Positions 1 to 64,000 of a stretch of DNA of 64,000 nt are shown piece by piece. The stretch is from Loxodes magnus (lineage: Eukaryota > Ciliophora > Karyorelictea > Loxodida > Loxodidae), in the NCBI GenBank assembly GCA_946699065.1, contig CAMPDV010000024.1, positions 1,054,001-1,118,000 of the forward strand, written 5' to 3'. The notes beneath the pieces are model-generated. The model was given only the letters and a program-made list of their open reading frames with translations. It made no database searches and was not told where the DNA came from. The translations under genes were made by a program, and so were the position numbers. Each line of letters starts with the position of its first letter. The first letter of the stretch is position 1.

Positions 1-165
1 CTACAAAGCAAAATACACTGCTTTTTCAAAGTTTCCTCTTCTAATATACTTCTACAGTGCACTTTTAAGTAAAGCAACACTCATTCCATTATGTGACTCA
101 TTAGAATTAGGTCCTTTAAACCAAGATCTGTTCTAATTTTTGAGTTTCAAGTAACACTAATCCAT
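1..165 (-). CDS. N-terminal fragment of an unrecognised conserved-looking protein
   Basis: The first 55 codons of a minus-strand gene run off the left edge. The start ATG is at 163-165, followed by an open frame with UAA/UAG read as Gln. The visible part carries SALQKYIRRGNFEKAVYFAL. That string resembles the ALQK-IRRG segment seen in the C-terminal region of MgsA/WRNIP1-type ATPases and in some stand-alone proteins, but the match is from memory and too short to name the gene. The rest lies outside the window. Its upstream neighbour is a long spacer. Confidence 0.5.
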
Positions 166-1924
166 ATAAACTGTTTGCACAGTAGTTTATAAAAGTGAAT
201 ATGCCAGAATTGAATGTGGTCTATCTTTTACTGTTATATCCAATTTAGTTTACTTATTAATTGTACCTTTATTTATTAATTATAATTCTTCCTTATTATA
301 GTTAACTTATTTGATATTAATCTTTATATATATTTTTAGGTATCTTCACATTATTCATTTATTTATTTCTGATAACCAAAATCAAGGGAAAATAGAATTA
401 GAAAAGCGAACTAGTTTTAAAGGTGTAATATAGAGTGCTAAAAGTTGCTAAAAATTTAATTCCTAAACTTAAAAAGTTGAAATAAAAAAATATTTTAAGG
501 TTTTTTCACTTAAATGTGTAAAGAAAGGTATTTTAAGCTCTAATTTATTTAGCTAAGAACTTACCTTTAACTTTATTATTGTAGATTAAACTGAAGAAAG
601 AGATAAATCAATGGATTTGCACTTTTAGTAGGTAGTCAAATATTTATTATAATTAATAAAAGCTAAACCCCATCAAATAAATTGTAAATATAATAAATAA
701 AAAGCATTTGTATATATTTTGAGTGCTTTTACAAAAAAACTTTATTAGCATAGTACTAAAGCTAGTAAAAATACACATAAGCAATATTAAATCAAAAAAA
801 TATAAATAAAATATCACTTATATAAACTAATATTATCCTTTATATTAGAAATATATAATTAGAAACAAAACTGGATAATATAATATGATATTCTTTAATA
901 TAATAAATGGATTATCAAATTTATATTATTAAATTTTAGGTTTATTTGAGATATTAATACATTTGAAGTTTTAATTGAAAAAAGAAAATTTGAAATTAAT
1001 TTTAATTTTAAAATAGAAAAATTACAATTTATTTCTTAAGAAGATAATACAACATCTACATTTCACAAAAAGTATATTGCTAAAATCACAGATAAAATAA
1101 AGGAAATAAGATACTCATTATTAAAGTTTTTATTTTTAATGAAAAAATCTAAAATTTTATATTTACTCCATATTAAAACATTAATGCATAAATTATAAAT
1201 AAATTAATTAAATAGTAAACTAATTCTTATATTTTTTAATTTTTAAGCATTATATCTTATATAAATATAATAAGTTCCTATGTAAATTAGTTTATAGAAC
1301 TTTTTCACTTCATTTACTTTATAATATCTAATTTTGATTTAATTTAATAAACTAAACATAATAACTTTAATATTTTTTATCTTATATAATTTTTAGAAAG
1401 TAAACATTGCTAAATATCCTTATATTTTTATTTAAAATAGATTTAACTATTCTTTTATAAATATATTAAATAAGTTTTCTAAGTATTAAGAAGTTATTAT
1501 TTTAAATTCATAAGTTAAAACATGTAATTAACTATTTTTATTTATTTATTTGATTAATTTTAGAAAGTACTGAAATGATACTGTTAATTTAATTATTAGA
1601 TAAGATTTTCCTTATTAAAAAGTTACTATTCAGATATTTTCTAAAATGTAAGTAAAATCTTAAATAAATTATTTTCTATTATTAGTAAATTTAATATGAT
1701 TAACCTTAATATTTCAACTTTTTTATTTTTTTTCTATGAAGATGTAGAAAATTTTTAAAGATTTTTAAATTAAAAGCTTTGAAAAATTAATTAAAGCTAA
1801 GTACCAGAATATTAATTAAAATTTGATGATTTTTAATTAAAAATAACTGTTTGAATAAATTTGTAATTATGTTAATAATTTTAAATTAGATTTAAATTTA
1901 ATATTTAAAATCTGACAGCTCATT
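166..1924. other. AT-rich spacer, no gene seen
   Basis: About 1.76 kb of very AT-rich DNA with many A and T runs. I see no frame with protein-like composition, no RNA gene and no repeat array. It separates the start of the partial gene from the 3' end of the B-box/Kelch gene. Confidence 0.6.
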
Positions 1925-4348
1925 TCATAATGAACATTTCTCCCATTTTCTGTTTTGAGATTATTTAGTTTCATAATAGTATAATACTTCTTGTTCAGTT
2001 GATTATGAACCATAAATTCATATTCTTTCACATTCATATATCCCATTATATCAAAATGCAAAATTCATTTTAGGAAATGGTTATCCGTTCTCTTAGATAG
2101 TTTTTCAATCAAATGTTAATGTCGATTTTAAATTCGTTTCACTGTCAAATATATAAACTTAATCTCTTTGCTATGCATAAACAGCGCATATTCTATAAGC
2201 TTCTCTCGGTAATTTAATTACTTCAGATTACTATCATTTATTTATTATTATATCATAAAAACATATATAATCTTTAACACCAGCTTAATTTTACAAATCG
2301 AAATATCCTCCAAATGTGAATATAAAATCATAAGCATAGCATACTCCATGTTTATATCCTTTATGCAGATGTTGAGCTATTTCTATATTTTTATTATTTT
2401 CTGTATTATATACTTCACAATTATTAATAGAATTTTAACTCTTCTTAAAACCCCCAATAATATAAATTAGGTTTTTATTATCAAAAGATAATGATGTATA
2501 ATCTCTTGGGAATATTAAATTTTATTTATCGGCTATTTAATTTTAATCTATTGTTATAATATAATTCTAAAGACTATCTTAATTTTCTCCTAATCCACCT
2601 ACCAAAACTAATTTACTGTTAGATATTTAAAAAGTAGAAGTTCTGTTGTTATCGATCTATATCAAATTTTGAATAGAATAATTTGTTTATGTTATAGGCT
2701 ATTAAATATTTGTTGATTATAAAATATTAGAGTTGAATTTAATTCTAAAATAATTAACTAAAGGATGTAAATTCTTATTATTAGCTCTAATCTTTATTAT
2801 ATCCAAATCACTTTCTTTTGTCATTTTTTAATTTAAATCGCATCATTCGGTAAATTATTTTTTCTGAATATATAATTAAAATTATCCTTTTTATTCATTC
2901 TATAAAATAGAAATATTTTCTGTTTAAATTTAAATTTTTTACGTTTTTTAAAATAATTAATCTAATCAATCTGTTTAAAGTTTTGTTTGCTACATCTAAT
3001 CTTTAATTAACTATTATAAACTTGAATTTTGTTATTCAATTAATTACAGTTTAGAATTAAAATTTTGAGAAGATATTTGTTCTCTTTTTATTTACTCTAT
3101 CTGTTCTTAAACTTTTAATTTTAAATTATGATTTTCTTATTATTATTGAATTAATAATTAAGATTTAGCTGCTATTTCTTATTTGTAGTTTATAATCTAA
3201 TCTGAAATAACTTAGATTTAAGAACTAAGATTTTAGTTTTTTTATTATAATTCATTTCTTTCTACCTCAATTTTAGCTTTTATATAGTTTAAATTTGAGG
3301 TATCTTTTTCCAACTATAATATTTTTTATTTATTATTATTTATCTCTTACTCTTATTATTTAACTATCTCATTTTTAATTTATTCTTAAGATATATAATT
3401 TTGTGTAGAAATCTACAATTTTTTAATCTATTTTTGTTGCTCTTCATTTATAACTTTTTAACTCTATTTATCTTACTCTATCTGTTCAACTCTATTTTGA
3501 TAATCCCTTATCTATAAATTTAGAATTTTTAGATCTTAAGTTTTTTCTTCAAGAACTTTATTCAAATTTTTTTCTCTTAATTCTAATTAATAATTTTACG
3601 TTAAAATATTCTCTTTATATTTCTTAAAGAGTTAATTTTCATATAAAGCCTCAAGTACAATAGATTGAAAATCTTCATAAAATTAATGCTAGTTTTTACT
3701 GATCTAATCTTCATATTCTACATTTTAAATTTTATTTTCTAAGTTATCTATCTATTTTCTCTTGAAATCACACTAATCTAAAGTTGATTCTTCTAGTTTA
3801 CAAATTTAATCTACTATTATTTACTAGTTATGATTTTTCATAAGTCTTGACGCTATTTCTTGTTATGAACATTCTAATTAATGTAAATATTTGTTTAGTT
3901 AGCTTTAAAGGATCTGAGTAATTTCTTAAATAAGTTTGTCTTTCACTTCCACAATATCATTTCTAATTTTTAATTTGATTTTACTTATAGTTACTTAAGT
4001 ATTATTAATGAATTAATTCTTAGCATTAAATATCTATCTTTTCTTGATTTATAATAATTTAGTGTTTAGTTCTTATTACTAAGATTTAAGTTTCTCCTGC
4101 ACTAAAATAACTTCATGATTGTGAGAAGAACCCAAGCACGCATTACATACTGTTTCATTATCCTTAGCACAAATAAATAATAGTGGAAGTTGGTGATCTT
4201 TGCATAAATTCTAAAAATTGCATTAAACTTATAGAAGCTCAGAAACCGATTCGAACTATTTGAAATTATGTAAAGCACAAAACAAGAATTTAGCTCTTCT
4301 AAACATAGAATTAAGGCATTTTTCGCAAGAAATACAACCACATCCCAT
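1925..4348 (-). CDS. B-box zinc finger / coiled-coil / Kelch-repeat protein (TRIM-like layout)
   Basis: 807 aa with no intron. A Cys-rich N-terminus (C3, C5, C8, C11, C24) is followed by a B-box-type zinc site (C49-x2-H52, C60-x2-D63, C68-x2-C71, H76-x-H78). A long Gln/Lys/Glu-rich coiled coil covers about residues 85-500. The C-terminal part has Kelch-type repeats with the G-G pair and the downstream Trp (LVLVGGLGE, YIIGGFKKS, FTFGGYFD then YDIIINKW). The Kelch Trp at 2234-2236 is encoded by UGA, and the ORF continues in good sequence beyond it, so this UGA is sense. I place the stop at the UGA of 1925-1927, after KWEKCSL; reading it as Trp would add only spacer-like residues. Proteins of this layout act as scaffolds or ubiquitin-ligase adaptors, but no clear RING is present, so a ligase role is only a guess. 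Confidence 0.87.
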
Positions 4349-6656
4349 TGTTATAGGTTTTCTGCTTGATTAATTATAGCTCTTCAAGCAACCTTCACAT
4401 ATCTAACCTTACATGTTTGAAAATAGTAAAAAATGTAAGATTTTTAAGTTAAAAAATAAAATATTAAACTTATTCCTTTTTATTCCTATTAATGGATTAT
4501 TTGAATAAAATCAATTTAAAGCTATTATAAAATATTATTAATTACAACATTTTTAATGGAACTTTATTAAATCTGAAAAAGTAAATTATCTGTAAGTTAA
4601 AATAGAGATTTAAATAAAAAGATGCGATTATATTAGATATTTTAAGAGCTGTTTACTATGCAAATAAAATATTAAAAATAAAGATATAAATTTTAAAAAT
4701 ATTTTAGTATGGAGAAGTGTTGTAATTTTAAATGATTTAAATAAAAATATCTAAGTAAAAGTAAATTGCAACCTCAATTAAACGATATAGATTATTAATA
4801 AAATAAAATATTTTTATCTATTCTATATTTTATTCATATTAGCTAGAAAGTTGAGTGAAATGTTGCTATTTCTAGTGCTAAATTATAAAATATTTTAAAA
4901 TTTCTTTTAATGTTTAACCTTTTATTAAGTTTATTTTTGCAATTTTGTTCTTACAGATTCTAAATTTGTTGAAGGACTACTTTAATCTTTATAAACTTTC
5001 TAGTTGAAGGGAATTATTTCTTATTTAGTTTAAGAAAAATGTAATTAATCCATTTGAAATTTATGAAGAATTTCAATTAAAAAAACTTTCAAAACTTAAC
5101 TAGATGCAAAATATTTTTATTTAAGTTATTAATTTCTAAATAAATTGTATATCTAAAGAGTATAATACCAACAGTCATTCTCGTATTGGTATAAGTTCTG
5201 AATTTTCATTTTTAATTTTGATGCATTATTCTAACTTAATTTTTAAAAATTTTCTAATTTTTTTAATGTAACTTTCTTAGCACTCAATTTTCTCTAAGAT
5301 TTATGATTGCTATGGTTTTAGGGTTTTAGCTATCCTAGAGTTTGATTTTAAATTAAATTTTTTTCCTAGAATGATATCTTTATTTCACTCATAGTAAAAT
5401 TAAAAAAATTATTTTATAAAAGAAATTATCTGAGTTCTTCAAAAAAAAGATACTAAAATTTATAATTGCAAGGCCAAGTAATTTTTTTAAATAAAAGCTA
5501 CTAGAAATAATAATAATTTCAATTTTCATGTTATGTAACTTAATTTTGTGTTTATACTGTTGTTCATTTATTTTTTATGAAGATCAGAGTTCAATGATGC
5601 ACTGCTCTATTTTTTCTTCAAAGATTTACCTTTTCTCTTATCTTTGAATGTGTTTCTAAGATTGGAAGATAAATAGTAGATTTTAATGAATTAAATGCTA
5701 GTATATAAGAATTAAAATTAGCTATAATAGAAGTTCCTTATATAAAAGAACTATATTCTTATCTAAATTTAAGCTAATATTCTATTTATATCTTAATTGA
5801 GATTTATATATCATACTGTTCTTTTTCAAAATCAAGAAAACAACTAAATCAACTATAAATAAATAGCGTAGTTATATAAGCTATATTTAAGTCAAGATAC
5901 TTTAAATCCACATAAGAGAAAGTAGCTAAATGCTTTAGAAAACAGGTATAATAGATATTAAGTGAGTTAAACCTATCAAAATTAAAAATTTTAAGTACTT
6001 CAATGAGACATATATTGATATGTGCTAAAACAGTGCCAACCTATAGATAAGAAAAAGTAATTTTAAAGAGATAAATAATAAAATATTTAAGTTTTTCTTA
6101 TAGCTAAGAACTGATACTTGCTAAACTTTGCCAAAGAAGCTAAATTAGATAAAAAATACCTTTACATTTTAAATCTTAGTATCTAATCTAATTGCCAAGC
6201 AAGTTCTAATTTTAAATCCTTGCTACATTATTAAAAACCTTTCTCAGGCTTGCTTATGAATATATAATAAAGCTGAGGATTCATATAAATGTATTTTTCG
6301 TCAGTATAGATAAAAGAGGAATTTAAATAAGCTTTGAAATTTTTTATAAGGGAACTAGAAAAATATAAAGTAAACTATGCTTTTGTCAAAAGTAAAGTAC
6401 TCACAAAAAACAAAAATTATAAGCTAAGTAATAGTAAAAAATACTGAATATATTTGCTTTACTAAATAAGAATGAGATATATATAAGAATAACTGATAGT
6501 AGTTAAAACATAAATGAGGCTTTTTGTTTCTGAATTTGCTAACAAAGCTTTAATAGAGATAAAGTATTCCTAAATACTAGAAATAAAGATGGTATAGAGC
6601 TAGAGATAATGTAGTGATTTATGATAGTTAGAATTAAAAATTATTGTATTATTTCA
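4349..6656. other. AT-rich spacer with one weak ORF
   Basis: 2.3 kb between the B-box/Kelch start and the 3' end of the SM-synthase-like gene. A small inverted repeat (ATACCAA / TTGGTAT, 14-nt loop) lies at 5165-5192. A plus-strand frame at 5577-6619 stays open with two internal UGAs but has spacer-like composition and no recognisable domain, so it is not called as a gene. Nothing else is visible. Confidence 0.5.
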
Positions 6657-7535
6657 TCAAAAACTAAATTTGTTTTCACTTGCATCTATCTAACTTTTCA
6701 AAACTTCATCCTATTAACTCTCTTCTGTAAACTTCTGATGTTTATTACCACTGGAAACTCTGTCACTTTAAAGCGCAAGAGATTCAAAAGTGTCATCATA
6801 AGGAAACTTCACAGAATAAGATTTTCATAAAAGAGGAGCTATATAGCAAGCAACTACAACATCAACAGAATAGTGGTTTCTGGAAGCGAGAATTATATAG
6901 ATTTGCACAACTGTTAATATCCATTAAACTGTTAAAAACGTTACAGTAAATTTTCTAGAGGCAAATTAAGGCAAGTATCTAGTTGTGGCAATTGCTAGTA
7001 TGAGCATGCTAAATATTTATCCACTAAAGATAAGATCTCCACATGTTTTCTATCCATAGTAATTTATGCTTGTGAAAACTTCAAACAAATTATCTGGAGG
7101 ATTGTACTCAGAGAAATGTGGGCTTTCAGGTCTACAATGTGGAGCTGTACCTGGTAACGATGTAGGGACAAAAGTTAAGACCCTCAAAGTATGTCCGATA
7201 GCCATTACCTTTAAAATCCTACTGCTAATACTAATAAAATAAGGGAATTCAGGTTTTCTCTCAATAAACAGCAAAGAGGAAAATACAGATACAATAGAAA
7301 GCTATTAAATTATCAGAATTATATCAGGAATATGGTAATACTTATAATCAAAGGCGGGAATAACTTCTAATCCTAAATCTCGCAACATTTCTCTAGGTTC
7401 ATGGATATAGTAAGCGAAATTTCTTCCTACACTTGTAAACCAAACAAGTCAGATCGTGGTGAAAATAACAGTCCATTTTTGCCTAAGGAATAGTTATCAT
7501 TCTTCTTGGAAGTTTTTCTTAAATGTATTCGACAT
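6657..7535 (-). CDS. Sphingomyelin-synthase-like PAP2-family membrane protein
   Basis: 292 aa. It has several membrane segments and the motif series of the sphingomyelin/ceramide-phosphoethanolamine synthase family (PAP2_C): RVLTFVPTSLP, then HCRPESPH at 133-140, then CGDLIFSG at 165-172, then SRNHYSVDVVVA around His221 and Asp225. These enzymes move a phosphocholine or phosphoethanolamine head group onto ceramide in Golgi or plasma membrane. The family triad is His-His-Asp. The first His, directly after CGD-SG, is Gln here (codon TAA at 7017-7019), while His221 and Asp225 remain. It may be inactive or altered. The gene ends in a double UGA (6654-6659). Its start is only 37 bp from the nicalin stop, so its promoter must be tiny or overlap that gene, unless the two are co-transcribed. 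Confidence 0.88.
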
Positions 7536-7572
7536 TAATTTTTAGAATAAAATTAAATATATTATTTTAGTC

Positions 7573-9147
7573 TCAATTAATCTTAGACTTAACTCCACTG
7601 CTCTCCTTTTTATACTTCTTATTCAGAACGCCAACACCCTAAAAATAAAAAATTACTTTGATAGCTAAATACAGTACAGTCAAATATGCCATTATTATCA
7701 AAAAGATGTAAAGGTCCAACTAAGCACTTTTGATTCTAAACAACTGCATTTTTTCCTTTACTTGCTAGAAGAAATTGAGATCTTGTAGAATGAAGCTTTG
7801 TCTTTTGCTTTCCACTACAAATTCTGAAAAGGTGTTATAGAGTTCATAGTTGAAGGAAGAGTTCTATTGAAGGAAAGTGGGAAACCTTGGATTTACTTTT
7901 AGGAAATTATTTCAGCTCTCCATGAAGTTTAAGTCTATGAAGTTGTCAATAACTTCTAGTCGATGATCTGTAAAATTATACATGAACTTAGTCAGCACTT
8001 CTCCTATAAACCTAACGTTTTTCTTCAAAATATCTAAGTTTATTTAAGAGTCTGCAAGACTTGATCTTTCCACCATATTGTTCATTGCTTTAGGGATTTA
8101 TGAAATAGTGGCTGATATAATTTTGCGTCTTGAAAGTGATTCATGCTACCAAGGGATATAGCTATTTTCAGCTATGTTGATCTTCTTTTTTACAAAGTTA
8201 AAGTTAATATCAAGATCTTCAGCTGTTTGGTTGAACTCTTCATATAATGCTTGAATTTTCACTTCTTCAGGTCTTGGTTGTCTTGAAATATGCAAGTAAA
8301 GTTCGTTTGAAGTTCCTAAAGTATCTAAGCAAAGAGCGAACTTTAAATTTTCAAAGTAATGCTAAGTCTCTTCTGCTGCAATTCATTAGCGAAGTCCAGC
8401 ATAGTTAATATTACCTGCAGATGTGAGAATGAATAGCAAATTGTAATTGGCAGGAGACGAAAATTCGTTAAATAGCTGGTTAAAGAAGTTTGCAAGTACA
8501 AGAAGGGCTATAACTCCACTTCCGTTTGAGTTGGCTCCGGATGTAACTCCAGGGGCAATGTTGAATATATCATAATGAGTAACTATTGCAATTGTGGGTC
8601 TTTACATGGAAAATTTCCTGGTAAATCCATAGAAATTTTCTAGATTAAGACTCTTAATCTTGACTGGAGTCGGAGAATTGCTTACAAAAGATATCTCTGT
8701 TTCAGGATCATTTTAGTCAGAATTAGTCTAAGCAACTGCTATTAGTTCTTCATAGATCTTTTCTACTTAGTCATTTGAGTACGTAAAGTAAATGGGAATT
8801 TAGAATTCAGCAAAAGGTAGGAATTGCTCAAGCTCTGTATTCCACATATCACCTTCTTTAGTATTTTAGCCAGGAAGGATTATGAGTAGCCCACTTATGC
8901 CTTTATTAACGATACTCTTAACTAGATCCATTGTCAGTTCATGAAATTTGGCCACAACAAGCTTTCGTTAAAGTTAAGTATTGCTAACGTGTGCTCCAAC
9001 GAAATTCAAAGAAGCAACTTGAGATCCGAATTGATTTCCTCCCTGCTCGTATTGAATTAATCGGTAAACTTCTAAATCTATAGATCCTTAGATCAAGACA
9101 AACAGCATAAAAGTTAGCAAGCAATAATAAATTTAAAATTGAGGCAT
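7573..9147 (-). CDS. NCLN: Nicalin (ER M28-peptidase-like membrane protein)
   Basis: 524 aa, close to animal nicalin. It has an N-terminal signal/anchor (MPQFQIYYCLLTFMLFVLIQ), a lumenal aminopeptidase-like fold with IAIVTHYDIFNIAPGVTSGA and NSNGSGVIALL, and a single C-terminal membrane segment around residues 478-498 (LYIFLIIMAYLTVLYLAIKV) with a short basic tail. Nicalin keeps the M28 fold without full zinc-ligand chemistry. It works with NOMO and TMEM147 in the ER complex that helps insert multipass membrane proteins. At least one internal UGA reads as Trp (MESWNNF). The stop is the UGA at 7573-7575. It is divergent from the MRH gene with 18 bp between the two start codons. Confidence 0.92.
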
Positions 9148-9165
9148 ATTTTTTGTACTATAAAA
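9148..9165. promoter_or_regulatory. 18-bp gap between divergent start codons
   Basis: Only 18 AT-rich bases separate the nicalin ATG (minus) from the MRH-protein ATG (plus). Any promoter and both 5' leaders must fit here or overlap the coding regions. No specific motif is claimed. Confidence 0.5.
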
Positions 9166-10023
9166 ATGATCTAAAAAGCTATTTTTGCTTTTCTAATTCT
9201 CCTCTAATACGGAATTGTTATTCCAAAAGAATCCTTATGCTTTTTCTAGTTGCCTGACAGTAAATACATTGACTTAACTCCTCTTATTCGCTTGAAGCCT
9301 CCTGATTATGAGATAATGGATTAATAATATTTGTATATATTCAACTTTTGTGAGATGTCACATGCTAAATGTCAAGGAGAGTCTGCTTTAGCTTCATAAT
9401 GAAATGCTAAAGCAGGGTGCTAATCAATTATAGGGAATAAAATATAATATGAAGCTAAATGAATCAATTAGGGAAACATCTCTGAAGGATTTAAAATTAA
9501 ATATATTGATGGAAGTTTTTGTGGTACCATCAACTCAAAAAGAGAAGTCAATTTGGTACTTTAATGTGATATGATGAAAAAAGCAGATTTAGTGTCTGCT
9601 TCTGAACCTTGAACATGCAATTATGAAATCAAGATTGCCACCTAATATGGTTGTGCGAATTATTATTCAGACGATTTAGAAGTAGTTAAACAGAAAAGCC
9701 TTTAATAAGGGTATCTAAATTACTAATTCTAGGCTCAAGACATTTTAAAAGGTTACAAACCTTACTACAAATCTATTTACATTCTGCTTTTTGCTATTTT
9801 CACATTTCTAGCTTATTTAATAGTAGGTAGCTGTACTAAAATGTCTTATAATAAGTAAGGAACATTTTGAGATAACATTCCTAATAAATAGTTCTGGAGT
9901 GAATTCCCTTAATATGTGGTAGAAGGATTAATGGCTACATACAATTTCTTAAATTGGAGCTATCAGTTTATTTGCAAGACTATAAACAATGTAATGCGTG
10001 AGCATACTGAATATGTGGTATGA
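9166..10023 (+). CDS. Type I membrane protein with MRH domain (mannose-6-phosphate-receptor-like)
   Basis: 285 aa. A signal peptide (AIFAFLILLQYGIVIP) is followed by one mannose-6-phosphate-receptor homology domain with C25...DLTPL, FNFC, and later YIDGSFCG and CNYEIKIATQYGC. The four residues that bind mannose-6-phosphate in the family can be placed: Gln78, Arg126, Glu147 and Tyr153. Gln78 is encoded by TAA, good evidence that UAA is Gln here. One membrane span lies at about 201-222, then a cytosolic tail of about 60 residues with aromatic/acidic sorting-like patches. Likely role: lectin or cargo receptor of the Golgi-endosome pathway; ATG27-type or glucosidase-II-like MRH proteins are alternatives. 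The stop is the UGA at 10021-10023, after HTEYVV. Confidence 0.88.
9383..9415 (+). repeat. Inverted repeat / mRNA hairpin inside the MRH coding region
   Basis: CTGCTTTAGC at 9383-9392 pairs with GCTAAAGCAG at 9406-9415. An inner TTCAT/ATGAA pair extends the stem to 15 bp with a 2-nt bulge and a one-base loop. It encodes SALASQWNAKA, including the ligand-binding Gln78. Confidence 0.85.
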
Positions 10024-10582
10024 TTGAATATAACTAAGTTTTAATAAATCAGTTCTAATTCTTTACTCAAGCTAGCATTTCTCAACTTAATCTAATCTTT
10101 ATAGCTTCACTTCTAGCATTTAAAGAAAAGCTTAAACATGCTATTTGGAAATATTTAGTATCTATTACAATCTTCATCAAATAGCTCTTGTTTTAAAGTA
10201 AGTTTATATTTACTTCAGTAATAAGAAAAGGCCTATGTAAATAAATAAAGGTAATTAGATAGTAAGAGCTAAATAGGAAAGAAGATTTAAGTTAATAAGA
10301 TGATTCTTCTATCTCCTTTCAATATCTAAACTATGAGTACGCAGATAACTCAAATCTATTGACTTTATGAAGTATAAAAATAAATAAATAATATAGTACT
10401 ATGAAAGAGATAGGAAAATTAGATGTGAAATTATCTTCCAATAAATTGTAATCTAACAAGGAAGTCATAAGAGTAAATTAATTAATGAGCATGTTTAGGT
10501 ATTAAATGACTGATAGAAAGAGTTTTGGCTTAGTTATTTAATTTTAATATTTTAAATATTAAGTTAGAATGTCTCAATAGGT
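10024..10582. other. Spacer between two convergent genes
   Basis: AT-rich convergent 3' region of 559 bp. No gene, RNA or repeat was seen. Confidence 0.6.
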
Positions 10583-11049
10583 TCAATTAATCTAACTCTA
10601 AGCCCATTTCAAGGTATTTAAATCCCATTTAGAAATTTCTTGCTTGACGAATTCAGGGTCAAGTCCACCTTATTATTGATTTTTACTAATCTACTACTTT
10701 AAACTTTGAAGTTTTGCCATTTTTTCACTTTATTTAAACTCTTCAATTTTTTATTCAGTTTTCTAAATCTATTCATTTAGTTCTCCTATGCTTGCTTCAG
10801 CCTTCTTCTAAGCATTCTACAAATCTACAATATCAAGTTTTATGTCGAGAAACTAAAATAAAAAAATACTTTTTCTTGCCAGGTTTACAATTCTTGAGTT
10901 TGCTGATGGTTTTGATTATTGAGTTGATGTCTTAAGCGAACATTCTCAGACTATAGCAAGTTTATTTCTTATTCTTCTTAAGCAATTTAAATTTAAATTT
11001 GCTTTAATTGATCTTATAAATTCATAACAGCATTAAATTCCTCAGACAT
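10583..11049 (-). CDS. Small coiled-coil protein (149 aa), one 17-nt intron
   Basis: Exons 10870-11049 and 10583-10852. The start ATG is at 11047-11049 (MSEEFNAVMNLQDQLKQ). Frame analysis requires removal of the 17-nt GTATTTTTTTATTTTAG at 10853-10869, in phase 0, joining TWQEK to FLDIKLDIVDL; 450 spliced nt give 150 codons including the stop. Almost the whole protein is a Gln/Glu/Lys coiled coil, with a short C-terminal part (LDPEFVKQEISKWDLNTLKW). I do not recognise the family. It could be a small subunit of a larger assembly such as a tether or cytoskeletal complex, but nothing in the sequence decides this. Confidence 0.75.
10853..10869 (-). other. 17-nt intron
   Basis: GTATTTTTTTATTTTAG on the minus strand, phase 0. 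Removal restores the coiled-coil frame. Confidence 0.85.
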
Positions 11050-12410
11050 CTTTACTTTGGACTATTTAATTTATAACTAATATGCTTTAGTTCTAACTTT
11101 TCTTTAATTTAAGCTTTTATTATTATAATTCCTGCCTTTCAATACAAAGCTTCATCTTTATTTATAGAAATATAGGAATCAGATGCTTTATCACTACAGC
11201 TTGTATAATCCTATCATATATAAGAAAATGCAGAAACTTGCTTAGGTGCTTTGGAAAAGAAAGAGTGTATTGCAAAGGCTATTTTTCTATGATAGCCTTG
11301 GAATATTCTTATTATAGCATTAAATAATTTCACATATATAAGCTTATTTCTAGCTTCTTTGTAGTTAGTAATAAAAATACTTACTAAGCACAATTCTAAT
11401 TAGTGTAGAAGCTTTTATTTTAAACTTATTGCTTTCATTCTTTTTTATTTTCTCCTGTTCGTTTATATCCAACACTTGTTATTACTTACTAATGTAGCTT
11501 CTTTCTTACTGTTGTATAAGTAAAAAAGACTAACTGGTAAAATTATTATCCTTTTATAGATATTTATCATTAGATATAGCGGCACTTTAATTAATCAATT
11601 TTGCCTTCATATTTTAAATGCACAGAACGTTGCTATTTTCTTCAGAATCAAATCTTAAAGCTAACATAATTTTAATAGAACTTAAAGTTTAAATGTTAGT
11701 AAAAATTTAATAGGCATTTTTGAATGCTAAAGTTAGCTTTATATTAACAGAATAATTTGAAAGGAAATGTATAAAAAAGTTATATTAAGTATGTGTATGG
11801 TATGAGAAGGGTATTGGATATTAATAATAGGCTATTAAAGTTAATCATAGTTGTGTGAAAGAATGATTATCTAGGAGATTTTTATAATATAAAAGTACTG
11901 ATATTTACACTGTGGCGATAAGAAGTTAAGTAAGGATTAACTATCATGATTCACAAATAAGGTAAGGACCCTTATATATAAAATTGATTTATCTGTTGCA
12001 AGAAGTAGTAAAATAGTAATTTTATATAATAATTTGCGAATAATATTGAAGCAAGATAATTAGTTTTAACCAAAAACAAATCCTGCTCATTTAACTAAAG
12101 CTAATTTCTGTAAAGTTGCCCTAATTTCTATTGAATGGTGCTATATCTTATTTCTCATTATAATTTCCTTTATTATCTTTGTTTATTTTTATTTATTTAG
12201 AAATATTATTTTTACACTATAAAGCGCTAAGATTCTTTTAAGAGTCTCAGCAAGTTTATTATTTAGGCTATATGGTAAGAATTTTATCAAATTATTTTGA
12301 TTCGTTTAATTTTCTTGCTCATTAAAAATTAGTTATTATGTAGATTAGATAAATATAAATAATTGAGATTTTAATTAAATACTAGGTTACTTTAAGATAG
12401 TTATTAATTG
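11050..12410. other. AT-rich spacer with a small hairpin
   Basis: 1.36 kb. A perfect inverted repeat AAGGCTAT/ATAGCCTT with a 9-nt loop is at 11275-11299. No convincing gene on either strand. Confidence 0.6.
11275..11299. repeat. Hairpin AAGGCTAT...ATAGCCTT
   Basis: Perfect 8-bp stem with a 9-nt loop in the spacer. The stem core GGCTAT/ATAGCC recurs in other spacers of the window. Confidence 0.8.
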
Positions 12411-13187
12411 TCAAGCCTTTCTAGGATCTTTTAAAGGTTCCATTTCAGGAGATAGCCACCTTTTCTAGAATTCCTAGTCGTAAATATTCCACAAATTTTA
12501 TGATGAATATTCTTCGTCAGTTGTGTTTGATAGAATATAATTGACATATATTCCTACTATTTAAGGACTGTGACAATTTTATGCCTCAGATTGCAACGCT
12601 CCTGTATTTACAGCTGTTTAAAACATTTCAGTATCCACAATACCAGGTCTCATAGAAGTAAATAATACATCCTAATTTTCCTTTCTTAATACTTAATCCA
12701 ACATTAGCATAGCAGCTTTACTTATGCAATAAAGACCACATTTCTTAATGGCAAAAACACCTAAACCGCTATTCATATGAAGTACTCTGGCTTTTGGTAG
12801 AAAAAGGTTCATTTTTAGGGCTAATTGGGTTAAAAATAAAGAGGATTCTACATTAGTTCTCATAACTTCATAAAAATCTTCTTCAGTAACATCTGCTAAT
12901 GTTTTAGAAGTATCTCCAGTTATTCCAGCATTATGAATCAAGAATTAAATTTTACCGTTTTATTATATATAATTCATCACCTATAACCTCTAGGACTTTA
13001 TTCCAACATCTGCATTCATGCAAACTATATTCTAAGAAACTGCCTAAAACTCCTATAAAGTTTCAGTGCAAGATTCAATATTTCTACTTAACCCTAATAT
13101 TTTTAACTCTGGATATTTCTTTCCTAACTCTAGGACAATATGTTTTCCAATTCCCTTTGAAGCTCCTGTTACAATAGCCCAGCTCAT
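12411..13187 (-). CDS. Short-chain dehydrogenase/reductase (sepiapterin/benzil-reductase-like)
   Basis: 258 aa, the usual size of a classical SDR. The N-terminus MSWAIVTGASKGIGKHI holds the T-G-x3-G-x-G nucleotide site. NAG appears as HNAGITGD, the catalytic Ser as HMNSG, and the Y-x3-K pair as YCISK, followed by the MRPGIVDTEMF motif after the active site. It is therefore an NAD(P)H-dependent oxidoreductase of the cytosol with complete catalytic residues. N-terminal and C-terminal features (MRPG, KDPRKA) resemble the sepiapterin reductase / benzil reductase branch, but substrate is not decided by sequence alone. The stop is the UGA at 12411-12413. No intron. Confidence 0.93.
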
Positions 13188-14238
13188 TTATATTGAAATA
13201 ATATACCTTTAGTTTAATTTTAGTTAAATAAGCTATTATGTTTATTATACTTTACTATCCTATTTAATGCAGTAGCTTGTCTCTTGTATATCCAATACTT
13301 TTACTTTCTTTTGCTTTCCTAATTTTTTAATCTATTGCCTTACTTATATCCCTTTTTAGCTATTTCTAAGAGTTTAGATCTACAATTTATTATAACTTTA
13401 TTATTATTTTACTTACTCTTTGTTAATAACAAAAAAGCTAGCCCAATATAAATACAACTAGTATAAGCAAGTATATAATTAAAAGAAGACTATAAACTAA
13501 TAAAAGAGGCAGTTATAATATAAGGGTAATAAAGAGATAAAGCTAGCATACTGCTACACTAGTATAAATACTAGAAAGATAGCAGATTTATATACAAAAT
13601 GTAGTACTTTTATATATAGAAAAATAAATATATTATATGCTAAACTTAAATAAAAGATATATAAAATTAGCTAAGCAAGTAAAGAGTAATAATAGATTAA
13701 CTTGTAACCTCAAATAAAAAGAGAATTGGATATTTGTTGCTTTTATACTTAAAGATAGTTAACTAATGAAATGCGGTAAAGATTATTAAATGTACTAATA
13801 ATGCTGTAATTAGGATATAAGGTAGCTATTAACTTAAAATTGTAGATTAGATAGTTAATATTCCATTAAGATGTTATATTTTATATATAAGCTTAATAAG
13901 AAAAAGCTAAAGCTGTAGCATTCAAGGTTAGTTGCTACTGGGTAAATAAAGCACTAGTAAACTTTAATTTAATATATATGAATTTAGTTGATAAAAAGAG
14001 CTAATTTAGTAAATAAAAAAGCTTAATACAAATCTAAATAAAAGAAAATTATAAGAATAAATAAAGAAAAGCTAGTAAAATAATTAAACTAGTGATTAAA
14101 GTCTACCTTATTAAGTTAAAGGGAAGATCAATATTATGGCTGGTTTTACTTAAGTTAAATTTAACTGATTAAATGCAATAAATTAAAATAAGGATTAAAG
14201 TTAATTTCAAGCAGTAGTTTAATTAAAAAGAGAATAAA
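13188..14238. other. AT-rich divergent spacer
   Basis: 1.05 kb between the divergent SDR and FHA genes, rich in CTA/TAG and TATA steps. No gene or clear repeat. Confidence 0.6.
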
Positions 14239-15431
14239 ATGAAAAATTTTTTCGGCTTCTTCGAATGCTGTAAAGGAGAGGAAAGAGTGTTAAAAGGAGA
14301 AATGCAAATTTCTTAGAATCCAGATAAATACGAGTAATAATAAGAAAATACTATCTCACCAACTTTTTAAAAGCTAGATAGACTTTCGCATTAATCCTAT
14401 AGGAAGTCTAGAGTTTCTAATACAAAACAAATAAATATAGAGAGTTCAGTAACAAATTCTACTAGATAAGATACCCCTCATACTACTTCATTTGCCTAGA
14501 TAAGTACTCCTTAAAATAAATCATAATTCACGATGAATACTGAAGAGGATTTAAATTCTAAAATAAATAAATTTGCTAATATAAGAGATATGTCAATTAA
14601 AAGCAGTGTCTAAACTTAATTTGCTACTATGATTAATAGAATCATGCCTATTAAAGAACAACCTCAATTAACACTTGAAATCGTGGAAACTAAAGAGATA
14701 GAGGAAAAAGATCCTATTATCATATCTCCTAATGGATGCTTAACTAGTAAAAGAGGTGCAAAAGATGGAATAACTATTTTTGGTACTTTAAGTGAAGAAA
14801 AAGAAGCTCCAGTTGGTTTACTCAACATAAAAACTTGTGATGTAGTAATTCCTATAAATGAGCACGGATTTGGATCAACTCATTTTGCAATATATTTTGA
14901 TATAGGTAATTTTAAGTTTTATTAGACTGACTTACTTTAATTATATAGAAGCTAATGAATATAAGATAGTCGATCTCTATTAAGGATCTGGAACTTTCAT
15001 ACTATTAAGTATGCCTTTATAAGTAAAAGAAAAACACACTATTTCATTTGGTAATTCACATGCTACTTTTTAAATTTCTTAGAATGATGATATTTAAATT
15101 AAATTTATTGCAGGTCAGCTTAAAGGCTAAGTATAGTAAGGTTTTTTAATATTGTTAGTGATTTTAAAAAGAATGATTAAAAGATAAAAATAGGCAGACA
15201 TGCCAGTTCTGATATTAAAATCACGGAAAACGGTATTAGTCGAACATAATGTCAGCTTACCTATACACCTCAAGGATGGATGCTTAAAGATGGAGAAGAC
15301 AGCAAAATGTCAACAAACGGAACTTGGTAATTGAATAATACTTTAGGCTATTTGCAAGTGATTCTCAAACATTAGCAAATTAGATGATATTTAAGGCAGG
15401 AAAAACTATCTTCAGGGCCCATTTCTCTTGA
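14239..15431 (+). CDS. Double FHA-domain protein, three introns
   Basis: Exons 14239-14905, 14949-15135, 15159-15326 and 15347-15431 give 1107 nt and 368 aa. The N-terminal ~150 residues are polar and low in complexity. FHA domain 1 runs from about residue 165 (DPIIISPNG ... THFAIYFD ... YKIVDLYQGSGTFIL). Domain 2 opens with GQVYDFKKNDQKIKIGRH, continues with ITENGISRTQCQL and STNGTW, and closes with DG-less MIFKAGKTIFRAHFS. FHA domains bind phosphothreonine peptides and serve in kinase signalling or scaffolding. In domain 2 the His of the SRxH core is Gln (TAA at 15247-15249); in domain 1 the core reads GSTH. Each splice join restores a typical FHA strand, and all three introns are GT-AG. 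Confidence 0.88.
14906..14948 (+). other. 43-nt intron
   Basis: Starts GTAATT and ends ATATAG. Joins AIYFDI to EANEYKIVDL. An alternative donor 10 nt downstream would also keep frame, so the 5' end is less sure than the 3' end. Confidence 0.6.
15136..15158 (+). other. 23-nt intron
   Basis: Starts GTAAGG and ends TTGTTAG. Removal gives GQVYDFKKNDQKIKIGRH, a typical FHA opening. Confidence 0.8.
15327..15346 (+). other. 20-nt intron
   Basis: GTAATTGAATAATACTTTAG. Removal joins STNGTW to LFASDSQTLANQMIFKAG. Confidence 0.85.
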
Positions 15432-16095
15432 TTCTATGTTTAGTTTACATAAATTCTATATAATTTTAATAAATCTGATCAAATTTGACATAACTTCATT
15501 ATTTAACTGATTATAAAACACTTACAATAATATAGACAAATTTAACCCAATAGTTAAGCACTGGTAATCAAAGTTAACAGCAAATTAAGGTACAAATATC
15601 ATACTTATAACTAATCTAATCTTTTCAAACTTCTAACTTAAAATTTCACATATCATAAGCAAATATTGACTATACTATTACAGTTCCTAGTTTATAAGTT
15701 TATATAAATTATAAGGTTTGAAAGTTATACTAACGATAAAAGATAAAAGTTAACTAAAAATACAAGAAACTCAGTATAAATTATCAGGTATGGTATTCTA
15801 ACTAATCTCAAACACGATACATATTAGAAATATAAAAAGCATAATACTTACTTAAGAAGATTTAATACTTCTAAGATAAAAAGTTTTAGCTGAAAAGTTG
15901 ATTTTAGTTAAATCAATAGTTTAGATTAATCTTAAATAGGAAGATCTTAAATATATTTTCACTTTTACCAATACCTTAAATACCTAAATTCTAGAGTTCT
16001 AAAATAAAATATCTACAAATAAATCCAAATTAAGTAATAGAGAGATGAAAAGAGATTAATATTTAGAAATTTATTTCTTTTTTTAATATTTTAAA
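15432..16095. other. Spacer, nothing seen
   Basis: 664 bp AT-rich region between two plus-strand genes. No gene, RNA or repeat recognised. Confidence 0.6.
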
Positions 16096-17301
16096 ATGGA
16101 CTAAGAATTGATTAATGCTTCTGAGTCTGAAAGAATATCAAATTAAAGGTTTCAATAAATAGAAGAATTTTCAGAGGAAATTCCAAAATAAAAAAAGACT
16201 TCTACCTCGAAAAATAGTTAGTCAGTTCTAACAAACAATGAAATGCTGGCATACTTTCCTAAATTTAACAAAAGGTTGATAGTACGAAACTTAATTATAT
16301 TTATATCCTTTTCATTAGTAGTTGATATGTTTGTATTGTTTATGAACATATTCAAGTGAAACTTTGACTCTGTTAATTTAATAATTACACAGTAGTGCGT
16401 TAGGCTAATTTTTAAATTTATTGGTATCAATGCTATTTATAGAAGAAGCAAATCTAGGCTGCTTTTGTTTGCTATTCTAAATCTTTCTCTAGGATTTTAC
16501 GAATAATTTACTCACTTTACTGAAATTTTGTAGCCAAGTATGCATTATTTGATTGATCTTTAAAAGGATATAGATAAAGATATAGCTTTTGATGACGCAT
16601 AATAAGAGTATTAGGATCTACATAACGCTAATGGGACTTTTTAACAGATGATTAGAACTTTATAGTCTTTTATGGATCTGACAGTATGTGCTCTAGCTTA
16701 TACACTAAGAGATGAATTTATTGTTCAAAACATAAAAGGACATTAGTCAGTATTATCGATTTTGCAATTTAACTCAGTAGCATAAGAATTGTATGAAAGT
16801 GATTAATGCTAAAAATGCTTAATTATCACAAACAATTATACTAAAATAGGTAATATCATCACATGCTATAACTGTGCTAATTATAACATTTAATTTGTTA
16901 ACACTGAAAGTATGAATTCTATCCAAAGATAGTCTATTGATGATGTTTCCAGTAATTCCTCTAGAAAAAAAATTAAATCTTTGCGATGTTCAACATTATC
17001 TGGAAAAAATGCTTCTCAAGAAATCGGTTCTTCTAGAGAGCTCGATAAATCAGTAAAACAGAAAAGTTTCTTTGAAGTTCTAGATGAAGATGAAGACCTT
17101 TAATTATTTATTTTTTCCAAAAAAATTGAAATATTATTGATTTGTTCCATCAAAGCAAATCAATCTAAAAGCATTGTATACTTTCGATTAGCATACTTTA
17201 TAATATACAGTAATATAACAAATATCTATGTCTCTATACTTCAAAGCATAATCTTTTAGGAAAATACCTCTATTACAAGATTATTAAATAATTAATTATG
17301 A
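16096..17301 (+). CDS. Unrecognised multi-pass membrane protein
   Basis: 401 aa to the first UGA in a non-coding-looking context (17299-17301). The frame stays open further, to 17973 (625 aa), if UGAs at 17299 and at about 17710 are Trp. The N-terminal ~60 residues are polar and acidic, then two membrane segments (NLIIFISFSLVVDMFVLFMN and a hydrophobic stretch near RLLLFAILNLSLGF), a soluble part, and two CxxC pairs (CQKC ... CYNC) that could hold zinc. A Ser-rich stretch ending in the acidic EVLDEDEDL follows. An internal UGA (FKWNFD) is Trp. No known family recognised; a sensor or channel-like accessory protein is possible but unproven. The part after EDEDL is AT-rich and may be an unselected tail. 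Confidence 0.6.
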
Positions 17302-17592
17302 CATTATCAAATGGAGTCTTATTATAGTTTTATTATAACTCATTTCAAATAGAGTTAAAGTCTTATAAAAATGTAATTTCAATTTGGAGTTTTGCCATCA
17401 ATTTTATTTATAAATAAGCATGTATTTATAATTCTCTTTTCCACCTTCATTTATTAAGCTTTGATTATTTAAATAAGAATCTTGGCTTCTTTAAATGATT
17501 ATTATAATTAGATAGGCATTAGTAATAATATTAAATCTATAACTATTTTTTATAGCTTTTACATTATTTTTACTCTTAATGCTTATTATTTT

Positions 17593-17644
17593 TGTAGATT
17601 GAAGGCCTCATATCTCCAGAGGCTTCTTGTGATATTGATCTACA
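17593..17644. repeat. Long imperfect hairpin
   Basis: TGTAGAT pairs with ATCTACA at the ends, and GAAGGCCTC with GAGGCTTC inside (one bulged G). The stretch is distinctly less AT-rich than its surroundings. Confidence 0.7.
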
Positions 17645-18085
17645 GATTGTTTGCATTAAATCTTAAATTAATTTTTCAAAATTACTCGTTAAAATAAATA
17701 GATATTTGAAAATACTCTTAACTATTTTTGCTTTTCGCTACTTTATGGAGATTGAAATGGATACCTTTAATGGATAATTTTATCTACTAGTCTTAATTTA
17801 ACCAATAAACTTCTGTTAGTTGCATATCTTAGTTAAAATAATTGCTTTACTTTTTAGATTTTTTTCTTCATTAAGCGGAATATAAGCTCTTGTAGGCATA
17901 AAATAGTTATTAATAAAGTATTTAAAGCTTTCCAAACTGCTTCCTCATATGTTAACTTAAAGTGTTAATTTGATAATTTCTTTCAATAATAGATAAATTA
18001 TAATATATATTTCAATTTTATTTAGCGGCTAATTAAAATTAACCTTTTTTATGAGTTAATTATTTCTTTTTACCTATCAACGAGT

Positions 18086-18115
18086 AAATAAATAAATAAA
18101 TTAATTAATTAATTT
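18086..18115. repeat. AAAT/TTAA simple repeats
   Basis: Runs of AAATAAATAAATAAA followed by TTAATTAATTAATTT, next to the GC-rich hairpin. Confidence 0.9.
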
Positions 18116-18121
18116 GATTAT

Positions 18122-18154
18122 AGAGCGCGTAGCACCTCGTTGGTGCGCAGCTCT
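18122..18154. repeat. GC-rich hairpin just after the channel stop codon
   Basis: AGAGC (18122-18126) pairs with GCTCT (18150-18154); GC pairs with GC; GCACC pairs with GGTGC around a 5-nt TCGTT loop. It has more than 60% G+C in otherwise AT-only DNA. It lies 10 bp beyond the UGA of the minus-strand channel gene, so it would sit in that gene's 3' UTR. It is not a tRNA: no acceptor or T arm. Confidence 0.85.
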
Positions 18155-18164
18155 TTTGTAATAA

Positions 18165-21100
18165 TCACAAGATGTCAAAATTACTTTTGCAACTTTCAAA
18201 TAATTTATAAAAATAATCTGACTAATACTTTTATCTTCCTTCTTAAACTGAAGAAATTTCACACAAAACTGTTATTTGAGCTTGTTTATAATTTTCAGTA
18301 AATAACATTAATTTTATAGACTAAACTAATGAACTATTTGTATGGAGTTAATTATCTAAATACAATTTTACTATTAGTAAAGATAAAGTTTACTTAACTT
18401 TTTATACGTTGATTAATAGTAAAAATTTAGTAGAAAATGCTAGCAGTTTAAGCTAATAGCAGTTGATTTTGGAAAAAAGTGTTAAAAATGATAGAAATTA
18501 TGTAGATGAAGTTTCTGGAGTTTTATTACTGTCTTTCTCATTAATTTCAGTTTTTACAAATTCTATTTTTGGATTTTCAAACTTCACTTCAAATGTTTTT
18601 TACTTTTAGATTCCTTTTTCAATTATAGTTTCTAGTTCATCTTCACTATCAAGTTCATATTACTAAAATTAAATCTCTTCTTCGTTAGTTTTTTCTCCTA
18701 CTGAAATATTCTGTGCGTTCCAATCCTCAGATGCTTGTTATTGGATTGCAAGTTAATCCTTATTTTTCTTTATAGATAAATATTCCTCTTTAGATTGATT
18801 TTATTACTTAATTTTTTATTTTTACTAGTTTAGCATTTCGTTTTATTGTAGTTGTAAATCAACACTTGTTTTCTTTATCAGCTATAACTGGATATCGCTA
18901 AATCCGCTTTGCTTTTTTTAAGTCTTATCTTTGCTATCCTTACCTAGCTCTGAATTATTTATATTTGACTTTAATTTTTTTTTCTGTCCCTCTATTTTAG
19001 TAAACTTAGGTGTCTAAATTCCTGAAGTTTAATCTGTCTTTGTACCTGAGATTTTACCAGTACTCTTCTTAATTATACTTAATTAGGTCTGATCCAATGT
19101 GCTTTTACCAGCATTTATGGAATCCTCTTTGATTACTTCTTAACTTTAATTATCACTATTTTCAAGCAAATATGACGGTGCAGATTCTATAAGACTGTCT
19201 GTACTTACATTCATTTCGCTTGAATATTGTTCATCAAATTATTTCTACTCCATCAAATTTACAGCCTCACCAACATCATTAAGCAGCTTCTTATTTAACT
19301 AATCTACATGGAAATTTAATTATTCGGTTTGATCTACTGCCAATTTGACGTTTTACAAAAATTCTTCTTTTTGCTCATTTGAAAATTTGAATTTTTCTTC
19401 AGTAGGATCAATAAATATTAGTTCAGAAAACTTACACCTTTTTAATAATTTTGAAGGGCTTATTTTTCTTTCTTTTTTATTTCCAGAAGAGGAATCTTCA
19501 CCGTCTTAAGACGAGTTTGTAAAAGAATTATTAAAAAGCCCATATTTATTATTATGTTCGTTCACTTTGTTCAACTTTTTACCAAGTCAATCAAGTCTTC
19601 TTTCCATGCTTATTTTCCTAATTCAAATTTTTGCTTCTGGGTATTAATCTAATAAACTGAGAAAAACATCCTTTTGAATTGTCAATAGGTTTAATCTTTC
19701 TTTGTCTGCCTTAAAATCAAAGCAGGGGACTATATCTAGTAAAATGTAATACTCTCCTATAAAAGATTTGGGAGGCAACATTAAAATCTTTAACTCTTTG
19801 TAAGTCAAGATAACATTGCCACTTGTAATAAGGTACATTTCAGTCACCGGCCTGAAAGCTTATAAAACTGTATCATTAGGTAAGTATTGGTGTGGGATTA
19901 GAGAACAGATGAAGTCATACTGAAAGTTTTATTTGCACTTGCCGAGTAAAAAATCGAAAAATTCAATTAACTCAGAAAATAAAAACTAGAGAACTTTCTT
20001 TCTTAGTTGATAAGGTAGCTTGTCAAGTATTCCATTTTCAAATAAAAATTCACTTTCATGAGTGTAGATATATTGATAAAGCTCCTGTATTTATCTATGT
20101 AAACTCGGAGATAATTTCTTGGTGCTAATAGCCTGATCAAGCCTTATAAGTCACAAATCCAAATTATCTTGTTTAACTGTCTCTTTCTATTTTTTTTATT
20201 GGTAGTCCATAATCATTTTAGTTACGTTACCTATAAGAAAGGCAAAAGTTGCTATTCCTATAAATTCCACAAGTAAGGTAAAAGTTATTTCTCCCATATA
20301 TTTTGGTTGGATGTTTCCGTATCCCACACTTGAAAAAGTGGTAATAACTCAGAAAATGCACCCAATGTATTTTTCCTTGTTAGAAATGGTACCAACATAA
20401 TCAATACGCTCATATCAAGGTTCACTATACATATCAGATATTAAATTTCAGAAGCATGCAAAAAAGTGTGTAATTATGACTATCGAAAACAAAAATTTTC
20501 CCATTCTGACAAACTACTAAATTTAATGGAAATCGACACTTCCATATTACATCAACAGATACATTAATCCTTTTTTGCCTCTAAAAAGCCTAGTAAGTCG
20601 AAATAACTTGGAAATTCTCATTACTCTTAACAATCTTCCCAGTTTAGTCAACTTCAAAGATGTATCAAAAAACTAGAAAGGAAAAGTAGAGATTAAATCA
20701 ATGAAAAATCATGATTTTAGATATTTTTTGGATATCATTAAAGAATCGTCAATAATATTAACATCCTCTATATAAGCACATCTAAATCTTAATACTATGT
20801 CTAATGCAAAAAAGCAATCAAAGATAAATTCTATTCATTTCAAAGTTGTATCTGGCTCTATTTTAAAACCTATCCTAAAAGGAACTACCAAACAAAAATA
20901 AAGAATTAGCATAGCAATTCAAAAATCAAAGACAGATTTTCATCTATCTTATGGATAAATTATTAATTTCTTCCTCTATGCTCATAATACTTTATTTTCA
21001 ACTAACTTTTTATCATCATTTGCATAATAAGAAACTATCTACCTCCCTGTCTCAAAAGTACCCATTGATTATTTACTATATTATAATAAAATCTTACAAA

Positions 21101-21306
21101 ATAAAGACTCCAAATGCTTTTCTGATATTGTTAATTTGCTATCATCTATGCATAGCTATTTCTAATCTTTACTCTTATGAAATTTCATCTTTCTTAACTT
21201 TTCTAAATTTTTTGCATAATTTTTTACACATAACTTTGCAAGTGAGTCAGTGCTTTGATTTTTATTTCTTATATATCTTATGTTATTTAGATAAGTCAAA
21301 TTTCAT
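18165..21306 (-). CDS. Voltage-gated K+ channel with CNBD (EAG/CNG/HCN superfamily)
   Basis: Exons 21098-21306 and 18165-21075 give 1039 aa. A basic cytosolic N-terminus (Cys/Lys-rich) precedes six membrane segments starting at DFWIAMLILYFCLVVPF. S4 is RLLRVMRISKLFRLTRLFR. The pore reads VITTFSSVGYGNI, giving the K+ filter GYGN. A C-linker and a cyclic-nucleotide-binding-like domain follow (YLITSGNVIL, FIGEYYILL), then about 400 Gln/Lys/Ser-rich residues with coiled-coil patches. In the CNBD phosphate cassette the Gly-Glu is kept but the Arg-Thr/Ser-Ala that holds the cyclic phosphate is missing (IVPCFDFKA), so nucleotide binding may be lost, as in EAG-type channels. Many internal UGAs are Trp. 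The last ~110 residues before the UGA look spacer-like. Confidence 0.9.
21076..21097 (-). other. 22-nt intron
   Basis: Starts GTAAGA and ends AATATAG on the minus strand. Joins KAFGVFIF to KQSMGTFETGR and extends the channel to a better N-terminus at 21306. Confidence 0.8.
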
Positions 21307-22227
21307 TTTTTACTTATAAAAAGCTTTTTCTTATCCAAGAAGCTATTTGATACTTTTTATTCTTAGACAATTTAATAGAAAATACTTATTTTTTTACTTT
21401 TAAAAATCCATTAATTCTATACTTAGAAATCTTTATGTAGATTTATTAGATTAAGAGAGATAAAATGAGGATAATTATTGGACTGAATAATACATAAGTC
21501 AGAATTAATATTCTAGACTAAGTAAAATTTAATTTATTTTATAAGTTTAGGCCCTTATTTACCAATACCGTCCATCATTCATAATATTTTAACTTATTAC
21601 AATTCATTTAATTTATAGCTCTTCATTTCTCTATCTATACAACTCTAGAATATCTTTTAACATACTACTTACTTTTCCTATCTTCTATATTTTCTCTCCA
21701 GTTTTAGTGTTTCCTACTAATTATCTCCCAATAATTAATTCTACTTCCTACTATAAATGAATATTAAGCACTATCATGATAATTAAACTAAATATCAATA
21801 TTAAAAGCTATTAGATATTTATTATCTTTGGAGATTCTTTTATTATATTATACATACAACTAATATAATTAATTTCTATATCCTTTTAGATGTATTATCT
21901 TACTCATTATTTATATGGCTTTGATGTTTAGATCAACTTAAAATTTGCAATGGTAGATTTAAATCAAGCAACAAAATGGACTTAAGTAATAACTTTAAGT
22001 AAATTAGTAGTTCTATACTTTGAAAAGTAGTTCCACTAATTTGAAGGCTTAATTGAAAAAAGAGTGATTTTATCAAATGGAAGCAAGGAATTTCTACAAT
22101 AGAGAGAATATTTTAAAATAAGAGATATAGGAAAGTTGAGATAAGTGGATTGAAGTATAGTTAGTTTGATGTTAGAAGATAATATAAATAAAATAATCGC
22201 ATTTATAGTGTTTATATTATCCCATGC
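21307..22227. other. AT-rich spacer
   Basis: 921 bp between the channel start and the 3' end of the next minus-strand gene. Nothing recognised. Confidence 0.6.
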
Positions 22228-25200
22228 TCAAATTTGTGTTACATAAGCTCTTAGTACTACTTCAAAAATTAATGGATCAGTCTATCCAGGTGGAACATAA
22301 CCTCCCTACAGCTTACCTTCAATAACTTGCTCAACCCACTATCCTACTCCTTTTAAAGCTTCCATTCCTTCTATTATAGAATCAATAGGAGGGGCATTGA
22401 ATGTGAAAGAAATGTTGGATACACTTCCTGCATTAAGGTTTTCCTTTAGCTTATCGATTGAGAAATAGTTAGTTTCTTATTTCGGCATAATAAACTCAAC
22501 AGTTCCAGGTTTTGATAATTTTGGATCATTAAGTTAGCAACTTCCAACCTGAAGTTTACGTATTTTCATTTATTCATTTTCGTATTCAGTCTCTCCTTTA
22601 TTTTTTCTAAATATTAAGATTATTTTTTAACGACCTTCTACAATTTAATCCATAAAATCAAGAGGTTCTTAAACTTGCATATTCCAATTTGTAGGTCTTT
22701 TGAATGGAGCATCAATTTTAACAAAAAGTTATCTGCTCCAACAATTTCCTGCTATATAGAGATCTTGAGGAGTAACTTAGTTAGGAACATAAATTAAGAC
22801 ATGAGCGAAGAAATGTTGACTTTGATGATCAGGAGCAAATCTAACAGTTAGATCTAGTTCTTTATTAGCTGCCATGTTAGCTTCCTATGGAATGAAAGAA
22901 AACACATTTTATCCTGATTTATTTGTGCGACCATGATTCTTCTTTTAAATCTAGAACTCAAGAGCAAATGAAGATACATTTTAAAGTTGCAAAGATTTCT
23001 CATTTTAATCCCCTGTTAAAACATGTCCCATTCAGATTTCTTTCTCACCATTTACCTTTAGCTCAGGTCGAACACCTTTACCCTTCAGTTTAACACTAAC
23101 CATCGATTTTTCACTTTTTAGTACTAATCTTTCTTCAAATATTTATTGGCTTGGAGGAAGAAATTCAACTACTACTGGATGCGTAGCTCCAGGTTCTATT
23201 GTTCTTAATGCATTTAAAATACTAAAACCACAGTAAGGAGGTAAAGGAACTACACCTAGAGAAGCTGGTTCAAATCCTATATTACGTATGAGCAGTTCAT
23301 GAATTTTTCTTTAAGCAACTGCAATTTCTCCAAAATCATGCTCTATTTCTTCAGCCACTAGCATTTTTTCAACAACAGTCGTTCTTATCTCTAGAAAAGT
23401 ATTAACTGTTTCTCCTGGAGTCCAAGTTTTAAATCCCATAGTTTACACTTAAGCGATAAAAATAGGAATTTGATAAGTGGCATGTTCACTTTCTATTTCT
23501 TTTCTCCTTTCAAGCCAAAACATTGGTTTTTATTCTTGTTCTTATAATTTCTTTTCCTCTTCTTATTTTTTCCTAAGTTCTTCCTGTTTTCTTTTTAGTT
23601 CTTCTTCTTACTATTTTTAAAGCTCTATCTACTTCTACAGTTCAGCCTATTCTTTTGCAGTTAATTTCTTTCCTGGTTATGGAGCTGATAGTTAAGGAGT
23701 TTGATTTGACTACTAAGGAGTTTATTCTTATTATATTTCTTGCTTTGATTCTTCTTAGGGGAAGTTTCTAATTCTTTTCCTAAATTTGCTTTCGAATTTT
23801 ATTAAATGTTATACTATTTAGTTCGTTTGCAAGTTCTTTATCACTACTGGATTAATAGTCAGTCCTGATTCTTCAAAAGAAGGGGAAATTATTTCATAGG
23901 CTAAAGTTTTTTTACTTTAGTTTTGAACTCTAAACATTACTTCTTAACTTTCACCTTCAGGCAGAGAAGGAAATTCAAATTTGGTATAGGAGATGTTGAT
24001 GGGACATAAAATCACATGAGCTTTGTAATTGTAAAATATTTCCCTTGCTGATATGTTTCCTGTCTTTACCTTTATCGCTATTTAACTTTATTCCTTAGGT
24101 AATTCTGTACCTGGCTTTTAAGGAGCAGGTCGATAAACAGCAAACATTTCTAATTCTTCATCTGGTAATAGAGTTCCAAAGCCGTCATCAGGCTCAATTT
24201 TTATAGTTTCTGGCAGCCTTACAAAGGCAAATTCTTAGGGTAATTTGCAGTTATTTTTCATAGTGAATCTTAATTTAGAAGCAGAGTGTAGGTATACTTA
24301 CTAGAAATCAAGCATAGGAGGTTCAAATGTAATATTGTTAATGCTCAAAGTAAACTTGATAGTGATTCGTACAGGTTCCTCTTAATTTGCTCCGAATACC
24401 TTTATAGGTACTTGCAAAGTATCTTCTTACTCATTTAAATATTTATCTAGAATTTAAGGGGTTGTCTTAGAAGGCCTTAGTTTACACCAAATCTCGAATT
24501 TATCATAGCCTTATATATACCCAAGTGTTGGATTAAACTCTATATGACCCTTAGCTTCTTTAGGAGCGTATAATTAAATTTTCATTGGATGTGTTGATCT
24601 GTTATGAAGGACTATTTTATCTCTGTAAGTGTGCTCGAAGATGCAGATATTAAAGTCATAAATCTACTTTTCCACATAAATAGGAACATCCATGCATTCA
24701 CCTTTAATAGTGAATGGTATATTAATTTGATCTTCATTTTCAAACACAAGCAAAAATTTCTCTTCATAGCAGTCAATTATAGTTGGACTAAACTTAAATG
24801 ACATTGTGATTGAGTTATACCCTTCAATAAAGTTAGCGTTTGGCATTTTTAGTTACTTCAAGAATTGCTCTAGTTTAGTTAGGTCTTCTTAGTTCTGAGG
24901 AACATCATTGGCTTCCATTGTAGTGGTTATACTTTTGATCTCACTGATAGACTACTCAGAGTTGAAATTTGGTAAAATATTTCCAAACTCATCTCTAATA
25001 GAAAATTTAGAACCAAGAGCTCCATCGTTTGTAATTTTCATTCTAGAAACACCTGATTCTCCCATTATAACTTACTTAAAATCTATTATTTATGGCTCTA
25101 CTTTAATGATTGTTTACTTTGGAAGGCAGATTATAGGAATTTCAAAAGGTCCTGTTTTTGATTCAAAAGGAAGAACACTATTAATAGGAGTGTTCTGCTT

Positions 25201-25590
25201 TGGAGTAAAATGCACCCACACGACACCTGTAAGACCAGCAGATAATTCTCCAGGTGGATCATACTGAATTTCAAAGAAATCCTTAATAGAAGGGTCAAGA
25301 TCCTTTTCTCTGAAATAATATTTATTAAAAGTGAAACTAACGTTCGTTAGAACTATTTTCTCTGAATACCTTTTATTTACATTAAAATCCTTGAAAACTA
25401 TTTTTTCAGGTTTCGATATAAAAGATTATCCTACAAACTTCTTTCCTCAGCAAATTTAATCTTTATATCTGTTATTTTTATGGCGTTCATGTGCTTTTTT
25501 CATAATATCTTATTCATGCTTTGTTAACTCTCTCGGACCTTTATTTTATTCATTCTCACTTTCATTAGTTTCTAATTTTTCTTCAGACAT
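22228..25590 (-). CDS. CFAP74: Axonemal ASH/MSP-repeat protein, CFAP74-like
   Basis: 1120 aa in one uninterrupted frame. It is built from repeated immunoglobulin-like ASH/MSP/HYDIN domains, shown by recurring patterns such as KIVLTNVSFTFNKYYF, KIVLHNRSTHPMKI, ELLIRNIGFEPASLGV and KSLQLQNVSSFALEF, with PPG turns. A charged coiled stretch rich in K/E/Q lies near residues 580-660. Such proteins sit in the central-pair apparatus of motile cilia. The domain order (ASH repeats, central K/E/Q helix, more ASH repeats, C-terminal LQGGYVPPG) fits CFAP74 of the C1d projection as I remember it; CFAP47 or HYDIN relatives are alternatives. Start ATG 25588-25590; stop UGA 22228-22230 after VVLRAYVTQI. Confidence 0.75.
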
Positions 25591-27746
25591 CGTTATTTAT
25601 ATTAATAAAAAAGATGCTGCTCTTGTAACTTAAATTCAAATATGATTATTAGTTACTCTATGAATTTGTCTACTCTATTTAGCATACCAAAATGCCTTAT
25701 ATTAATACTCTCAATATTCTTCTAAGCTTACTATTATAATACGAAAGGAATATCAGTACTCATTACCCTAATAATCCTCTATTAACACTTTCAGCTAATT
25801 AAACTGGCACCTTATTCTTTCCTGTAGGTTTATATTCTTATTATTTCATTAGATAGATATTAGTTAGATTATATCTAAAGGGTAAAATTCAAAGAACATA
25901 AGGTAGTTTGATAATACTAGCTAGAAATAATAGAAAGAAGAATATATATTATGAAGCTTCTAAGTTATTAGCTGATGAAGCTTTTACTCTGCTTTTAAAG
26001 TTCAAAGCTAAAAGTCTAGAATAATATTTTCTACATTAAACTAAATTGAAACTAACTACTTTTAATATAATAGGTTAGTTAAGGTTAATAAAATAAGGTT
26101 ATAATAAGCTTTAGTTATCTTTAATGGTTAAGAAGATATCAACCAATTACTTTTATCTAGGCTATTAACCATTTCCTTTTTTTCAAGCTTTTATAGCTTT
26201 TAGTTATTTGCTAATAAGAAGTTTTGTATTTCTAATTGCTCTCTATTCAGAAGTATCTGAGTGGAATAATTTAAAGTGAAAGGTTAATTTTTACTCTATA
26301 AATAATCGTTAAATTCAAGGTTAATTTTTAATTTAGCATGCTAAGTTATTTTAAAATCCATTAAATTGAGTTAAAATCTCCATTAATTAAGTTATCTAAA
26401 TAATTATTTAACACACTGCCCATTTATCCATGAGTGATAACTTTATAAATATTTTATAATAAACAATTAAGAGCTATTCTAAGCATAGGACATATATTTT
26501 GTAGTGAATCTCTTCAATATAACTTTATTATATTATTAGGTATCAAATTTCATATCTAACTCACTAAAATTTCTAAATATTATTGTATTTGTATCATAGT
26601 ATTTTCAATGCTTTGTGTATATTTTATTTTTATTATATCTTAGATATAAAATAAGCTTCTAAATCTTAAGTTTACTATTAAATAAAATTTACAAAGAGTA
26701 GTAGCTTTTTATTTTATCTCCTTTCCTATTTCTTGTTTTGTTAATCGATGTGTATTTAATTAGCTGAAGACATTGTAAAATGTAAGTATGATTATTAATA
26801 TTTGTATTAAAGCTAAAACTATTTAAAACTTGATAAGTGAAAAGTTTGCTTTTATCTTCTCATTTGATAAATCAACTTTCTACTATTTTTAAGTTAGCCT
26901 TTTATAGTTGATTGTCTTATTTGAAGTATATTAGGATTTGAACGATTTAATATAACTAAATAAGTCAACATTATATAATTTCTTAATTTCTACAGATAGA
27001 CTGAAAAATCCTATTATCTAGGTAATTCCCTAGTGTATTAGATAGGTATTAGCTAAATTGATTAAATAAAGCAAAAGTTCTAGTAGCTTGATTATAAATA
27101 GATATATCTATAGATCACTAGATAAAGGTATTCTTTCTTTAGTTAAATTAATTTTAAGCAGTAATTATTAATGATAGTATCAGTAATTAGTAAATCTAGC
27201 TTAAATTGCTGCTTTCTCTATATTTTATCTCCTTTATATTCCTTTATTTACCTTCTTTAATTTAGCATTACTGCTAGGTTAGTTCTCTATTAATCTAAAC
27301 GATATTAGACTAAGGATCTTTATAAGCCTAGTTGTATAATAAAGATATTTGAGTATCAAGATTTGAAAGTTAGGAAGTATCGAATGTAGGCAATTAAGCA
27401 GATATAAGGGATGTAATTTTGACTGCTATAAAGTAATTTGCTATAATAGATTTAAATTCCTGCTTTATGTAATGTCTAAATATGCTCAATCTATTAAAGC
27501 TTTACTTTGCTACTTAAGAGAATAAAATTGCACTTATTTACTCAAATTATCCCTTTAAGCGGAGTTCGATTAATAGAGGTTTTTTATAGGCTTGAGTTTG
27601 ATCTAGGATAGTTGTATAAATTAGAAAATAATAGAAATAAAGGGCCTGGAAAGAGTATAGAGTAGTTAAATGGAATATGTAAAGAAGGTTTCATTTAAAT
27701 TAGGGAATATAATAAGCTATTGATTAATTGAATAATAAATCAAATA
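25591..27746. other. Long AT-rich divergent spacer
   Basis: 2.16 kb between CFAP74-like (-) and ACBP (+). No gene, RNA or repeat array recognised on either strand. Confidence 0.55.
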
Positions 27747-28022
27747 ATGGAAGAAAGATATAAGAGGGCTTTGAATTACATCAAGAGCGGTAAAGGTAAC
27801 TAACCTGATAATAGCGACAAGTTGTCATTTTACGGTTTATTCAAACAAATTACTGAAGGTCCTCCTAAATCTAAGGCTCCAAGTCGCCTAAAGGTTGTTG
27901 AAAGGGCAAAATACGATGCTTGGGCAACCAGAGCAAAACTGAGCAAAGAATAGGCTATGCAAGAATATATTAATATTCTAACTAAAATTACTCCTGACTG
28001 GGAAAAAGATGCAAAGTTGTGA
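27747..28022 (+). CDS. Acyl-CoA-binding protein
   Basis: 91 aa, the family size, four-helix ACBP fold. Recognisable parts: FYGLFKQITEGPP (family YALYKQAT-GD), KAKYDAW matching the K-x2-W acyl-CoA/adenine-binding helix (VVERAKYDAWATR), and KEQAMQEYINIL of the last helix. It binds long-chain acyl-CoA esters in the cytosol and supplies them to lipid synthesis, which fits the lipid-related genes nearby in a loose way. Start MEERYKRALNYI; stop UGA at 28020-28022. The tetraspanin start lies 215 bp downstream on the same strand. The SxxG-x-R region is slightly unusual (SKAPSRLK), but binding residues Tyr, Lys and Trp are present. Confidence 0.95.
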
Positions 28023-28237
28023 GCCTAACATTAATTTTTTAAACAGATAAGCTAATTTTTCTTTTATCTAACCTAATCTTTATTTCCTTTGAAATCCTTT
28101 AAATTACATATTATAACTAAAAAATATCAATCATATGTGTCTAATTACTAAGTCACACCATTAAATGTTGATTGTAATATTTATAGTCAAATCTTTTTTC
28201 TACTTTAATACTGAAAAAAATTTTGATTTATTGAAAA

Positions 28238-29218
28238 ATGTCACCTCGTTGTCTCTAATGCGTTCTTACCGTATTTAACGGAATATTAGTTTTGATAGGA
28301 ATATTTTTGATAATTTTATCAATTAAAGTGTACAATTCTGAATTGCTTGAAGATATTATTAAAGCTGCTGATATTACATTTGATTTATAAACTTTAGTTG
28401 GTGGAGTAACTCTTTTAACAGGAATTGGTGTTATTATTTTAGGGTTTATTGGATCATTATCTGGATGGAGCAAAAACTAGAAACTATTCTTTGTGTATTT
28501 ATGCTTTTTATTTTTGCTGTCTCTAGTAGCCTTAGGCATATCAGTTTGATTTACTTATATTTACTTCTTTCAAAAAAATAACTTTGGCTATGATAAAATT
28601 TGTGCTAATGAAAGCGATTTGTCGAGTTTTCTTATTGAAGCTGACAAAGCAGTTAAATAAAGTGAGTAAGGGATGTGTACTGCAGTATGTCCTTGCAATA
28701 TCAATAAGGAAATAGCTTAATAATTTTAAAATTATTCATCTTTTGATCTTAATGAAGAAGGCGCTCTAAGTGCTACAACATGCAACCCTTGTCTATCGTC
28801 TGATCCTGAAATTATTAGAAAATTATAGGAACTAAGAGGAAATCATACAATAGGACCTAATGACTGTCCTTCTTGAATTGTTACGAATACTTATTTCACT
28901 CATAGTGAAAAGCAAACATTTAGCTTACTAGAATGGATAGAAGATAAATGAGATTGTTCAGGAATATGCTATCAAACTTAATTCTATCTATTCTCTGATA
29001 TTAATAGAGGGCCTTCAAGTAAAACATGCTTAAACGAAATAACCAATTGGCTTCGAAAATATCTTAAATATGGTATGATAATAGGCTTCTCAGTAACCAT
29101 TGGATTTATAATTTTGCACTGCATTTCTTACAATATATGCTGCAAATCAAAAAGGAGATCATCAAGTCTTCTAAGAGAAAACGAAAACTAGGATCATTAG
29201 ATGGAAAGTCTAATTTGA
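28238..29218 (+). CDS. Tetraspanin-like four-span membrane protein
   Basis: 326 aa. MSPRCLQCVLTVFNGILVLIG is the first span; spans 2 and 3 are TLVGGVTLLTGIGVIILGFIG and VYLCFLFLLSLVALGISVWF. A large outer loop (about residues 115-280) has many Cys (CTAVCPC, CNPC, CPSW, CSGICY) and an NHT glycosylation site. The last span is GMIIGFSVTIGFIILHCISY, with a basic Cys-rich tail (CCKSKRR). The layout is that of tetraspanins, which organise membrane domains. The canonical CCG motif is not exact (DCSGIC), so it is a divergent member. Three internal UGAs read as Trp. Stop UGA at 29216-29218. Confidence 0.83.
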
Positions 29219-29713
29219 AGAAATAAATAAGCTTTATATAGGTTATTAATAAATTGCTGTAGTCATCTTTACTTTACATATCTTTAATACTTATTTCTTA
29301 TCCAACCTTAGCTTTAATATGCTGAGTTTAAAACTATCAATCATAGCTAAGACAGTTATGATTTCATTTAGATCTGTAAATCACAGTCTTACTTTATGCT
29401 TTAATATCATATCCAACAGCATTCATCTTAAGACAGCTTAATAATTTATATTCTCAACTCTTACAAACTTACCTGATTTTTTACTTCTAAAGCATTTAAA
29501 ACCTTTAATCTAATCCTAATTTCCAAGCAATAGGCTAAAGGCACTAAAATACTAAAGTCTGTTTTTTCTTTCTTAGAAGTATATTTAAAGGTAAGGCAAA
29601 AACATAAGCATCATAGTAAGAAAATAAGAGTAAAGGTATAAGAAAAGGCCTGAAATAGTATAGTAAATAAGCTTAAGGGAATTTACAAATTAATAGTTAA
29701 ATAATAGTTTTAA
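29219..29713. other. Spacer, nothing seen
   Basis: 495 bp between two plus-strand genes; AT-rich, no features recognised. Confidence 0.6.
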
Positions 29714-32680
29714 ATGGAAGACATGATATAGCGAATGAAATTGAATTTGCAGTTTGATTTTAATGAAGTTATTAAGGATTTAACCTCTAAAGAAGTTGAA
29801 ACTTACACTCTTACTTAGACTCTTAAATAAGTAACCACTGTGTTGTAGAATAATGAAGATGTTATAACGTTAGAATTCCTAACGAAATAGAATGTCCAGA
29901 GCTTTCATTACCATATTAATATACTTCTCAATGTTCTGATTGAGTATTTGACTAGTATAAACTAAGCTATTGCTATATAATGCTGTGCTATTATAGAAGT
30001 AATCTGTACCAAGAAATACGCGAGTAGTATTTAGATAGCTAATGCTGTTACTAAAATGCTTAAACAGCTGATGATTTTATAATAGTCATAAGAGAGATTT
30101 GATAAGAAGCAGATTATATCAGTGGTGCATAATACTCTACTCTAAATAATCCTAGAAATTAGCTCTGCTTAAGCACTTAAAAATGTTATTAACTTCACTA
30201 AAAGAACACTTATTACCACTTAGCTTCAGATCAGATGTGCGTAGTATGTTCTTTATGCTTTAAATAAATGGCATAATTAAGTATTCGCTAAAGAGTATAA
30301 CTATTGGGCTGAGACTTTGGAAGAGTATATCATCAATTTTTAGAAGGGAGTAGTAGAGTTTAAAAACTAGCATTTGCTAGTGCAAAATTTAATTAGAACT
30401 TATAGTGAAAAATTTCCTTCTAGAAAGGCAGCTATTCTAAATAAAGCAGGTTTCTGCTACCATATCAAAAATGCCCATTGTGGTTAAGAATAAGAAGCAA
30501 GACCTAAATCTGCCTTTTTAAAGAAGCAAAACGAATCTTTTACAATTATGCCCAAAAAAGTTTATATCAAATCCTAAGCCACTTAAGCGGAAAATCAAGG
30601 ACTGAATGTCTCTTCTGATTAGTTAATTTCAAAAACTAAAAGCTATTCTTAACGAAATGCAACTAGCCAGGATAAAAATTCCTATCAGTTAATATAATTT
30701 AAGCAAGTATAGATAGAGAAAAAAAGGAATCTAAAGAGCAAGTCTATGGCTTAGAAAATCAATAAATCGTTTTCTGCAATCCCAAGCTAGAACTACTAAG
30801 CTGAGAAATAATAGATATCGTTTGCTTTAAAGAATTCACCTAAAGAGAATTCATAGTTCGACTCCTAGTTTTTTTCTCTTTATGAGCTTCATAATTCTTC
30901 TTAATTAAGTGCGTAAAACTCGAAACAGTTCAGAGGTAAAAAGATGCTCTAACTTTAAAACAAAATAGATAAGTCCTTGAAGACAATAACTACTTAGCAA
31001 AGCTTATTCTAGAACTAACTTAACTATGATTAGCTATCTAAAGAGTAAAACTGGAATAATGACATGCATATGGTTTATGAAGGAAAGCTTAAAATTTGAA
31101 TTTCTGATATGGATTCGAATGCTTGAAACTTAAGAAAAAATGCTTTCGAAGAATTTCAAAAGTTTATTATGTAATTTGAGGTTTTGACTAGCTTAATAAT
31201 CCAGACTAAACAGAGATAAAAGGAAATAATCGATTTACATATTAAGCATATGGATGAGGTTCATCCACAAGTTTGCTTTGCCTGTGTGAATTCTTTCTGC
31301 TAGGTGGTAGATATTTTTAACTTCTCTTAATAATTCCTAGAAAATATAGATACTTTAGTCATGAAAAGCATTGATAATCTAGCTTCTTAAAAAGAATTCC
31401 AAAGAAAAGCTGGAAGTGTTCTATATGAGAAATTGATAGCTTTGTATGAAATAGATGTGATTTTGAGCAGCGTTTTGGTAGTAATAAGTAAGGTGAATGT
31501 TTAGAAGGCTGCTGTGAATATAATAGCATTAGTGATGTTTGGCAACTTGATGCCTTAGTAAAGATAATTTATTGCAAATACTGAGAAATTGAAAAGCACA
31601 TTGAACTATATTTGAGGCATTATAATTAAGAACTAATAGAACGCTGAATATTTAGAAAACTGCTTGAAAATTTTGGATTAACTGTCTTTCTATAAACCTG
31701 AGCTAGTAATGCAGTTTATATAAAAATAACCATATGAAAACCAAAATATTTTAAGAAATCTAGCTGGAACTTACAATTTCAAAGACTTATCTCTGCTTAC
31801 TATCAGAATGCAGTCAAACGTTAAATAGTTCCAATGCAAATCTCTGAACATCTCAGACACATCTATGCTTCCTACAGTTGAACAATCTATCATACGGCAT
31901 GAAAATTAAATATGTGACATAGCATGGAAATGTACAGTTAATGAAGGACAAGAAAAGCTGCAACTATTAACAGAATTATTCAATATTTGCTAGTAGTTTA
32001 GAACTGAAGCCTCTCCAGAATCAGACCCTTAGTCTCAGTAATTCTTAAATTTTAAAAATAAATGAGAAAAGTATGTAGATGACGTTTACACAGCTATATG
32101 TGATGGTCTTAAAGATGAAGTTACAAAGGAGATTAGTTTTAGAATGCTCAATAAGTTTATAAGGAAGCATTACAGTTTTGTAACTGAAAACTTCTAGCAA
32201 ATCCCTATTTTTAAATTCCTTTAAGACCCTTCAGTTCAAGTATGCTTTTATCTTTAGATTTAGCTGTCTTAGTTTTTTAGTTCCTTATTTCTGATAAATC
32301 AGTAAATAGGGTTCAAGATCTATATGTATCTTCTTTAATAATCAAGTGTTGAGCAAAAGTTCCTGCTACTAAACAAACTTAACGAAGTATTACAGAATTT
32401 AGATGCTAACTAAGTGACCCTAATAGCTGAGTATACTATAGCTAACCTGTCTAAGGTAATTTAACTACTTTAGCATTTACTATCTTAAAACCTCAAGCTA
32501 AGGAAAGTAGTAATGGAGTTATTTGTCCAGATGCAAATCCATGGAAATGAAAATGTACATCTTTTATTAGAGAGTATGGAACCATAAGAAGTCAAAATTT
32601 TTAATATTTTTGTAAGGAAGCAACAAAGTGAAACTCCTCGCACTTCAGGATCTTCCTTAAGTAGTAGGAATAAAAAATGA
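29714..32680 (+). CDS. TOG/HEAT-repeat protein (CLASP or crescerin-like)
   Basis: 988 aa, nearly all helical. The N-terminal ~200 residues form HEAT-like helices (TKMLKQLMILQQSQERF, RTLITTQLQIRCAQYVLYAL). A basic, Ser/Gln/Lys-rich linker (~270-430) has a KSK/KKR pattern typical of microtubule-binding tails. A second helical array opens with KIWISDMDSNAWNLRKNAFE, matching the D-W-x2-R helix that starts TOG domains; both Trp codons there are UGA. TOG domains bind tubulin, and CLASP/crescerin proteins act on microtubules and cilia. The exact subfamily is not decided. I end it at the UGA of 32678-32680 after SSRNKK; the next in-frame UGA is ~40 nt on. Confidence 0.75.
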
Positions 32681-32753
32681 AAGATTCATACCTATAACTT
32701 TATAAATCTTTGTATTCTATGAAAAGCACTAAGCATAACAACAAAATTTACTT

Positions 32754-32789
32754 AAATGGCTGTTTACTTAAAATTATATTAAGCCATTT
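32754..32789. repeat. Hairpin AAATGGCT...AGCCATTT
   Basis: Perfect 8-bp stem with a 20-nt loop, likely in the 3' UTR of the TOG gene. Shares the ATGGCT/AGCCAT core with the hairpin at 33739. Confidence 0.75.
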
Positions 32790-33738
32790 GATTCTATATA
32801 CCCTAACTTAAATCTGCAGAACATTACAAAAGTTTAGATAATAATTAATCATCTTAAATATATTTATCCTTACAGTAGAAAAAAGCATTCTGTATGTAGA
32901 AATCTTTAATCAATATATCTTACAATAACTAAGTAGTAGTATAGTAACTTTCTATCTACTAATAGGCATATAAGTAATAAGCTTATCTATTATTATATAG
33001 AGAGAGCTTCATTTGGCATTTCAAACATCCAATTATTAAGTTAATAAAAATTAATTATGATACCTAACAGTATATTTCAATTCTAAGGATTTTAGTTATC
33101 TAGTAGAAAAGTAATACCCACTCATTATATTAATACTATAAAAAAAGAGCTATAAGACGTTTTTTATATAGCCATTACAAAGTCGCTAGTTATAATATGA
33201 CAAAGTAAACTACTAAAGGTATTAATTTACTCTATTTTATATATAAAATTAAATATAAAGAGTGCTAAATTAAACGCTTTATTATTATAGTTAGTAATAA
33301 AGGAGATAAATAAACGTTATCTCAGATTGCTACTCTTCATTGCATAATGAGTAATTTAGATTCTAATAATAGAGAAATATAAATAAGATATATCAACTCT
33401 TTTATAAGGAATTCATTAAAGAAAGGTACCTGTAATGGATATTACATCCTTAAGTAAAGGAATAGTTAGATTTAATTTACATTAAATACTTGTTAGTGAG
33501 TGAGAATGAGCTATCTTACATTCAAAGCATTTAAGCTAATAATTTTTGATTCCTATTAGCATAAAACTGGAACTTAATAAAGTTCTAGTAGATTAGCTTC
33601 TCTCTATACTTAAATCCCTCTAACTAAAATTATTACTCTAATATACGAAAAGTAGCCTACAAGTTCTAAAAAAGGACTAGTATCTTCGATTATCTAAACT
33701 TTAAATAAGAGGATAATTCAAGAAGTTAATTAATATTA

Positions 33739-33764
33739 AATGGCTATATGATAATAGCCATTTA
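33739..33764. repeat. Perfect hairpin AAATGGCTAT...ATAGCCATTT
   Basis: 10-bp perfect stem, 6-nt loop. Its right arm plus flank (19 nt, TGATAATAGCCATTTATTT, 33750-33768) recurs exactly at 53488-53506. Confidence 0.85.
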
Positions 33765-34170
33765 TTTATAGCCTACCATCTCCATATTTACTTTTTAAGC
33801 TTTCCTCTAGATATAATAATTATCTTCATTATCTAAGTTATTTAAAGTAATTAAGTATGTTATACATACTTGAATATAATAGTAGATTTATTATCTAATC
33901 AACTTTACTTGCTATAAGTATACTGTAATAGTGGGATAGTTTATAAAATCCACAGATATTAGTGATATTAACGAAAAAGGACTTTTAAGGTCAAAAGATT
34001 TAAAGAAAGATACTTATAGACCATAAGATGATATCTTCCACAGTATCATACTTCTATATAGAGACTACTTGCTACTGAGGTGTAAATAAAGTATAATAGG
34101 AGCTAATATGAAAAAAGGCATATTTGTAGATAATCTTTATTTTTACTTCCTAACTATTTAAAATATTAAA

Positions 34171-34665
34171 ATGGAATAAAAGGCTTTTTATGCTTTGCCT
34201 ATTAAGAAACATAGCAATAACTTTCAAGCATTAAGAAATACTTTAAAATCGAGAAATCTTTCATCGCGAACGACCAGCTAAAGTAGGAGGTAGTATTCAA
34301 ATCCAAGTTAGAGATTAAAAAATTCATCCTCCTTAAGTTTTAATCATTCTCTTCTAGGAAGATCAAAAGTCTATTTGCCTTCTTTGAAATAAAAAAAGAG
34401 CAGAATATAACCAGTTTAAATTTTTGTTCCAGCGTATAAAGGATTCAAATGCTTGCTATAATTAAACTCCTTCTAGTAAAAATTAATTTATGAGAGTAAC
34501 AATAAGAGCTATCATAAAAAGAATAAAACTGCTCGGTAGATTCCTCTACCAAGCAATACTTTTCTAGACATGCAAGAAACACTTAAAATCAAAGCGAATT
34601 AGCAATAAAAAATAATTTATTTAAGTAAAAGCAATACTTATCAGAAGGAAACTCCTTAGTCATGA
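34171..34665 (+). CDS. Small basic Ser/Gln-rich protein
   Basis: 164 aa. It starts MEQKAFYALPIKKHSNNF and is rich in Ser, Arg, Lys and Gln, with repeated basic patches (SRTTSQSRRQYS, KQKKSRIQP, SYHKKNKTARQIPLP). No domain or membrane segment. The composition is markedly less AT-biased than the flanks and there is no internal UGA, which supports coding. It may be a disordered nucleic-acid- or cytoskeleton-binding protein; no family recognised. Stop UGA 34663-34665 after KETPQS. Confidence 0.6.
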
Positions 34666-36475
34666 GCAATTAACCTTGTTAATTTTATTTAATTTTTACT
34701 CTCTTCAAAGTTTGTGATTTTTTAATAAGGTATAAATCAATTATCTACTAAGGATACTTAGAAAATAAAATAGAGTATGAATGCTAAATAAACATAATAA
34801 AAAAATAAGTAATTATGGTTAATAAAGGAAATTATACCAAAATAATTGCATACTATCATCAATGGTTAACTATAATAGACTTAAAATTCTTTGAACAACC
34901 TTCTGAGATTTCTAGAAATTAAGCTTTAAATTAACTTTATTTTTTATTTGATAGTAGCATACTAATTTATGATAATTAAAATATATTATATGCATGATTG
35001 AATTAGCTTGCACTTACTTATTGAGTTAATAACTTCTATGAATACAATTGCTAGCTCTTCGTACTAAATAATTCCCTCTTAATTTATTTTACTTAAGAAC
35101 CTAAAAATTACTCAGTTTGGATCTTTTGCTACTTAAAATTTAAGAGGCTAAGCATAAAATTACTCTTAGTTATTATCTGCAACATGCTGGTATTTGTAGT
35201 ATTAATTCCTTTTATTTAACTGGGTAATTTAATTTTAAATTAAACTATAAAATCTGTTAACTTCATATTCTTCAACTTTAAGATCGTAATAGCCATCTAG
35301 TTAAGATCAAATAAGCTAAAAACCTAGCCAGAAGATTTAAATTCTTGCTAGATATTAGTTTTATACATCGAGCCTGGATTAAAGCAACTTATTTTAAAAG
35401 TGGCAAATAACTTTTCTATAAATGCTAGTGAGTTATAGATAAGCAACTATTTCCTGACTATCTAATTGTATATAACTGGACTCTCTTAGTAACAATCAGG
35501 ATAGCATTTACAGATATATAAATGTAGCTTCTTTATTACTTCATTTAGCCCATCAACTGAAATATTTACCATTAACTAAAATTTTTAATTTTTCCATATC
35601 ATAAACCACCATACACCAAGCATTTGATTGATATTATATACGATACAATGTATTAAAGTATTATAAAATAAAGCTAAAATAGCTCTGCATCTAATTAATT
35701 TTATTCTTACTTAGAAACTAAAGAGACAATATTAAACACTTGCTTTTAAGTACTAGAAAGCAAGAATTTAGGTAGTAATGAAGTATTAATATAGTCCTAG
35801 TATAGTAAGGATTAAGAATATAGTATTAGTATAAAGCTTTAGATAAGAATATCTGGTACAATATCTTAGTACACTAAAGCTTAGTTGATGATACTTTCTT
35901 TCATTAATTTAGATTTTAATAGAGATAATGAAAGTAATTAGAGGGGATAAAATAGCATTATTTAAAAACTAGTATCTATTTAATTTTGGCTTCTTTTAAG
36001 GCTTTTATGAAATATAATTCCCCAAACTTTTCGTTTTTAGTTAGATTATACTCTCTAAGATTTTAAAGGATAAATTGAAAAGAAAGAGAACAATATTGAT
36101 ATTAAGTGTAAATAGTATTGCTAATTTAAAATGCTCTTTCCTCTTCATCAAGTAAAAGTGAAAATTCTATAGGAAATTAAGCAAAAGGAGTTAAAACTGG
36201 AAAGCAAGAAAATCATTAAACTAGAATACTTGAAACTAACTACAATACTACCAATTTAACCATAAAGGAGTAGATAATAATTAATCTATTGAATTAAATT
36301 TCTAATTATAGAAAGTAAATTCGATTTGACTCTCATTGTAACTATTTTACAATATAATGAAATTATAATGGAATATTAACTAGTAACGATCTTAATAAGG
36401 GTGTTACTATGAAATAAAAGGCAAAGTTTATGAAATAAACTAAGTATATTTTTAAATTTATCTAACTTATTATAA
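34666..36475. other. Spacer with one weak ORF
   Basis: 1.8 kb between two plus-strand genes. A plus-strand frame at 34815-35627 is listed separately with low confidence. From 35628 to 36475 nothing is recognised. Confidence 0.5.
34815..35627 (+). CDS. Possible hydrophobic protein (weak ORF)
   Basis: 270 codons from ATG to UGA, with two internal UGAs. It contains a long hydrophobic run (KLLLVIICNMLVFVVLIPF) and some diverse sequence (YIEPGLKQLILKVANNFS). Few codons start with G and the composition is close to that of spacers. With UGA as the only stop an ORF of this length can arise by chance, so this may not be a gene. Confidence 0.27.
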
Positions 36476-37840
36476 ATGAATAAATAACCAAATTTACGTA
36501 AAGTAGGGAGGTATGTTTTAGAAAAATAAATTGGAGAGGGTTAATTTGGAACTATTTGAGAAGGTTTTAAAGATGTGGAAGATCCTGATGAGCGAGATTA
36601 GAGACTAGCTATTAAAAAGATACCTATAAAAGGGGAGTAAACTTCTTAGTAAATAGATAGAGAAATTAAAATAATGATAAGCATTACACATATGAACATA
36701 GTGTTCCTTAAAGACGTTGTCAAAACTAAAAACAATATATACTTAGTGATGGAAATGCTTAGTGGTGGAAATTTGAAAAATTATATTATGAGAAATGGAC
36801 CGCTGTCGGCAGAATTATGCTAATTTTGAACTAGAAATATAATAGATGGCTTATTCGAACTTAATAAAAAAGATATTGTGCATAGAGACTTAAAACCTGA
36901 AAATATTCTAATTAGTAATCCTGAAAATGGAATTTGTAAAATAACGGATTTCGGCTTATCTAATTTCTTTGGCTCAGGTTTAAATAAAACACACGTAGGA
37001 ACTCCATTATATACTGCTCCTGAGATTAATCTTTAATAGTAGTATAATAAAACAGTTGATTTATGAAGTCTTGGATGCATTGTATTCGAAATGATTACAG
37101 GCTAATAAGCTTTTTATGCAGAGACTCATATGCAGTTATACTAAATATAGAGCTATGGATTTAATCACCTGAATTTTCCTTAAGATATTAACATTCCATA
37201 AGAATGCATTGAGTTACTCTAGAAAGTTTTGTAGTTTAATCCTTAACAACGTCCATCACTTGAAGAGCTTTATTATTTACCCTTCATAAAGAATGCCCCA
37301 AAATCTTATAGTGAAATAGAGCAAATTAAAAAAATTTAAGCAGTTCCAGCAAACTCTGAATAGAACAATTTTATCTAGATTTCATAACTTCAGCAAGAAA
37401 TTTAGAAAAGCCTTGAAGTTGCTAAAATAATCTCTGATGCTAATAATTAAAATTATATATCATAAGGCAATTAAAACGCTTAGCAGTAGCCCTATTAGAA
37501 TATAATCCTTCCATTAGACTCTAATATTCCTTTGTATCTTTAGATATAATAAAATTTGAATACTATGTAGTGCTTGAGTCAGTAAATTGTAGGAATAAAC
37601 ATGCAAGATCTTAATAATTGAATAAATTTCCAGAATAACTTTGTGGTGTCCCAAATTAGCTAGCTTGCCTTTATTAATTAGCTCAATCAAAGTACTTCGT
37701 AAATCACATTCAACTAGCAAGAGGAGTTGCAAATTAAGTAGATCATGATGAAATAGTACAACATTAACTTAAGTGACTAAGCGTTTTAAGCAGCTAGAAA
37801 CTTGAAATAGGAATTTGGAAAAGGAAATAAGAAAAGCTGA
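36476..37840 (+). CDS. Ser/Thr protein kinase (ULK/CAMK-like)
   Basis: 454 aa. The kinase domain spans residues ~10-275. Gly loop: IGEGQFGTIWEG (Trp = UGA). Lys in LAIKKIPI. Gate: [16 protein letters not shown]. Catalytic loop: [17 protein letters not shown], then GTPLYTAPE, then VDLWSLGC, whose invariant Trp is encoded by UGA at 37064-37066. All catalytic residues are present, so it is an active kinase by sequence. The loop and G-G-L signature resemble ULK/Atg1 and CAMK families common in ciliates. The tail (~275-454) is Gln/Asn-rich and possibly coiled. The start [17 protein letters not shown] places the Gly loop at the usual distance. Stop UGA 37838-37840. Confidence 0.94.
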
Positions 37841-38933
37841 GAACATGAAATATGATATTTAGATAATTTTTAATATCAAAACAACTTAAATCTAATATAT
37901 ACGCCTCTATACCTCTCTTAGCTAAGCTTAATTCCATCTTAGCTTTCTTAAGTAATTTCATAAGTTTGCATATATTGAAGTTAAATACTATATAAAAACT
38001 TATTATATACTAATAACCAAATTTGATAGCTGTTCTATATTCCATTAATAGGAATAGAAGCTAGAAATAAATTAAGTAGGTATAAGTTTTTATTAACTGG
38101 AAGTAATGAATTAATATAAATAGCAGGATATGGCTAAGGTGGTTCTTATAGTAAAGAGTATAATTCAGTTAAATTAATAATGCTAAGTACATTATTATTA
38201 GTTATTCCTATTACTTAGTTTTACTATATCTTAAATACAAATATTTAAGAGATAATACAGAATTAATATCTAATAAAAATAGTAATCCTTATATCTAAGC
38301 ATACTCAGAAAGCTTAATATAGCGATAATTATAAATAGGCTTTCCTTAACTTCAAGCAAATATATCCAAAAGACATTAGTTTGTGTAATAGTAGAAATAA
38401 ACTGCAGTTCACATAATGGCTATATAATTTAGCATAAGCAGTTATAATGAGATATTTAGAACTTAGCAAAACTAGATAAAGTTATCTGCTTAATAGATAA
38501 AAGGTAGCTGTTAAGTATATTCTTAAATTATATTTAGAAACATTATTATTAAGAGATTTGAAAAGGATATGTGATATAGGGAATATAGGGGATATGCATT
38601 ACTTTTTATTGATATTGTGAAGATAGTACTCCAAAGTGTATTTCTAGCTTAGATATTCAAGCTGGTAATTTCTTAAATTAGAGTAGCTTTGATTTCTTAC
38701 AATGCTAGTACAGTTATTTACAACACGATCTAAATAAAAAGAGCAAAATTACTTCATACAGTTAACGAGACTTAATAGTTTTATTCACTAGTAGGATTGC
38801 TTTAACTCTAGTTATAGTAAACTGAAGAAATAAAGAAAGATACTTATTAAAATACTATAAGCTCAGTAATAGCGATACTAGAAATTTGGTATATCAATAT
38901 TATAAAGGAAGTAAAATAACAATTTAATTAGAA
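37841..38933. other. Spacer, nothing seen
   Basis: 1.09 kb AT-rich. No gene; contains one AATGGCTATATAA copy near 38413 similar to the spacer hairpin arms. Confidence 0.55.
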
Positions 38934-40814
38934 ATGTCTTAAGATTTAAAGCTCTATTAGACTAACCAGAATGATAAGACGCTTGATACCTTTGTCTTCA
39001 ATAATTCAATTGATAATCCTTTAGAATAGGAAAACACTAATATGAACATGTAAAACTATAAATAGCATTTAGAAGTAAAAAAATAAAGCTTTAGCGGAGA
39101 AAAAATAATTGATTCCGCTTAATCAACAAAGATCTCTTTAAAGAAATAAGAGTAAGAAATAAATTTAGTTCCTAAGATAAATAAGAAAAAGAGTGTTTTA
39201 TTTATTCCTGATAACTATTAAAAAGGAGATAACACTAATCTAATAAATTAAATTGTAGAGAAAAGTAATATAATAGCTCAGCAGGATAAAGAGGAAGGTT
39301 TAAGAAATTATTTATTAGCTTAGAAAATCTATATTACAGATGAAAAAAAACTAACCAGATAAAAATTAAAAATCATTGATAGTATTGTAGCAGTACTTGC
39401 TCTTGCATCAATGATTATAGCATACTGTGAAAATAATAAATTTATAAAATAAAAGAAATTTATATTTCCAAAACTTAAAGTAGACATAGAAGAAACTACA
39501 GAGGGAGATGAAGACGAAAAAATATCTTAGTTAAAATGGGTTTTTGAAAATGATGATACTGTGTTCATACTAAGATCTATTAATGTAATAATAACAGCTA
39601 ACATACTGATTCTAATCATAAAACGATATTTTTTATTTCTGAAGCTCTTAATTCTTAAAAGAAAGCTTCCAGATTTTTCCACACTTTGGTCTTCAAAATT
39701 GATAATATGGCTCATAATTGAACTATTAATTTGTGTAATATGCACACCTCCTAACTTTGATGCAAAAATAGAAGGTTATCAACTTGGAAAGAGATATGTA
39801 TATGCATGGGATTCAATTATTTTAGCATGAATGCTTCTAAGAGTATATTTGATACTGCGGTTATATCCCCACTACTCAAGATGATTAAGTTTTAAAGCTG
39901 AAGAAAGTAGTAAAAAGTATAAAATAGAAGTAGGGGTTATGTTTGCTATCAAAGCTGATCTTAATAGGAGAAGCTATTTAGTAATTGCTGTCTTTCTTGC
40001 TACATCTATTTTATTACTTGGAGTTGCGTTTAAAAGCTTTGAAATGACATGCGAGAATCAGCCTTTAGATTTCAGATACCTATCTAATACTATGTGGGTT
40101 ATTATTATTACCATGGCTACTGTAGGATATGGTGATGGATATCCTAGTACACATCTAGGAAGAGTAGTTGCTGCTTTAGGTTTCATAGTTGGAATCTTAT
40201 TTATTTCATTATTCATTGTGTCCCTCAATTAGACAAGCGATTTTACAAAAGAAGAGCAAAAGGCTTTTTACGTACTTAAGCATATAAGAGCTCATAGTAA
40301 TGCAAAAAACAAAGCAAGCAACGTCATAAAAACTGTTATAAGACTTAAAATGGCGAAGGAGAAAAGAAAAAAAGCAGACAAAGCAATCAACCAATTTATA
40401 TGGTTCACTAAACTTAGGGCTGCTATTTCAGAATTTAAAAGCTAAATTTTTTTTGCAAAGTCACATGATGTTCCAGTTGATGAAACTTTGCGTCAGATAC
40501 AGTAAAAATTAGAAGAGGATTTATTAGAAATTAGAGAATGTATGAAAGATTTACCTACTGTATCAACTCGTTGCTATACGCTTAAAGAGCGTTAAAATGG
40601 GATTATAAATCGTTTTGATTTAATCCTTAAATCTCAAAACAAAGCCATTGAAATATTATATGATCTTCATACACTCAGTGAAGATGGAACATGTGCAGAT
40701 GAGAATTTCAACAGCAAAAGTGATAGTTAGTCTTCATAGAGCCAAAGCTACTTAAGTTCAGATATTACTGAAGAAGATGAAGAAAACGAAGAAGACAGAA
40801 GTAATGATGATTGA
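38934..40814 (+). CDS. SK-type Ca2+-activated K+ channel
   Basis: 626 aa. The polar N-terminus (~150 aa) is followed by six membrane segments: S1 KIIDSIVAVLALASMIIAY, S2 SINVIITANILILIIKRYF, S3 LIIWLIIELLICVICTPP, S4 DSIILAWMLLRVYLILRL, with few charges as in SK channels and Trp299 encoded by UGA at 39828-39830. Then S5, the pore WVIIITMATVGYGDGYPS (filter GYGD) and S6 VVAALGFIVGILFISLFIVS. Right after S6 a basic helical region (residues ~430-480) matches the position of the calmodulin-binding domain of SK channels. The C-terminus is acidic and Ser-rich. In ciliates Ca2+-dependent K+ channels shape swimming responses. Stop UGA 40812-40814. Confidence 0.9.
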
Positions 40815-41546
40815 GTATTTTAATAATTTTAATATAATTTAAGTATATTCTAGTGAAATTATCGCTTTCAATTAGTAAAGCTATTAATTAAATAATTAAT
40901 AATCACTAAATTATTATTTAATAAAAGGTTATAAAAACCTTAGATATTGATATAAGAAGTATTATTATAATGCATTACTTTGAATAATAGTAAATGCTAG
41001 CTTTCTAATAAACTAACTAAGATTAAGCTTCGTAGAATAATTCTAGTAATAGAGCTTGAAATATTTAAGTTTTACTTATCTAAATTAATACTCTAAGCTT
41101 AGGCTTATGTTAAATATCACTTTTCCTCTATAACTGGTTTAGTAAATTATAACTGACTCAAAGTTTTAAATTGAATATAACTAGCTAATTCAGTTATAGA
41201 TATATCAATCTGATATAAGTAATCTTATTAAGTCTAGGCTTTATAATAGATCTATTTTAATTAGATTAAGCAACCACTGATAAATGTTTAACTTTTATTC
41301 ATTATACCTTTTAAATATTACTAATAAAGCCAATTATCTAGAAGATATTTCTACAAACTTAGCTTAGTTATATTACCACCATACTGCTTAAATATATAAC
41401 TTTATAGAATTAAATTTAGTGTTTTTTTGTACCTGATTTCACATTAAAGGACCTAAATGAAAATTTTATTTTATATACTGCTTATATTTAGATAAATAGA
41501 AAGCAAAAGCTTTTTAATGGTTTGGATTAATTAAGGATGTAAGTAA
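40815..41546. other. Convergent spacer, nothing seen
   Basis: 732 bp between the SK channel (+) and the coiled-coil gene (-) 3' ends. AT-rich, featureless. Confidence 0.6.
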
Positions 41547-44500
41547 TCAGTTGGTAGTATCTTTGAAAATTAAGTAAGCAATATCTTTCATCTATCTAGC
41601 TTGGATGCTTTTTTCAGTATCAGCTTCTTTACTTACTTTACTTTCCAAAATTTATTCTCTCTTAATCATAACTTTTTCTTTAGCATCCACTGTCTATTTC
41701 ATTTCATCAATCTGTTAGTTTAGCTGCTAGTTTTACAACTTTGTAATTTATAGCTCGCCTTAAGCTTCCTCAAGAGATTTTTATACTTATAAATAAGATT
41801 CGTCTTAGTTCTATTATAACTACTGGCTGTTTTAATATTTAGCATTGTCATTTTATAGATTTTACACTTATTCTTAAAGTTAGTCTATCTACTATTTATA
41901 TTACTAATTCCATTATATTAATTAGCTTTAGGATAACTATTGTTCTTCATTCAATTTCTATCCCTCTGATTCTTATTCAGTTTGATTATTGCTTGGCTGC
42001 TTTTATAATTGTTATTATAAGTTTTCTATGACTTTTTGCAATTTTTCCTCACTTTCTTATTTCTAGGTACTCTTTAAATTTAGTTAGCTTTAATATTGAT
42101 TACAGTCTTACTCAAGCAAGGTTATTTTTTTCTTATTTTCTTGAATTAGCTCGATTAGCTTTTTACTTTTATTTTGAGTGTTTTCTCGTTTCTTTAATTC
42201 TAGCTAAAAATTTTGCTTTTCTTCATTTAAAGATGATTCTAACTCTTTTACTCTTTGACTTAAGATTTTATAATACAAAATTTCTTCATTTTCCATTAGA
42301 ATTCGTTCTTTCAAGATTTGACTGCTTTCTTTATGCTACTTCAATATCCTCAAATATTTTTAGTATTCTTCCTTCTTTTGATTTTAAATTAAATCTTTTT
42401 AGACATTCAAGTTCTATGACTCTACCTATATTTGATCCATCAAACCCTTTAACTTCTAATTCTCCTCTTAATATGCCTAAACTTCTTTCTAGAGTTACAC
42501 GATTTTGGGATTTTTAGATTATTCTCCATTATCAGTGAAAAGGAAGGCTTATTTTTCATTAAAAGTTTGAATAAAGTTATTTTTATTTTCTAGTTCTATC
42601 TTAGTCCTTGTTAGTTATTATCTAGACTTTAGCTTAAACTCTGAGAATTCTTATTAAAGACAATTGTATCGTTTGAAAATAGCATCCTTCTCTTCTAGAG
42701 CCTTCTTAAGAATCAACTCGCTCTACTCTCTATTTAAGATTACAGATTTCTCAAAATTTTTATTGCTTTCCAGAACTTATTTATTACTTTATATTAGTAG
42801 CTACTATTAAACTCTTTCTTATGATGATATGCTTTTAAGTACCTTTATTTACTAATCAAGGTTTTATATCTACATCTTTAGCTAGTCAATTTCAAAGGCT
42901 TTCTGAATATTTTAAGTGTTAACTTATGTTAGTTAACACTAAGCATTTTAAAGAGCTTGCTCTAATAAACCTTTATCTTTTTAATGCTGGCTAACCTGAT
43001 CTTATATGCATTGCTTTATCTATTCTAGTTGCTACACCTTGGAACTTAGATATTTATACTCTACTTTGATTTAACTATTTTCAGATTTAAGTGCCAATAA
43101 TTCTTGAGATTAATTGCTAAATAGCTATTCAATGTCTTCGTATTTATTTTCTTGTTATTAGTTTGAAACACTAAATTGTAGCTAATTTAGTTAAGCTAAG
43201 AGTTCTTTTCCTGATAAAGTTAAATTTGGCTAGTTCTATATTACTTTAGCTAATCTTTCAATTTCTTTCTACTGTCTTGAAATCTAATCTTACTAGCTTT
43301 AGATAGTCTATTCCTTTTCCTGATCTTGTATCTGTAAATTTCTTAAACTATGGTTTTCACTTTTTAATTTGTTAAGTTCATATTTGAGTGTCTAAAGTTG
43401 AGATAGAGTGTCTTAAATGCTTAATAAGCTCTAATCTGTAGGAGATTTTTGTAAAAGAGACTAAGATAGTTATTAATTGGCTTGATCATACATGCTATAA
43501 TATTACTATTTAAGCTCTTCTGTCACTTCTAGCAAATTTTTTAGGTCTATATTTTAATGATAAATAGCTGTTTTTTCTAATTCCTAACTTTTAAACTTTT
43601 CTTACAGCTGATTGTAAGCTAGATATAGTTCTTCGTAGTCTTTTTTCTACTAGTTTGCTGCAGATGTTTTAGAGTTCAATTCTCGCATCAATTCTTCCAA
43701 CAATTTTTTTAGCTTCAGTGATTTTATTTACTCTTCTTAAAACTTTTATTGTGTTTCCGTCAACTTACTTTGTAAAGGTGCAATATTTGCTTAAACTGGA
43801 GTATCAAGAACTGTATTTACTTACTTTTCTAATTATTAAACTCTCAGCTAAAGCTCTTACTTGGCTTAGTTACAATCATAATATTCGATCGTTAAGGTGT
43901 TCAACTAATCTTTCAAGCTTTGGTTAGTTTTATCTAGATTCCAGAACTACCTAAAATATTACCTTTCTTTTTCTTCTAAATCTCTTTATTTTTAATTCAA
44001 CTTCTCTTCGACTTCTTAGCATTTCTTTGCTTTTTTATCGTAATTTTACTCCATTTTTTTAAGTCTATCTCTGAGCTAAAACTTTTTATTCTTATATAGA
44101 TTCTCGAGATTTTAGTGCTTCTATCTTAGATTCAAGAATTCAGCATCTACTTGTTAATCTTTTGCTTTCTACTAATCTATTGAGCTTTATTGCTCTTATA
44201 TTTTAGCTTTAAGCTCTTGGTTTTCTTTTAGTAGCTCTCTTTGATAATTAATTAGATCGTTTGACTTAGTATCTGTATCCTCTTTTTAAGAAGCAATGCT
44301 TTACTCCATTTGACTTTTCAAGAAGCTTCATTTATCTTCAGTGTGCTTATAACTTAGCACAATGCCTTCTAGATTCTATACTTATAGTTTCATATCACTA
44401 AGCTCTTAACTCAAGCTTTGCACTTACTGCTAATAGGACTTATTAACATTAATTTCATTTCTTAAATTGGTTTCACTTTCCTAGGCACAAGCTAATAGTA

Positions 44501-44732
44501 TCTAGCATTCAGTCTACTTTAGTTTAATAATGTTTTCAAGTTCAATTATTTTCTATTTACTATCCTTAACCTGATCAGTTTTCTACTATGATTCGCTTTC
44601 CATTATTTATATCTTCAACTTAAGGTTCTGATCTGACTAAGTTAAAGTAGATATTTGAGATTCTAAAATGCTTATTTACTACAAAAGTTGCTAATTTTGC
44701 TGCTCTAATTAAAAAAGTTAGTCCTGATTCAT
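41547..44732 (-). CDS. Giant coiled-coil protein, Gln-rich
   Basis: 1061 aa with no intron. From MNQDQLFQLEQQNQQLLQQI to the end it is heptad-like, rich in Gln, Glu, Lys and Leu, with almost no Pro. About a quarter of residues are Gln, mostly written as TAA/TAG. There is no globular domain. A single internal UGA (Trp, DKWSFL) falls in the N-terminal third. It looks like a structural or tethering coiled coil (basal body, Golgi golgin or SMC-like rods are all possible), but no family signature was recognised. Start ATG 44730-44732; stop UGA 41547-41549 after IFKDTTN. Confidence 0.8.
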
Positions 44733-45129
44733 TTAACGAATTTTTATTTGAATCTAGAAATTTTTAATTAAATATGATTTATAAGCAAACACTGCCTGCT
44801 AACAGAATGATACATCTAGTATTATAATGAAATTACTTAGTTTACTTAATATCTAAAGGTAGCTTAATTATAGGCTTTGCTAGTAGTTAGTATTACCATT
44901 TGCGAGTGTATTATATCCTCTTTATTAGTATAAGAACTAGATATAAGCCTATATATTGCTATTATATACTTCTTTCTGCGATTACTAGTAAGCAAATTTT
45001 TACGATTTAGACATTAGTTATGAAAGCTTATTTTAGAAAGAACAGGAATATTCAAATGATATATATATAATTAAGAAGAAATAGGATATTTAAATAAGCT
45101 GTAGCATACCTTGAAATTATTCTTCACTT
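44733..45129. other. Spacer, nothing seen
   Basis: 397 bp AT-rich between two minus-strand genes. Confidence 0.6.
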
Positions 45130-47556
45130 TCAAAGTATTTCAGATATCTAAATTGTACTTGCTACTTTAAAGTCTATGGTATTTAATATAGTGAAGTATG
45201 TAAAAATAGAGTTTACTTTAAGCAGTTAAGAATGAGATTGTAAGCTTAGGCTTTTAATTTAATTAGTGTGTTAATTATATTGCTCGTTTAAAACTTTATC
45301 TCCAATTTTGAGTTCATGCAAAGGCATTGCTATTCCATGGAATCTTTCATTCTATGATATTATGACGAAATCAATGTCAGCGTAGTACACCTAATTGTCT
45401 TTAAGTTGTTCAGTGCATGGAAATAGATAAAGAATGTTATCTTTTTCAAAAATTACTTTGCAGTCAAATTTTACTTGATCTATCTTTTAGAAGAACGATT
45501 TATGAATTAATCCCTTTTTATTGCTACTTGATAGAACTCCAAAAAATTCTTCTTCATTATCTAAATTGCTGATATCTTCTATAGTCACTTTGACTATTTC
45601 ATTAAACTGTGCTATCTTCTTAATATGAGCATTTAGTTACTTTCCTAGAATGAATAACTCTTCACTTTTATATTTTTACCAATTCAGAATTCTTACGTAG
45701 TTTCTCTTGTTTATCTGCTTATTGAATTTACACTTGATTGTCATTCCTGGCTTTATATTGGTGGTGAATTTAGATGAAGCTTTTAAATCATTTCTGAATA
45801 AAATGGTAGTTCACTCTCCTTAAACCTTTGATACAATTCCAAATACTTCTTCCAAGACTTGAAGCTTCTCTACAGAATCAGGTACTTTATCTTATTAGAT
45901 TTGTTATAAGATTAAAGGCTTAGCTATGTATTTCTGGTTATACACTATAATTTCTAACTGAGAATTTGCTTCAATTGGATTTACATTTCATAGATCACTA
46001 CAATGTTCAAGAGGGATTCCAACTGTTTTATCGTTATAGAGCATTTAAACATACTTCTTATCATAGTTCATAACTTAAACTGAGAATAATTCATTTTCAT
46101 TCCTATCTTAATATTCAGTTAGACTTAGGTTATACTTATTAATGGATAAAACATACACATTCAAAATATCTCCTACTTTGTGTATATTCTACTTTGGTAA
46201 AATTCCATATATGTTTCCAAAGAATTCTAGTATGTAATCATCCTGATTTATTTTTATAACTATTCCTGTCAACTAAGTACCATTCGTTATTTATTCCCTA
46301 CTATAAATTTAAGCGGAAAACAATTTCTGTCTTAAAGTGACTTTTAGCTGCTTATTAATGGGATTGAAATACATCACTCTGCATTTCACTCTTTCTTTCA
46401 TTTTGAAATTTTTGTCAAAATGCCATTGGGGAACTTTACAACTTACATGTTCTGTCTTTTCACCGAAATAAATCACCTATTTCTTGTCTTCACTTTAAGT
46501 TTAGTCATCACCGTTTTCCTTAATCTTTCCTTTAAGTGAATCCCCAACTTTTACTTTGCTTCAGTCTATTTTCTTTGGTATATGTTGCTTGACATTGAGA
46601 ATATAAAGCTGATCAAACTAGTTAAAATCATTTGTCATAAGATTACTAATAAAATTTCCTTCAGAGAGCTATTAATCTATTAAACTCTTCTTCAATAGAC
46701 CATACTAACTTTCTTGCTTTCCATTTTGCTCACTTTCTCCATTTTCTTGCTAATTAATCTAGCAAAAATAAGATCCACCTTATATCCTTAAAACCTTAGC
46801 TGATTACTTTAAATGAGCTGGAAAGTCCTAGCATATGGTTTTATTAAGTTTAAGGATTTTTTCTTTTGTGCTTAACAGAATTTGTCTATTAGTCAAATCT
46901 ACCTAAATAACCCTGCAAACGTCTATATTCTTATCAAACGTGAAATTCTCCGTTTACTCTATCATTATTTATCCTGGGAAGTGCTTTAAAATTTGTACGG
47001 TTTCATAGTTTCCGTGTGTTGACTTTACTTTTCCTGTTGTTAGCATTCCTGGTTTTAGAAATTGAATGTTGCTGATGGATTTAATAACCTGCTACTTTAA
47101 GTTCTGCTTTAATTACTTTAATTGAATGCTTTTCTTTTTTATCTTCTTTACGACAAATGTTTTGACACATCCTGCTTCTAACTTTTTCGTATAGCAACTG
47201 ACTCCAGGTATTTCGACATCTACCTATACTTTCTTTCCAACGACTTCTTGAACATATCCATTTAGACACATACCAACTTAGATATCTTGCTTGAGAAGAC
47301 CAGCGTTTACTATTTTAGGCTTTAAACTACATTAAATCTATCCATCCGATTTGATTATAACGCAATTCAGAAATGACCCCTTTTAGTAGAACTCAGTTAA
47401 GTCTGAATTTGCTGATTGATCGATACTAACAAATCCTTTTTTATTTTGAGTGAAGCAAACGACAAAGTATTTTTGTCGGACATCTACTACTTAGCCTAAA
47501 TGTAAAGTGCCTACATCAAAGTTAGCTTTTATGAATGTAGACTTTAACTAAGCCAT
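45130..47556 (-). CDS. RRP5: Tandem S1-domain protein, Rrp5/PDCD11-like (short form)
   Basis: 808 aa. A row of S1 RNA-binding domains is seen: VGTLHLGQVVDVRQKYFVV with KGFVSIDQ, VGMCLNGYVQEVVGKK, LKPGMLTTGKVKSTHGNYE, VGDSLKGKIKEN, ITNGTQLTGIVIKINQDD, and KLQVLEEVFGIVSKVQGEWT. Serial divergent S1 repeats of this kind are the hallmark of Rrp5/PDCD11, which helps process pre-rRNA for both ribosomal subunits in the nucleolus. The usual protein is far longer (about 1700-1870 aa), with later S1 repeats and a C-terminal TPR/HAT array, neither of which is seen here. A split gene or a different S1 protein is possible. The last ~50 residues before the UGA (45130-45132) are spacer-like. Confidence 0.72.
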
Positions 47557-48553
47557 TTTATTTTAAATATACAACTTATTATGATCCTTTATCAATCCTC
47601 TATGAAGAATCCATTCTTTAAATTGTTGCTTTTATCAATAAAATTTAACTCAAATCTCATTATCTAACGACACTTTTCAATCCAGATACTAAATATACTC
47701 TTGACTTAACTTTTACCTTTAATATTGCTAATCTGTCAACCATTCTAAATGAAGTTAGCTATAATTGCTTACTCCAAAAGATGATATCCAGCATTAAACT
47801 TGAAGTATGGTATTGGCATGAAAAATTAGAAGAAGCCTAATATTGATAACTAATGCTAACTTAGAGCTAGAATCTCAACTTCTAAACATTCTAAGTATAA
47901 GCATCAAATCCATTTATAAGCAATAATTAGTCCATACTCTTATTTCAAAGGACTGATTTATTTACTTAATAAGCTTAAAGCTGTACATTAAAATTTAAAC
48001 TATAGAGGATAAATAAGTCTTTAGTCCCTTGGGACTTTAAATAAATAAGCAATATCATATTTAATTCGCTTGACTACCTTTAAAAGAGCAAATTAGCTGA
48101 ATAAGCTCTAAAATTAAATATATGTATCTAATGATAAAAGAAGAGATATTTGATTATTCAACTATTTGAAAAAATACTTTTTCCTTTCAAAGCATGGAAT
48201 CAAAGATTCTAAAAGATACTAAAAAGCTTATTTAGAGCATTGTTTGCTTTAGTTAAAGAGTAATACTCTTATTTAAATCTATAATTATAATAAATTTTAA
48301 GATTCTTCTCTTTTTTGCTTTCTTGTTTAAATATAAGCTTATTAATCTATTTCATATGTAATGCTAGCAAGAGTTCATATATTTCATATCAGATCTAAGT
48401 AATAGAGATAGATTCTACTTTTAAAATTAGCTTGTATAACTTTAATAAGCATTGAAAGTTCATTTATTATCAGTGCTAATTTAAATTAATGAAAGAAGAC
48501 TTAGTTTTTCAGTAGAAAACCAAACTCCTAAAAGTCCTTTTTGACAATAATTA
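47557..48553. other. Spacer upstream of the Rrp5-like gene
   Basis: 997 bp. Minus-strand frames stay partly open but carry several UGAs per 100 codons, so I do not call a gene. No repeat seen. Confidence 0.45.
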
Positions 48554-49622
48554 TCATAAATGGCAAACTTTAAATTAATCATAAGAAGTATGTTATCTCA
48601 CGAATGAGCATAAAGGGCAGCTTTACTATCTTTAGATTTGTTTATTTTTGGCCTTAATGTTATGTTTCTTAAAGCTTTTTGCTTTATTTAAAGATTCACA
48701 GCAACTTAGAACGTCTTTCAAAAGTGTCTAATCTGTTAAGGAACATTATCAGACTATTTTTATTGAAATCTCCTTTTATTTCCTTCCATGGTTGCTAGCA
48801 TAGTTCACATTACTCATTTTAAACAGTCAATTTCACTATTTTCTTCCAAGAAAGAAGTCTGATAAGGTTTTCAAGGATTCCTTTAGAAACATTTTGCAGT
48901 TCTTCTTTCATATTAGATACTATCAAGAAGCTGTGAAAGAGCTACTTTAGCTTTTTATTCCAGAATTTTTCTCTGACGCTGCTAATTTATTGGAGTTATT
49001 CTGCTGTGAAAAATAAAAATTTAGCCACCTGCTCATTAAAGGTTTACGATAGGAGTTCTTTGCATGTTTTACATTCCGGAATATAAATTTTTGATTTATT
49101 CATATAACTCTAAACTACTCTCGCGCTAAGCTCATCCAAACGTACCAAATATTTTAATTTATCAAAGTTATAAACTTTTTTAACGAAATTCTTCCAGAAA
49201 CTATATCTATTATCGCTTTTCATTTACTAAAGTTCTTACTTTTAATTTGAGATTAGAAGAAAGAGTTGCATGCCTAATCGGTAAACTTAGAGGTTATGCT
49301 AGTTTTCATATTGCTCAGTTATTTTGTACTAATTATTCTCTTACTGGAGAAAGTTCAGGATTTCATAGTTTCCTATTTGTCCTTCTATCATTTCTGCGAT
49401 TTCTTTTTTATTGATATAGTAGAATATATATATGAAGAATGTATTTTAAGTATCCATTACTCTCTATAAAATCGACTCTATTTTTACGCTTTATTTCATT
49501 AATTCTATTTAAGACAACAAGTCCTTCAAAAATTCTTCATCCACGGTATCTGGCACTTTCAACAATTTTTGCTTAATTTTATTTACTAGATCTTGATGAT
49601 CTGTTTTTAGATCCAGTTCCAT
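48554..49622 (-). CDS. Unrecognised protein with CxxC pairs
   Basis: 348 aa as exons 48755-49622 and 48554-48732. The start is MELDLKTDHQDLVNKIKQ. Mostly helical and charged, with CKTC near residue 185, CELC near 270 and, after the proposed splice, CPLC close to the C-terminus; these pairs could bind zinc. The 22-nt intron (48733-48754) begins GTCTG rather than GTA, so it is less certain than the others. Without splicing the frame would run to a UGA at 48696 (308 aa). I prefer the spliced version because the next frame (NQTLLKDVLSCCESLNKA) is better protein sequence and keeps the CxxC pattern. No family recognised. Confidence 0.5.
48733..48754 (-). other. Possible 22-nt intron (GTC donor)
   Basis: Starts GTCTGATAATG and ends TTAACAG. 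Removal keeps total codons integral and joins FNKN to QTLLKDVL. Confidence 0.45.
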
Positions 49623-49983
49623 TTTGAATGATATTAATTAAATAATATCTTGATAACTAGTCTATAACATAAATTATCGTATGTTATATTAGTCTGGTCT
49701 ATTTACTTGTTACCAAAGCTGCAAAGTATAGAATATTCTTACTATTTTAATGCTTTTAAGTTAAATTTTGCTCCTTTATGCTCTTGACAAATCCTTTGGA
49801 TTGAATACTTGCTTAGAATATAAGCAGAGAGCTTAGCTAATTTGTTAGCTAGATTTAACTTAAGAATCTGAGATTAAGCTTAGCTAGAGACTTTATCTAG
49901 GAGTAAAGATACTAGTAGGAATATTTAGCCTTTAATGCTTTTAGAATAGATAAAATTATTCTTATTAAGTGTAAATATTAAAC
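49623..49983. other. Spacer, nothing seen
   Basis: 361 bp AT-rich between two minus-strand genes. Confidence 0.6.
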
Positions 49984-51288
49984 TCATTCCATGTTCAATA
50001 ATTGCATTCTTAGCGAATTTTCCTTTTCAACATGAGATAGAAAGCGCATATAGTTTTCATTTATATACTTGGCTGAAGCGGCTTAAAATTGGAACTCATT
50101 TACATTAAATTCATCTTCTAGTTCATCTAGCAGATAGATATTCAGTCATGTTTAGTCTTCTTGCTTAATGTTACCTGAATTTAGCAGTTCTTCTAGCCTG
50201 TTGTTCTTATATATCATTATTTCTTCGAATTTATCAACATCAATATCCAATGTTAAAGCTTATTGTCCTCAATTTTATCCACTATATAGTTCGTTCATAG
50301 CTCGGATAGTTTCAGGATCATTGAAAAATTGAAAAATAACACGATCCAGTTCTTAAGGTTCTACTCCATGACTGAGTGCAACTTCATAAATTTTGCCATT
50401 AATCAATTAAGTAATTTTTTAATTAAAATCAGCTATAACTTGCTTATACATCTAATCATCCTTTTTAAAGTGCTATTTCCTTAGTTTTTAGTTTTGCTCA
50501 CATAGATTTTTGGCATCTTCCATAATAAGCGTCTTAGTATCTTAAATGATTTCAAGTATTAAGTTCTTAGTAATTTTCTATTTAATACCATGCATAGTGT
50601 TTTCCAGGTTTTGCATCCATTCAATGTATATTCTGAACTTATTTGGGTTATTAGTGATGTGTTTAACAAATCAGTATTCCATCTATCCATAAGTATATTC
50701 AGGGAATTTATTTTCCATATCATCTTAAACAAAAAATTAAGCTATTAAAGATTTGGCTTAATGGTCATTTACGTGACCTACTGCATTTAGCAAATCTCTT
50801 GATGATGTACATCTAAAATTAAGCATTTCCACTGTTTTATCCTACGTTATTTATACTGTAGGAAGTTGTGATTCTTCAAGACATGTAATTTAAAACTGAA
50901 GACATTGAATAAAGCTTATATCTATTGACTAATAATGAAGTAGCATAGATAAATTAAGCTCGACTTGTTGAAGACTATTGCTAATCTGTAGTTCATTCTC
51001 TTTCAAGGCGCTTTTTTCTTTCTAGTAATAATCGTTTAGGACTATATGATAGTTAGCAGGGTCATTAGGGAAGTATTACATTCTCTTATTCTTACTCTCT
51101 TCTCTAATCTTCTCTAATTTGTCTATTTTTTACATCTTTTTCTATTTTAAAAGTTTTAAAAGATCTTTCTTATCAACAATCTTCGCCTTTTTCTTCTCAG
51201 GAGATTTAAGGACTAAGTAAACTAACCCCAAGGCTATTGAACTAAGACTTGCTGAAATGGTGCTTATAACAATGTCTTCTTTAGACAT
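49984..51288 (-). CDS. Unrecognised N-terminally anchored helical protein
   Basis: 434 aa. The N-terminus MSKEDIVISTISASLSSIAL holds a single membrane anchor (residues ~8-28, SASLSSIALGLVYLVL), followed by a basic stretch (KSPEKKKAKIVDKK) and a long helical domain with scattered aromatics (MQYFPNDPANYHIVLNDYY, MEYWFVKHITNNPNKFRIYI). No catalytic motif recognised. The signal-anchor plus Lys cluster suggests an ER, mitochondrial or peroxisomal outer-membrane protein facing the cytosol. Three internal UGAs read as Trp. Start ATG 51286-51288; stop UGA 49984-49986 after LRMQLLNME. Confidence 0.7.
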
Positions 51289-52077
51289 TTTTAATATTTA
51301 ATTAAGCATATAATTAAGCATTTTATTTTTAATTGCTATATCATCCTATCTCTACTTCTATTCCCTTACCACTATTATTTAATCACACTCTATTATAAGC
51401 ACCTTATGAGTAATATCATATAATTACCTTTCTATGTACTATCTTAGTAGCTAGAGTGCTTGCTAATTGGTTTAATTTTGGAGTAGAAAGATTTGATTAA
51501 ATTAAGTTTATTTATAGCTTATTTACCTTTCCTCATTTATAATTAGAGTTAAATGGGAGTAGAGGATATTAAACCAGACTAATTTGTTTATTGATCTCTT
51601 TGCATTTTGACAGCACTCAACTTATGCTTCTTATTTTATAAGGAGTTTATAAATCCAAGAATCGCTCCACTTCCTGCATAGCATGATAAAAAGAAATGAC
51701 AGACTTTTAACATTATAATATCATTTTTTCCTCTTCTAGATGTTTATCTCTGTAGCATTATACTATGGTCATTATTATATCCATCCTTAGTGAATCAAAC
51801 TTTACTATCTATTTTATTTACTAAGAAAGAAGATAATCCAGTATGCACTGCTTCCTTATTAAGCAAGCAAATTCATCTCCTTTTTCCAATATCAGGTCTT
51901 TACTCTTAAAGTAGTATCTTTTTTAGCTTCTATAGGCAGTATTTAAATTAAGACTAGGAAAGATGAAGATTAGAAGTTAAAAGTTATAAATCTTACAGGA
52001 GGTTTGAATTTAAAGATTGTAGACTTAAATATAAGAATTAAAATAAATTATAAGAGTTAAAAAGAATTCTTAGGGGA
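51289..52077. other. Spacer with small candidate genes on either strand
   Basis: 789 bp, with a clearly less AT-rich core at about 51550-51910. A plus-strand ATG frame (51553-51699 or to 51966) and an antisense frame ending at UGA 51617-51619 both look protein-like; at most one is likely to be real. Confidence 0.45.
51553..51699 (+). CDS. Possible 48-aa single-span membrane protein
   Basis: MGVEDIKPDQFVYWSLCILT starts a short protein with one membrane span (YWSLCILTALNLCFLFY), then KEFINPRIAPLPAQHDKKK and UGA at 51697-51699. The Trp in VYWS is UGA. If the UGA at 51697 is Trp the frame continues hydrophobic to 51966 (137 aa). Size and layout resemble small ER subunits, but no family was recognised. 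The antisense strand is also open over much of this segment. Confidence 0.4.
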
Positions 52078-52674
52078 TCAGCTGAACTCCTTGTTTTCCT
52101 GATTTACAAACATTTAGTTGGGCTAATGTTCTGCGTTCTATTGTTATTCTGTGGGTAAAGATTCAACTGCATTTTTCGCTTTTTTTGATTTAGCTTCTAT
52201 TGATTCATTAATGTCTGGTCCAAAACAAAACATTAAAAACGCAACAAATGTTGGAAGTCCAGTTGCAAACCAAAAAGCAATAGCAATAATTGAATTGACT
52301 GCTATCTTTTCTTTTTTGGAGTTAGTTTCAGGATCGTATACCTTTAGCCATGTGAATATTGAAGTACGAGATTCTGCTGTTGCAATTTCTTCTGGTGTTA
52401 ATCCTTGTTCTACTTACATTTTGTACATTGCGCAATCCCATCTGCATAAGGGACGTTTAGAGAAGTATTTCCACCTAGACATTTTACTTCCTTTAAGATT
52501 ATAACTCTCTAAGTAATCTATTTCACAATCCCAATGAGTATATACTCCTACCGGCTACTCCTATACTCTTCTTGCATCAGTCTTTTCACTTTTCTCTGTT
52601 TAGATTTATCTTTGAATGAATTATGCGCTTTGAGCAAACCAAAAACAGAGAAGGGCAATAGTAAAAAGCTTCAT
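52078..52674 (-). CDS. Signal-peptide / single-span protein, paralog A
   Basis: 198 aa. Signal peptide MKLFTIALLCFWFAQSAQ, then a lumenal or extracellular part with YTHWDCEIDYLESYN and the core CRWDCAMYKMQVEQGLTPEE, then the stem TSIFTWLKVYD. One membrane span follows (SIIAIAFWFATGLPTFVAFL, extending into MFCFGPDI), then a short Gln/Asn-rich tail ending ENKEFS. It has the same design as the gene at 53997-54599 (200 aa), and the two lie 1.3 kb apart on one strand: a tandem duplication. The family is unknown to me. Stop UGA 52078-52080. Confidence 0.82.
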
Positions 52675-53996
52675 GTTTTAAATTATTATTTAACAATTGA
52701 AACGATTTAAAGCTAAATCCTATAAAACTTAATCCTTACTTAATTTATAACTTTAGCTGTTTTAAACTTCATACCATCTCTGTTTAAGGTAAGCTAACTA
52801 TTATCTTTCAGCTTTAATATACTTTAAGAAATTTATAGCTATCATTTACTAAGTCTTCATATCACTAGTATTGAAATAAGAGAATCAAGAAAACTCCTTA
52901 TAATGCTATAAAGTATTGCTATAAGCATAGTTAATAAGCTTAAATATACTGAAGCTATTAGCCTTCATTAACTTAATCAAATATTATGTTTTAATCATTT
53001 CCTTATTTAGCTTTTCTAACTAATAATGCATAAAGCCCAATTAAATATTTTTGCTAGTAGCTAGTTAAAAAATCTAGAGAACACCCAATTATAATAGTTA
53101 GCTCTAATAGTTGTAGGATAGTTTATGAAGTATGAAGGTATATCAGGTATTATTTATAAATGCCCAATAAGATGCTCTAAATTAGCTAATCAATATAATA
53201 TTCTTTAATCATATCCTTTCTCATAGCTTATTTGATATCTTATATTATGAAGCATTATAGAAAGAGCTAATAATTATACAGGGATATATATTATGCTTAA
53301 GCAGTTAGCAATCAATAGTTTAAATTAGAAAGATAGTAATTTTACCAGGAAATTCACTGAGTTAGGTTGAGATTTTGTATTAGGTTAAAATATTTAATTT
53401 TGAAGGAATTTAGTAAGAACCAGCATAGCATTAATTACTATATTTTAAATGCCTAAATGAATTTCCTTTTAATCATATGAGTAAATCTGATAATAGCCAT
53501 TTATTTTTAAGCTACTTGTATACATAAAACTTTAAAGATGATAGAAGCTAATTAAAAAGAACTGTCATTTAATTAAGGTTGATTAAATAAATTAGAAGCA
53601 GAGACTACTTAAGAAGATAGTTTAATTATATAAAATTTGAACTATTTATTTAATGTGAGTAGCGAAACTTTGAGTGAGCAAAAGGCTGAGTATTTATTAA
53701 ATAAACTGACGGAATTATTAACTTAGTTGCTATATGGGGTTTATAGCTATCAATAGATAAGTATGCTTATAATAATCATTATATACAATATTTTTAATTA
53801 GTTTACTTAAGGTAAAAGAAAGATAAAGTTAAATTAATTTCCCTTAGATAAAGAGGTAAATAAAGAATTGAGAGGAATAAAAAATTAGTAAAGAGATCTT
53901 AGTGAAAATCTAAGATTATAACTTAATAAGTAAAAATAGAAAACTTTCTTTAGTATTAAATAATTTATATAAGAGTTAAAGAGTTTCAATTTTACT
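52675..53996. other. Spacer between the two paralogs
   Basis: 1.32 kb AT-rich. Contains the 19-nt TGATAATAGCCATTTATTT at 53488-53506, identical to 33750-33768. No gene seen. Confidence 0.6.
53488..53506. repeat. Second copy of a 19-nt spacer sequence
   Basis: TGATAATAGCCATTTATTT, exact match to 33750-33768, where it forms part of a palindrome. Here the left arm of the palindrome is absent. Confidence 0.7.
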
Positions 53997-54599
53997 TCAA
54001 TAATTCCTTTCTTCGGGAGACTGAGGATGTGTAAATTGCACTGATTGCTGATAGGATGTTTATTAAACGCTTACTGAATGCAATTATATATTTGTGCTTT
54101 ACTTTTGGGTACTTTCATATGATTTATGCTATTCGTTCTCTCCTACATCTAATCCAACACAGAGCATAATTAAAGCAAAAAAGGTTGGGGCTCCTGTTGC
54201 TATCCAAAAAGCACAAGCTATAACTGAATTGACTGAAATGACATCAATATCACTATTGGTTTCCCCATTATATTTATCCATCCATGTGAATATTTCAGTA
54301 AAAGGAATGGCTTCGTTTATTTCATTATCAGGTACACCTCTGATTTCGATCATTCTGTAATAGGCGCAATCCCAATTAGTTAGTGGGATATTTCTCATCA
54401 AATTGAATTAAGAAATTGCAGGCAACTTATAAATATCATAGGGTTCGTTATACCATCCACCACAGGGGTCATCAGGATTCAAATAATCGTACAAAGCACG
54501 TCTTTTATCATTAGAAAAATCAATTTCTTTTCCTTTTTTCTCTGCTAGTTCAGAGCCAGCGAGCCAAACACTAAAGATCAAGAATGCCAGGAGCTTCAT
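53997..54599 (-). CDS. Signal-peptide / single-span protein, paralog B
   Basis: 200 aa. Signal peptide MKLLAFLIFSVWLAGSELA, then DDPCGGWYNEPYD and the core LTNWDCAYYRMIEIRGVPDN, aligned with WDCAMYKM-VEQGLTPEE of paralog A. The stem FTEIFTWMDKY is followed by the membrane span VNSVIACAFWIATGAPTFFA, the most conserved segment between the two (AFW-ATG-PTF), and LIMLCVGLDV. The C-terminal tail is Ser/Gln/Tyr-rich and ends ERNY at UGA 53997-53999. Conserved Trp, Cys and the AFW-ATG-PTF span suggest a defined function at a membrane, but no known family was recognised. Confidence 0.82.
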
Positions 54600-55544
54600 T
54601 TTTCAATTATAATAATGAAACTAAATAATTTTAAATTATATATAATCGTTAAATTTTAAAATATGGCCTTATCCTTACTTAAATACTTCTAATTCATATC
54701 TTTTATACTCATTTTTTACTTCTTTTGCTATCTTTATCCTTAGAGAATCAGGGAACAATTAACTTATATCGTTTTTATCTAAAAATCATTTTGTTTATTT
54801 TATATTTTCATATAATAGCCTAGCTTTTATTTATAAAGCTGCTATTTCATTTAATGAAGTAACTATGTAAATAGATTATTTCTATTTCCCACCTTTTGAT
54901 CATTTATCTGATTATTTTAAACCATTTCTATCTCATTACTCTCTGATTAAGTTTTAAATCAAAGACAAGTATGTGATTAATAACTTTACCTACTTGTTCC
55001 TTTAATTTCCTTTATCTATCAAAAATATTATTAATAATCTCAGTTATTTTTTTCATCTTAGAATCCAGCAAATCTATCATACTAGCATAATGATACTAAT
55101 TATTTTAATATCTTTATTAATATATACGCAATTAATCAATCTTAGTCTCCTAACCTTTCCCTTATGTATTTAATACCAAAGGTTAGTTACTTGTAGCTCT
55201 AGGAAACTTTCTTTACTAATATTTCATTTTCTGCTTCTGCTTCTAGTTCCTTTATACTAATATAAATTGCAAGTATTTTGTTTTAATACTCGATAAGTCA
55301 AAATTTATAGGTTATTGAAGTAATTATTTCAATAGATTTTTAAAAGTGTTATAGCTTAATTTTAGAGAAAGCAGTAAGATAAATTGATATAATTGAAGCC
55401 TTATTAAGAACCTCAATAGATATGTAGCGTTTAAATATAAAGGAAGTAAATGGGAGGGAATGCAGGAGAGTTAGGAATATTAAACTTGAAAGTATAAATT
55501 AAGATTTAATTAATCATTTTTAAATGTTTGTTACTTTGGCTCGC
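54600..55544. other. Spacer with one weak ORF
   Basis: 945 bp between paralog B and the transporter 3' end. A minus-strand frame at 54847-55227 is listed separately. The rest shows nothing. Confidence 0.5.
54847..55227 (-). CDS. Possible small helical protein (weak)
   Basis: 126 aa from ATG to UGA with no internal UGA. The first half is Gln-rich; the second is a helical, charged stretch (LDSKMKKITEIINNIFDRQR, then KLKEQVGKVINHILVF). It is more protein-like than most spacer frames but has no recognised domain, and chance is not excluded. Confidence 0.33.
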
Positions 55545-56996
55545 TCACAAAAAGATTATCCATATATTAGAAAAGCATACGCCTGTAAATATACCAAACA
55601 CAAACAGTGAGTTCATTATTACTCCTGCTGTTTCTTTTTAACTTTAGTTAACAGTGCTAGGACCCCACATCATACAAAGAGTGCTGGCATATCCTTAAGA
55701 TAGTCCAAAAATCACCATGTTAGCCACTCTTAATCAGAAGTTTGTGAAAATTAAAAAGTTGAGGCCTCCAAAGGCGATTACAGTAGCTGATAAAGTTCTT
55801 AAAATTACAACAATTACAGTCTATTTGAAGTTAAGGATAATAATATAGTTTGGCAAGGATCTTCCTATTGTATCTGAAGCGTTGTATATTGCCAACATGA
55901 TAATAATAAATCATGTGTCTGAGACAGTATTAGGGTTTTATATAACCATTCCAGGATATACGAAGAAGCTAACTACATAAATGAAATAATTAGTAATGGC
56001 ATACTTTTTAATTTCTTTCCATACTTCTGAGAGCAAAGTCTTGGAGATAACTATAGTATTAATAGCTTTTTGATACTCCTAATTAAGCTTTTATATATCC
56101 TATACTTAAAAGTTACTTCTACTGATTTAGTTCTTTGCTTCTTTTCTTAATCATAGGCTGCTCGATAAAGCATAAAGCTAATTGAGTAGCTTCTTGGGGA
56201 ACTTACTATTTACTGCTAGTTTGCAACTTAGTTTGATGAAAGTCCTACATAGTATTGAGTAAACTCTAGCTTTAACAAAATCAAGGTAGCTGCTACACAT
56301 AGGTATTGCATAAAACCAGCACAAGCGAAATAAATGGTAGTTGAAATTTTATGCTCGGGATCATTTGAAATGCTGACAAGACAGATTACCCTTATAAGAA
56401 TCACTATTAAAGCTGCCATTGCTAAGCCTAACATTAAACCTTGAGTAAACTTCTGAGGAAAAATTCCCGCTAGGCCAAATATTGAATTCTATAGAATTGC
56501 TTAGGAAAAGCCTAAAACGAACATCCACACACACATTAATAAAAATGCTGAATTTTCTTCCAAGTAAATTACTGTAGGAGGAATAGCTGAAAGAGTCAAT
56601 CCCAGAATGACAAAACTGCTTATCATACGAATAGTAAACGACACTTTTTTGATAACTTGTAGTGTGAGCACCATAGTAATTAGCATTGGTCCATAATAAA
56701 CAAGAGGAAGAACAAAAGCTACATTATAACTCGGAAGCTTTTGTAAAAAAACTTACCATTTCAGACAAAAAATCTAGCGAAGTTAAGAAGGCATTAATCG
56801 TAATCAAAACCCCAACTCCTAAAAAAACTAAAATTAAATAAGCGAATCAGCTGTCTTTTTCAATCTATTCATTTTCCTATTTTTTCTACAGCTACGTTTT
56901 GTTGCTTTCATTTTAAAACTCAGAGTAAGAAGATTAATTTATAAGTCTATCGCCCAAATTTTTCTTAATTTCTAAGGAGTTTCTTTGCTATTTCAT
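55545..56996 (-). CDS. Equilibrative nucleoside transporter (ENT/SLC29)
   Basis: Exons 56757-56996, 56117-56737 and 55545-56099 give 471 aa. A ~55-aa polar N-terminus is followed by 11 predicted spans. Family signatures: LPSYNVAFVLPLVYYGP in span 2, WMFVLGFSQAILQNSIFGLA (span 4), NYFIYVVSFFVYPGMV (span 7), IYNASDTIGRSLPNY (span 8), RVANMVIFGLSQGYASTL and the QKETAGVIMN motif. ENTs carry nucleosides or nucleobases across plasma or organelle membranes; ciliates depend on purine salvage. Both introns fall in phase 0 and restore the family sequence exactly (SEM|LPSYN; KSVE|DIQKL). Stop UGA 55545-55547 after NIWIIFL. Confidence 0.92.
56100..56116 (-). other. 17-nt intron
   Basis: GTAACTTTTAAGTATAG, phase 0, in the large loop of the transporter. 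Removal restores the second half of the protein. Confidence 0.9.
56738..56756 (-). other. 19-nt intron
   Basis: GTAAGTTTTTTTACAAAAG, phase 0. Joins DFLSEM to LPSYNVAF in the first loop. Confidence 0.88.
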
Positions 56997-57313
56997 ATTT
57001 CTCTTGCTTATTGTTATAATTAAAATTATATTTTATACCTGTTTAATAACTATAAACCCAATATTATACTTAACTATTTGTTACTTACACTAATAGCCTT
57101 ATTTATTTGCTTTTAGTTAGATTATAATATTTTCATTATGGATACAAATATAGCAATTTAAGGCTACATGTTAGCTTTTATTTTTATGATGTACTGCTTA
57201 TAAACTTTCACCATTTTAAGGTATAGATTTGCTTTTTGATTGCTTAATGTAATATCCTTTAAGTAGCTTTAAATAAAGTTAAAAAAATAAATGAGATTGA
57301 GTTTTTGATAATT
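56997..57313. other. Spacer, nothing seen
   Basis: 317 bp between the unknown gene stop and the transporter start, both minus strand. Confidence 0.6.
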
Positions 57314-59215
57314 TCAAAATAAAAAATGTATGTAAAAGAGAACAAACTACTCACAAATTTCTTTTACGTTTGTTAAAAATAGTTTTCGTTCCTAGTAGTA
57401 ATTGAGTTTCTTTAAGTACTTGTCTGAATTTAAAGTTTACTGTTATATGTTTTCTAATTTCTGTATTATCTTTTTTTTCTAACTTTTGGGATTATACTTC
57501 AAGTGATTCTACAAATACTTGCTTTAGTTGTATAAATCAACTAGTCTTTATTCAAAGCCAGTCATGAAAGAGTTATCTGCTTGTTCACTTGTTTCGTCTC
57601 TATCAACATAAGGAACTTTTTTTGTGTCTGACTATATTTTAGCGAATCTGAATTTATAACAATTACAGTGGTTTTACTCTATTAGAGTTATAGCTGATAG
57701 TATTCAGAGTCTTTCTTTTACTCTCCTACTTTTTAATGACAGTACAATTTTTCATAATTTTACTCTGATAATTTTTAGTGATTGGTCTTGTACAATAATC
57801 CGATATTAAATTATTTTGGCACCAAAACTTGCTATGCATGAAGTTAAATTTATCAGCTAGTTCTTTAGGCATATACTAGATCTAATTTTAAATACTAGGC
57901 TATTTTTTTAATTTCTTTAGATTTTAATCTGAATGCGCTCTTTATAACAAATGGCTTTACATATCTTCATCTGATTGATTTCTTAAGAATGGAGTTTTTA
58001 TGTCTAAGTGCTAGTCTCATACTGCTGTTGTCTGAATTATCAACTTACGGTTTTAGGTGAGAAAGTGTTTTCTACTCATTTCATTTTTATATTTTCTGGG
58101 GAGATTTGTAGATTGCTAACCTTAAAAATTGGAACTAATAAATTGGTGCTCGCCAAATTTTTGACTGATTTACTAGATTAAATTTCTTTTGTGAAGGAGT
58201 TTTTAAGTATTTTTTTAAGTAAAGGAGAAAGTCTAGAGCTTTACAGATCTTTCAAAATTTCGTTATCATCTTCTACTTCTTTTTAGTCTTCTTCCATCAA
58301 ATTACCCTTCACTTAATTAAGTTCGTAAGATGTGTTTCTATATTTTCAGTGATCTTCACTTTCTTTTTTTTTACCTGGTACTTTTATTTCAGGTAGCTAA
58401 TAGTTTTATTTATCCATCCCTTTAATTTTTGTTTGAGTCTGCTAAACACATTTTTATTTCAGCATTTCTCATCCAATGCTATTTTAGGCTTTTTTATCTG
58501 GACATTAATTGATATTGTTCTTAGAAGAGGATAGCTGATCTATCTTTAATAAATTAGATTTATTAGGTTTTTCTTTAAATTAATTTACCTTTCGATTAGA
58601 TTCAAGTCAATCAATCTATTGAGCTTTGCCAAATTATGAAGGTTCTGGCTTAATTAGATTTATCGTAAATGGTTTTTAGAGTTTTTCTTATCCTTTTATC
58701 TTAGATATCTTACCTTGATTCTTTAATCCTATTTTGTAACCTTCTTACTAAGATGAAAAGCTATTATCACTTTCACTCTAGTTAATTAAATTTTCTATTT
58801 CTTTAGCTTTTGCACCTAGTTATGCTTTTAGTTTCTATAAAATAGGAGCATCTTAGTTTTATTCCTTCTAGATATTATCGCTTGAAAGCAATCTTTTTTG
58901 AAATGTCTTTAAAATCTGGTTAGCAGGTTTTTATTTAGTCTTCTATTTTTCACTATCCTTTTTACGCTTCAAATCAGCATCTTAGCTTCCTTATTAATTC
59001 AAATTCCCCTTTTATTCATCTTAGGAGTTAGCTTCTTTGATAAGTTGACCTAGTTACTTACTAAAAATACTAAACACTGAATTTCTATGAACTTGATTAG
59101 AGATAGAAAGTTTAGCTTCAGGCTATGTTGACTTTCTCCTCGATTGTAAGGATGCTTGTTCTACCGTAATTTTTTCTTAAGATTATTAGCTTGCCATAGG
59201 AAACAAATTTTGCAT
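57314..59215 (-). CDS. Unrecognised basic low-complexity protein, two introns
   Basis: Exons 58049-59215, 57667-58031 and 57314-57647 give 621 aa. The first ~380 residues are Lys/Gln/Ser-rich and disordered-looking. The part around the first splice holds the only compact-looking stretch: TAVWDQHLDIKTPFLRN and PKELADKFNFMHSKFWCQNN, followed by ISDYCTRPITKNY. The C-terminal part is again helical and basic (QRLVDLYNQSKYLQNHLKYN). Both introns are required for a good frame. Possible cytoskeletal or basal-body protein; no family recognised. First UGA after KEICEQFVLFYIHFLF is taken as the stop (57314-57316). Confidence 0.68.
57648..57666 (-). other. 19-nt intron
   Basis: GTAATTGTTATAAATTCAG. Removal joins NSNRVKPL to FAKIQSDTKKVPYVD. 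Confidence 0.75.
58032..58048 (-). other. 17-nt intron
   Basis: GTAAGTTGATAATTCAG, phase 0. Joins FSPKT to TTAVWDQHLDIK. Confidence 0.85.
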
Positions 59216-61658
59216 TTTTAATAAATGGAGGATTTAATTATTTTCTTGAATATTAGCTACATTTAATAAATATCCTTATATCTACATTATTACTCTTCTT
59301 CCTACATTTATTCAACATTATCTAATACTTATTTACTTCTAATCAAAACTTCCTTTTCCTTCTTAGGCACTTATCTCCGTTAAGCCTTAACTTGTTTAGA
59401 TTATCTTGATATTGCTTATTAACTAGTGTATACTGACTTTTGATATGTACCTTGTACTATGGAGCTGAAGTTAAATAGTGAAATATAAAAAGGTATATAA
59501 TTTAATTAAGCTCCAAAAGTGAATTTCTGCTATACTAAATTACTATATTCAAGATAGCTTTTACAATCTAGGTTTAGTCATCTAATTTAATAGAAATGCT
59601 TTTCCCTTAATTTTTGCTCTCAAACTGTAATTCTAGTACTGAATCTCTAATTACTTAAAATTTTTAAATCAAGCCAGTTCTGGACTCTAGCTTTCTTATT
59701 CTTATGTAAGTTTGGCAAAGATTAAGTAGTATTTGGAAATTAGAGATAGAAGGTAGCTTAATTAGTTATTTAATTTGAACCTTTTATTTAAAAAATCCTC
59801 TTGTAACTTATAGGATTTATGTTCATATATTTATGCCTTTTGGGCATATTCCTTTATAGTATACATTAGAGTATAAAGATAATCCATATGTTCCATTGAA
59901 CATACGAAGAGCTTAATGATTTGAATATAGAAAACTCTACTTCTAAGAAAGTTTCTTTTTCACGTTGTATACCAGTAAGCTTAGAATGGAAACTCTTTTG
60001 GTGTTAAAAGTCTGTTTGCTATTAGAACAATATTACTATACTAAATGATTTTAATAGAAGGCAGTATTTAATCATAACTTTTGAATTTAAGATTTCAAGT
60101 CTTATAGCTTTATATACTATTCGCTCTAAAACCATAATCTTATCTCTATTTATTATTAACTTTATATCTTTAACTATAGCTTTAAGGGAATGTAACAAGT
60201 TTAGAAATTGTCTAATTACCTCCCTTCATTTGATAAGTTAGCAAATCTGCTTTTGAAGTTGACTAGTTGCAATAATCTATTTAATTCTTTAGGTAATTTT
60301 GTTCTCTTAAGACTGAAATTGTGAATTCGGATGAAAGTGATATAAAATGCTGCTTGCAGGGAATATAAATAATTAAATAATAAGTACTAATAATTAGTAG
60401 TATAATAGCTTTATATATGCTTCGTACCTAATTTTATAAAAGATACTAGAAATGTATATAGAGGTAGTTAATGTCATTATTTTCTGCTCTCTTGTTCACT
60501 CTTTAAATAATTTCATACCTTTTAACATAACCCTCTACTTAAGAATTTTATCCTCTTCTTATCCACTTAAAATTTCCCTTTATATCAATTAACTCTTATT
60601 AAGTTAATCTACTTCCTTTTACTTTCTTAATAAAGCAGCGCCTAAATACGTTAAACATAACTATTTTTCTCTTGTATTTATATCTAGTTTATCTAATATT
60701 ATATAGCCTATTTGAAGCACTTTACCCTTTTAGTTATATTAATATTCAGCAAAGAAGTGAAGGTAACTATCAAGTAAAGTAGTTAGATTTACTCTTGTCA
60801 ATAAAACTAGACTTAGTGCTAACTATAACTAATTTTCTTTATCTCTTAACTTTTTGTTATTTAATATACCCTTAGATAACTTATCCTCTACTTTTATATT
60901 ATAAATATTACTTCAAAATCTAGAGTATTTAATAGTAAGCTAAGATATTACATGATAGTATCTAGTAATAATCCATAGAGGATAGATATTTAGATCTCAC
61001 TACTTTCACTACTATAATGTATAATGACCATATGCATCTAGATCTTAGTTCTGCTTATTAGCCTGTCAGAGGCTATTATAATTCTCTGTACTGATAATAG
61101 TATAAACTTATAAGCCAGATAGCAACTATTTAGTTTATGAGTATTAGAAGAAGGATATAGAAAGAACCTCTTGATAGTGTATATTAAAGATTGATAGTTT
61201 CACTATAGTTTAACAATATACAATTGCACTATTTAAGCTAGAACTACAGCTATAAAGATATGCTTAAACATACAAAACTAATTTCTCTTTGCAGAAGATT
61301 TAAAGAATACTGCAGCTAAGAAAGTTTTGCTATTAATAAGAAGATTAGCACAATAAATAGATTTCATATGAATAGCTAAGCCTTTGTAATATAATATAGT
61401 CCCTTTACTATACTAAGACTATTACACAAATATAAAGGGATAATTATTGCTATATGTCTCTAGCCAGAAATATAGAAGATGATTAATAACCAAGATAAAA
61501 GGGAAAATAAGATAAAGTATTAAAAGGCTTAATCATTGAGATAGTAATATCAGACAGTACATTTAAGTAGTAAGCTATAATACTAAAGGAGTATATTGTA
61601 TTTGAAGGTTATTAGTTATGAATAGATATTATATTGGAGATAAAAAAGATATTTTATA
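59216..61658. other. Longest spacer, nothing convincing seen
   Basis: 2.44 kb between divergent genes, AT-rich. Frames are open in places but spacer-like. No RNA gene or repeat array recognised. Confidence 0.5.
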
Positions 61659-62606
61659 ATGGACAAAACTACATTAATTTATGGAGGATCGCTTATAGGC
61701 CTAGGCTTTTTAGTTTTCAACTGAAATCGTCATAAAAACTAACATTCAAACGCTTTAAAAGAGGACTTAGAAAAAAACTTGGTAGTGTTTGATTAAAATA
61801 CTAATATCAAAGAACTTCGGGAAAACTAGCCTGTCATGATTTCTGGTAAGATAGTTATTAGTGAACCTGTTGAAGATAAGAAGCTAGGAATTATTTTTAC
61901 ATGTGCTAAGGTCTGAAGAAATGTAAAAATGTACTAAATAAAAGAATAGCAACCAACTTAGAAAGTAAACACTAGTAATTAGAAAGAGTAAGACAATAAA
62001 ATCTAGTAAGCAGAAGAGATTAAGATAGAGTATATTTGGTCAGATTGCTATTAAAAAGAAAGAAACAATCCTCCTTTTCCGTTCAATTCTGAAGAAATTG
62101 TTGCTTCGTAAATAAAATGTGGTTCATTTGAGTTTGACTAATAATTTATAAAAAACCACTTTAAAGCTAATAAGAAATTCGTTTTGACTGAAGAATTATG
62201 TAAAAACGTTCCTTTTCCACAACTAACTTGTTAAACAGTTTAGAGATAAACTTAGTAATAAGCAAATTTAAGCTTCTAGTGGAATAAGAAGTTTAAATAT
62301 GTAGAGGATGGAGAGCTATTTGTCGTACAGAAGAAAAATGATACTGTTGGAGATATCTAGGTCTCTTATTTAGTAAATGATGCTAACTCTATAACAGTTA
62401 TCGGAGTTGTGAAGGAAAATACTTTAATACCTTACTATTACTAAAAGCAGCCTTTCTTCTATGTCTATCTTCAAAACTTAACTAGATATGAATTCTTAAA
62501 TAAATTTGAATCAGATAGCGAATTTTCGTATTAAGTAGTGAACTTTATTTCAGGTATAATAGCTGCTTGTGGAATTGGACTAATTATAAAAGCACTGAAA
62601 TAGTGA
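61659..62606 (+). CDS. TMEM43/LUMA-like membrane protein
   Basis: 315 aa. A first membrane span (TLIYGGSLIGLGFLVFNW, Trp = UGA) is followed by KNLVVFDQNTNIKELRENQP and the TMEM43 pattern CAKVWRNVKMYQIKEQQ (family RRVEMYQW). The lumenal part has IWSDCYQKERNNPPFPF and VGDIQVSYLVNDANSITVIG (family VGD-R-SF). C-terminal membrane span: VVNFISGIIAACGIGLIIKA. TMEM43 is an ER/inner-nuclear-membrane protein; usually four spans are predicted, and the C-terminal part here is shorter than in animals (about 400 aa). Stop UGA at 62604-62606. Confidence 0.8.
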
Positions 62607-64000
62607 CTAGTTAAACTTTTAATTCCTTTTATTAATTTTAAGCATTAAACATCCATAAAATCGTATATGAAATGTATCCTTAACTATACTTATCTAATTT
62701 ACTTATAACTTAGCTAATTTACTTATAACTTAGCTAATTTTATAAAGGGCTAACAAAAATAGCGATAAGACAGAATATAAACAGTAAGAAGCTTCTTTCT
62801 TATTTAAGTTCTTTTATTGTTAATTACTTAATTGAGAAGCTCTTCTATTCAACTGAATATGCTTATATAAAGTAAACAAAATGTACTAATTAAAAGTAGA
62901 TGATTAAGAAAGATAAATAGGCAAAGCTTATAGTTATCCATTTCTCTTATTTTAATCCTTTAGAAATTATAATTTTTGCTTTTGCTGCTTTTATTTAATT
63001 ACAAATTAGCCTTATTTAGTTATTATTATATGCTAGCTCAAGGTTATCTCACTGACATTTATTGTATCAGGTCTCTAAATTCCTCCTTTGTAATTTTAGC
63101 TTATTTAGTTGGACTAATTTTTAATAATAAACAATAAGTTTCTCATTTGATATTAATGTAGCTACTCCAAAGTAAGGGCTTTAGTAATTATCTGGTAGGT
63201 ATATTAAAATCTTAGCTCACTAGTTTGGTATTTTTTAAATACACTTAGACTTCATAATTTATGCTTCCTATAAAAGATTTCCTAAGTCTTTAATATCAAT
63301 ATTTGCTAATATTATAGCTTATTTTTATGCTCTTTCATACTTCTTAGCTAGCAATTCTATATTTCTCATTCATTTATTCAAAGAGAACTCTCAATATTTA
63401 AATAGATTCATATCACCTAATCTGCATCACTTAACATATGATAACTTAATTTTGGCTAGATTGAAATCTTAATACTAATGATATGATCTATAAGCTAGAA
63501 CTTTGAGACTGGGTATTGATAGATTTAAACAAGAATACTCTCCTTTATCTAAGAGAATAGAACATATTAGCACAGCAAATTTCTTAATGTACTATACCAG
63601 TAAATTTGATATATATTTCTTGACCAATTAGACTAAACTATAATATTAGCTTCAATTAGTATAAGATGGAACTAAGTAAAAAGCTGGTTAATAGCTATTT
63701 GTTAGTATTCTATAAATAAAATTAGTTAATTTAATACTCTTAGCATTAACCTATTTAATATTGAAAGCATTAATTACCTAAATAGATGAGAAAAGCAGCT
63801 AATAAGCAGAGAGTAATATTTATAGATATTATTTGACTTCTACCATATATACAATACTAGCCTTTATTTATGCTCACTCTATAGAGCTAGTAATAAGCGG
63901 CATAATTGCTATCTATGTGAAATTAATATGTTAATAATGGTTTGGTTTAATTTCAAATTGATATTATTAAAGCTTTTCTATAAAGTTAAAATGAATATTT
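62607..64000. other. AT-rich spacer to the right edge
   Basis: 1.39 kb. A 20-nt unit is repeated at 62701-62740. Plus-strand frames near 63330-63840 are open but carry several UGAs; no gene is called. Confidence 0.5.
62692..62740. repeat. Short tandem repeat, 20-nt unit
   Basis: ACTTATAACTTAGCTAATTT occurs twice in tandem (62701-62720, 62721-62740), preceded by a partial copy. It lies ~90 bp after the TMEM43-like stop codon. Confidence 0.9.

What the first reader, a model, noticed from the sequence alone, without database searches (positions are those of the whole stretch)
37064..37066. UGA is both Trp and stop in the same genes; UAA/UAG are never stops
Seen: all 25 genes with a visible 3' end terminate at UGA, while TAA/TAG occur throughout their frames. 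UGA also encodes the invariant kinase Trp (DLWSLG, 37064-37066), a Kelch Trp (2234-2236), the SK-channel S4 Trp (39828-39830) and TOG-domain Trps. Known: karyorelict ciliates use such a code (table 27). Inference: stop choice must depend on position near the transcript end.
Basis: partly seen in the sequence, partly recalled or inferred. Interest (0 to 1): 0.7.

Follow-up and report, generated by a model that had tools for sequence, protein, structure and literature searches.

The report
Dual-meaning UGA codon in Loxodes ciliate
This DNA comes from a ciliate, very probably Loxodes magnus, in which the codon UGA means tryptophan inside genes and stop at their ends; this code is already published, and the only fresh detail is that UAA may still act as a stop in a few genes.

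Summary
In detail: TGA at 37064-37066 is in frame in a protein-kinase gene at the DLWSLG position, and TAA/TAG run through the frame. The window lies in a 705,730,643-base assembly, which fits the published 706 Mbp macronuclear assembly of Loxodes magnus. That paper already states this code, NCBI table 27.

My own test: in 30 Ras-family domains of the same genome, 20 of 22 usable in-frame TGAs fall in Trp columns, and the DTAGQE Gln column holds 22 TAA, 5 TAG, 2 CAA, 1 ATG. The genome has tRNA-Trp(CCA) genes with a 4-bp anticodon stem (52 places). One pattern search found no tRNA-Trp(UCA). eRF1 differs from human at sites 55, 58, 60, 70 and 125.

"UAA/UAG are never stops" is too strong: two Ras-family genes appear to end at UAA, and UAA, unlike UAG, is depleted in the last 20 codons. 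The SK-channel and TOG examples could not be verified.

Verdict: an already-known code, correctly recognised; the UAA stops are candidates only.

The parts
36515..37855 (+). Protein-kinase gene (5' end not defined here) with four in-frame sense TGAs (36557, 36827, 37064, 37619) and two possible stop TGAs (37838-37840, 37853-37855)
   Evidence: In-frame TGAs listed; Pkinase E=1.3e-63; translation
37064..37066 (+). Sense TGA at the DLWSLG Trp position of the kinase
   Evidence: PDB kinase has Trp in this column; residue scan Trp 216.6, Tyr 217.0 bits on Pkinase, Trp best on PK_Tyr_Ser-Thr
18498..21065 (-). HCN-like channel gene with 11 in-frame TGAs and 1 TGG; modelled end is TAA
   Evidence: gene model; TGA positions; Ion_trans E=2.1e-25; Trp best of 20 residues for TGA (92.9 v next 85.5 bits)
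20709..20711 (-). Sense TGA aligned with Trp of HCN4 (KYLKSWFVVDF) when read as Cys
1925..2824 (-). Kelch gene with four internal TGAs and a TGA end
2234..2236 (-). Sense TGA in a Kelch repeat (FYDIIINK-TGA)
   Evidence: Trp best of five residues tried
39828..39830 (+). In-frame TGA next to an SK-channel-like domain; Trp reading not tested
22228..25590 (-). CFAP74-like gene: 50 TAA, 14 TAG, 2 internal TGA, 7 TGG, TGA end
16096..17103 (+). Gene model whose best end is TAA, with no in-frame TGA in the next 45 codons shown; weak candidate UAA stop
   Evidence: no Pfam match at E 0.01

Best explanation
The window is nuclear DNA of the karyorelict ciliate Loxodes (very probably L. magnus), which uses the ambiguous code of NCBI table 27. 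SHOWN HERE: inside genes UAA and UAG stand at Gln positions and UGA at Trp positions, and UGA is the usual codon at gene ends. SHOWN AS GENES, ROLE INFERRED: a tRNA-Trp(CCA) whose anticodon stem has 4 bp instead of 5 (A27.C43 mismatch) probably reads UGA as a near-cognate codon, and eRF1 is altered at decoding sites. INFERRED FROM PUBLISHED WORK: far from the mRNA 3' end the tRNA wins over eRF1 (sense); close to the poly(A) tail eRF1 wins (stop), perhaps with help from poly(A)-binding protein. Genes avoid UGA and also UAA in their last ~20 codons, which suggests that UAA is still recognised by eRF1 near the end and is an occasional stop.
For: TGA in Trp columns 20 of 22 and TAA/TAG in the DTAGQE Gln column 27 of 30. 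Trp best of 20 residues in the channel domain. Same codon meanings in the published L. magnus work, assembly size match. 24 of 30 Ras-family genes have a terminal Cys motif followed by TGA. TGA 0 of 980 codons just before stops, pooled p=0.004; TAA:TAG 16:34 there v 538:256 elsewhere, p=7e-7. 4-bp-stem tRNA-Trp(CCA), 52 places; TCA form 0 places. eRF1 substitutions.
Against: The kinase alone does not settle it: Tyr scores 0.4 bit above Trp on Pkinase and Lys 1.9 bits above Gln for TAA/TAG. Two of 22 Ras TGAs and one of two kinase-set TGAs lie outside Trp columns. The Ras set alone does not show TGA depletion (p=0.11), and window ends are chosen by my gene finder. No tRNA-Gln(UUA/CUA) was identified. 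Bases 27-31 of the C148 tRNA-Trp array were not read. No RNA or protein data were used.
Confidence: 0.85

Rival explanations
1. Ordinary ciliate code (table 6: UAR=Gln, UGA only stop); genes with in-frame UGA are pseudogenes or mis-framed.
For: Table 6 is common in ciliates (recalled), and TGA ends most modelled genes.
Against: TGA sits in Trp columns in 20 of 22 usable cases in otherwise intact Ras domains, and 18 of 25 window models have internal TGA. Published L. magnus transcripts show coding UGA.
Confidence: 0.02
2. UGA is decoded as Trp by a cognate tRNA-Trp(UCA), nuclear or imported from the mitochondrion, rather than by the 4-bp-stem CCA tRNA.
For: Cognate suppressor tRNAs are the most common solution in other codes (passage), and ciliate mitochondria encode tRNA-Trp(UCA) (passage).
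Against: The TCA form of the tRNA-Trp pattern has 0 exact places. That is one strict pattern, so a divergent UCA tRNA could be missed. The TCA-anticodon tRNAs seen by ARAGORN in the loci scanned are tRNA-Sec.
Confidence: 0.1
3. UGA is changed in the RNA to UGG or UGI (A-to-I editing) or spliced out as part of tiny introns.
For: A-to-I editing of UGA would give a Trp-like codon (general knowledge); introns here are very short (mean 19.3 bp).
Against: UGA codons were counted in assembled transcripts of L. magnus. Splicing out would delete conserved residues of the kinase and Ras domains. RNA reads were not examined here.
Confidence: 0.03
4. The UAA ends in L079 and L075 are not stops: UAA is Gln there and the proteins run on to an in-frame UGA 43 and 22 codons later, or an unseen intron changes the frame.
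For: In-frame TGAs exist at those distances. The same scan gave motif+TAA/TAG hits that are clearly not ends (L055 after its own stop, L080 in another frame) and an off-frame QCC-TGA in L079 itself.
Against: L079 aligns with its paralogue L065 right up to CNC, where L065 has TGA. L075 ends in a CaaX-like CLIF. UAA depletion before stops suggests that UAA can terminate.
Confidence: 0.4

Closest known systems
Karyorelict nuclear code, NCBI table 27: Loxodes magnus (Seah et al. 2024, PMC11441545) and Parduczia sp. (Swart et al. 2016, PMC4967479)
   Same: UAR=Gln, UGA=Trp or stop, near-end depletion of UGA and UAA, very short introns; almost certainly the same organism as the first
   Different: Nothing shown to differ. 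Possible UAA stops are added; I recall them being mentioned by Seah et al. 2022 (not held)
Condylostoma magnum code (table 28; Swart et al. 2016)
   Same: UAR=Gln, UGA=Trp, context-dependent termination near transcript ends (passages)
   Different: There all three codons are regular stops; here UGA is the main one and UAA at most a minor one
Blastocrithidia code (table 31) with 4-bp-stem tRNA-Trp and eRF1 Ser67Gly (passages)
   Same: 4-bp-stem tRNA-Trp(CCA); eRF1 changed at what I take to be the same site (human 70)
   Different: UAR=Glu and UAA the only stop there; eRF1 has Gly there and Ala here
4-bp-stem tRNA-Trp(CCA) already noted in Loxodes (Swart et al., eLife RP93502, cited in PMC13092985)
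   Same: Same genus and same feature (passage)
   Different: That paper is not held, so copy number and array structure could not be compared

Membership tests
NCBI table 27 (karyorelict code) | UGA encodes Trp inside genes | tested here: met
   20 of 22 usable TGAs in Trp columns; channel scan best with Trp
NCBI table 27 (karyorelict code) | UAA and UAG encode Gln | tested here: met
   DTAGQE Gln column 22 TAA, 5 TAG, 2 CAA, 1 ATG of 30; the kinase alone is ambiguous between Lys and Gln
NCBI table 27 (karyorelict code) | UGA is the stop codon at gene ends | tested here: met
   28 of 30 Ras-family genes end at TGA (24 after a Cys motif, CNLL in L070, Tyr in L061, L064, L071); in L052 and L053 a TAG stands just before it; 21 of 25 window models
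   L079 and L075 appear to end at TAA; 4 of 25 window models end at TAA
NCBI table 27 (karyorelict code) | Stop UGA lies close to the poly(A) tail, sense UGA far from it | not testable with these tools
   No RNA data; published mean 3'-UTR 53 bp
UGA decoding by 4-bp-stem tRNA-Trp(CCA) | tRNA-Trp(CCA) with mismatch at 27-43 | tested here: met
   A27.C43 in all copies read on C67 and neighbours; 52 exact places
UGA decoding by 4-bp-stem tRNA-Trp(CCA) | No tRNA-Trp(UCA) | tested here: inconclusive
   0 places for one strict pattern
UGA decoding by 4-bp-stem tRNA-Trp(CCA) | The tRNA reads UGA in a functional assay | not testable with these tools
   needs a reporter
Table 6 (ciliate code) | UGA is only a stop | tested here: not met

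The most novel reading that the evidence does not exclude
In Loxodes UAA is a second ambiguous codon: Gln in the body of genes, but kept as a working stop near transcript ends in a minority of genes. The cell would then run two dual-meaning codons with one altered eRF1 type (E55A, T58R, S60Q, S70A, Y125F) and an unpinned tRNA-Trp, with selenocysteine as a third meaning of UGA.
Probability: 0.5. Interest if true: 0.45.

Novelty: already known. Interest (0 to 1): 0.25.

Why it matters
A codon that means both an amino acid and stop shows that ribosomes can use position in the mRNA to choose. What remains open is which parts of the machinery make the choice. This genome has the unpinned tRNA-Trp, no UCA tRNA found by one pattern, an eRF1 altered at decoding sites, and depletion of UAA as well as UGA before stops; these are concrete parts to test. 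Sense UGA is about half of all Trp codons in the window models (63 TGA v 62 TGG), so this is routine decoding and not rare readthrough.

Tried and rejected
Tandem backup stops: both eRF1 copies have another in-frame TGA three codons after the first, but 24 Ras-family genes show no excess (2 TGA in the 480 codons after the stop). Rejected.

Suppressor tRNA-Gln(UUA/CUA): searches (10 hits v 8 control; ARAGORN finds no tRNA in those 10 loci; 3 v 4) are at chance. One search gave 414 v 15, but most of the strings shown (100 places listed, 86 with letters) fit tRNA-Lys(UUU) and tRNA-Arg(UCU) shifted by one base; that is my reading. Inconclusive.

Fully paired 5-bp tRNA-Trp stem: the G27 form has 0 places. 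The one place of the CCA-loop pattern without C43 (C12) is AT-rich, and ARAGORN finds no tRNA there.

First gene-finder version gave introns for free and was discarded; one search is the corrected one. It still ends the kinase gene wrongly at 37172, so the counts carry that error.

PDB search with the SK-channel segment matched designed proteins and a viral glycoprotein only, weakly. TOG: sub-threshold. Rfam and ARAGORN on the window found nothing.

Rows left out of counts: one of 23 Ras TGAs in a gappy column., six of 30 Ras genes without Cys-motif+TGA: L061, L064, L071 (Tyr-TGA), L070 (CNLL-TGA), L075 and L079 (TAA). In L052 and L053 (counted among the 24) a TAG stands between CCK and TGA, so UAG as the stop is not excluded there. 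The motif scan also gave false hits in other frames or past the stop (L055, L068, L072, L076, L079, L080). Depletion before stops is measured against the conserved domain, a different part of the gene.

Full report
WHAT IS THERE. TGA at 37064-37066 is in frame in a protein-kinase gene, in D-L-TGA-S-L-G. The frame 36515-37930 matches Pkinase (E=1.3e-63) under table 27. With TGA read as Cys, a neutral choice, the best PDB kinase has Trp in that column. Two further in-frame TGAs lie in the domain (36557, 36827) and one follows it (37619); the gene ends at 37838-37840 or 37853-37855.

WHERE IT COMES FROM. The window is G000:C24:1054001-1118000 of a 705,730,643-base, 7,843-contig assembly. Seah et al. 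2024 (PMC11441545; abstract, sections 6 and 9 and find-passages seen) report a 706 Mbp macronuclear assembly of Loxodes magnus. They state that its only stop codon, UGA, also encodes Trp if far enough upstream of the poly-A tail. That the window is L. magnus is my inference from size and code.

CODON MEANING, TESTED INDEPENDENTLY. The best 30 of 150 Ras-family matches (L052-L081) were aligned with TGA, TAA and TAG as unknowns. Of 23 TGAs, 22 were usable and 20 lay in Trp-majority columns; background Trp is 0.8%. Those two columns hold 18 TGG/9 TGA and 15 TGG/11 TGA. The column that I read as the Gln of DTAGQE holds 22 TAA, 5 TAG, 2 CAA and 1 ATG. In 8 kinase domains only two TGAs were usable, one in a Trp and one in a Glu column.

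RESIDUE SCANS IN THE WINDOW. With TGA read as each of 20 residues, the Ion_trans domain of the channel at 18498-21065 scores best with Trp (92.9 bits; next Tyr 85.5). The kinase gives Tyr 217.0 and Trp 216.6 on Pkinase, and Trp best (154.4) on PK_Tyr_Ser-Thr. For TAA/TAG, ten residues on the kinase: Lys 218.5 and Gln 216.6 on Pkinase, Gln best on PK_Tyr_Ser-Thr. Kelch: Trp best of five residues on PF24681. In the channel, TGA 20709-20711 read as Cys aligns with a Trp of HCN4. So the kinase alone settles neither codon; the Ras columns and the channel carry the weight.

THE WINDOW'S GENES. A simple gene finder, trained on the Ras and kinase domains and two eRF1 genes and allowing GT-AG introns of 16-29 bases, gives 25 models and 10,486 codons: 63 internal TGA, 62 TGG, 412 TAA, 208 TAG. 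Eighteen of 25 models have an internal TGA; 21 end at TGA and 4 at TAA. The kinase model is wrongly truncated, so these counts are approximate. Pfam matches above cut-off: Kelch, Pkinase, Ion_trans (HCN-like), CFAP74 domains, TMEM43, tetraspanin, ATG27, peptidase M28, PAP2_C, short-chain dehydrogenase, SK_channel, ACBP, nucleoside transporter. Other models had no match above cut-off.

ENDS OF GENES. In 24 of 30 Ras-family genes a Cys prenylation-type motif is followed by TGA. L070 ends CNLL-TGA and three end Tyr-TGA. Two do not fit 'UAA is never a stop'. L079 ends SCNC-TAA where its paralogue L065 ends NCNC-TGA; L075 ends KCEKCLIF-TAA. The next in-frame TGAs lie 43 and 22 codons on, so longer proteins are not excluded, and the motif scan also gave chance hits. 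In L052 and L053 a TAG stands just before the TGA.

NEAR-END DEPLETION. In the last 20 codons TGA is absent: 0 of 480 Ras codons (p=0.11 alone), 0 of 500 window codons (p=0.046), pooled p=0.004. TAA:TAG falls from 132:61 to 10:21 in the Ras set (p=2e-4) and to 6:13 in the window (p=0.002). Seah 2024 reports the same, depletion of UGA and UAA but not UAG, in transcripts. The window part depends on ends chosen by my gene finder. After the stop there is no excess of in-frame TGA (2 of 480).

MACHINERY: tRNA-Trp. A tRNA-Trp-like pattern with one mismatch allowed has 474 places v 51 for its reversed control. Of the 100 listed, 48 lie on contig C67, 51 on C148 and 1 on C12. The copies read, in loci on C67, have a 4-bp anticodon stem with A27.C43 (407 readings, many of the same copies because the loci overlap). 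The exact A27-to-C43 string has 52 places: 48 on C67, 3 on C519, 1 on C5655. The C148 copies therefore differ somewhere in bases 27-31. A G27 form with the rest intact has 0 places, so no fully paired 5-bp stem was found, but the C148 letters were not read. The TCA form has 0 exact places. PMC13092985 (passages) says that the 4-bp form was already identified in Loxodes by Swart et al. (eLife RP93502, not held), so this is a confirmation.

MACHINERY: tRNA-Sec and eRF1. Three loci pass the tRNA-Sec cut-off and ARAGORN names them tRNA-SeC(tca). UGA may thus have a third meaning, as Swart 2016 described for Condylostoma and Parduczia (passages); no selenoprotein was tested. eRF1 has two closely similar copies, L050 and L051; L049 looks like Dom34/pelota (my reading). 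Against human eRF1 (1dt9) L051 keeps NIKS and has E55A, T58R, S60Q, S70A, Y125F. A preprint passage (PMC12440015) says that yeast Y122F, which I take as human Y125F, raised readthrough in earlier studies though not in that screen, and that E55D, not E55A, aids readthrough-type incorporation. PMC12153298 (passages) reports Ser67Gly in Blastocrithidia, which I take to be the same site as human 70. I did not search whether the Loxodes eRF1 changes are in print.

HOW IT PROBABLY WORKS. In gene bodies the unpinned tRNA-Trp wins over a weakened eRF1 at UGA. Close to the poly(A) tail the balance turns, as Swart 2016 proposed from ribosome profiling in Condylostoma (passages). The genes are shown here; the competition and the distance rule are inferred.

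NOVELTY. The code is known and was correctly recognised. What may add something are the UAA-stop candidates anchored by paralogues. I recall that Seah et al. 2022 mention a small minority of UAA stops in karyorelicts; that paper is not held, and one search with the term 'stop-UAA' found it in none of the 8 papers listed of 11.

Noticed in passing
G000:C67:482318-491201 and G000:C148:155464-169180: Tandem arrays of tRNA-Trp(CCA) genes: 48 copies about 187 bases apart on C67; 51 listed on C148, mostly 241 bases apart, whose anticodon stem differs in bases 27-31 from the C67 copies.
   Followed up: partly
G000:C103, C78, C158 and other contigs: Other tRNA-like strings, in my reading tRNA-Lys(UUU) and tRNA-Arg(UCU), also occur in hundreds of copies, some in arrays, so high tRNA copy number is not special to Trp.
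   Followed up: no
L039, L040, L041: Three closely similar tRNA-Sec(TCA) genes, so selenocysteine is a likely third meaning of UGA.
   Followed up: partly
L050, L051 (G000:C196): Two closely similar eRF1 genes about 35 kb apart, without introns in the reading frame, both ending DEDFL-TGA with another in-frame TGA three codons on.
   Followed up: yes
18498-21065 versus 22228-25590: Trp codon choice differs strongly between neighbouring genes: 11 TGA/1 TGG in the channel model, 2 TGA/7 TGG in the CFAP74 model.
   Followed up: no
1-6000: GC is only 18-21%, and apart from the Kelch gene no gene model lies there.
   Followed up: no
45271-47547: Long minus-strand frame with only a very weak integrase-core match (rve_3, E=0.26); possibly a mobile-element remnant.
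   Followed up: no
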